This document shows positions 1-64,000 of a DNA stretch of 64,000 nucleotides, in pieces. The translations under genes and the position numbers were made by a program. The notes under the pieces were generated by a model that was not told the DNA's origin, did not search any database, and saw only the letters and a list, made by a program, of their open reading frames with translations. Position 1 is the first letter of the stretch; each line of letters starts with the position of its first letter. Source of the DNA: Phorcus lineatus (taxonomy: Eukaryota > Mollusca > Gastropoda > Trochida > Trochidae); the NCBI GenBank assembly GCA_921293015.1, contig OV121092.1, positions 44,353,064 to 44,417,063 of the forward strand. Direction: 5' to 3'.

Positions 1-713
1 CTGTTTTTGTAGGTTACCAATGATACTAGGCGTTTACAAGTCTTCAACTACAAAGAAATAATTTATTGCAAAATATAACAACCTAATTATTTTGCAAAAG
101 TAGATGATAAGTCGATTTTTTTAAATTTTATTAATCGAAAGTTGATTCTGTTGTGTTTTATCGATGTCGTATGCGTTCTGTCTTGTTTATTGCTACTAAC
201 AATTAGTTTTATCTCGATATTCTTGGATTCAGAAATAGAATATTTCACTGAGTCATCAAAATAATCATATTCAGTTAATTGCTTCTGTTTTCCGGATATC
301 CGAGACGAATAAATCCATTCGTTTTGATAGTTCACTCTTTGCAATTCATCGTCTTTGAGCTCTAACCACTGTAATAATAATTTTCATCACGATAGCCTCA
401 AATCATTTACATTAAATGACTTGGATCGACGTTGATGTTGTGAACTTATGTTGTCAGGATACACAAATTCTCTGGATTTCTACTTCCTTTTTGCAAATAG
501 ATGGGGTAACTATACTGTCAAGTGTAATCTTGACAATGGTTTAAACGGTTAAAACCTCAAACAATAACAAAGTTGAAATCAACTGAGTTTGTATTTATTC
601 ATCATGCCAAATTCCTAAATTCTATTTGAAGAAGATAAATCATATATAATTTCCTAAGGAAGTGTTACCTTTTTCTCATATTCACTGTTTGCACAAACTT
701 AAAAATTTTGTTT
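1..713. other. AT-rich intergenic sequence
   Basis: No gene, RNA or repeat family is recognised. An 85-codon minus-strand frame at 87-344 is lysine- and serine-rich with no recognisable domain and is considered chance. Confidence 0.5.
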
Positions 714-1078
714 AAAGACACCATACCACCCTTTTGCCGTTCAAAGTGGCTGATTAAAAACAATATGGGGATATTGGCACTCACTTTAGCCTTATATCGA
801 AGTAATGAAATACTCATGATTTTTTAAGTTGTAATCAACAATGAAAATGCTGAAAGACGGCTGCAGTCGGCTTACAGATTTAAAAAATCTTTAGTCAAAG
901 ACACCACACCACCCTTTTGCCGTTCAAAGTGGCTGATTAAAACAATATGGGGATATTGGCACTCACTTTAGCTTTATATCGAAGTAATGAAATACTCATG
1001 ATTTTTTAAGTTGTAATCAACAATGAAAATGCTGAAAGACGGCTGCAGTCGGCTTACAGATGTAAAAAATCTTTAGTC
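714..1078. repeat. 183-bp tandem duplication
   Basis: Two adjacent copies (714-896 and 897-1078) start AAAGACACCA and end ATCTTTAGTC, with only a few differences. No coding content is recognised. Confidence 0.92.
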
Positions 1079-4000
1079 AGATGTGCATAAAATGTGAAAA
1101 AATATGGACAGTTGCAAATGGCCGAACTAGAAATGTGCGCAGCTTTTGAATTTGATTAAACTCCGAAATGTGAATAACGGATACAATCTTGTAATCTAAC
1201 CGATTTTAAGAAGGGGGTATAATCATTGTTATTGGATACGGCTGTCGTTTTCGCCCTTCCGGCTGTAAGCAAAATTGAATATTCCGATATCGAAGTTTTT
1301 GCAGATTTATTGCAAAGTTGCAATAAATACTTCCGATCTTTTAAAATCCTCTTGATAACCTAAATACGTAAATACTATATATTTGTTAAATAATTCTCGA
1401 TGTAGATTACCTGGGTGCGGATCGTTTATGATATATAGAGATATGCATGACTTGTGTATTCATTGTATATACAAAATTTGGTGTGCACTAGTGCCTTTAA
1501 AGCATCTTTGCTCTTGAAGGGTTAAAGTTATACGCGGATTTGTTTTATCAATTAATGTTTTCCGATTTATGTACATGTGAAATGAAGTAAAGAAACACTT
1601 TGAAAAATGATATTGTCGATGGGCCTGTACGCCTATCTGTAACTCAGCAAAGCGAATCTGTCAATTCTTTTACGTATATCAAGGGACAAAGGCACCGTCA
1701 CCTACAAAAATGAAACAGGAGCCAAATAATGAAATCTATGAAATTACAAACATTATTCTGATTTTGTTTTGAGTTTTGTTGCTTTAGAATTCCCTCAACT
1801 AGTGGAGATATGAGACTGAAGTCAGACATTTTAAAAATATGTTTTATGACTTTCTACATTACTGATGCGTTAACCATTGAAAGTCCAAGAAGAAAAGTTT
1901 TCAAGAACACCATTAACTTACATTACATCAATATTTCATAATGTTTACACAAGTCGTAAACATTTGGAAAATTCATATCGACAACCCTTGTTAGCTTCTG
2001 TGCAGAAATACAGAAGTTAAAAGACTGTAGCCTGATAATTCAAAATGTATACACATCCCTACAGAACATGTGTCAATCAAAATAATTTAATTTTTTTATT
2101 TGTTTATGTAAACATTATGTCACAGCAGAATTTTTTGACTGTCCAGCTTTTTGCATTGTAAACTTACGTATTATAAATGATATATCGTTCAAAGGTCAAT
2201 CATTCACAAAATCTTATCCCGTGGAAAGGAGACAATATGAAGTCTAACGCCGCTTTCCAAAGTATTTTACTTGACGACATAGATCATTGCGGCGGAAAGC
2301 AAAGCATGCCATCATGAAACTGCCAACCATCGTTCACATTGCATTAAAATCAGATCTTATCCAAACGTATGTTACGCTATTTTCTTGCTGAAGTAACCGA
2401 ACCCAAGGATTTGGACACTCTTACAGGTCGACAATGCCTGCTGAAATCACAACGGACATGTATAACGATTTAAAGTCAAACCACGAGGTCAGTGCGTATG
2501 CAAGAGTTACCCTTGTGGTTAAAAACTGAACAGGCCAGTAAGAGTTAACAGAATTTCTCTCAGATCAGAAGAAAGAGGTGTCAATCAGGAGATAAACTTC
2601 AGAAAGAGGTATTGATTATGGTTGGTCCTGTGGTCAAGCAGAGTGAAGATGACATACACCGTGAAAGGGGAGTCTACTTTATGGTCAATATTGGGACACC
2701 ATCAATTGACCTTAACTGACATTTACACTCTAGACTTACGTTAGCCAATTTCACATGGTCAAGGAGTTTATAGAGAGTGTTAGGTACTGAAATGTTGTCA
2801 GTTGGGGTTACTGTTGTCCAGTGCACGTTCATTGATCTGGAGCCAGAGAGTTGGACATAAAAGAAGTTCCGCTATTTTCGTAATTGTGTTAAAGACTCGT
2901 GCTTGATTCTTTATGTTTGGTTTTGTTTTGCAAAGATTTATTATTGAAACTTTATTCTAATTGTATTGTTTAGCGTTGATATTACCAATTAAAATAACCA
3001 TTGTTGTGCTTGTTTCTTAATTATTACATTGTATTTCATTTTATTTTCTAAATAATTTTTGACTGTTGGCCTTGTATAAGTAAACAGTTTATTCTTTGGC
3101 ATCAGAAGTCTTATTGTTTGATAGTTATGTTGACAGTTGTGTGCCAAATGAACTCAACATCATCAATTCCACCCCGGTCAAGTTATTTTGAAGCAGTGGT
3201 CAGAGAGTGTGAAAATATCATAGAGTTGGATATCGGAAACCGCTAGCCCGTTAACGGCCATTGACCAGAAGATACAAATGACCAGTCTTCTTTTTAACGA
3301 TGTCGGCAATGTCTCACGGTACATCTTGTGTGTCTTTTTATATCTTTGTATCAACCATCCCATGTGTACAAATTCAAGGTCTCATTATTGTATGTCACTA
3401 TTTTCTCACCTTTTCTAATCATGAATGCTAAATCGGTCTACCCCTCCTAAGATTTCCAACGCAATTAAGACAGGTTCAAGGACGTGGTACTCACTGTCAT
3501 GAAATATTGTTGCGGACTTTCTCCCTGCAATTATATACTAGCAGGCGTGTTATATGAGAAATACTATTGAAATCGACGTTAAACCCCAAATCACTTCACA
3601 TTTCTTTATAACCGAAGACCAATGTTTATCTAATTTATCGTATCGTAAACAGATTATTGAAGATGATTCAAGGAATACGCAATGGATGAAATAACAATTA
3701 CTATGATTAAAAAAGCTTAACTATTTCACATACGAAAACTGGTCACTTTTCACTTCCAAATGTCACTTAGATAACGTCATATTCTAACACTTAATTAACA
3801 ACAGATTTTACAGCCTTTAAAATACATTACATAAACTTTCAAAATGTTAATACCTATTTATTTCAAAGCAAATTCTTACATTTCAATATTATGCAATCAT
3901 CGTAATCTTAGGAACACAATATGCCTCAAAATACCTAGAAACATCACTGAAAGGCTTTTAAAGAGAGTTATGCTTTTTATATAATTGCTTTATGTGAGCA

Positions 4001-6780
4001 AACGATAGGCAACTAGTTGCTATTAAGGTTTAGCTTTTAAGGTGAGATGAAATAAGTTTCCGGATACAATAGGGGCATGTGTAACAAATCGTCCATGTTC
4101 GACGTCTAAGTGGAGCATATGGACAACCGGTTGAATATTAAGAAGATACTCCTTTCACTGTCCTATAGGTTATGTCATTCACCAGGAAATATATTCATTG
4201 GACAGTGGCCATGCTTGTGCATTGATCCTTACATTATTATACTATTAGCTGTGTATCTCATCATTTCTAAATGCTTTATTAGGTGGTTAAGATCTATACA
4301 AAAACGTCGTCAATATCCAATAAAGTTGTATATCCATAAAATGCAAACATTATATAGTTAATATTGTTCCTCGTCCTTTCCTTTTGCTTAACGATGACAG
4401 AAGGATCTATACAAAAACATCGATACTGTCTGGTAAAGATGTTGTATAATTGTATAGCCATATAGAATTGAATATTCTACTCTCAGCCTCTAGAATATTT
4501 GTCGAACATCCATACGATTTAACTTTAAACCCTTTATGTTTTCAATATTCTGATTCTAACTTATCATTTGTCTTGATTTAAGATCAAATTGCCACACAAA
4601 TGAGAACTTGTTATGAGTGCAGTAGACATCTAATCTGTAGCCATTGTCTATCTGTGAGGCGTCAAGAGCTCAGGCAATGTCAACAGATACGTATTTCCTC
4701 ACAGAACGTTCCACTTCACCGGGTTATCTAAACAGTACACAGTAGCGCTTTAATGAACCCAATAGTTTCAGATTACTGCCCAATCGATTTTGGAAGATAG
4801 TTCCGAAATTCGAAGATCTGCCAGGAACGTGGAAATCAGGATTATAAACTGACATTTACATTTGTGTGCTGACTTAAATTAACGTGCTTGTGCTTTACAG
4901 TTGCCACTAAACATTATCAAAGGAAACATCAATCGCCCACTGGTGTTAAACACCAGATCCCTTTTGAGGTAAAGCATGATCCCAAAGTATAACAAACTTT
5001 CGATGGTTATGTTTATAAAGAAATTGATTCTTGCATGGTTGTATTTCTGACCTAGTAAGCCCGGTGCTAAGGAACTGAAACGACCCTGACATTATACTAT
5101 TGTTATGCAGGCAATGTAAATCTCCATGTAACTCTATCTCTGAGGAGCAATTAACCGAATTCTTGAAATATAAATTATAACTTAGTGGTTTCAGCCTGCA
5201 CCTTAAAGCGGTCAGGACAGTATCCTTAATAGAGACATGGAACTCAAACTTTTAAGGATGACATTAAGTATATTGATAACCAATAAAGCATCTCTCTTGT
5301 CAAAGTTCAATCAACTTAATGCCTCTGCATCAAATTTAACAGCGACGTCAACTAATAACCATGAACTCACTCTACCTTTATATCTGATCAACACTAAATG
5401 TAACAGCACCATCAAGCAATAACTATGAACCCAGTCGTCCTGTCGATCATGGTTGTTTTATGCTGCTTGTTTACGTTCAACTGGTTTTCAACAATTTTCT
5501 GCGAGAGCGAATGCAAAGGGTTTTTTATGATTAGGTGGTGTCATGACTGCAAGCTATTCTCAGGAATCAAGTCTTCGACTCGCCAAATTAATTCCAGTCA
5601 GTCGCAGAAATATTGAGGCTGTTTATAAAACGGGGTCATTTTAATAATCTTATAAACATTACGCTGTCCAACAATTCATAGTGCATGAATATTAACGTTG
5701 TTAATATGACAATAATTATATTTTTCACAATATCTATATTGAAAACTTTGTCAATATCACAATAGTATTATGATTTACTATGACTTGCTATTCTATATTG
5801 ACAACTATTAAATCAAAGAAATATCATATTGCTGCTCTGACATCTTCACAGCCGTGATGTAGTCCACAACATGGCTTAGTGTATGTCTATGAAATATCAA
5901 CGGAATAAAACATATATAATTGGTTAATTAATTTTTGTCAACTAATTCTTTTTCAAATTTCTAATTTTCAACTATTTTCAAAGGGTTATCTCTTTATTGG
6001 TTTATCTCAGAGCAAGATATCTACCAACTTTTTCCTTGAAGCCACTTTCAGACGATGTGATGCGAACGTCATAGGAAATAATGAATATAGAGAATAACAC
6101 GATGTTGTTTTTTTAAGAAATGTAACTGTCAGTTTAAAGTAGTTTATCCCTTTTTTATTTTTATACTCATATATAGAGAATATATATGTCATTCAGTGAC
6201 ATACACCATATTTCTTCCTCAGAAAATATCTCGCAAGACGAGATAAAGTTGCCTAAACGTGACATGTAATTGTAAATTCAATGTCTTATATGATATTGTC
6301 AAACCCTTAAAGTTCAACCTTCGATTAGTGATAACGCACAATTTTCATACTTCTCAGAGACTGTCGACTAATAGATTTTTATTCCACTGTTGCAATTGGG
6401 TATTTCATTAAACGTAATAAGCCTATTTAACAACCAATTTCTAGAAAGATGAAACGTAAATATGCTGAAGTATAGTCAATATCTAACACTTTGCTATTGT
6501 AAAGATGGTAAGCAAGTGCTTGTCCTGGGTCAATTATACGGAAATGAATATGTAACTATGATAACACATGCACTGTACAGATGATAAACATTCAATATTG
6601 ACCTATGCTGATTTATATTATTTTATGCTAAACACTGGAACACACAGGAGTTTGCCGGTTCTTAAAATGAACACCAATTAGTGGGTTGATATGACAGCCT
6701 CGCGTGACACTAGTGCTATGTATGGGTATAAGTATGCTCGAAGTGTCGCCCTGTCAAAGATATATCACAAACTGCCACAC
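1079..6780. other. Intergenic sequence with no supported gene
   Basis: AT-rich sequence with only short open frames on either strand (83 codons at most). No conserved protein motif, tRNA fold or array was seen. Confidence 0.5.
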
Positions 6781-6798
6781 AGGAATAGATTGATTCAA

Positions 6799-6915
6799 CA
6801 AGAGAAAGAGACAGAAACAGACAGACAGAGAGAAACACAGAGAGAGATAGAGACAGAGTCTGACAGTGAGAGACAGACAGAGACACAGACACACAGAAAG
6901 TGAGAGAGCGAGATA
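6799..6915. repeat. GA/CA-rich simple repeat
   Basis: Imperfect repeats of AGACAGAGAGA, ACAGAGAGAG and similar words. Opposite-strand frames here read as serine/leucine-rich peptides and are artefacts. Confidence 0.9.
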
Positions 6916-7190
6916 CAAAGAGTACGAACTTACTCTTACACAATCAATCAAAGAGTTATCAAAGAGTAAGAATGTCCTCTTACAGAATCAGTCAAAGAGT
7001 AATCAAAGAGTTATCAAAAGGTAATCAAAGAGTAATCAAAGAGTACGAATGTACTCTCATGGAATCAATTTAAAGAGTAATCAAAGAGTACGAATGTACT
7101 CTTACAGAATCAATCAAAGTGTAATCAAAGAGTAATCAAAGAGTACGAATGTACTCCTATGGAATCAATCAAAGAATTATCAAAAGGACA
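6916..7190. repeat. Minisatellite with palindromic subunits
   Basis: About five copies of CAAAGAGTACGAATGTACTC followed by TTACAGAATCAAT are mixed with shorter TCAAAGAGTAA units. GAGTACGAATGTACTC has inverted symmetry (GAGTAC..GTACTC), so each unit can fold. Confidence 0.88.
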
Positions 7191-8140
7191 AATATATCAT
7201 TTGCTCGAGCTTGGTTGATTACAAGGTTCCGTCCGTAATGTGTATTTGGTGACAGTTTCACGTTATATGTCACTAGTCAAAGACAATGACTTCATACTAG
7301 ACGTTCACAACACGCGAAATATCCATTGCCGTCTGACAATATTGATCTTATCTTACATGTTATCTTAAATGCAGTTTACCAACAGATTGCCGAAATGTGA
7401 CATAAGATATTTCGAAAAAATATATATAGTACTGGTTGAAGAATAAATGCAGTTTGCTGAATTATGATTATTATCAGTACATATCTCAGTTGCAAACATC
7501 GTGTTATTCGATTATCAACCAAAGAAATATTACAAATTCCCTTTGACTCGAAAGCAAAAAGTGTACGCGCCTCTGTTAGGTAGATATTCATCAGTTGACG
7601 ATCCGTTACAATGATTTTGATTTTTACATGTTTAATAATGTCAATTTAGAAATATGATAACTAAACATAGGTATCTGCTAAAACGATCTTTCTCACAGAG
7701 TCCAAGGACAATGGTGAACATTAAAAATACACTCCTCAATTGGTTTCTACATGAATTGAAATCTAACTAAAAGTGGTTCAGTAATTTTTGTTGTATCCGG
7801 TGTGTTGGTTGTTGGCTGAATAGTTTACAGTATATAAGGTGAAAAGTAGGTCTTCTGTGTGCAAATAATGGAAAGGATTATCCAAGCATCATTATACGGG
7901 GTTTAGCGTATTGTCATACCTACTACTTAAATGATCTTTTAAAGGATTTGTTTTCTTGTGAAAGAAGTGGTAATCTCTACGGATATTGTTGTCAGCTTTA
8001 ATAGACAACGATCAGGTTTTAATCACATGAACTGGATTCCTTGTTCCATTTGAGTTTGGTATCAATAGCTCACACATTAGTCAAGTTTCATTACAGAAAA
8101 AAACATTTCACTTATTAAGTTATTTATTGAGAAAATGCGT
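7191..8140. other. Intergenic sequence, nothing recognised
   Basis: AT-rich, between two minisatellites. No supported coding frame. Confidence 0.5.
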
Positions 8141-9590
8141 TCATGCACACTCACGTTCGTGCACCCTCATGTCCTATGCACTCTCTCGTTCATGCACCCT
8201 CACGTCCTTGCACCCTCACGTTCATGCACCCTCACGTCCAAGCAGTCTCACGTTTAGTACTCTCACGTTCATGCACTTTCATGCACCCTAACGTTCATGC
8301 ACTCTCACGTTCATGCACTCTCACGTCCATGCACCCTCACGTTCATGCACCCTCACGTCCATGCACCCTCACGTTCATGCACCCTCACGGTCATGCACCC
8401 TCACGTCAATGCAGTCTCACGTTCATGCACCCTCATGTTTAATTCTCTCACGTTCATGCACCCTCACGTTCATGCACTCTCACGTTCATGCAGTCTCACG
8501 TCCATGCACCCTCACGTTTAGCACTCTCACGTCCATGCAGTCTCACGTTTAGTACTCTCACGTTCATGCACTTTCATGCACCCTAACGTTCATGCACTCT
8601 CACGTTCATGCACTCTCACGTCCATGCACCCTCACGTTCATGCACCCTCACGTCCATGCACCCTCACGTCCATGCACCCTCACGTTCATGCACCCTCACG
8701 GTCATGCACCCTCACGTCAATTCAGTCTCACGTTCATGCACCCTCATGTTTAATTCTCTCACGTTCATGCACCCTCACGTTCATGCACTCTCACGTTCAT
8801 GCAGTCTCACGTCCATGCACCCTCACGTTTAGCACTCTCACGTCCATGCACCCTCACGTTTAGTACTAACACGTTCATGCAGTCTCACGTTCGTGCACCC
8901 TCACGTTTAGCACTCTCACGTTCATGCATCCTCACGTTCATGCACCCTCACGTTCATGCAGTCTCACGTTCATGCAGTCTCAAGTTCATGCACCCTCACG
9001 TTTAGCACTCGCACGTCCATGCACCCTCACGTTTAGTACTAACACGTTCATGCAGTCTCACGTTTAGCACTCTCACGTTTAGTATTCTCACGTTCAGTCA
9101 GTCTCATGTTCATGCCATCTAACGTTCATGCACCCTCACGTTAATGCACTCTCACGTTCATGCAGTCTCGCGTTCATGCACCCTCACGTCCATGCACCCT
9201 CACGTTTAGCACTCTCACGTTCATGCACCCTCACGTTCATGCACCCTCACGTTTAGTATTCTCACGCCCATACACCCTCACGTCCATGTAGTCTCGCGTT
9301 CATGCACCCTCACGTTTAGCACTCTCACGTCCATGTACCCTCACGTTTAGTATTCTCACGTTCATGCACCCTCACGTCCATGCAGTCTCGCGTTCAAGCA
9401 CCCTCACGTTTAGCACTCTCACGTCCATGCACCCTCACGTTCATGCACCCTCACGTTTAGTATTCTCACGTTCAGTCAGTCTCACGTTCATGCCATCTAA
9501 CGTTCATGCAGTCTCATGTTTAGTACTCTCACATTCATGCAACCTCACGTTTAGTACTCTCACGTTCATGCACCCTCACGTTCATACGCA
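8141..9590. repeat. 16-bp minisatellite with 295-bp higher-order repeat
   Basis: About 1.45 kb built from variants of CACGTTCATGCACCCT. CACTCT, CAGTCT and TTTAGTACTCT subunits are interspersed. A block beginning CGTTTAGTACTCTCACGTTC at 8251 recurs at 8546 with its following order preserved, giving a higher-order period of 295 bp. Because 16 is not a multiple of 3, each frame reads the same 16-residue peptide cycle, so several overlapping frames stay open by composition. These frames are not taken as genes. Confidence 0.95.
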
Positions 9591-10907
9591 TTCAGGAATC
9601 GATTGAGAATAACCGAAATTAACCATTTTAATTTTACGTCCTTTGGTTCACATTCCATGAGATAAGAGGAATCTTCTTTTGAAAAAACTGAATATTTGAT
9701 GCAATAATTCAGTTTTAAACGTTGTGTGATAAAAGGCATATGTTTGAAGTTTATGAAATAGTACGTGATGCGTTGTAAATGCTTCGCTAGTTGATTGAGA
9801 TGGACGACTGACCACTTCTGACTCCTGGTCAATGGATGAGTACTGGTCAGCGGTGTCTGGTACTCTCTGAACCTGATGTGTTTCATGGGTATTGACCAGA
9901 GTTCAATTGACCGGAGTAAGCTTTCAGTGCGGCAGAACCACTAGCTATATACCAACAAGCTGTTAACTTTATCCTATTTTCACAACTTGAAGTTTAGCAC
10001 GTCAATGACGTCTCTTTGTAATACAGAGGGAACTTAATTTAACCGATATGAACGTGTTTCGTGATGGTAGATATAGTTCTGTATGATTGTATTACTTGCC
10101 ACGTCAACCCTGTGCAACCCTTAGCGGAATACGAATCCGCTTTGACAGAGTATGGCAAGAATGCTAAAGGTTACATATGGAAACTCAACAATTTTTCATC
10201 CCACACTAAGTTTGTATTCTATTGATATTGATCATCTATGATTCCATTGCGGTTGCTATGAGAGGCTAAACACCATGAAATTTTAGGAATAATAGCAGAC
10301 AAGAAGTGACATGAGACATTAACAGACTATTTCTGATTTAACAAAGACAACAAGTAATCAATATGTATATATGACTTTTAACTTTGTAAGGACCAATAGC
10401 ATGCAAGTACCCCTCTTTAGAATTCCTTAGAGTGCCTACTTGTCGTCCTAACACGATTGGGTTATATAGCTCTGCAATGACTTTAGAAAAAAATGGGTAA
10501 AAAATCTGATGGAAGGAAGAATGCATTGTCCTTATTTCCATGTGCTAAATAAAAAACAAACAAACTATGTTTCACGTAAGAGGATTCATATAAGACAACA
10601 CAAAATACTTGTGTTTTAGGCTGAGCTGCAGTATCATACCACATTGATAGATGACGAACAGTGACCACTGTCCGCAGCTGGACGAAGCTCCCGGGTCAAA
10701 CGGAGTGGATCACTCAGTCACGAGTGAATTAAACAGACGTTAGAGATGTGTTGGCACGGATTCTGTCCCATTTAACAAGAGTGATCACAGGCGTCTGTCA
10801 CTAACGTCACGATGGATGATGATGGTGTTGAGCTTCTTGAGGAGTTTTGTTAGTTATGTTGACGATATCAATCTTGTCACAGCCAGTAACTGGGACAGAC
10901 GGACAAG
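9591..10907. other. Intergenic sequence, no supported gene
   Basis: A 106-codon minus-strand frame (9566-9886) begins inside the minisatellite flank and resembles no known family. A small palindrome AGCGGAATACGAATCCGCT lies at about 10123-10141. Confidence 0.45.
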
Positions 10908-11224
10908 CATCCTGCTAAATCAGCGTATACGAATCCGCCCTCGCTCCTTCATATACTCTGACCTCTTTCAAACCAAAAGCCTCGTAAGGCTGGATCGGCT
11001 TGATATTCGTGGCTTAGTTAACCTGTTATTATTTCAGCCAATGGAATGTCGTTATGCAAGGAGCGTGAAGATGCTGTCTTGAAACTTAACGGATTTCCAT
11101 CCGGGCGGTGCCGCTGTTGCTGAATGCGAGTCGTCTCATTGGCTGATTCAAAAGCTAGCGATACGATGCTTTTGGCTTGTGGAAGTTGTGAGAGCGGATT
11201 CATATACGTTGATTTAGCATGATG
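10908..11224. mobile_element. Foldback (MITE-like) element
   Basis: The left end (10908-10947, CATCCTGCTAAATCAGCGTA onward) matches the reverse complement of the right end (CATCATGCTAAATCAACGTA) with few changes. Weaker pairing continues inward, such as CCAAAAGCCTCGTA against CCAAAAGCATCGTA. The length of 317 bp and lack of coding content suggest a non-autonomous DNA element. No clear target duplication was seen. Confidence 0.65.
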
Positions 11225-13300
11225 AAGGTCAGGATGATAAGGAAATAATGTCTTACATACAATAAGTTACAAAAGGTTATAGAATTCCCGCCTGGAATGG
11301 AGGCTAACTTATGTACAATGAAACCTATTTTATTTTAGATAATTGAATGTCTATTTGACCATCCAGAAAACTAAAGAACTGCAAGTACAACACGACCGTT
11401 CCCTGCACATTTTCTACGCATATTTCGGGAGGAGTACAACTGGTAGATCATGGAATAATCGGTTTCCTGAGGCACAACCATTCCGATAAAGGTTAACTTT
11501 ATCCATCTATTATTCTGATATGTATCCTTAAAGGGGCAATAGCACGTTTTCTCACAGTTTATTTCTTCAAGTTGTCCCCGATAAACATCATAGGCGAGAA
11601 GGAAATAATCTAGTATCAAGCAAACACTACTGATAGTCATCTTGTCATGTGCATCTTATAATATTTTGAGGTAGGGAAATGGATTCGCATAGTTTAAACG
11701 TTCAAGGTACATTCGTTTAAAAACTGCTTTGAAACACACTGGCTTGCATTTGAAAACTCTGTTTTTCGTTTTCGTAAGAACACTTCCCTACTGTCCCTTT
11801 TAAGTTGTATGAATATGATACCATAATATCCACCAGGCAATTGCCTCGTGTCGGTGGTTAGTGGTTTTTATTATGGCATCTCATATATGTGTTTTATGTG
11901 TGTTCTTAAACATTAGCAACACGACACCTCACTGCTGTTACAGGATTGTGACTATGGAATGTCAAACTGGGCACTGGTTTTCAGAGGTAACCCCCCCCCC
12001 CCCCCCCCACCCAACCCCATTTACTAGGTTAACTTTCTTCTTTGATATGACACAATGAGGGTTAAGATCTAAAATCAACAACAGAAATGACTCAAAAATA
12101 TGTATTCCTTTCCCGTATCATGATTTTATGATGCTATGTTATCACATAATTACCTATGCTCAGATGTAAAATACATACATCTATCAAACTTTTAAGTTGT
12201 CAACTCGACCAAAGCATGCACGTGTTTACAGGTCGATCCAATTAATAAGGGGATAGATAAGCAGATGATTGCCGAGCGGCTCGCAAATGTTAACGATTAC
12301 AGGTGTACATTTCAGTGATTGGATACCTCACAGGAACCAGCGCTCCGCTTTATCAAACCCGTGCCATTTATCTGGGCATACTTTCGAGGTTTTGATCGTT
12401 TGTATTAGAAGGTTGATATATTCATGTGATTATCTCCCCTTGTTTAGTGATCACAGATATGGGTTAAGGTGACAATTGTTATTAGATGGTTTAGTTCCAT
12501 GATCAGGTTAGATTTACCTCGTATCGACCATGTGATTTAGTTGGAGAGATATCTTACAATTGTCTAAAGTGATAGCAATACTCATAGCATTATAATGACC
12601 TGTTCACACATTATATATTAATTAACCCAGAAAAGATTGGTTTTATTTGTTTATGATAAATATCTTTGTGAAATATATCGGTACTAACATTTATGATGTG
12701 TGTTGTATGTAGATATACGTTGTAGATAACAGACGGCAATTGCATGATATTTGATCCCTCAATTTTGTTACTACCATTTTAGCTACTGTTTGTCTAGGAC
12801 GATAAGTAGCACTGACCCATTCATGTTAGTCATGCCACAATATCAAAGGCATTGATAAATACTGAACCAAACAGTCAAGTCAACCCTAATATTCAATCTT
12901 TATCTATTTTATGCTTAATATTTACACGGGTGGTCCTTAACACATTTTGTTAAGCATGTGACACACTTATGGAAAGGTGTTTCTGCTCTTCAAAGTACGC
13001 GAACAAATTTTTAAAAATCACTAATCAAAATCTATTTCACAAGTTTTTTAAACCTTTTACCAATATGATAGTACCGAGTAAGTGTTCAGATCAGAGCTGA
13101 AAACATATATTATAGATATGGTTTTATTTTTAGAAACAAGTAAGGTTTTGTTAAAAGTAAGGGTAAATGGTTTTCAATGGACATGTGCAATATATGTATT
13201 TATTACCCATATGATTAATCATAAGTGATGACATATTTTCAATATGAGCACATGTGCACATATCACTTTTACCTGACAGCGATTGTTTCAGCGCGAGTTA
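11225..13300. other. Intergenic sequence with an 18-C run
   Basis: Contains an uninterrupted run of 18 C at 11991-12008. The overlapping frame gains prolines only from this run. A minus-strand frame at 11371-11640 (89 codons) shows no recognised domain. No gene is supported. Confidence 0.5.
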
Positions 13301-13317
13301 CCGTATTTCGTCGTCTG

Positions 13318-13348
13318 TGACGTCATAAAATCATTGTTCGTGACGTCA
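13318..13348. promoter_or_regulatory. Two CRE palindromes 23 bp apart
   Basis: TGACGTCA occurs at 13318-13325 and again at 13341-13348, the full CREB/ATF consensus, about two helical turns apart. No gene start is recognised nearby and a hairpin element begins about 80 bp downstream, so the pair could belong to a mobile element. Confidence 0.4.
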
Positions 13349-13430
13349 CTGTAGCGGGCCGTCGCAAAGGAAGCAGACCGATGTCACAATATTTTCATGC
13401 GATTTAAATGGAATTTGGTTCGGTAATAAA

Positions 13431-13577
13431 GAAATTATTACCCTCGGAACTGTGTCGTATGACTTTTACGAAACTCGTGCGAATTTGTGTATAACCCTCG
13501 CTCTCGCTCGGGTAATACAAAAATTCACACTCGTTTCGTGATAGTCATATGACACTATTCGTCGGGTAATAATCTCT
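13431..13577. mobile_element. Hairpin MITE with TTATTACCC/GGGTAATAA ends
   Basis: The two halves are imperfect reverse complements over nearly the whole 147 bp: GAAATTATTACCC..GTATGACTTTTACGAAAC on the left, GTTTCGTGATAGTCATA..GGGTAATAATCTC on the right. The turn is near CTCGCTCTCGCTCG. No coding frame is present. Confidence 0.75.
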
Positions 13578-16500
13578 AAATATAATCTTTAGTTTAATGG
13601 CATACAAGGGTGTGACCGAGATCACGAAGGAAATGTTTCCACGCAAACTTTTCTGTTTCGATTGCTGCTCATGGTTGCACCTTGTATCTCTGTTACAGGG
13701 AAAAATCTAACTATTTGCTTGACATTGAAAACGTTATTTGAACAATCGCAATGACAACAATATCATTCGTTCATTCAAACCGTTATCAAATTAAGATATC
13801 TATCCACCTATTGTCTGTTTGCGAGTACCAAATATTAAATATTATGAACTAAGAAATACAAAGTCATAAGAAGTATGTTCTACGTACCTTAAGAAAAACG
13901 ATTTTGCTTAGCCTCTGTCTCGTCATAAACCATATGGCGGTATACGCAATCACACATTCAGGGGTAAATATCCATGAAAGCGGCTGTAAAATATTTAGAT
14001 AAACTGCATCTTCATTAATCGAAAGTATTGATCTCCTTATACGTTTAGACCACCTTAGAGTATCAAAATGTGAGAATAGGGAGCTTGCATCTTTATCCAT
14101 TTGAAGCTATTATATGTGTTGGATTGATAGTAATAAAAAAACTGAATCAAATAAAAGGTCATGCCAACCAATTTTAAAACATTAATTTGGTAGAGGTTTA
14201 AAAAAGTGATACTACAAGACAATTGAAGAATAAATATAAGCCATTGACGAATATATATATATGTATGTATATATATATTGTAAAACAATCTACTAGCTTT
14301 TGCATTCTGTATGTAACACCTTAAACAATGTTCATATCGACCAAACCCGTCTTTTTGCTTGCCAAAAATGAGTAATGGTATCACAAAGGTTAAAACGTTA
14401 TCCAGGTGATCAGAAAAGATAAAGTCAGTGCACGTGTTTCCCATCTCGTCGGCAATTATAAATATGGAGCTCCCATAAGAAAATATTTCTAATGTTATGG
14501 CAAGATGTCAGGAAGAAGGGCAATCTAAATTAGACTTTGGTCGACACTTGTAAATATAAGCAAAATAATTCATTGTCTTGGGGTTTTTTTGACGCCTGAG
14601 TTTTCACAAACCACAACAATATAATAGAAGTAAATAACATTCCCGTATCTTAATGGCCAGCAATGCACGAGGTCCCCTATCTTATCTCTTGCATTACTTC
14701 TATTTTAAGCGACATGCATACGGGCACCACGAGACACAATGAGTTACAAGGAAACGCTGTAACATGTTCAGAAGAATTTCGAACGTCTGATATGTATACT
14801 CAGCGTATTGCAAAGGATATTATGCAATATAAAAGACGTCAGTTCTTATCGTAATGACTTCAGACAAAACGTACGCATGAGGGTTCTATGTCATCTATTT
14901 CAATGATTCTATTTTTTTCTCTATCGCAATAAATGAGCAAACAATAGTCTTATGCTTATCTCAAATGAGGAAGTCGTATCTTCCCAAGAATTGAATGAAC
15001 ATTTTTTAAATTAAGCAAACCCTTGTTACATTTTGTTATATTTTGGTTGGGCTTTTTTTTGTTGTTCTTGATATTGGTATCATCATTTGAGCAAGAAGTA
15101 TGTGTAGAATTAAAAACATTTTATGGGTGATTAATTTTTTTTACAAAAGTAACCCTTCAGTTACAGTCCTTTAACTGCTAAGAGCATCGAAACTTGAAAA
15201 TAGAATACAAATTTGTTTCCGAATAGTCGTTATTTCCTCAAATGGTATAAGCACTATGTAACCTGTTTTTTATGTGATGGCCTTTTGTCCTGTTTTGTGT
15301 TTTAAATAGTTCATGTATTGTTGATCCTGCTCAGTGTAAACGGCATAAAACGACATGAGCAGGGCTTAAAGAGTAAATGATATTGAATATTGATACAGTA
15401 GTACAGTATATGCTGTTCACGTATCAATCTTTATCTACGTTGTTATATTAATATTAGTTTAAATCAAATGTGTTATCTTCAGAGGGTTAAACATTTTATT
15501 ACTAAACAAAGTCATCTGTAGTCTATTCATCTATCAAGTATCAAGCAAAAAGTGACCACCTTTAATCATTTGATATGGGAAAATTGATTCTCATATGGTG
15601 TGTTAATTTTAGAACTTCTCCTTTTGATTAGAAACATTGTCTCGCAAATGGTAACTTTTATTATCATTTTCATTGATCACTTTATTTATATAAAAATACG
15701 TGCTACTGTCCCTTCGTATTTCATATTGTTTGTCAGAAATATTTGCTCTATATGTGTCGATATATAGTTGATCGTAATACAACGGTTTAGCACTTCTGTT
15801 TTGTGTTTGAAACGATATGGTTCAGTTTCCTATTGTTTGAGATTGTATCAACAACTAAAGCCTTAAATATATATATTTAAAAAAAGAAACAAGATAAAGT
15901 GATACCACTCTTTATCTGCGTTGTAAATATCGCTCCTTGTTTTGTTTTTTGATATTATTTTCATAGTTTGTTGTCAGAGGCGATTATTAACACTGCACGT
16001 GTTGATAGATGGTTGATAGAAACAGGCAGCTGTTGCTGAATTCTTCTGTACAAATTGAAGCATAAGTTAACACATGACAGTAGCCGAGATAAGCACACTG
16101 GTCGTGGGTGATCCATTCACATCATATTACCTGCAATGTCGCACACTATCTCCCGTGTTAAATCAACTTGAATGAAAGTCTTTTTACAAATTGCCAAATT
16201 GGCATAAAAACGGTGTAATTGTATCATTCATTAGATTTGTGCAACCTCTTGTGCAGCTATCAGCTGTGTAAAAACCACACTTAGGTGAAAAAGCTTCATA
16301 AATGTTGAATTATCATCCCTCATATCATTAATGTGATATTAAAGATCATAGCATTACAAGAGGAGGTAATAAAGATAAAGCTCCAAAAAATTGACATATG
16401 TGCAATATTTCCAACTATGTTCTTTTAAAATTTCACTGAATACAAGTTTATTTTACAATTGCTGAATTATCATTAAAATTGGGCATTTAAAAATGCGAGG

Positions 16501-16599
16501 TTTAATCAATAAGATGCGATCAACGATATGTGACATAATTACCTTTAAAAAAAGCACTGATTAGATATTTTAGAATTAAATTAAAACATGTATATTATA
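13578..16599. other. AT-rich intergenic sequence
   Basis: Includes a TA/TG microsatellite at about 14251-14279. A minus-strand 129-codon frame (14055-14444) is isoleucine/tyrosine/phenylalanine-rich, as expected from AT-rich DNA, and matches no family I recognise. Confidence 0.5.
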
Positions 16600-16604
16600 T
16601 ATGA

Positions 16605-16750
16605 ATTTAAAATGGCTTACTTTCAATAATTGACATAAATTTTGAATGGCTTACTTTCAAAAATTGACATGACTTTGAAATGACCAAATTTAAAAAATTA
16701 ACATGAATTCTAAATGACTTTTACTTTCAATAATTGACATGATTTTTGGC
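16605..16750. repeat. Short degenerate tandem repeat, about 4 copies
   Basis: Variants of AATGGCTTACTTTCAATAAT plus TGACATGA recur at about 36-bp spacing. The third copy is the most diverged. Confidence 0.8.
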
Positions 16751-17024
16751 TAATTGTTAATAAGTATTTCCGTTGTCATGTTTGGAATGTGATACAATAA
16801 ATGATCAACTTGTAAGTTACTCTTATAATAATTTATCAACTTGTATTCGATAGTGACAACAATAATTACATATTTCAATTATTTTTTGAAGTAATTGCCT
16901 CATCACTATAAATACGATTTAAAACTAGTTCTTCAATCATACTGCAATCATGATTAATTAATTTTGTTACAATAAAATATCAATCATAATTTGAGAATTA
17001 TTTTTACACCCAACAGCAAAGTTC

Positions 17025-17700
17025 TAAAGTTTGCATGACTGCGTGTATTTCCATGGAAACGTGACTTTAGCAGTGAATCTTGAGCAAGACCTTTGTCCAG
17101 ATCCTTACCCTCAAACTGTACTAGCTATCTTCATCAAACTTGATACACTTGGCCTTCGTCATCCTTTGATGTACATTTTGAAAATTATTTGTGCCTTTAG
17201 AAGGTAACACCTAAATTTGTTTTTGCAGTTCCCATGGAAACAGGATTTGATTAGTATATCTAGGAAAATGTCATATTATCAGTAGCTTACATATCAAACT
17301 ATACAGTCCATGTCCATCAAACTTGCTTTCTCAACCAGGACATGTAGATGTGGATATATAAAGTTTATTGTTCAAGTGGTTCATGAGAGGCAAGGTGCCA
17401 ATTATGAAGATATCAATATTTCCTTTTAAACAGCTACATGTAAAAGCTATGCTAGATTGGGACTAATGGATGGATAACTGGATGGGTGGAATACATTTAA
17501 CCAGGTTTTGATCAATGAATAAATCAGCTATAACTTGAAAGGTGGACAAATGTCAACATACCTATAAACCTTATTCTCCACATTCATCCTACTTAACATT
17601 TACTTTAATCAGTCACATTTTGATAATTTTAGTGTCTTTGTTGTGAGTGTGAAAAGAGTGTTTGTGAGCTGCGCTCGCTTCTACATGTGCCAAAGGACAT
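17025..17700. repeat. Diverged copies of the CCATGGAAAC array family
   Basis: Two units about 180 bp apart carry TTTCCATGGAAACGTGAC (about 17049) and TTCCCATGGAAACAGGAT (about 17231), each followed by a CATCAAACTTG-type segment. The flank at about 17665 (TGTGAGCTGCGCTCGCTTCT) parallels the flank of the intron 6 array (TGTGAGCTGTGCTCACTTCT). This is the same family, older here. Confidence 0.7.
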
Positions 17701-19700
17701 TAAAGCGTCAGCAAAACTAAAAGTAGTGAATATGGTAGAATTGCAATTCACCAAGTCGTAGCTTTCATTCATTCAGCTCACATTCATTACTTTAAGGCTT
17801 TCCCCCTCAGCTATGTCTTTAGATTTTCAACTTCTACGTCTTCAATTTTATTATCACTGTGTTGAGACATGTTTGTGTAAATGATATAGATCAAATCGAC
17901 TAAACATAACCACTTAAATTTATTTTAACAAAATATGCACTAATATAAATTTTAAAAAACAATAGCAAAAGGGAAACCAAAAAAACCCCATAATTTCCTG
18001 AGGACATATAGCCTGCAAAATCTTCTACACTATATGTGACCGACTGGAACATGTGCTGACAACGAACGTATACAACACTGTAACCAATTCGATCTAAAAC
18101 TCAATCCCTAGAAATCTACCTTAGGATTATTGACTGCTAGTGCGTGATAATGAAAAGACAGCGGAACGCGACTTGCATTGTGAACCATAACCCCATAGGC
18201 TTTAGTTGAAGTACTGCGAGGTAAGATTAGGTTTGAAGGTCTTACATCCACAAGGTTCTTCATCCAAAATAGAAACACGTCATCGTACACCTGTAGGTGA
18301 ATAGTATGTAAACTCATTTATTTATCTAAACATGTATATTCAAATTTGTGTTTTATGATTATATGGTTTTCATTTCTTTTTTTCTGTGAACCAAATCAAG
18401 TCAAGATTTTTCTATGTTTTCGGGAATATTTATTAATAGTTTCAGATCTATTTTGAATATGTTTTTCCCTACATTAACCAACAAAAATGGGAATTCCTTA
18501 ATCTACAAAAATAAGTTAATCATGGGGTTATACTTAGATTGGTTTCATTTATTCTGTTGAGTTTACCCCACGACCTTCTGACGTCAACTATCTGTCACCG
18601 AATACAATTCTTGGACATTGTGTTTAAAGAATATACGAATATAAAACAACTCTTTTAATACGTAATCAGCCCCAAATATTAGCAATGTTTTACGAAAAAA
18701 AGGACCCTTTAACGTTTAAATTTACCCCTCATATTGCGTGACACCTGTGCACATTTGAGTAGACTATTGTGAGTCACACAAAGATAGGACTAATCGCCGT
18801 GTCATACTATCTGTAGGCACATGCTACAGTGGCTAATCCATTTTCCCGTTCAAGTAAGGCTTATAGTACAATTGCTAAAAATCACCACCATAATTATGAT
18901 TTACAGGTTATGATTATAGCTGACATTTCCTGATATAGAAAAAGCCACAAAGTCACTTCCAGAATCCACCCGCGAGTTCAGCATTGGTTACAATAAATTG
19001 TTTCGATGGAAGCAACGATGCATATTTGCAAGTCGTACAGTTTGATGAAATATCATATCTATACTCATCCGAGGAATGTAAGACAAAACAAATTGCATCT
19101 TCCGGGATGCGTATCGGACGCATACTTTTATCTACGAACCGAACGAGTTCGTATTCCTCCACGTACGTACACAGTAATACTAAATAGAAAAAAATTGCTG
19201 CATATCGGTGTATATCAAAGGCCTTCTTATTCATAGGCTAACAGAACCAAAATCCGCATATTTATGTAATCTGAATCTTACCCATTACATTGTTGATACC
19301 GAATAAGTTACTGACTCGGAGGAACACAAAGTTTTTTTGAGGATTTTTGTGAATAAAAACCCGCTAAAGCGATGTTCTGTAATGAAAAACATATTTTCAA
19401 AAGTCATTCAAATTTTCCTTTTTTAAAATAGTTTGTAAAAATCCAAGTCGAGTTTAATGATTTTTAAATCATTTATTAGAGAAAATAGTTTAGTTTTAAA
19501 TTATCAAGTAAATAAAGTCCTAAGAATGGTTAAAGTGGTAAAAGTATCAAAATAATGATACATGCACTTGCTGAATAATAAAAAAAACACCATAAGTTTG
19601 CTTGTGAAGATACCTTTATGGAAAATATCCAGATAACAGAAATAAAACAACATACTTTTCTAACATTCTTCATCACGTGACTCATCAATGGGGACGGTGT
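17701..19700. other. Intergenic sequence, no supported gene
   Basis: A minus-strand 93-codon frame (18953-19234) begins with a hydrophobic stretch that could pass for a signal peptide. Two + strand frames overlap it and no family is recognised. Nothing else stands out. Confidence 0.45.
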
Positions 19701-19726
19701 CAACAGCCTTTCGGTTGATTTTCAGT

Positions 19727-19738
19727 TGCGCATGCGCA
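19727..19738. promoter_or_regulatory. NRF1-type palindrome TGCGCATGCGCA
   Basis: An exact 12-bp palindromic match to the NRF1 consensus, in a locally GC-richer stretch that reaches about 21000. In other animals such sites mark promoters of housekeeping genes. No coding exon is recognised nearby. Confidence 0.45.
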
Positions 19739-20149
19739 GGTAACTAAGCATGTGCAACGGAAAACCACTGGAATGGCTGCTGTGTAGAGCTCCGGAATGT
19801 CGGCTCTTCGATCGTAGATATGTCGCTGGAGTGGTCCATCGGCGAAGACATTCAGCATTTAATGATTAGCAACAACGATTGCATCATTTAATGTACTAAC
19901 CTTCATCAAAGTCGTACGGCGTATACTTGACAGAGCCCCAAATCATGCATTCAGCTCGTAGATAACTAAATGTCGGCTTGCGCAAAGAATGTGCTTATCA
20001 GAGTCCCCTTATAATTAAAAACTAAACACACTGAAATCAAAAGGCGATTGCAAAACGCTGAGTCAGCAAACCTGCAATCCAGAGAAGCATGTGCAGTGAA
20101 CAGAACGCCCTTTCTTTATTTGTTCGTCATGCTTGCCAGTCCAACATAT

Positions 20150-20235
20150 TGCCTTTGTGCGGAAAGGGAGGGGAAAACTGCAATGGCAAGCGTTCAACAC
20201 TGAGTCTGAAGGTCCACGGTTCGAATCCCGCAATG
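20150..20235 (+). repeat. tRNA-derived (SINE-like) relic
   Basis: GGTTCGAATCC (20218-20228) is a canonical Pol III B box. TGGCAAGCG at 20184 resembles an A box at normal spacing, and TCTGAAGGTCCACGGTTCGA resembles the 3' half of a tRNA. The T-stem is not paired properly, so it is not a working tRNA. Confidence 0.4.
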
Positions 20236-21540
20236 CTATACAAGTGCGGCGCCACTTAAAAGTCCACATGTTTCTGCATAAGACATCACCACATTTTCAT
20301 TTTGATATTGCTATCGAATCCCTGGTAGAATCAGAAGTAAAACACTGTCACAAACATCCTCATCTCAATTCGATATTACTACAAGGTTAAACGTTACACG
20401 GAGCGACCGTAAGTCCTCTATGCTTTATCCAACATAAAGTATTTTCTGTCCATCGATAAGACTATCATAACGAGCGACACGGAACAGCATTCTCTTTAAT
20501 TCCAAGTTGCAATGTTCCGAGTTGGCTTAAATGACAACTCCCCGGGGAAAAGCTAGGCCACCAACTTCATCCGATACTCGTACGTATAATACCAATCAGT
20601 CAAATTAAATCAACGTGTCTTCAACAGCATCAGAATCTTCGATCTGCAACCTCCAGACCATGTGAACGTCAAATGCAGCGAAGACAAGCCAATGTTCCAG
20701 CCAGCAGACTTATAGCGACGTCTAGGGCCCCGCGACATGTGGCGAAAGACTTGCGTGTACAGAACAAAGATGATCTTCAGATAGTTGTCACACTTGAAAC
20801 AATTGTCTCTGGTTCACAGCTGAACATAGTCTCAGTGCAGGACAGAGCGCATGTAACATGTCCGTACAGAACTCGAGTCTTCTCTTCTTTCACTGGCTCG
20901 GAGACCCTTGCTGTCCTCTTGTAATCGAAGTCCTCTCTATCTCTGCAACACTGATCCACTCTGATAACAGCTCCTCTCCGTGTGACTGACTGGTGAAATG
21001 GTCACAAAGGTCTATATATGTGACTACCCCCTCATCTCAACCTCCCTCCCCCATTTTGTTGAAATGCGACATTTTCATAACATGAAATTTGTTATGCGAT
21101 TGTCGAATGAATAGCTGTCATAATCAACTCGATGGTATCAGGTACAAACTTAACTCCTCCCTCTGTCCTGTCTCCCGCATCGTCATTACAAATGCATATT
21201 TCATATTACGTACTGTTTTGAACATTGACGTTGTATCAAGAAATGTTAAAAATCCCTGAGATCATCACGATACCGAATTATGTTCTAATTCCAATTGAAA
21301 ACTCTACTTACTCAGATTCATTATTAAGCGAAAATCAAACGATAATCAATGGCCGAAACTCCCCTCCTTTAACATGGACGCCGAAAGAAAATTGAAAAGA
21401 ATCTGCAATAACCCCATGTAACGTGCAGGGTGTGAGGTTATTGATCACGGTTCCAGGCAATACCAACACATCCTAATCTTCCAATATATCAATCTCCTCC
21501 AGGCAGAGAATTGCATACGATTACATACCACCCCTCGCAC
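20236..21540. other. GC-richer intergenic sequence, no gene assigned
   Basis: Overlapping open frames of 60-85 codons occur on both strands at 20063-20959, with no recognisable motif. An unannotated exon or promoter cannot be excluded. Confidence 0.35.
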
Positions 21541-21549
21541 ACCATCCAG

Positions 21550-21581
21550 CCCCCCCCCCCCCCCTCCCCCCCTCCCTCCCT
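21550..21581 (-). repeat. C-rich tract, G-quadruplex-prone on the minus strand
   Basis: A run of 15 C is followed by C runs of 3-7 separated by single T. The minus strand therefore has at least four G runs with 1-nt loops, a classic quadruplex-forming arrangement. Confidence 0.75.
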
Positions 21582-23260
21582 CACCACTCCTCTTACACAT
21601 ATTACTCCTATGCATTTATATTGAACACCATTCCATATCAACCATTTTTTATAAACCGTCCCCTCTTGCCCAATCTCTACTGTCTTGAACTTATGTCCAC
21701 CAATACTTATGTCCAACCACCCTCTGCATAAAACCCAACCCTGAAACCCCTGGGCCAGCTAGTCTCCCACGGTATAGCAAGTCTATAGCACGATAAGTGA
21801 TAGGGTTGTCATAACAGTGTGTGTGACAGGGTGATCTGCTCCGTCCCGCATTGTCACTCATACATGCAGAGATCTAAACTAACCCACATGGCCGTGCAGG
21901 CTCTCCACTCGTGGAATAAATGAACCAGATAAGCCCCGATAAGTGTTCATTGTATGAGCAGCTGATATTGTTTAAAATAACACTGTTAATGCTGGTCTTT
22001 GATAAGAAATAGATCAGTTTAGATTCCTGTACTTGTGTCTAGGCCTGGTGTATAAGTGATATCCCCTCGATTGCAGAGATATATAATTGGCTATACTTGC
22101 TAGTGTGAACTAGGTGTCACTATGTAATTACAAATATAGATACAGATATGGTTGTATCCTGCTAACGATCAGCGACACGACGAACACAAACTGACGACCA
22201 CAAGAAAGTACAATACAAATAAATACAAGTGATTTCATTCGGATTTCAATGTTTCCTCTATTTCGTGCATTAATTTTGTTAATATGTTAATATACTTACT
22301 ATCTCAACCATCAAGAAGACTTCTACCGCAAGGGCTAAGACCGCCTCAAAGACAAATGGGCAAAGTGATTCGAGGTACAGGGAGACTGTATTGAAAAAAG
22401 AATCAATATAACAACAATATTATATTCATTCTATGAACATTTCTGATCCTTGACATTCACTGTGTTCTGTCCCTGAGCTTTCATCCAAAATGCCATTAAT
22501 TCACCCAGCTGTACAAATGGGAACCTTCACATAGGAAAAGTACTAATCTTTACAGTCAGGATTCATAATTCAAGTACAATTCCTTCAGGGTAATACTACT
22601 TTCCATTGAGCGTGGATAATGCTCGATAAAATTGGACTAATTAACTTATTATTAATAGAAATAGAATTGATTTTTACGAATGAAAATGAAGATGAGCCTG
22701 AAACTGCGCAAGGGAGAAGGTTTTTTCCTGATTTAAACTTTGACAATAATTTACGTGGTCACATTGTCCCGTAAATTTGTGCTATGAGGAATTGAAACCT
22801 TGAGTGAGTAGTAAAAAGCCACGTTGAAATTCGGCTCTTGACATAAAAAAGAAAGAAATAAGCTCAAGGGAAATTGTCTTCCAAATGTTAAGGCAGAAAA
22901 TTGAATTCTTTTTATATTGGAAGTTGATTGAAAAAAGTGATTATTAGGGCTTTCTATCACTTAAACTTCTTTCGAGAGTTGAATACAGATATAATGCATT
23001 TTTCAATGAAGATGCATGTATCTCCCTTTTATGTAAGATATGTTGGTGATGATGTTTGGTTGAGCTGGTTATGTTAATGACAAAAATCTACTTAATAATG
23101 AAAGATGCTCAAACAATGCGAATCAGCTGATTATGAGTAATCATGGACAAAATGAATCGACGCTTAGATTGGGGTAAGGGCGCTGTGCAAATGCAATAAT
23201 AAAATCACAAACTAAATAGATTTCATCACCCTGTACATTATTTTGCACCAGTGCGCCGTG
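21582..23260. other. Intergenic sequence, nothing recognised
   Basis: AT-rich, with short frames only and no array or hairpin element noted. Confidence 0.5.
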
Positions 23261-23306
23261 TTCACCAGGGAATGGTGATTGGGGACGCACTACCTGTCAT
23301 CAGTGT

Positions 23307-23321
23307 CACCAGGGGGCGCTA
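23307..23321 (+). promoter_or_regulatory. Near-consensus CTCF core site
   Basis: CACCAGGGGGCGCTA is identical to the core of the bilaterian CTCF motif. It sits in a short GC-rich island (about 23250-23360) within AT-rich DNA. CTCF is conserved in protostomes including molluscs. Occupancy is inferred only. Confidence 0.5.
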
Positions 23322-23555
23322 CACGTGTTCGGGGTCGCGCACCTGCCTCTACCCCGCCACACACAGGCAGGGAGACTAGTTCTAGACTTGGCAATGTACA
23401 CCTTATAATATATGCTCTGAAATACAAAAAAATTATGAATTTAAACGTGCGCAAAAGTAAGTAACGTTACACGTCGCTTCCTTAATCTGCCCAGTTGGCC
23501 AACCATGGCAATATCTCAAACCAATCGTTATACTGACCATTTATCTGTTCCTGTA

Positions 23556-23640
23556 CCTATATCTTCGAAGGTCTCATAGTGTTAAGATTGTCTTAAGCTA
23601 ACGACTATACAAGCACTAAAAAGCTTCGAAAATGTAGGCC
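23556..23640. mobile_element. Degenerate copy of the TAGATTTTCGAAGC hairpin MITE
   Basis: The ends CCTATATCTTCGAAGG and AGCTTCGAAAATGTAGGCC match those of the element at 52237-52345, and the inner GTGTTAAGATTGTCTTAAGC also corresponds. It is shorter and more diverged. Confidence 0.6.
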
Positions 23641-24024
23641 ATGGATTCTAACATCTGTGTTATGTGTACACACATCTTAAAAGACAGAAATCAGTCGGAT
23701 ATGCATCAAAATAGTTCGTTACGATGTTTACGGTAGCATGTACATGTTTTACCAAGACTGTTGCCACGTACCGGAAACACAGGTTATGTCAGCATGACCT
23801 GTCAATCAAACCGGGATCATGTCAATGTTTTGGTAGGTAGTTGTTTATGTTCAGATGTTGTATTTTTTTAAATAAACGTTTATTTTGCAAAGTGCTAACT
23901 TGTCAAATTTTTAGGTAAAACTGCTACAGTTGGTTATTTGGGTTTGATATATGAGTGAAATGAGAGAGGAAACTTGTGTATTACTGCCAAATAATTTCTT
24001 TATCTCTTTATCCCGGGATCAAAA

Positions 24025-24295
24025 GAAGCGGTTTTAAAACGAATGTACATGATCATTTAAGTTCTGCGTATCCATTTCCCTACCGCCATGGTAAAAGGGT
24101 GTTCACACAAAAATGGACGCAGGTAGTATTTACTAGATACATGATCATTTCCTCTACGACTACAGGTGATCGTGTTTAGTAATGAAATGTGATGACCCTC
24201 TGGTAATACATTTGAAAAAAAAAATATTGTTTAGTTGGTAAAATCTTACGAATCAATTTTTTTTTAAATCGTGCCACTGTCCCTTTAGAGTGATT
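24025..24295 (+). repeat. Dispersed repeat family B, copy 1
   Basis: Shares ordered blocks with 29169-29432: AGCGGTTTTAAAA, TGCGTATCCATTTCCCTACC, CACAAAAATGGACGC, TCTACGACTACAGGTGATCG, a GACCC..ATACATTTG block and a TGCCACTGTCCCT end. Non-coding. Confidence 0.65.
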
Positions 24296-24780
24296 GCCCT
24301 TTAAGGGGATCTTCAGTATCTTCCTTTTTTTTGCATTGCGTCCAAAACCGATATTCTTTTATTACTTGTACACTTTTATGAAGTTCATACCTACACATAG
24401 ATCTCGATCAACCACCTCCACTGCAGTGCTCTTGTAATGTAATGATGAATAAAAATTAGATGATCACTCTGTATATAACTACTGCTTATTCACTGACGAA
24501 TTCAGTGAAATAAAAATCCCCCATATGCAAATTATTGAAAATATGAAGAAAAAATGTGATTGTACTGAATAACGATTGTCCTTGGGGGACAACTACATAA
24601 TAAACTTCAGATGTCATTTACTGTAAACATAATTCTTTAACAATTTAACAATCATAAACCAAAAAATCTTTTATGAACTACGTAAACTCTTTTTCAACAA
24701 TAATTGAATAAAAATATTTGAATACATTTAATTTCCTTTGAGTTCACTTTGTTAATGAAACATTTCTATTTTATCCTCTC
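24296..24780. other. AT-rich sequence, nothing recognised
   Basis: No supported gene or repeat. Confidence 0.5.
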
Positions 24781-24789
24781 CACACGAGC

Positions 24790-24860
24790 CAATCTTATCT
24801 AGTGAAGTCAATATTTTGTAACTTTTATTCCTCGGAACACGGTTGATTTTAATCAGACTG
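24790..24860. mobile_element. Truncated end of the 445-bp MITE family
   Basis: The block ending ACTTTTATTCCTCGGAACAC..GGTTGATTTTAATCAGACTG is nearly identical to the right terminus of the element at 56181-56625. A matching left end is not present, so this is a partial copy. Confidence 0.7.
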
Positions 24861-25710
24861 GTGTCGTCATTTCAATTTCATCAATTGAAAGAAATTAATT
24901 TTATCACATTACAGCAACAAACATTGATTTTCATTTTCTATTTTCATTTTATTTAATATACTAGTAATAGATACTAAATAATAATACTAAGCTATTGAAA
25001 ATCAGTTATCAAAACGTTAAATGAAAAGTTCGAAGAGTGATGTTTTCATGTCCACACTGCTAGATGGTTATTTATCTGATATTACTAACTGTCTGCCTCA
25101 AAAGTTATCTTCTCTCTTATCAAAACCAATTTGCTGTTATTTTTCAAATTATAGTTTTGGAATAAATATTTATAAAATAGCAAACATTCAAATATGACGA
25201 AAAATAAACCTAATCATGCTATAGAAAAACTTTCCTGACTCTAAGTGCCTTTTCTCCATTGTTTTCTTTCTACTACACGTTTCCTTCTCAATCTCATTGA
25301 AATAAGTTCTAGCTATTCGCTCACATTTCATTACTTCATTCTTTCTACACAATTAAGTTGACATTTGCTATTTTTAGATCAACTGTGGATATCAAATGCT
25401 AGATCCCACGAAATCCAACAGAGTTGCGTTTTCCAGCGGAAGAAATATCGGACGAATCAGATAGCTACATGACAAGGGGCGATCCAGCGGGGTGTGTCAA
25501 TAAAATGGGCGAAATTAGATAATATTTTAATGAGCCTGGTTTCCCTCAGGGACATGTTTCAACACTCTTGTGTTATAATCATGCTTCAGTATTTAAAGGG
25601 ACGTTCTCCTGAGTGTTATTTCCAAAAGTACACCACGATGAAACAACCTCTTTAATGTTGCGTCATAAATCAAGATACAGTAGGAAAAGATGGATTACTG
25701 GGAAGCCACC
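24861..25710. other. AT-rich sequence, no supported gene
   Basis: No array or coding exon was seen. TTAAAGGGACGTTCTCC at about 25596 resembles the start of many short mollusc repeats and may be the outer end of the foldback element that follows. Confidence 0.4.
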
Positions 25711-26170
25711 ATTCTCTCCCCACAGAGGTAGCTCCGTTATAAATTCCTTTACAACCTCTGTCTTAATACGAAGGTTTCTCGGACACGAAATGTAAAACGC
25801 TGTTTGGATGCAATCAAAGTAAGTTGTGCAATCAGCGACGCCGTTTCAGAAGTTATCATTCTAATCACCTAAGTTATTTCCGTAAGCTTTACAAAAGCTA
25901 AACGTTATTCCAATATGCACCTTGCACTTTGAATCGTCTTTAAAGAACACATACGCCTCATATTGCGACTGCATCATTGCATAGGCCTAGTTATGTATCA
26001 ACAAATATGTTATTCATGCATTCGGTGTTTTCATTGGCTTAAATATTGCCAGTGGTTTAAGATGCAAAATTGTCCCGCTAGGGGAAACTGCCTGAAGCCC
26101 GAGAAACCTTCGTAGTAAAACAGGGGTTGTATAGGAATTTATGACGGAGATACCTCTGTTGGGAGAGAAT
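25711..26170. mobile_element. Foldback element with 72-bp terminal inverted repeats
   Basis: 25711-25782 (ATTCTCTCCCCACAGAGGTA through GGTTTCTCGG) is the reverse complement of 26099-26170, with scattered mismatches. About 316 bp of unrelated sequence separates them and no transposase frame is visible. Flanking duplications were not identified, so the outer limits are uncertain. Confidence 0.7.
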
Positions 26171-27665
26171 GGGAAGCGACTGGCGTCATGAAACCCGACG
26201 ACGAGCCTACTTTAAAAATAGGAAGAGCTTTATGACAAGTCATGATTTACCTTTAGGCGAGATCAGCAACATGACTTTATAACAATTACAAAAGATAATA
26301 ATAATCAATTTTCAATACAAATAAAGTGTAATTATTTTTTTCACTGATAAGATACTTAAAATGATACACTTTAACATTATTATCATTAGAATATCTCCTT
26401 TTTAATTTCCGGGAACCTTGAAAATCGAGCAAATAAATTTCCTCAGATTTTTCAAAATATAGATAACTGTACACAAATAGGTCGGCTTAATGTCGGATAG
26501 GCATCGCTTATCATGTGCATATGTTTGGTCCAAGACCATATTGTGGAAACGACGCTAACTCCTAACAGGAACATATGGCCAGGTCGTTGTGCGGAGATTA
26601 CCTCTTCGTGTAATGCGTGGCGCGGGCTGCCTTGATAAGGTTACGAAATGATGTAGTGAAAACCCGAGCTCAAGTTTATCTACAACCACCCATCTGTTTA
26701 TTTAAAAGATATAAGTATGGAAATAAACACATCATCTTGAGTACTGGCCAAGCGCGAAACAAATCTGTCAACGTAGTCTTTAATGAAGCAGGATTTATCT
26801 TGCTCTGCAGATTGCTTCCGGGTCATGTTCAGTTAATGCCGTACAAGGGTCCAATAATGGGGAACAATTCTGCTCCTTACCACAGAACCGTAAGTCTTCA
26901 ATGACAGAGGCTTATGGTTATGGACAGAAGGCCCGTTCCATCTTAAATAACTTCACCATGCTTACCTTTAAAAAATCAAGCCAGACCGACGCCCTCGCCA
27001 GCCCCAAACCCTTCCAAAAACAGCTAAAGTTCAAAAAGTTCAATTAAATTCAAAGATAATAACGGATGAAAGTATACTTCAAGAAAAATATTTCGATATT
27101 CAAACAAATTAAGAAAGATTTGTTGTTATTTTGAAAGACTGTCTTGATTGTTATTCAGAAATGTTAATTAGACATGTACTATCTCTCTAATTGTTGCCAA
27201 TGACGCTCCTTATTTTAGCTTAATCATATTGTGGACTTTTCTCGTGCTAATGAACCTGCTTTAAGTTTGCAAAGTGAAGTCAACGCCTGAATATGCCACA
27301 TTCTTAATCTCTCATTCTAACAAGAGATTGTTTTCTTGGATAGTTCAGGTGTTTCGCCTTTATCAACAAATTACGTGTTGTGTTCCTAATTAAAACAGAA
27401 CAACTGCGCCGGTTTTGTAGAAGTTTCTTGGCAACGGAAATAATAAATCAAGCCAAAGAACAAGAATAACTACACTGACATATACAGGACACGTGGGCAT
27501 TGTTCAATTTGATATCACCCTCTGAATTAGTGCATATATACAATCCCTTTCAAATACTTTTAACTTTCAAAATAACCGCGAACTGCTCCACGCCAGGTCT
27601 GTGAAATTTACGTCATAATCGTAACAATTTGCATGTTTATGATAAAAATTAGATGTGGTGTAATC
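26171..27665. other. Intergenic sequence, nothing recognised
   Basis: Short frames only (95 codons at most, 26617-26904), without recognisable motifs. Confidence 0.5.
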
Positions 27666-27669
27666 ATAT

Positions 27670-28110
27670 TTAAGAGAGAGAGAAGAAGATAGATAGATAG
27701 ATAGAGAAAAGGTAGCAAGGAGAAAGTAGACTGAGGGTGAGACAAATGAGGGTGACGACATAAAGAAATAGAAAGAAAGGTATTAACATTAAGAAAGACG
27801 GAGAGGATTTGTCTTGGAAGAGATAGAAGGGATTTAAACAAGGAATAAATAGACTTATGAACCTTAATGAAATAGATGTACACCGAGAGGGAGAGGTATC
27901 TGCGTGTCAGAAGAGGTAGATTATAGAGAGGAAGTGAAAAAAATTAAAAGGGACAGAAAGAAAGAAAGGGAAATGAATAAAAAGAAAGAGAGACAAGGAA
28001 GGTCAACGGACGAAGTAAGCGAGAAGGGGAGAGGAGAATGAAAGAAGAGAAAGAACTAAAGAATGGGAAATGGTATAAGCAAATTAGACAGAGGAAACAC
28101 AGATGTAGAA
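27670..28110 (+). repeat. Long polypurine tract
   Basis: About 440 bp strongly enriched in A and G on the + strand (AGAGAGAGAAGAAG, GATAGATAGATAGAG, AAGAAAGAAAGGGAAA) with few pyrimidines. Opposite-strand frames give serine/leucine-rich peptides and are artefacts. Confidence 0.85.
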
Positions 28111-29168
28111 AGAATCAGACACAGTAAAGATTGTTAACTTGTTGATAAAGTAGAATAAATGAGCTGCATTAATGATTTTATAAGATGCATGTATTGCGAA
28201 TAAAATGCCTTACTAAGCAATTTAACGTGCCAAAGACAACAATCCTGGAATGATCTGTTTACTAATGACTAAAGTATAATATGTATCATTATTATATTTT
28301 GGGAGAAAAGAATAATTTTCAAAATCACTGACCATCATTTATAGTAAATACAAATAACAAGAAATCATTTAGACAGAAACGATCAAAATGTCCGATAAGA
28401 ACGATTCCCTGTCAACCTTCACGATCATGGCCATTTCTCCCACAAGATGGACTTCAGAAATCTCCTACAAGGTCCCCTTTACTACCTCGTTTCTCCTTGT
28501 TCGGGAAGGTAAAAATAAACCACTTCAGGCTGCAAGCTATGGCTTATCTACCACTTGGGCATTGTACCATTTGTCTTCATCCGGCCAGACCAAGGAGAAG
28601 ATAACTCTGGAATGAGAGGGGCATCGTGACCGGATACTTACCTCCCTTTGACCTTTGATGTATTTATAGACATACTGTTTCTCGTATTGTGTCGACAAAA
28701 ACGTTTTATATCTTTTCCCAATTACAATTCTATAAAGTGTTTGTTCCATAATGTCATTTGTTATTTTAACGACATATTTTGAACTGATATTTTCATAGGT
28801 TTTTTGGATAAAAGAGTAAATGATTTTAAAAGAGAAAAGTGTTTTTAACTGTAATGAAAATGGTAGCCAATTGCAAAGGTCACCACAGATAAAAATGAAA
28901 CATGAAAAAGAAACTGGTTGAAGTTGCCCTGAAAAACCTCGAATGATTGATCGAATGAAGACTGAAGACAGTAGTTTTATTTGTATCGAGGTGACATGAA
29001 TTTTTTCCTATAAGATCCCACTGTAGGAAACACTGTGCCTTAAGAAAAAACAACTAAATACTTATCTTTCTATTTTTCTCGTATCTGATTTTTCTTTCTT
29101 TTTGATAATTAGATTGATCTCGCTAAAACAAAGATTAACGTTTCCAATTGCAAATGAATCAACAGGAG
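28111..29168. other. Intergenic sequence, nothing recognised
   Basis: Two opposite frames (28388-28615 +, 28537-28749 -) overlap and match no family I know. Confidence 0.45.
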
Positions 29169-29432
29169 CAGTTTTTAAAATAATCAACGTACCCTGATTG
29201 GTAAAGCAATGCGAATCTATTTTCCTACCTCAAATATTAAAAGGTCATCACGCAAAAATGGCCGCCATTGGCTCTTTCTTTACACTTGACATTTTCGTCT
29301 ACGATTACGGGTGATCAGGTTGATTATTGAGATATTTTGACCCTTTTAAGATCATACATTTGGCATAAACTAACGTTTATTTTGGAAAAGTTGAAGACAT
29401 AAATCTTTCAAAAACAGTGTTACTGCCCTAAT
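29169..29432 (+). repeat. Dispersed repeat family B, copy 2
   Basis: Ordered similarity to 24025-24295, including GCGAATCTATTTTCCTACC, CGCAAAAATGGCCGC and TCTACGATTACGGGTGATCA. Confidence 0.65.
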
Positions 29433-30118
29433 ATATCGCCAAATACTTCATTTGTATAAGATTATGTGAGGAGACACTGAAAGAGTTAACATTTAGATTC
29501 ATCGCTATGATATTACAAGTTATGGATATTGTCGACCTTTGGAAGATGGAGTTGAGTAGAATAGCTATGTCACAATATAAAATATGTGACATGAGATGTA
29601 TTCACATAAATGAGAAAGATATCAATGCAGTGATGAAACTATCATGAAAGAGTATCTTTATTCAACATGTGAAAGCTTGGTATGCAGTGGGTCAGAATTA
29701 AGGAAATTGGTTGATTTGTAATAACTTTATTTTGCCGATGAGATTGATATTTACCAAAGTTCCGTAAATTCAATCTTACTTGGTGCAAACTCTATTGCGT
29801 ATTACTGAAGGTAACAGATACGGTCAGTTACTATTAGAGAGCGCTGATGGTATAAATTCTGGACGTAAGCGAGCATATTGGGAGGGTGATAAACCTTCTA
29901 CCAGATTGGGGGAGCGCGATAACGTTGGGTGGGTTACACCGTTAGGGATCAAATCTCACACGCCGTGGAGATACACACATTGCCACGACACCTACAGTCC
30001 TACAGTTAGTGCGTTAGTTCATTGAACAAAACGTAACTTTCTTACGTAAGATATGGAGGTGAGTATGCGTTGTCGTATCTCCAGACTGATCAGATGACGA
30101 ATAGACCATCGAGCTATA
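29433..30118. other. Intergenic sequence, nothing recognised
   Basis: An 81-codon frame (29780-30025) has no recognisable motif. Confidence 0.45.
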
Positions 30119-30285
30119 GCATCATCGATGATATCATCATCATCATCATCAACATCATCATCATCAGTCATACTTTAACTTCATTATCATCAGCATCATC
30201 ATCATCATCATCATCATCATCAGTTATTCTTTAACGTCATCATCATCAACAACACCATCATCTCCAGTCATACTTTAACTTCATT

Positions 30286-30334
<49 letters not shown>

Positions 30335-30412
30335 ACACCATCATCATCAGTCATTCTTTAACGTCATCATCATCAACAACACCATCATCATCAGTCATAC
30401 TTTAACTTCATT

Positions 30413-30455
<43 letters not shown>

Positions 30456-30484
30456 ACACCATCATCATCAGTCATTCTTTAACG

Positions 30485-30520
<36 letters not shown>

Positions 30521-30775
30521 GTCTTCTTTAACATCATCATCATCATCAGTTATTCTTTAACGTCATCATCATCATCATCATCATCATCATCAACATCATC
30601 ATCAGCACCATCATCATCAATCTTCTTTAACATAATCAGTATCATCATTATCATCAGTTATTCTTTAACATCATCATCATCGGTCACTCTTTAACGTCAT
30701 CATCATCATCAACATCAACATCATCAGTAATTCTTTATCATCATCATCATTATCATCAACATCATCACCGTTTTC
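30119..30775. repeat. TCA trinucleotide array with higher-order spacing
   Basis: Long (ATC)n tracts are interrupted by TCTTTAACGTCATC and CATACTTTAACTTCATTATC spacers. The latter recurs at about 30166, 30276 and 30393 (period about 110-117). No coding role is proposed. Confidence 0.92.
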
Positions 30776-33700
30776 TCAAAATAAAGAAGTCATCCATAAT
30801 ATTCGAACTGCTCCTAATCTAACCACTGTTACAATTCCATCTCACTACACTCCATAGAAAGATGACAATAAACAACATTCATTAAGACCCCGATTTAAGA
30901 TACCAACGTTGATGCACTCTCCCGCAGTCATGGCCGACATTCATCATGCTGCCAACAAATTCGAGAAACTACATAAAAATCAGCGATACCTAATACAAAC
31001 TGAAAACCCTAAACGTCAAATTATCTCCCTTTATTACGGGCAAAGCGATCTTAGAGTGAGATTACGATAGCGTAGATTTACGAGTGGGGCGTATTTGATG
31101 GTATCAACGTAGTGCGTATTTGACACCGATGTACATTAACGTTGATGAATGTACGAAGACATTGGGAACACCTAGGTCCGGTTCTGTTTGTTTAATTATG
31201 AAGGATGTTGGTGATGACATCAAAATGGGACGGTAAGGGAGATTTGGACACTTCAATGTGATTTGATGTGTTATCGTATAAAACACGTGCCTATTTTAAG
31301 TGGGTGTGGGGGGAGAGTGTTATGGGTAACTCTGCAGTTATGAAATATGAAACACCAATAATACGATTAAATCAGTTAGCAGAAAACAAAATCATCGAGA
31401 TAATGATAAGTACGCGTCTTCCTTTCATAGTTATCGTTAATTTCTTATCATTATGTCCATTTTTATATTATGGTCTAGAAAATTGTCTCCATATAATCTG
31501 TGTAAATTTTTCATCAAATTCTGATTATGATTGCGTAAATTGAGGCTTTCCTTAAAGTGAATTACAGGCGTATTTGAAATATCCGAATCTGCACAAAACA
31601 TATTTTAGTCGTGTTATTATAATGTCAAAACTGTTTATGATGTCTCTCCTGACCCTCACGGAATATCCGGAATTGTTATCATGCTTCAAATGTGCATAAT
31701 GAATGAAATGGTTAGATGTTATGAGATGATGGTATGCTTATACATGAGTTCAATTGGTACCTCCTCGGCTTAACAGCAGTATTCCTAGTGACACAATTAA
31801 TATGTTAAATCTGCCACTAGCCATATAATTAATTGTATCTATACCGGTATCATAAAGAAGACAAAATTAATATTTAACTAAACAACTATTTCAATGTGAA
31901 TACATAATCATGCAGATAGAATATAATTTTTCCCAGACACCTAATACAGAAACATAGCCAAGTTTGTAAAATATCTCACAGAAGCGGTGTTGTAATTGTT
32001 GAAAACATAAAGCATGAAAACATATCAATGCAACAAAATTCATAGTAATGACAGGGATGAGATGGAGAAATGTAACGCGTTTATGTCTTATATCTTCGAT
32101 TTGACCATTCATTTATAGTTTCTACACAATGTATTTCTTTTTTTTACCGAAGTATCAGAAGTCAAAGAAAAGATTGAAGCAAAAACTACATTCGGCTATT
32201 TGAGTGTGAACACCATGTTTTCATATGAGTTGGGGTTATTGCGTTCAGTAAAAGTTTAATCTAGATCTGCACGTGTGTTGAAGAAATCTTTATTGTGAAG
32301 ATTGTTATGCAACATTCGTTTTTTCTCTTCGTGAAATACTTTTATTACCATGGGAAAAGGCAGTGCAGAGTTATTTAAGGGTCAGTAGCACATTGTTTTT
32401 AGATAAATAGAATGATTTCACGAAAATAAAAATTAATTTAACGACCCGTGTCATATATGCAAATTGCTTCAATAACAAACTCAAACAAAATGTCTGAAAC
32501 TAATGGTCTGATTCTATCCTGGAGATATCCATTCTGGACTATTGTATCAGATTACTGGCGCCCTGAGATTTGCTTGTTTTGCCAGACCGGTCTGTCGATG
32601 ATAATCCATTTGAAAGTAACGATTTAAGCCACAACTGAAATATGTTGATATCTATGATAAAATCTACTTCATCATATCGATTTCAAAAGGAAATTTAAAC
32701 GATATATAAATCATGTTTAAATATGAACAATTTATCATTTTTATATATCAACTAGTGTACATATATATATATATATATATATATGAAATAAATCGCCGAT
32801 AATGATGAATATACAGATATACAGACAGTTTTTATGTGTCAATCGAGCATAGAGAGAACTGACTCACGAGATTCCACCTACACTCAATCAGGACTACTTA
32901 TTTCAATTTATCACGACCTTGAATCAAGTAGATGTTTAACTTGTTGGGTGCTAACAAGTTATCAAGTTTATGCCAGAAAAGAGGAATCGTTAAGTTAACC
33001 TCATGTTTGAATGTTTTTAAAACAAATATCAGTGTGGAAAGGACATGTGGATTTTAAATTTAGGAGACACTCGTTCATGTTTGTATACGATAAAGACGAC
33101 ATCTTGCTAAGGCTTGGTAAAAATTACAAGATAAAATCTCTTTTTTTTAAATGATTATATCGTGTTAATAGGAAATGAGGTCAAAGGTTAATTCTGACAT
33201 TGCACAGACTCGTCGAGAAGCTTATGTAAAAAGCATTAACGTTACTTGCAGACTTCTTTCAGATACACGCGTATCTCTAACAAGTTAGATTTTTTCAAAA
33301 CTGTCCCGAAAGTTCTTTAGATCTAATTATGACGTATCTCCGAAGACTTATATCTTCTATTGACACAAATAAACCTGTTTGGGTACAAAATATGTTGTAT
33401 TTCTTGAATTTTTGCTTTTATAAACACAAATTTATCTCATTTGAGTACAAAATATCTTGAACTATTAAAATAAGGTTTTCAGAGACAATATACACAGAGA
33501 GAGGGCGCTTCAGTTTCACACAGTTCAATTCCGCGGTTTATTAGAATATCATCAACCCCAAATTTATCGAGTCTCCTGTTTTGTTTTTAGAAAATAGTGT
33601 TTTAAAAATTGTATATATATTACTATTAATTCAATCTTCGATAACAAAAGAGAAAAACGTGTCCTGTGATATTATATATAGTTATGTATCTATCGTCTAC

Positions 33701-34540
33701 ATATATTTTATATACACTACATCTACAAACATGTCAATGAGGGGATAGAGGAACACACAGTTCTTGAAAATTAATCAGTGATTATTTCTCTTATAAAGGG
33801 ACTCTTTTCAGTTCAATTCTAGGCTCAGTGGGATAAGGACTAATTCAGGGACATTAATGAAGTCTACATAACAGGGGTCAAGGGTCAGCCTTCTTCAGAT
33901 AGCATCTATTAGATTACTCGTCCAGCAAAGAGCTTAATTTAAAAGAAACCAAGCAGAACAATTCTGTTTGGGTCTCTGTTGGTATGCTCTCGAGACTGGC
34001 TTTTAAACATTATAAAATTTGAAATGCCAATAAGATAAACATTAGTAGTAGCGCGTAGTGTTTTTCCAAAATTTTATTTCTCCAAATTTCTCTCCATTGA
34101 TATGTTTATGTAAAATGCATGCTCTCCAAGGTGTCAAACACCATATTACTCAATTAGGTTGTCCGTAATCGTAGAATCAAGTTTGAAGCGAAAATTTCGT
34201 CGCCAAATTTGGTGTGGACATCATTCAAAGGTCAACGTTTTCGAATGTCATTGAAAGCGATTCCAATGCTGATTAGACTCAACTGTAAAGTTCTTAAATC
34301 GGCCGATAAACAACCGAATTGCGGCTTTTTAAAAACACTGCCTGCCGATCGTCAGTGAGCAGATTTTCAAAGGGTCGTGTGGTCACCGCAGAGTATATGC
34401 CTTCTCTGACGTCATAGAAGACACCTCATTAACACTACTGATAATTTTTCAAAGTGGATTTTTACCTTTTATCTGTCAATTTAACATACAAATCTTTACC
34501 AAAAAAACTCAAATCTAAGATCAACAGTAACGATACCATA
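30776..34540. other. AT-rich intergenic sequence
   Basis: Contains a perfect (AT)12 microsatellite at 32761-32784 and a CRE word TGACGTCA at 34407-34414. Frames of 60-91 codons carry no recognisable domains. Confidence 0.5.
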
Positions 34541-34550
34541 CATGTTATGT

Positions 34551-34765
34551 TGAATGGGGCACAAGGTAGGTTGTTTGGGTCTAATGAATTATGTCAAACT
34601 TTTAAAAAATGTTGTTCATTTGTCCAAAAGCAGGGGTTGTTCCTGACAATTAACATCTGAATGTTAATAAGTTTAGTATAATGACAATAAATAGATTTAA
34701 CTCGAAATTTGTGATCAAAAACCGGACAATGGCGCGCGCGCAAACGGAATTTTTAAAACTTAGTA
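34551..34765 (+). repeat. Dispersed repeat family A, copy 1
   Basis: Shares ordered blocks with 40635-40817 and 60876-61065: GGTTGTTTGGGTCTAAT, TATGTCAAACTT, AATTAACATCTGA, AGTATAATGACAATAAA, TTTGTGATCAAAAACCGGAC, AATGGCGCG. About 200 bp, non-coding, no tRNA head seen. Confidence 0.75.
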
Positions 34766-36830
34766 GGGTTTAGTTGTATTAACTTAGCCTCACAAATACA
34801 GCAATTAACTGACGCGACACGCAGCCATGAGAATGAATAGTATTTCATGTGTATTGGAAATCATCGTATTTCTATCTACGATTTGAATATAAACGCCCAT
34901 TGAAAGAAACGAAGCAGAACTTTCGGTTTCGGATTTCTGCATTAAGTTGCTCTTAGAAATGACGTTTGAAAAAACTTGAATTGTATAAACATAAAGCAGA
35001 CGAACATTGAAAGGAAATGAGAACTACCTTATCTATTTTGTAAGTAAACTGAGTGTATATCATTTTACGAATTGAATGACACAATCTGCATTTTGCAAAC
35101 ATTTGGTGTTGCACTGAACAAAAATGATATTTATATTAGAATAATTATTATCATAGCGTGTTTTTTAGGATAAATATTATAATGATATTTGTGAATAAGA
35201 TGTGTGCTGGACTAAACGACTCCGATTGGAGTTTAGTTCATAGCTAATCATTTGAAGAACATCAAGCAGGTGAAGTGGATATTTCAAGCAAATAGGCTCA
35301 AGGTAAGTAATAAGTAAGTAAAAATTTCAACCTTCCTGTTTAACTCGGCATTTAACTCACAGATTCTAGTTCATTACATCTCAACCTTAAATTTGCCCTA
35401 GCGCGAAACACAATCTATTCAAAAGTAACTCTAGATTTTCTGGGATTAGTTCCAGTATAAAATAAAAATAAATATTTTAAATTTTTAAATTTTTCAGAGA
35501 CTAAGTGTAAATTACCTGTGTATATAAGGCTAGGTTACAAAAGGTGTAAGAGAAATTGAAACAGAGCGTAAAATACCCAGATAACCCGGACATCTCATCC
35601 CCGTTGCGGTGAAACTATGAGTGCAGTTTTGGACTTGCGAGCTACGAGAGTTCTGTGTCATACATCTACAGTTAGCTATGAAATCGTAACTTTACGTTGA
35701 AAACTTATGAATATTGAATTTCAACATTTAAACGCTTGATCTGAAGGCGATTGAACTTTCTCCTGTGTCTTCCCTATTTATTATCAACGAGCCCTTTCTA
35801 CAGTTTATTTTACTCGTAAAGCAAGTCTACAGCTATCTGTAAACTTTAATAAACTGGCAAGTATATTCATAATTTTCGTGAGAATATGTCGATAACATAT
35901 ATATGTTTATCAACTTGATAAGTAATAATAATAAGGATATTTATGATGATTCCACACCAGAAGATCATGCTCAAACGTAACACAACTAATTACAATGTTT
36001 CAAAGACAAATTTTCCTTGTTTTCATTCTCAACTCCTTTGGACTATACAACCCCTACCTGACGGTACGCTAAATAGTATTTCTTTAAAGACAGATTTTTG
36101 GAATTAAAATCTCTTGAGAATGTTTGTTTAATTTTCAAATATCATCGATATTATGAATATATCTCAGAATTGAAATAATCTATTCATTTCGAGTTCAACA
36201 TACGAGTTAAACGATTAAGATGGTAATTCACTAAGCCATGCGTCTAAAATTATACAAACTTCTCCATAAGTGAAACTGTAACAGTATACACGAGGCAACT
36301 CCCACGTGATCCAATTATATCTTTCTACATTGTTCTTTTCCCACACAACCAGACCTATTCGATTACAATACTGGTAATGGGGGACTGGAGAAGCGTATGT
36401 GCCTAAATTAAAATTAAGTAAAATCTATTATCAAGATTACAATAAACATACTTGTATTGATACACGTGTAATCAGATGTGGCGAACGAAGTATTTTTATA
36501 AGGATACAACATGTAAGGGACAATAGTGAATGTCGGTCAAGTTTTATCTTTTGATGTGTGCGGTTGGTTAAACAATATGTAAACTAAGAAATGTAATAAC
36601 ATTTATTTAGGACACAGCCCTATATAGTATTAGATATCCATGTACATGTGAACCAAATCATCGACAGGGAAGTGAATGAAAATCAATACGCCTACCTTGA
36701 GCGTTGTTTAAACTGCTATGATGTCGTCACGCCAGGTGGGTTTCTTTGAAACTATCTGTGGACTATCACGGATATCGTCATGACATGGGTGATCGTCTAA
36801 ATCACCACTTAAGTCTATCCAACACCTCGT
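34766..36830. other. AT-rich intergenic sequence
   Basis: No coding frame longer than 60 codons, array or hairpin element was recognised. Confidence 0.5.
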
Positions 36831-37300
36831 TCTCCGCTCTTACACTTCTTGATATTTGTTCACCTGTATCCTTCAAATTCAAACCCTCAAAACCTTCACC
36901 TGCGAAACTCTTGACGGGAAACTGAAGATGAAGTCTGTTTCTTTTAAGTGAAATGTATCCACACCCTTCAGTTCAAGGGTCTTCACGTTTTTAACTTCGT
37001 CGTTACACAACGAGATGTGTTAGGAACGCCCAACTATCCCGATGAGGCTATCGGGTAATTACAGAAAGTATGTCTCTAACAACCGTTGGCATTCAGTTTT
37101 TCTTCAGGTAATCCATACTTCTGACTCAAGTCAATCAACTTGCTCTGTTGTTATCGGTAGTTCAAAATCACCTTTCAGATCGACCCTAACACAAAACTTA
37201 GTTATCAAAATAACATGTATTCCAAACTTGGATTTTTCATCGTGCATCCCAGAAAGTAACTGGAACCACCCGATTAAACTTATCTGTCAGTGTGTATAAT
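36830..37300 (-). pseudogene. Possible decayed coding region, family unknown
   Basis: On the minus strand, 36879-37019 gives a 46-codon open stretch containing VKNVKTLELKGVDTFHLKET, and a neighbouring frame continues with EGFEGLNLKDTGEQISRSV. Both have mixed, protein-like composition unlike the Ile/Lys/Phe/Ser-rich chance frames around them. Further upstream is VDLKGDFELPITTEQVD. The frames are interrupted, no start or splice sites were assigned and no family is recognised. It may be a degraded exon, a repeat-borne fragment, or chance. Confidence 0.2.
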
Positions 37301-40300
37301 TAAGTGTTCTTCAAAATGGAGACAAACGTGTGTAGTTGTTGTTTATTGTTTATCGAATCCGTTTGTCTTGAAGTCTTCCAATGGTGATTCCTTGAATCTC
37401 TAACTTAAGTCACTGGTTAATATTTGTAAGTTGTTTTCAATTTTCGGATGGGCGTTGCATCAATGGACGTCACAATGATGACAATTCAGAAATTGGTATA
37501 TCACCTCTCACTTCAGCCTTGTAGTCCATTTTTTGCATAAATATGATCATTAGAATAACACCAAACTATATCAAACGATCACTCTTACTTCCGATGACAG
37601 ATCTAACATTAAATATTACCAAGATTTTCGCGAGAGTTAATTCAATAACTAATTCAATAAATAATTCAAATTAGGCCTCTAACTGAAGTATGTATGGAAC
37701 ACCACAATCTAAACAAATTCTGACTTATCTCCTTGTTCGTTTATCCTAAGCCTTATGGCTTTTGAGTCACAAACAGCAATGGCTTATGCCGTAGTCGCAA
37801 TGCACTTGTCTTTGATGAGAATCCCTCGAATTCACCTTTAAGGCAGTATATATAAAAATCAACACATTAATAAGTGTGTACGTTTCTTGAAGCATATGCC
37901 ATCCGTTAACGTCCTAAAATTGTCCAGACTTTTGACTTATCCCTTCCCTCACCAATCTAATAATCCGATCAAATGAATTAATCTGTCAACATTTATGCCA
38001 ATAAATCATGCCAACTTCATCCACTGTATCTAAATCTTTCACTTTTCCTCCAAGAAGTGACGCCTCCCTTGCATGAAATTGGGTACGGGGTAACACGCAG
38101 TGATTACATCATCCTTGCCACAATCGCACACGACGTAGAGACTGTTCCGAATTTCTTCAGAAGTATAGAAACCTGTTCACTCGTACTTCCGGGAACACTT
38201 TCTTTCCTGAATACTTATACGAGTTGATTCTGCAAATGAAGCGGTATAAACAGTGATCAAAACGGCGAACCATCAAAATAATGCCGTTTCATATCCTCAT
38301 TTCCGTGCTCTTATCAGCCAAGCCAATTAAAGGATATCCCTCTCCCAGTAAATCTGTCATAAGGAGTAGTCTGTATTAAGACATCGGCCGCTCTACTTGA
38401 GAAAGGTATTCACATAGGAAGGCTACCTGGGCGCTGGTTCTGGATAGTATGTAGCAGATCCGGTGCTTATCATTGCCAGCCCAATAGGAACTGTCTTCCC
38501 TATCAGAACTAGCGACAGTAGAGTATTGTGTAACCCGTAGTAATGGGACGACTGCAGGTAACTTTTCACCTGCACAGGTAATATGATACTCAGGTATAAC
38601 TTTTAAAGGAAACTGTTAAACAACGTACATGGTCATAAGGCTTTGTAGAAAATATATTGTTTCTCATTTTCTCGGATTAAATTGGTCTTAATTTCTGAGG
38701 GGATTCTCATTTAGATGTTTTATATTTCATTTTGTTAGCAACATGTGGGCTTAGATCAATTCACTTATTTTATTACTGGGTAAAATTTGGTTCATAATAT
38801 TATTATCATTGTGTGTATAATAGATGCTATATATGCTATATAAATATGCTAAATAGATGGGTTTCTTATATTCATCACTTGGCTATAAAATGGACTGACG
38901 TCTTTAAAAGAGTGTTTGTATTTGTGTCAAAATTTTTTCTGTATAGACCTCCCGTGATCTAAAGATGTACAAAATTAGTAAATTACTGACTTATTATTGA
39001 AATCCCCATAAAAGAAACTTGATAATATGATTCCTTTGCTTTCGTCTGTTTATTTAAAACAAATGGGATTTCGTTCTCATAGATTTCCATTATAAAAGAA
39101 AGTATTATTTTTTTCTACATATGAAAGAGTACGATTTGCATTTGTAAACAACGTCAATCCTCTTGTTAATAAGTTTGGTTTTTTTTCACTATGCACGTAA
39201 CCACGGAGAACAATTATTACGAAACATATTTGATCATCTAGACCGCAGAGCACGTGGCTTGGGACCTCTAATAGTGCTGGGAAATGTATCACCGTCCAAA
39301 CTAACATCAATTACAATGTAATTAAGACGCAGGCCTAGTATCGCAGAGGTATGGTGGCCGAGACGGGCCTTTTCACTTGACGTCACTTTTCATGTTTCAA
39401 AATCTAATGACATTATGGATAGGGATAAGGGGCAGTGTGGACACGAAATAGCCATATGAATTACAATTAAGTGTCATATTTCAGGGTGTCAAAAATGTAG
39501 TTATTAAATGAAATAGTTATTCTATTTCAAGTTTAATATTCAGTGTAGGGTTTGCATTACTGCAGGCCTATTTCCATTCTGTAAGGAATCATATAGTCTG
39601 TAGTAGATATCTTGTTATTAGGTTACAAAACATGACTCCTTGTAGTTTAGAGCGCAATCACGGTGCAATATTCACTAAGATCTAAATCTATATTTTTTAA
39701 ATCAATAAATTCGAAATCACGTTACTTGCCATCCTCGGTGACCAAGGGATGAATGCTTCGATGCTCTTTACTATATGACCCCTGGGTTCTTCATCAAAGT
39801 AATGTGTACTGAAATTATACGCCCTTTATTTGAGAAAGCCAATATTACTGCTATCTTGGTTGGACCTGCGAGCCTCTCAAAAGAAGTGTTAAAAGGCGTT
39901 ATTCTCGCTTTGGGAAAATCCTTCCAATTATTAGCTATCACTTTCGTGATCATGGCCAATCAGGAGGCGTGGTTTCCTTTCAAATTTTATATTCAAGTTC
40001 CTGAGCATTCAATGAAAAGGAATCAAGGGAGGTCTATTTGAGAACAAATGTTCCTGATGAAATCTCCAAGGGAGGTTTGTACAGAGAGTATCGGAATATA
40101 AATCCCTGGATGCCCGAGGGTGTTTGCCTTTTTACTTTTCTTTAACGCGTAGTTTCGTTATTGGAATAATTGACTCAGTGATGGCCCCGCTCGGCCTCCG
40201 TACAGTGTTGGCCAGTCGATATGTGAGGCGGCAGATCCGTGGGCTGGGGAAACTCACCCCTCCCTATCTCAACCCCTGATAACACTGGGCGGGGCTTTCT

Positions 40301-40630
40301 GACACTTACATGGTATTTTTATACAAGTATTCTCAAGTTTCATTCACGGGAAATGTCAAATTTTCGAACAGTTATGATCTTCTTTATGAAACAGTTGACA
40401 TTTAGTTGCGTTTGGTTTATAGATTATTCTAAAGTATGTTTCCATAGCAATCTGTAATCTTTCCTCCACTTCAGTGTATTTCTCTTTTATTCTTCTCCTC
40501 ACAGAAACTTTTTTCTTTCATCATAGTCCTTTAACTACCTTTCTTTCATGCAGTGCCTGGTCTTCACTAATTTCATCCTTTACATTTCACTCACCGCTCC
40601 TCCGTCCTATAATCTACGTTCTCCCTGGCA
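37301..40630. other. Intergenic sequence, no supported gene
   Basis: Holds a CRE word TGACGTCA at 39378-39385. Opposite frames at 39771-39959 (-) and 39775-40041 (+, 88 codons) overlap. Neither matches a family I recognise. Confidence 0.45.
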
Positions 40631-40634
40631 TCAA

Positions 40635-40817
40635 CGAGACACAGAGTATGTTGCTAGGGTCGACTATGTCAAACTTAATAAATGGTGTTATTTCATCGAC
40701 AAATAATGGTTGTTTTTTAAAATTAACATCTCACTGCTTATCAGTTAGCGTAGTGACAATAAACAGGGAAAAGTTCTAGAAAACGGACAATGGCGCGTGG
40801 CAATGACATTTAAAATC
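40635..40817 (+). repeat. Dispersed repeat family A, copy 2
   Basis: GAGTATGTTGCTAGGGTCGA, TATGTCAAACTTAATAAATG, AAAATTAACATCTCACTGCT, TAGTGACAATAAAC and CGGACAATGGCGCGTGGCAA occur in the order seen in copies 1 and 3. Confidence 0.75.
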
Positions 40818-42180
40818 GAAAAGAAGAAAATGTCATAATTTTGGCATTAAATAGATAAAAATGAAACTTAACTCTTGGCATTTGATATTTTGGCTCTGTC
40901 TTAGCCACATACAAATTTCAATATGTTATACAAATTAAATGCGTTACTTTAAGGTTTCCATGGGTACTCGAGCACACCAGCACGAGTCTTGTACAGCAGG
41001 ACTTGATTTCAATTTCTCTATTTTATTCGAAGTGTATATAATGTTTTCAAGACAGATTATTAGTTTAAAGCATTTAAATGTGAGAAAACTCTAATCATGA
41101 GAAGGAAACCAGAAGTTTGTGATGATATCTCAATCATTTCGAAAACAATCGACACTACAGCTTACTTGTGAGTTTATCTAAGTATCTCTCTGTCTCTGTT
41201 TGCATTGCAAATGATAATTGTCGCTAATCGATACCATCATGAATGGCGTTTTTCAAAGAATCTAAAACGGAAATTTCTTAATTTGAACACTGAACAATGT
41301 AGTCACACAGCACATTATTATCTACTTGAAAACCTCCAGGTGTTACGACATTCTATTACGACAGCGGTCCTAACTTAAATAAGTTAAAGTTGGAGCAACT
41401 CTGTTACAAGTGAGAGACGTTTCTTGGTTCTATCAAATTTTCCTTGTGGTGAAATTTTTGCAGCACAGATACCAACCTTATCGTTCCAATCAATTTTCGT
41501 TTTAAATCTCAAACTGAATTTTATGTGAAAGAAAACATGTGCGCAACGTACAAATGAAGAAAGCAAGGTTTTCGACGGTTGCGGACAGAACGTTCAGTTT
41601 GAACCAACGATGTTAATTGCATGGCTACCTTAGAACGCAACGCAATTAGGAATCTGTATTTGTATCCAACAAACTGTTCTATTTGTTAAAAAGATTTTGT
41701 TAGTAACATGAGATAAAAAATAAACGAAAAGCCGCTGTCTAAAGACAATTGTGATTGTGAGCACTGTGTGTGGACCCGGGCAGCTCTATACTTCAATGAG
41801 ATACACACATGGGCATTCTAATTTTTTTTACCTATCTTGAAAAAATGGTTGTATTTGGCAATCAAATACGTTTTAAAAACTAAACCTGGTGCACTGTTCG
41901 TGATCAAGAGTTCATGAACACGTTTTCTAATGTATAACATACGATACAAACGTTTTATGCTAAAGGTTTACAGATCCATTACACGTGGACTGCAACGTTC
42001 GTTTGCCAACAAAACTACCAATATGTAACGTTTTGAGATTGAGACAGATTCAATCTCAATAAAATGAAATCTAAAATGCTCCACTACATTACGCGTGTAT
42101 ATTCTGCGTAACATAGTGCAGCAATATTAGATTTTATTTTAATGAGATTTGGACAAAATGATATGAATGAGTTAGAAGCT
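40818..42180. other. AT-rich intergenic sequence
   Basis: Nothing recognised. GAGACGTTTC at 41408 superficially recalls a hammerhead core, but the partner motif is missing. Confidence 0.5.
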
Positions 42181-42191
42181 CTCGTATAATT

Positions 42192-42362
42192 AAGAAATGA
42201 ATTTCATCATATGGTTGTCCACACGGTTATAACCTGTTTGAAACTTGTAAGATAAACTTGTATAACCGGCAAGCTTGCGACGCCGGTTATACAAAAGTTT
42301 ATCTTACAAGTTTCAAACAGGTTATAACCGTGTGGACAACCATATGATGAAATTCATTTCTT
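42192..42362. repeat. 171-bp palindrome, copy 1
   Basis: The arms of about 80 bp are identical apart from a 2-bp indel (AAACTTGTATAACC versus AAACTTTTGTATAACC). They face each other across a short spacer that itself contains GCAAGCTTGC. The palindrome would form a long hairpin in RNA or a cruciform in DNA. Confidence 0.9.
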
Positions 42363-42845
42363 ATAAATTCAAACGTTGTATTTAAAGCGAAAATGCATTC
42401 GAAATGCAATTCTATAGCTGCTTGTCGCACTGACCTACGTACCGGTTACACCAAGACGGATCTCTACCCGTATTCAGACGCATAAACAAAATAGTTCCAA
42501 AGACTCGGTAAAAATGACACTTTTTTATTCTACAAATAATACATTTTGTGTATCAAAAAACTAACAATGATTATATTTTTGGAAAAAAGTGGAAAATGTA
42601 AAGTTTAATTTAAATAGATCAAAGTTAACAAATAACACTCGCGTATTTATACTGTCCAGAATCTAGGTGACAGTACAGCGTGTTTTGGCTAGTTCCGGCA
42701 CGATATCGTATAACCTGCATTTACTGAATGTTATTTTGTATAACCCTCAACTTTGGGTTCATTGAAATGTATACCGATCACATGACCATGTCTGATCCAA
42801 TCAGAATGCAGCATATCGTTTACATCACAAAGTCTGAATTTATTT

Positions 42846-43016
42846 AAGAAATGAATTTCATCATATGGTTGTCCACACGGTTATAACCTGTTTGAAACTT
42901 GTAAGATAAACTTGTATAACCGGCAAGCTTGCGACGCCGGTTATACAAAAGTTTATCTTACAAGTTTCAAACAGGTTATAACCGTGTGGACAACCATATG
43001 ATGAAATTCATTTCTT
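42846..43016. repeat. 171-bp palindrome, copy 2
   Basis: Second copy of the same palindrome, at the start of the second 654-bp unit. Here the preceding GAATTTATTT also resembles the reverse complement of the bases after the right arm (TTATAAATTC), so the symmetry extends slightly further than in copy 1. Confidence 0.9.
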
Positions 43017-43509
43017 ATAAATTCAAACGTTGTATTTAAAGCGAAAATGCATTCGAAATGCAATTCTATAGCTGCTTGTCGCACTGACCTACGTACCGGT
43101 TACACCAAGACGGATCTCTACCCGTATTCAGACGCATAAACAAAATAGTTCCAAAGACTCGGTAAAAATGACACTTTTTTATTCTACAAATAATACATTT
43201 TGTGTATCAAAAAACTAACAATGATTATATTTTTGGAAAAAAGTGGAAAATGTAAAGTTTAATTTAAATAGATCAAAGTTAACAAATAACACTCGCGTAT
43301 TTATACTGTCCAGAATCTAGGTGACAGTACAGCGTGTTTTGGCTAGTTCCGGCACGATATCGTATAACCTGCATTTACTGAAGGTTATTTTGTATAACCC
43401 TCAACTTTGGGTTCATTGAAATGTATACCGATCACATGACCATGTCTGATCCAATCAGAATGCAGCATATCGTTTACATCACAAAGTCTGAATTTATTCT
43501 CGTATAATT

Positions 43510-44025
43510 TCTCCTGTTGTGGTAGAGTTGACATTTGTCTTTATGTGGGCCTGACAATGTAGATCTCGTTTCTTTTCATCTGTCTTGGGGTTGACCTGGG
43601 AGAGTCGCTGTCTTGCTCATTGTATTCTTAATTCTGTTAAACTTTATACTACGTGTATCTTAACCTTCCTTTTGGCTTTATTTCGTGCCAAACTACTGTA
43701 TGTTCGGATATAAATTCAATACATGTACGTCTCACTCGGAATGAAAATTAATGTCTTAAAGCCAAGTACATGACAATAAATAATTTAGGTGAACAAAACC
43801 AAGCCAAAATAACTAGTCCAATTATTTGTTTTACCGATTTCACATAACCATCACTGTCTTTTTCCTGACTCAAAAGTTAGAGGTATGCAATGGTACAACA
43901 TAATCTGGATCGGCCTAGGTGGTGTCCCCATATTATATGATGAAAATGGCTTAACTGATAATTTCACTGAAACCCTTGCGACATTGGAATATTTTTGTGG
44001 TAAGTTTCTTCAAAAATGTAGAATA
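43510..44025. other. Intergenic sequence, nothing recognised
   Basis: Short stretch downstream of the 654-bp dimer without supported features. Confidence 0.5.
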
Positions 44026-44027
44026 AG

Positions 44028-44085
44028 AGGGTAGTTCATGTCTTAATCGCAGTGCGCGCCCGGAGGTTCGAACCTCCCTTTTTTG
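44028..44085 (+). repeat. Pol III-type (tRNA-like) relic with T6 terminator
   Basis: GGTTCGAACC (44065-44074) is a B box inside a perfect GGAGG/CCTCC stem, followed by six T at about 44079-44084. GGTAGTTCATG at 44030 resembles an A box at suitable spacing. No acceptor or anticodon stem can be drawn, so it is not a functional tRNA. Confidence 0.35.
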
Positions 44086-44870
44086 CTATTTCTAAACATA
44101 ATCAACCTTAAAATGGTTGACCCGACCCCCAGCCTCCCTTTGGTCCGTCACTGATTCGTGAAATACTTCTTTGCTCAGTTATATAATCTTGTGACTCTTC
44201 CTCGAACATCTGTTGTAGCTTATCAACAAGGCAATATGATGAAACCTCAGCTGAATTATGAAGAATTATAATCACTTTTTCAATATATCATTGAATTAAA
44301 GTTAATTCTTGATAAAAGCAGTAAGCGAACGTATCCGATAATGGAGTCGTAAATCATAATTGAATATATGAACAGCATCGAATTGACGAACCATAAACTA
44401 TTTCTTCTCTCTATGTGCGACGCACTCATGACGGTAGACTAATTTAGTTTCTGATACTGACATTTTACTTTCATATTTAAAATAACTGAATTAATTATAT
44501 CAGGAAAACAACCTACAAATGAATAGACATGGCGTTGAAGGGTATCAAAGGATATTTTATTGCGCTTCTTTCGGTTAGCAACGTCGAAGAAAATGATTGC
44601 TGCAATCAGGGAATTTAAATCAAGTATAATTATAAATAGGTTCACGTTTGTCTTTACAACTAGTTTGAACTAGATTGAGTGTAAGTCTTATACCTTATTC
44701 AGTCTATTGTTGTGTATTCATCTGACAATGTTAAAAGTTATTTTTTGGAACACGATCGATAGTAATTATAAGTACTAGTAAAGTGATAGTGTTAAGCAAA
44801 GGGACGTGTCGCTTACAAATAGCTTTAGGAAGACATACATGCCGGTAGACCCTCTTTACTAAGGGTAGGG
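44086..44870. other. AT-rich intergenic sequence
   Basis: Nothing recognised. Confidence 0.5.
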
Positions 44871-44875
44871 TCTAT

Positions 44876-45025
44876 AGGCATATACGCTAAAGCAATTTCT
44901 AAGCGATACATGTCTTACTAATGTAGGCAAATATAAGTATTTTCAAAGTTACTTCCAAGCGATACAAATCATATAGCAAGTCTATATAGGCAAATATAAG
45001 TCTTTCTAAAGCTATTTCTAAGGAA
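44876..45025. repeat. Degenerate tandem repeat, 3 copies
   Basis: TAGGCATATACGCTAAAGCA, TAGGCAAATATAAGTATTTT and TAGGCAAATATAAGTCTTTC each lead into a TTTCTAAG or TTCCAAG segment, at about 50-62-bp spacing. Confidence 0.75.
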
Positions 45026-45208
45026 CATACGTCCCTGTGGTGGTAATTTTATGACATAAGTGGAAACGAGAGCGGGGATTATACACAAATAGTGCATGAG
45101 TTTCGGATGGAACAAATAGAATACGTTCGAGTTTAGCCTAACATCGTATGTATGAACGACACTTTTTTAATCAGTTATAAAACAGCCCACTTTTCTTGCA
45201 ATGCTAAG

Positions 45209-45216
45209 TGACGTCA
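45209..45216. promoter_or_regulatory. CRE word TGACGTCA
   Basis: An exact CREB/ATF palindrome in AAGTGACGTCATGAA. No gene start is assigned nearby. Confidence 0.25.
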
Positions 45217-45475
45217 TGAACAGTTGTATTTTAGGATTTACCAAAACAAGTAGAGCAATTGGAAAACAAATATATTTTCTTTCATTTCAATACTTGAAAA
45301 TAAATGACTCTGCTAATATTTTGCAATACAACAAGAAATATTTAATTTTGTACTTACACGTTGCTTTCGATTTTCATCAATGTCAAATATTATGAACAGA
45401 TAATTTCTTCACATCTTCATATGCAAGGTTATTTCCTGCGCAGGATTGGCTTTTTATTGTTCTTCTTTCAGGACG

Positions 45476-45559
45476 AACAAGATCCATTGCTATCATACTG
45501 TTTCAAACTTTTAATATATATTAAAAGTTTGAAAAAGTATGAGGGCAATCGATCTTGTT
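45476..45559. ncRNA. 84-nt near-perfect hairpin
   Basis: Arms of about 40 nt (AACAAGATCCATTGC.. and ..GCAATCGATCTTGTT) pair with about four mismatches around a tiny AATATATATT turn. The size is like a microRNA precursor, but the loop is unusually small. A mini-palindromic transposon remnant is equally possible. Confidence 0.4.
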
Positions 45560-45567
45560 CACGACGG

Positions 45568-46289
45568 ATAGTTCAGATGTCAATTAATGAGTACTGTACT
45601 CGTGTATGATTCCTACAACTTGATTCCCTTTAAAAACAATTGACATGAGATAAAACTACCCTGATCATAATCACTGATCACTTTTGAAGTAGCTAGGCTA
45701 CCTGTCACACAGGGACTTGTATCGCCGAAAATGAGAATATTATTTATTATATAATTAAAATTAAAAAAATGATATCTCATCTTTATAAATACTAGTATTC
45801 ACTTATCTGATGTAGATTATCAATTACACTACATTTCTAAAAAAACCACTTCATGATCACTTTCGTATAGGCCTTATAGGCCTACACTGACTTTTCTTCT
45901 CACTCTCAAGTGTCGTTTGAAATCATGTTAACTTTTATTCTGACATTACAATAACCTTAACAGGGTTTTTGATTAAATATACGCAAATAAAATTCATAAA
46001 TGTAAGTTTTAAGTATTTACAAATTATCAAAACCATAGTATTATAATATAAAAAAAACGCATGCAGTTTTCATGCAGACATTTTTTTAATGATAAATGGA
46101 TTATAAATAATCCTCATTTAAAATTTGTAAAAAGTTACACAGTAAACAGTGCTTTATCCAAAATCCGAAAATGCCATTTGGAAAGAAGAATTGTAATGTT
46201 TTCGAATCAGGATGGACATTTGTGTCATGATTGAGGTTTGAGAACTACTATGGGCTAAGGGAGGTAACTCTCAATGAATGACATTCTTG
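45568..46289. other. AT-rich sequence upstream of the MLH1 promoter candidate
   Basis: No coding frame or array recognised. Confidence 0.5.
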
Positions 46290-46406
46290 TAAATCAACAT
46301 GGCGGGAATCTAATGACTCAATCTTGTGACACAAGTATCGAAGATTTATTTATTGTCCAATCCCAGCGTTTTTCAAGGCGAAGTTGGTTTAATAGTTGAA
46401 GAGAAG
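46290..46406 (+). promoter_or_regulatory. Candidate MLH1 promoter and non-coding first exon
   Basis: The word CAACATGGCGG (46295-46305) fits the YY1 initiator consensus. GGCGGGAA (46301-46308) fits E2F and TGACTCA (46314-46320) fits AP-1. A strong donor-like GAGAAG|GTAATC ends at 46406. MLH1's start codon lies 5 bp after an acceptor-like TTATTCAG at 47888-47895, so a UTR exon here spliced to 47896 is plausible. A 4-codon upstream frame (46299-46313, ATG..TAA) would lie in the leader. The motif words are seen; transcription and splicing are inferred. Confidence 0.4.
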
Positions 46407-55368
<8,962 letters not shown>

Positions 55369-55614
55369 GTAGGCTTTTCATTTTTACACTTGATGATTTT
55401 GTTCTTCTGTTGAAGTCTATCCAATTAGATATAACTTCACATTCTGAGTAAAGGGTTCCACAAAGCAGTAACATTTGCTTCTAAGAGTGTAATCAATTGT
55501 GACCATTGTTTAGAGAATGGCCTACAACAGTTTGTAATTCTAAATCTGCCTTTTTGGAAAGACACTCAGGACCAACTTCTTGCTCAAGCGTCGAGGGTTA
55601 TGCCCCTTTGAAAA

Positions 55615-55747
55615 TGGCGATTACTGAAGTTTGTGGCGATTGCTGAAGTTTGTGCCAGTTTATGATGAATTTTTTTCCCGTTTGTGCCAGTTTTTGCTCA
55701 ATTTTTTCCCAGTTTGTGCTGAAGTTTGTGCCAGTTTATGCTGAAAA
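55615..55747 (+). repeat. Short TTTGTGCCAGTTT tandem repeat
   Basis: GCTGAAGTTTGTG, TTTGTGCCAGTTTATG, TTTGTGCCAGTTTTTGC and a further TTTGTGCCAGTTTATGC alternate with TTTTTTCCC segments over about 130 bp. Confidence 0.75.
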
Positions 55748-56180
55748 TTATATCACTTTGGCAGTTATGGTGCCAGGCTCGTTTGGTCCCGGGTCATAGT
55801 TTTGAAAGAAGAATTTGTTTTAACTATGATAGTCAGGTGCATCAGTCAAAGAAAAACTAGAGAAAGACTATGGCCTGACAACCTTAACTTTTTCATTTTG
55901 TTTGAACTTAAAATGTATATTTTCACTCATATTAACACAATAACACTTTCTTTAACCTCACATTTTTGTAGCTGGTTTTCATTTAATAAAATTCAATTGC
56001 ATGTTTTACCAACCTTTTTGCTTCATTGATCTTTATACAGTCAGCAGTCTCACTTCTTATCAATGGTGGACAGAGATAGTGCCTTGTGTTATTTAGAATA
56101 TTCAGGAGCACTAATCATATCTCACTTGACCTTATAAATAGTTCTGGAAATGAGTTGGTTACATTGTGTAATGATATATC

Positions 56181-56625
56181 CAGTCTGATTAAAATCGACC
56201 GTGTTCCAATGAATACAATTTTAAAAATATTGACCCTATCGAGATTTGAACTCATATCTGTCTAGGCTATCCTCTCCACATCGGTCTGACCGCAGCCTAC
56301 TGTAGCGCACGTTCTTACGTAAACTCAGCTAACCAATCACAATGCGTGCGGCAAAAGCATTCGGTATCAGTAGCTAGGGGCAAGTAACTCCCATTTACAA
56401 TTCGTTAACCTTGATCGCCGCTATCCTTATTTTAAACACTATGATGTGATTAGTTGGCCGATGACTAGGTTTTGTCTGCGCTAAACTGGTGTCAGCACGT
56501 GGGAGCAGTGAGGCTGCCTTCAGACCGAAGAGGAGAGGATAGCCTTGACAGATAGTTTGAATCTTGATAGAGTTAATATTTTGAAACTTTTATTCCTCGG
56601 AACACGGTTGATTTTAATCAGACTG
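56181..56625. mobile_element. 445-bp non-autonomous DNA transposon (MITE)
   Basis: Starts CAGTCTGATTAAAATC and ends GATTTTAATCAGACTG. The first and last roughly 120 bp are inverted copies (GGCTATCCTCTCC.. and ..GGAGAGGATAGCC). Flanks ATATATC on each side suggest a 7-8-bp duplication, though the target is itself palindromic. The interior has no transposase frame. The CAG..CTG ends and roughly 8-bp duplication would fit a hAT-type source, as an inference. Confidence 0.85.
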
Positions 56626-59500
56626 ATATATCATGATCGTTTCCTACTGTAATATGTGTAATAAATTCTGCAATAGTCATTTCCAGATTGGTTCTTAAAT
56701 CTCTTTTAAGTTAAACTTGTAACAGTGATTGGTTTCTATTTTGTCTCCAGATAATAAAGTGTCTTATTAGAGGATCATGCATAGAGTCTTTTTTGTAAAA
56801 GTATGGAACCTTAGCATGACAAGATACACTTTAGTGAAAGATGGGAGTCAGGCCATCGGCTCGGTAATCAATGGTTTATTGATGTCAATGGCTAAAGATG
56901 GGGGTCTCTGGACATTACTCGACAATAGACAGAATCGGTCAAGCAGATATTACCACTGACCAATATTGATGTCATCAATAATCCACGGTCAAACGAAAGA
57001 CCTAATTTGATTGGTCAATCCCTAAGGACTTGTTTTGCAGTGCAGTTCCCTAAGATTTGTTGTCATGCAAAGTTTGCGTAGTATGTCTACGTGAATGCAT
57101 AGGAAAGTCAGTCGTCACACTCTAATTATGCGATGACTTTGTCTTACAAATTCCCGAGTGAACGAACCAGGCTATCCCTTGACCTGTTTTCTCGATTTTG
57201 CCTGTATATACCATAATGATGTTCAGTTAGAGTACTACATTGTTAAACATCATTATGGATTCTCTTTTTCCCAAATACGACAATCCAAGCCTCGTTTCAA
57301 AATTTGAAAAGCTGGTTTACTACTTAAAACTAGCTCACTACTACTACTGGTTTACTAATTAAAACAGGCTCACTTTTCACCTAAATACTTTTACTCTTTA
57401 TTCACATTTACAAAGTTACAAAGTTTACTGTTACATATTTCTCGAGGAATAGGTTACCTTTATATAATGAAAAGTTATTGTATCTAGTGCTTGTGTTCAT
57501 ATTTGAATGCCACTCTTGTTCAGAGATATCTTTAAGTCTAAGCCTAGTTTGTTTTAAAAATATTTGACAATGTCCGACTTCCTGGAATATCCAGGCGTAT
57601 TGTAGACCAACCTTAAATAGTCATTGTCTAATATATGAAACCCAACTGACTCTTTCCTGCTTATCTAGACAGAACATCATATTTACGCCTTCTTCGGAAG
57701 TCTATCATCTGTCATATGGAGTAAAGATAACCAATATTTAATGCAACTCGTGAAAGTTTCTACATAGATTGGAAATCTGCCATACTCTCCAGTAGCCATT
57801 ATATTTGGCGTATTAACTGGTATCCCCAAGAACCGTTTACATGCTGTTGTTTGTATCCGTTCTAAGCCCTAAAATGGATATTCATATTTCAGACCTTTCC
57901 AGTTAGTGTGTCACATGAATAAACGTCAAGATGAGGCCTCCTTTCCATAATACGGCAATAGTTTGCCTCATTTCACAAGACAGATTTGGTTTACATCTAT
58001 CCTTGTGAAATGAGAAGAGACTCTCTTTTGACCTTTTTCTCAGTTCTTAAGTTTTGCTGTCACTCTAGATGATATTGAGGCAACATCTGAGCCAATTCAA
58101 CGAGACAGATATAGTTTACAACCTCCCTTGTTAAAAGAAACTCAGCTCTTGATTGAATTTGTTCCAGTTTTCACCCTGCATGATTCCACTCCGTTTTAAA
58201 ATAATCATCTCCAGTTAATGTGCCACACTTTCACTTCTAGATATCTTCTCTTCCTTTATCTAAAGCGAAGGATTTTCCTTACATTATTTCATAAGACAGA
58301 GAGCGGGTTGCATGTTTGATTTCTTGTTACACAAGTTCATTCAAATAATTTGAAACACCAACATTATGCTGAGTCAAGTTTGCACATCATGCTTGTGAAT
58401 GTTTAGAAAGGCCTATCAGTATTAATTAAACTTCCAGGGTGACATCAGTTGATTTTTACACCTATCACCTGAAAGGGGGAAAACTATACGATATTTGTAA
58501 AAGCTGTACAGCTGTAAATCTGTTTTTTTGTAATTTTGTTTGTGTGTAGGTAAACTTGTACATAGATCAAGCCTAGTAAGTGTATGTCTACGTCCTTCAA
58601 ACGACATCATCCTTTCATTCAATAACCACAAGGCTTGCAAAATGCAATGTTATGTTCATTCCAAATGCAGGATATTTACCTTCCAAAAACACACTTGTAT
58701 GATACCCCTATGTTAGTTATAGGTATCTGGCTTTCATCATTGAGTGTTTGCAAGCGTTTTTCAACATCCTGGGAAATTTCCTGTTGCTGAACTTGGGCCA
58801 GATTTAAGATCTGGAGAGATAATTGAATTACAAAATGCTTTTATCAAGGTCCATGCAGCCTTAAGCTTTAGCGTCCTTTTGAGATTTGATCTTGTTCAGA
58901 CAGTCTGTTGCCATTTAGTCAGTGGTGAGCTGTTTATCATCTGCCATTTGAAATTAAGCAAAATATTATCAGATTGAATAAAGCTAAATAGAAATATTTA
59001 GTGTCCAAATTCCCGTAACAAATACTGTTTCTTTCTAATTTTTAAAATTTTGATTTTTATACCAAAATTTTTTTTTGTTTCTTTAGGGACTGATGTTTTA
59101 TTTTGATTTTATTGTGTTTTTCATCATTGAATCTTAACTTCAAAACCTTTAAAATAGCTCAATTCTGTCCATTGGTCAAACTGATGAACTGTGTGAGCTA
59201 AGCTTGCCATGTACTCATGCCGTCAATGGCTGAAATATTGCCTGTGCAGTTCTAAACATCATCTCAGTTATATGCACATGATGATCAATTTCTGAAAGGT
59301 GTGAGGTTCACCACAGGTTGAAGGTTAAATCTGTATAGTTCTTCATCTGTACAAACTTATGACATGAAGGTGGAAACAGACACGTCTGTCTGTACAATGA
59401 ATTAAGAACTTCAAATACGTATATTTAAATGTCAACTTGTTAGCGTCAACAACTCTTTGTCAATGTGATGTGATTTATATGAGATAGGTAATGTTTATAT

Positions 59501-59977
59501 TTGTCATCCAATACAGAATAAAGAGGTTGTCATCCATAACATGATAAAGAAGTTATCATCCATAACAGAACAAAGAAGTTGTCATCCATAACAGAATAAG
59601 AAAGTTGTCATCAATAACAGGATAAAGAAGTTGTCATCCATAACAGAATAAAGAAGTTCTCATTCATAACAGAACAAAGAAGTTGTCATCCATAACAGAA
59701 CAAAGAAATTGTCATCCATAACAAAACAAAGAAGTTGTCATCCTTAACAGGATAAAGAAGTTGTCATCCATAACAGAATAAGAAAGTTGTCATCCATAAC
59801 AGAATAAAGAAGTTGTCATCAATAACAGAATAAAGAAGTTGTCATCCATAACAGAATAAAGAAGTTGTCATCCATAGCAAAACAAAGAAGTTGTCATCCA
59901 TAACAGGATAAAGAAGTTGTCATCCATAACAGAATAAAGAAGTTGTCATCCATAACAGGATAAAGAAGTTGTCATCA
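59501..59977 (+). repeat. 26-bp minisatellite, about 18 copies
   Basis: The unit is about AGAATAAAGAAGTTGTCATC plus CATAAC, repeated with few changes (GAACAAAG, GGATAAAG variants). The array lies in the last MLH1 intron seen. The unit nearly matches the tail of the hammerhead-bearing relic at 63123-63182 read on its minus strand. Confidence 0.9.
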
Positions 59978-60875
59978 ACAAATATTCTTCTTATCTAGTT
60001 TCAAATTTCTTAATGTCCTCGAGGATAGGAATATTTAATGATGCATGATAATTGTAAGAAGTATATTCACGGACATATATGTTGGCATTCAACACCAGAC
60101 AACGGGCGAAAGCTATAGGGAGCAGCTCCTAATATAAGTGATTGTGTGACTGACATCTAACATATTCCTTATTGGGAGATGTGCCCAGCTCATCTGTAAT
60201 CAATACATCAGTAATGTCCCCTTTTACTTTCTTTCCGACATTTGCTCCTAATTTCCCGAGATTTCCCTAAACACAGGATATTATATTGTCAGAAAAAGGC
60301 GAGTCTTTTACATATTACAGACTCTAATTTCCTGATTCAATGTATCTGAAAGGTGAATATGATAAAACACTGTAATAATGGATATTGTAACTCTTTATGA
60401 CATTGATTGCCTTTCACATTCAACCTAGGTCTTGTGTGAATGTACTCAATTAAGTTAAAGGGTTTTTTTATCAAATTTTCCCAATAAAAAATCTGCTTAT
60501 GTAAAATATTTTCTTTGTCAATGGGTGAAACATCTTCTTGATGAATCTTATCCATAGTTATAAGAGAAGGTGTGAGGCATCAAGAGATAACTGCAGGTGG
60601 CCATGTTATTATGAACGCTTTTGAATCATTCTAGGTAAGGAAATAGATTAACCAATCATTGTATGTTTATTGAAGATATATATTATAATGAGATTATCTT
60701 CCAAGTGTTAATGTTATTTTCTTTTTCATGAAATCCCTTTATTTCCATCAGAAAACATGCTATAGTGCCTTTCACTAGTTTGTAGACTAGGATCCATATG
60801 ATACTTAAAATTTAATATTGTAGTATTACTTTTCTATTTTGTTCAGTATATATAATGGGTGGAGTAAAGGTAATT

Positions 60876-61065
60876 CTTTAAAGGGCCACAAAGTATGTTG
60901 TTGAAGTCGAATAAGCCAAACTTCATAAATGGTATAATTTAATCGAGAAGTGGTGGTTGTTTAAAAAAATTAGCATCTGAGTGCTCTTAGTTCAGTAGAG
61001 TGACAATAAGCACTCGATTTGTGATTGAAAACCGAACAATGACACGCGTCAATGACTCAAATGTT
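60876..61065 (+). repeat. Dispersed repeat family A, copy 3
   Basis: TTTAAAGGGCCACAAAGTAT, GCCAAACTTCATAAATGGTA, TTAGCATCTGAGTGCTCTTA, GAGTGACAATAAGCACTCG and GTGATTGAAAACCGAACAAT occur in the shared order. This copy shows the likely 5' end (TTTAAAGGGCC). Confidence 0.75.
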
Positions 61066-61383
61066 ATTTATGAAACTTATTTACAGCAGACACAAATGTA
61101 AATATAGATTGGTAGTATTAATCAGGACTTTTAACTTATATACATGTAAAATGAATGTCCTGACATTCACATGGATCTTTTTCATTTATCATTGAAAGCT
61201 TAAGAATAGCACAATTTGGAAATTTTGGAGACAAAGCTGCGAGTTAGGTAGGCGATATGAACTTAATTGAGGACATATGGTAATTTGGCTCTTATTCAAA
61301 GAATAAAAAAGTCCTAAATATACTCTGTGTCACTTTAAATCTAAAGTAGGAATTTTGTGGAGATTTTATTGCGAAAATTTTGA

Positions 61384-61620
61384 ATTTCTTGAAATATACT
61401 TAAGTCACGTTCAAATGTTAAAAACATTGATTGCAAAGTAATTTTTCATGTTGCGAACTGCAATTTATAAACTGAATCAGAGTTATTCTTCAGGATATTT
61501 GTGTTTCTTGAAATACTTGAGTCACGTTCAAATCATAAAACCTTGATTGCGATGTAACTTTTCATATCCTGATATGCAATTTATTAAATCAATAAGAGTT
61601 ATTCTTCAGTATTTTTGTGT
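61384..61620. repeat. About 118-bp tandem duplication
   Basis: Two copies (61384-61503, 61504-61620) share TTCTTGAAAT, GAGTCACGTTCAAAT or AAGTCACGTTCAAAT, TTGATTGC and GAGTTATTCTTCAG, with moderate divergence. Confidence 0.85.
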
Positions 61621-62306
61621 GAATCTACATTGCATTGAGAATTTTGGTAGGGATTTTTTCAATGTCAATCTCAGTGCACATGAAGAAAAAAGATCCAAAA
61701 AAGAAGAGCCCAAGGAATTTATTGAAGAAAGATATAAATATTTTTTCGTGGGATTTGATTAACGTTTAGCCCATGGATGTAATATATATCATTCCTCGCA
61801 GGACATGTACAATTGACTTGCAGTTATAAGAATGTGTTTTTCTTAAAAGCCAGAAGGCATACTAATATTTCTTACAGATTTCTTATGTTCAGGACGACAG
61901 TTTTATTTTGCCTTTGAACACTGAAACATTTCTAAGTGGCCAGAGAGGATCCCCTCAGAACCACCTGAATCAGAATGCACAACTTTTTCCAGAAATGTTT
62001 TTGAAAAATCAGAAGCAAATCAATATTTTAAACCGCACTATTTCAGTGGTATGAATATTGAAATAATTACAAGTCATACCACAACTTTATTTAATGTAGT
62101 TCTACACGCAGTTAGGTTTGGGTGCAATGCTACACTGAATTCCAGCGCTAGTTCCAGTCATTGTTCTCAGGTTTCACCGCAATGCATAGCCACCATGTTG
62201 TTGCAGGCTCTCTCGCTGAAATAATACTAGCAGCCGCGATATAAGTGAAATAATCTTGAAAGCGCCTTTAAATTCCAAGTCACCTCACCTCATTTGATTT
62301 GGGAAT

Positions 62307-62487
62307 GATTAAGCTCAGTATATTCAACATACATTTTGTAGGTCTGGACTTGAATTGCCCATATGGTATGATAAGCTCAGTAAATTCAACATACATTTTG
62401 TAGGTCTGGTCTTGAATTGCCCATATGGCATGATAAGCTCAGTAAATTCTACATACATTTTGTAGGTCTGGTCTTGAAATGCCCATG
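62307..62487 (+). repeat. 62-bp tandem repeat, 3 copies
   Basis: AAGCTCAGTAAATTCAACAT plus ACATTTTGTAGGTCTGG and TTGAATTGCCCATATGG repeat at exactly 62-bp steps (62311, 62373, 62435). The last copy is partial. Confidence 0.9.
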
Positions 62488-63044
62488 AGACCTTGCAACT
62501 AAATTATCTGTAGAGCTGTTGTCTACGCAGCCAAGTCTGGTGTTCAAATCCGTGAATCACCTGGCTGCTCTGTCTTTCTCTCTGATAGGCATTCTAGAAG
62601 TTTTGTTGATGAAGAATGATAAAGGCAATTATTTCTAATGTTTCATGAAGATGCTGTAACACAGACAGCTTTTTTCATTTAATGAAACATTTAGTGTCAC
62701 TCACTTGATACACCTTGGTATTTGTGAAGTTATCAAATCACAGTTTCATTTAGACAACATATAAACACTAAAAGATATCACCGTAAGTAATTAAAGTAAG
62801 ATGAAATTGTACACAGTAAGATAGTGCAGAAGAGAACCAGTCTTCTCAGCTACCATGGATCCAAGTATGATTGAAATATCTAGAAGCAAATCATTGCTAG
62901 ACAAAAGACAGATAAATGATTGCCAAATTTATTTGACTTCCAGTTGATATAGTTCTGAAAAAGGTTTAAGATTTGTTTTAGAGGAAAGATGCTTACAACA
63001 GCCGTTGGCTTCATGAAAATAATTTCTTAACCTATTCATTATAA

Positions 63045-63182
63045 AATTCTTCAAAGGCATTTAGAAGTTAGTGTAATAATACTAGACAAATTCTTATGGA
63101 TAACAACTTCTTTATTTGATATCTCACGACGTTTCTGGGCTCTTTCTTGCCCCTTCTTCAGGTGAATGAATAATGTCTAGTA
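63045..63182 (-). mobile_element. Short retroelement relic with hammerhead motif, flanked by 13-bp direct repeats
   Basis: A 138-bp segment lies between two copies of CTATTCATTATAA (63032-63044 and 63183-63195), a likely target-site duplication. On the minus strand it reads through a hammerhead-type core, then AAATAAAGAAGTTGTTATCC, a tail known to me from dispersed invertebrate repeats of the Penelope-like/retrozyme kind. ACTAGAC and GTCTAGT words lie near its two ends. It has no coding capacity. The class assignment is inferred from the ribozyme motif. Confidence 0.5.
63123..63166 (-). ncRNA. Hammerhead-ribozyme-like motif
   Basis: In minus-strand order: TTCAC (stem I), CTGAAGA (core, CUGANGA form), a stem II with GGGC paired to GCCC across an A-rich loop, GAAA core, a minimal stem III, the cleavage triplet GTC, then GTGAG pairing with TTCAC (one wobble). 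All conserved core positions are present, with A in place of the usual U at the tolerant N7 position. The stem II base has an A-A mismatch. The very short stem III resembles the minimal hammerheads described from Penelope-like elements. Confidence 0.55.
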
Positions 63183-64000
63183 CTATTCATTATAATATAT
63201 GAAAGAATTTCTTTTTACCAAATCCGATCTTAAGATGGTCGCTTGTGGTGTTTGTTAAACTTTTGTTTTGTCATTTCATGCCTCACACCTTTTTTAACAA
63301 TTCCATTTTCTTTAATCAAACTACTTTCCAAACATGTTCTTAGATTAAAGATTAAAGGGGTCAGTTGAGATGCTTATTTTGATGCCAATAATGTGATCAT
63401 GTTTTTTTGTGAAAATTCTTTAAATCAAATTGGCTTGTATTTTACCTAAAGATTTGTTGTTTATTCAAAATACTTGATAGACCTTTACTGAACTGTGATG
63501 CACAGCTGCATGAACTTGACAGATCTATAGTAAATGAAAAAATTGTGTTTTGTCAAGATGAGCCTGACATATAGACGGATAATTGATTCAGCTATAGCAT
63601 ATACATTAAAGCAGGTGAATAAATGAAATGCCAAAAAATAAGGTTTTGAAAGATAAGTGATTAAAATATAAAAAATGGTGATAAATACAGTACATCTGAT
63701 ATGTTCATAAAATAATTGACATTTAATGAAATATATATGAAACCAGACACGTCTCTTTTCTCTTATCTATCTCACAGCACAGAGTTTTTTATTCACATTA
63801 ATTATGTTGAAAAGATATGCAAGTAATTTGTCAATGTTTTTTATAAAGAGAAAATTTATAGGAAAAGCTTTCAGACAGATTTAGCTTGTTTCATCAAGCA
63901 TAGAGTCGATAAAATATGTTTGAATGTCAAACTCAAAATTTATGTGTCTTGTTTATTATAGTAACAAATGCAAAAATAGTTTTACTAGAGTACTGTCATT

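Follow-up and report, generated by a model that had tools for sequence, protein, structure and literature searches.

A palindrome-ended 654-bp element found as a tandem dimer in Phorcus lineatus is probably a non-autonomous Crypton

The window, a 64,000-nt stretch of contig C19 of the Phorcus lineatus genome, contains a head-to-tail dimer of a 654-bp unit which we interpret, with a probability of roughly four in five, as a short non-autonomous Crypton (a tyrosine recombinase element) that would enter via a circle, with dimers resulting from a second or a dimeric circle. The ends of the element, clean empty sites, a target made of inverted half-sites, the likeness of this target to the joined ends and dimers at five loci were all observed directly, as were a recombinase fragment in a longer sibling, one coding relative with this architecture and palindromes next to two further recombinase relatives. 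The superfamily, left unassigned in a previous sequence-only reading of the window, can be assigned, as the sibling (L056) and the coding relatives are tyrosine recombinase elements.

Results and discussion

Structure of the tandem dimer

The window dimer consists of two 654-bp units in direct tandem with a period of 654 (Table 1), differing only at T42729 in unit 1 and G43383 in unit 2, of which G is the family consensus. This confirmed the earlier description of a near-identical tandem pair, as well as the lack of the flanking repeat at the internal junction. The flanking direct repeat, estimated previously at about 11 bp, is present and flush with the dimer, but its true length is 10 bp (TCTCGTATAA); the extra bases at its right end are the leading TT of the element on the left side and a host TT on the right side. 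Each unit opens with a near-perfect 171-bp palindrome (P), a feature absent from the sequence-only reading, followed by a body that starts with ATAAATTC and finishes with GAATTTAT, the 28-nt ends of which are mutually inverted (75%). Exact unit limits were set from empty sites at other copies of the family.

Table 1. Features of the tandem dimer (positions within the window)
Feature	Position	Strand	Remarks
Left 10-bp direct repeat TCTCGTATAA	42180..42189		Flush; ends in GTATAA, the left target half-site
Unit 1, TTAAG...GAATTTAT	42190..42843	+	654 bp; limits from empty sites
Terminal palindrome P, unit 1	42192..42362		171 bp, AAG...CTT; single hairpin with 11-nt loop and 2-nt bulge
Inner inverted repeat, unit 1 (ATAAATTC...)	42363..42390	+	Adjoins P; pairs with 42816-42843 (28 nt, 75%)
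Outer inverted repeat, far end of unit 1 (...GAATTTAT)	42816..42843	-	
Internal junction as recombination site	42838..42855	+	ATTTAT, 7-nt spacer TTAAGAA, ATGAA; identical at five loci
Crossover at internal junction	between 42843 and 42844		
Unit 2	42844..43497	+	654 bp
Terminal palindrome P, unit 2	42846..43016		
Inner inverted repeat, unit 2	43017..43044	+	
Outer inverted repeat, far end of unit 2	43470..43497	-	
Right 10-bp direct repeat TCTCGTATAA	43498..43507		Flush
Target spacer	43498-43503		6 nt
Right half-site of target	43504-43508		

The left flank of the dimer (42060-42150) is a partly self-complementary dispersed repeat, present at at least 38 further places at 85-96%. Unrelated repeats elsewhere in the window are a 182-bp dimer (714-1079, 97%) and tandem arrays of 16-bp units (8138-9585, 92 copies), 170-bp units (52905-54186, 7.6 copies) and 26-bp units (59501-59976, 18 copies). 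A ribozyme or retrozyme (hammerhead circle) origin was rejected, as none of the RNA families attained its gathering score anywhere in the window and ribozyme matches were far under the cut-off; the best matches in a permissive RNA-family scan of the window were miRNA-type hairpins.

A recently active family of short elements

The unit belongs to a recently active mobile family. Searching the genome (958 Mb in 74 contigs) with the unit at the DNA level gave 386 candidates, of which the best 40 were scored, and a pattern for the 3′ end (≤1 mismatch) matched 312 times (163 forward, 149 reverse), with no matches for the reversed-pattern control; as a few copies have the 3′ end twice, the copy number is about 300. 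Excluding the inverted dimers L053 and L054 (four units), the full-length units (92 of 96) diverged from the consensus by 0.91 substitutions per unit on average (0.14%). The length from AAG to GAATTTAT in the 96 units was mostly 652 bp (68 units), followed by 681 bp (10), 664 bp (5) and others, and longer siblings have additional sequence inserted near unit position 500. The third unit in the adjoining stretches L047 and L055 (C5:30803004-30810731) is apparently ~7.7 kb long, and more than half of its insert consists of 48-bp and 15-16-bp tandem arrays, showing that the element can carry satellites. This unit was rejected as a coding partner on the basis of these arrays and because none of its frames of ≥80 aa was gene-like by eye.

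The loci examined form a non-random sample, consisting of the 40 scored search candidates, 60 stretches picked among the 100 3′ ends that head the listing (all on contigs C1, C2, C5 and C7), four stretches around tandem junctions and relatives added later. Target counts are based on the 77 loci with exactly one full-length copy among 104 loci searched with the unit, and exclude a 78th (L048), of which the right side is a second, inverted copy; a first target profile was built on 42 sites at 40 loci.

Five old relatives of the unit (L116-L120) were found, with clear alignment to both ends in L116 and L119 only. One new copy (L068) sits in or beside the palindrome of an old, diverged relative (flank positions 979-1191), and a genome search with this flank gave 355 candidates (best 40 scored), so that a large old superfamily seems to exist. 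Stretch L115 (C13:43400700-43408700), a tandem region with a period of ~5 kb and glycine/histidine-rich frames, was rejected as a candidate for coding copies of the element in tandem, being a repeated region that holds an old relative.

Element ends and insertion without target-site duplication

In the first 40 loci, every start found was TT directly followed by AAGAAATG, and every end was GAATTTAT. BLAST matches of >100 bp beginning in the first 29 bases, collected over the 104 loci, started at base 1 of AAG... in 106 cases and at base 2 in one, while all 119 matches reaching the far end stopped at 652. The 106 starts at base 1 were preceded by TT in 100 cases and by AT in six, and AT also precedes the inner edge of the palindrome, as in inverted dimers. 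Paralogous empty sites for the insertions L019 (two sites), L072, L075 and L006 showed clean entry of TTAAG...GAATTTAT, with the leading TT arriving with the element and no bases duplicated, the L006 site having one substitution adjoining the joint. Two weak or noisy comparisons (L075-L047 and L072-L047) and an insertion into an old relative (L068-L082) were not counted as empty-site proof.

No target-site duplication beyond chance was detected in the 77 single copies, where the longest flush repeats were 5 and 4 bp, matching reshuffled flanks. Likewise, left and right junctions had no constant direct repeat in common in either the first profile or the 77 single copies, as was also the case for animal Crypton groups in the sections consulted of the report on these elements (Kojima and Jurka 2011, PMC3212892). 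Insertion without target-site duplication is therefore usual for this family, and the single copies rule out duplication as a general rule.

The 10-bp repeat at the window dimer is not random, since 200 reshufflings of the flanks gave flush matches of ≥8 bases at a rate of 0.01 per set of 77. The sequence-only reading implied that it is a target-site duplication, and a genuine duplication made as the dimer entered through a staggered break would account for a repeat that is flush, exact and improbable by chance, and has a rare parallel in a Helitron2 family in which 1 in 200 copies is so flanked, according to the passages of PMC3627910 consulted; the window site with one copy of the repeat also scores as an average target (52nd percentile of real targets). 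This explanation is nonetheless rather unlikely, as none of the 77 single copies has a comparable repeat, flush outer repeats are absent from the two other head-to-tail dimers with both outer ends read (L030 and L049), and the site with two copies is the better target (92nd percentile). The difference between the two percentiles favours a pre-existing tandem repeat over duplication, and judging from these site scores the 10-bp repeat was probably already present in the target as the source of both half-sites. Tyrosine recombinase chemistry as such gives no explanation for the repeat. An empty paralogue of the window locus was not found in the genome, where only the dispersed repeat of the left flank was matched.

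The target resembles the joined ends of the element

The information content of the target in the 77 single copies was highest at A-2 (0.84 bit), T+8 (0.79), T-3 (0.64) and W+1 (0.45), with weaker contributions of R-6 and R+9 (0.29 bit each) and lower ones of T-5 and A+11, against a background maximum of 0.12. Mirror comparison of the two target halves at spacers of 0-15 gave a single peak at spacer 6 (2.16, best other 0.44), and no such peak was seen in direct orientation (best 0.92). The target is thus laid out as TAN and W on either side of the insertion point with a second half-site at +7 to +11, and is built of two half-sites in inverted orientation, TWTAW and its mirror image, separated by 6 bp (TWTAW-N6-WTRAA). 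Sites of tyrosine recombinases are described as two inverted repeats 6 to 8 bp apart in the sections of PMC3212892 consulted, and the target is of this type. In every single copy examined, the element starts at the left edge of the spacer, with the target's own 6 nt kept on the right.

With a 20-position profile, real sites could be told apart from the background of the flanks (mean percentile 0.94). The element ends joined with a 6-nt spacer scored 9.1, higher than all 77 real targets, compared with 2.35 (32nd percentile) for the 7-nt spacing of the dimers and 0.29 for the copy of the site that lies, inverted, on the inner side of the palindrome (5 nt). Real targets therefore mirror the ends of the element, best at 6-nt spacing.

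Dimers and multimers at other loci

The exact junction of GAATTTAT with TTAAG was found at five loci with different flanks, and a junction pattern search (≤2 mismatches) gave a sixth hit, which is a single copy with a target resembling the element end. Multimers at several loci had been anticipated, each with a distinct 10-11-bp duplication, and their occurrence in differing flanks bears this out, whereas the duplications were lacking in L030 and L049. The five exact junctions also support a circular intermediate, one of the examples named in the sequence-only reading, as the best explanation of the head-to-tail dimer. The arrays differ in composition: a 110-bp duplication and a base change are common to both units of L049, which would fit copying from a single circle as well as duplication on the spot; L047 contains three units of three different length types, which one template would not readily give, and its second junction is one T shorter (the 6-nt form); and L048 combines one truncated and one full unit with an inverted part.

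Alternatively, the dimer could have arisen once a single unit was in place, through tandem duplication or unequal exchange, or could be an assembly error; the shared changes in L049 are what a local duplication would give. We consider this alternative improbable, since flank sequence between units is absent at all five exact junctions, the L047 units differ in length type and the two window units differ by one base. A resident copy offers a suitable target at both of its edges, so stepwise entry explains the mixed arrays; uniform arrays are explained by a dimeric circle or local duplication, and the window dimer is compatible with each of these.

A tyrosine recombinase in a longer sibling and in coding relatives

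The sibling L056 has the far end of the family and an internal 96-aa frame matching the Phage_integrase domain (PF00589, E 6.1e-8), with the residues HxxR...GHK...Y, read by eye, of a tyrosine recombinase C-terminus. A genome search with this frame, in which the best 150 of 350 candidates were scored, gave eight fragments at 95-97%, followed by longer coding relatives. Within these 150 candidates, no intact recombinase gene between exactly these ends was found; in same-family copies the open frames were 96 and 131 aa long, and those longer frames that came closest were 56-67% identical over the C-terminus.

The best coding relative, L121 (C5:32180900-32184300), is 67% identical over the recombinase C-terminus and has a frame of 372 aa from the first ATG (443 aa stop to stop), with matches to DUF3504 (PF12012, 2.8e-10) and PF00589 (4.2e-6, exactly at the cut-off). 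The first H of the L056 motif is N in L121 by eye, and an upstream 108-aa frame resembles an N-terminal exon by eye, with no Pfam match over the cut-off. A PDB sequence search with the L121 frame gave nothing significant, the best match being an Int protein (E 0.65). L121 contains a 172-bp palindrome (404-575, 90% complementary); immediately after it comes a 35-bp inverted repeat (91%) of which the partner ends at 3058. This palindrome is similar in length to that of the unit, with no notable match except for ~31 bases at the inner end. The best 40 of 516 candidates from a search with the L121 end (261-bp query) comprised two full-length or near full-length matches, the second near a recombinase relative on C1, and 38 shorter ones, which indicates that the L121 family likewise has many short members. 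Palindromes were also found beside L122 (105 bp, 82%) and L123 (at least 117 bp, 92%), and hence at all three coding relatives viewed. The recombinase sequence is followed downstream by the palindrome in the sibling L052, in L121 and in L122.

The recombinase of the sibling and the architecture of the coding relative make a non-autonomous Crypton the best reading of the unit. They also argue against the rolling-circle intermediate put forward as one option in the sequence-only reading, as these elements are of the tyrosine recombinase and not the rolling-circle type. A candidate of the latter type was a non-autonomous Helentron or Helitron2 element (HINE), whose tandem dimers would represent replication running past the end. 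Read on the minus strand, the unit has a 5′ inverted repeat with its partner just before a 3′-terminal hairpin and no target duplication, which resembles the ATIR and 3′-hairpin scheme in the portions of the literature consulted, where tandem Helitron insertions and the rare target duplications of a Helitron2 family (PMC3627910) are also reported; moreover, at least one copy has long central tandem repeats and the genome gives 53 Helitron_like_N matches. The layout thus fitted, and the candidate was dropped once the sibling proved to carry a tyrosine recombinase. The targets are inverted half-sites with a 6-bp spacer instead of the Helentron TT dinucleotide, the TT at the insertion point belonging to the element rather than to a TT or T-rich site; the one Helitron-type end compared (L111-L114) has a short hairpin of different sequence, and the unit had no significant match in elements of this group (best E 0.34). 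Taken together, a HINE is highly improbable. Many of the 53 Helitron_like_N matches (L111-L114, for example) have open frames exceeding 2400 aa, and two copies compared, with the 3′ end GTCGTCGCTTGCGACTATATTT, are 99% identical over 14.3 kb, so this Helitron-type family is apparently young.

The terminal palindrome

The 654-nt stretch covering the unit has a predicted fold of -220.9 kcal/mol (z -14.3, with none of 20 shuffles as stable), and the part after P is predicted to fold no better than shuffles (z -0.28). The palindromic start is retained in all five old relatives. In an alignment of these relatives with the unit, both sides had changed in 20 of 80 pairs versus 8.0 in shuffles (none of 500 reached 20), and 83.5% of cells were paired versus 79.1% in shuffles and 34.6-43.6% with the arms slid by 1-3 columns, where the advantage over slid arms is partly expected, as the structure was taken from the unit, and the shuffle count does not represent a probability, as the six sequences are related. 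The palindrome thus appears to co-vary, being preserved by compensating changes in the old relatives.

Among 102 palindrome loops, 94 were standard with the body on the expected side and six were variants or undecided, the remaining two being L054, with body on both sides, and L076, in which the palindrome loop has the opposite orientation to the body, an arrangement expected from recombination of the outer with the inner site. Rolling-hairpin replication with flip-flop of the loop was rejected, as the predominance of standard loops, with only L076 inverted, shows that flipping is not general. L053 and L054 are inverted dimers with one central palindrome common to two bodies, both joints of L054 being of the inner type; these look as if copying had reversed direction at the hairpin, perhaps a hint of a single-stranded intermediate.

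Proposed mechanism

We propose that a recombinase supplied in trans by a longer sibling or relative would join the element ends into a circle with the junction GAATTTAT-TTAAGAA-ATGAA. This junction would recombine with similarly built genomic sites, TWTAW and its mirror image separated by 6 bp, placing the element at the left edge of the spacer with no duplication of the target. The ends of a resident copy are such sites themselves, which would allow a second circle, or a dimeric one, to enter beside it, giving exact head-to-tail dimers and trimers. The evidence for the circle consists of chromosomal junctions that resemble its joint. Features expected of Cryptons are present in that a tyrosine recombinase is encoded within the family (L056, L121), though not by the 654-bp unit itself, that target-site duplications are lacking in the 77 single copies and at the empty sites of four insertions, and that the inverted half-sites are 6 bp apart in the target and 7 bp, once 6 bp, in the element junction. 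The 7-nt spacer of the dimer junction versus the 6-nt target spacer, with the junction at only the 32nd percentile of real targets, counts against the Crypton reading, as do the lack of an intact recombinase gene between exactly these ends among the 150 scored candidates, the non-significant PDB search and the terminal repeats, which animal Cryptons are reported to lack.

If both strands were fully exchanged between a 7-nt and a 6-nt spacer, the mismatched spacers so formed could be resolved either way. The fixed side of the crossover, the hairpin at the joint, the two Ts left unpaired at the crossover of the folded strand and the compensating changes together suggest possible single-strand exchange. 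On this reading, which we consider less likely than not, the element would belong to a eukaryotic transposon lineage resembling integron cassettes, with one strand undergoing recombination in the form of a folded hairpin. Within the circle, GAATTTAT would pair with the body start ATAAATTC across the palindrome, leaving the two crossover Ts unpaired, and this pairing would allow a single strand alone to rebuild a double-stranded recombination site. Only one strand would be exchanged, with replication completing the event, so that movement would be copy-and-paste with the crossover fixed on one side of the spacer, and the compensating changes in the palindrome as well as the unrelated palindromes of sister families would be explained. 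The one-sided crossover and the co-variation of the palindrome make such an exchange a testable possibility.

Comparison with known systems

Cryptons of animals are already known, and the palindrome-ended form was not described in the literature searched by title and abstract opening. This search on Cryptons (palindromes, CryptonA, non-autonomous), with a scope mostly outside subscription journals, returned no title or abstract opening mentioning such ends, and the literature covered offers no explanation of how animal Cryptons cut, join and multiply. In the sections of PMC3212892 consulted, animal CryptonA and CryptonI elements have a tyrosine recombinase as transposition enzyme, non-autonomous copies that outnumber coding ones and a proposed circular intermediate, all of which is paralleled here with a recombinase of DUF3504 type. 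They are described there as lacking terminal repeats, whereas the elements reported here have a terminal palindrome of ~105-172 bp and an inverted repeat of 28-35 bp, together with a readable att-like site and tandem dimers.

Helentrons, HINEs and Helitron2 elements, as far as described in the parts consulted of four papers (PMC4067079, PMC3627910, PMC5148889, PMC7492417), share with the P. lineatus element the inverted repeats beside a terminal hairpin, the usual lack of target duplication, the central tandem repeats of some copies and the tandem insertions. The element differs from them in its tyrosine recombinase, a palindrome many times longer and a target of two half-sites.

The strand-biased, circularizing bacterial elements SE-6945 and SE-6283, in the sections of PMC9345347 consulted, resemble the element in using tyrosine recombinases with a 6-bp spacer and in the evidence for exchange of one strand. 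They differ in being several kb long, in having sites in which no inverted-repeat structure was detected and a circle-joint spacer that varies with the donor locus, and in that a palindrome is not described in these sections.

With about 300 near-identical copies, empty sites, tandem junctions and coding relatives, the recombination site of this family can be fixed to the base, with a terminal palindrome that is apparently preserved while its sequence changes and a target that mirrors the joined ends. Questions on excision, strand exchange and copy number thereby become directly testable. Integron cassettes likewise combine a tyrosine recombinase, a circle, tandem head-to-tail insertion and an attC hairpin at the recombination point with one fixed crossover. 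The element described here differs in its eukaryotic host, its longer palindrome and its genome-wide targets, with single-strand exchange being putative, and may represent a link between the Cryptons of eukaryotes and recombination of folded DNA as in integrons.
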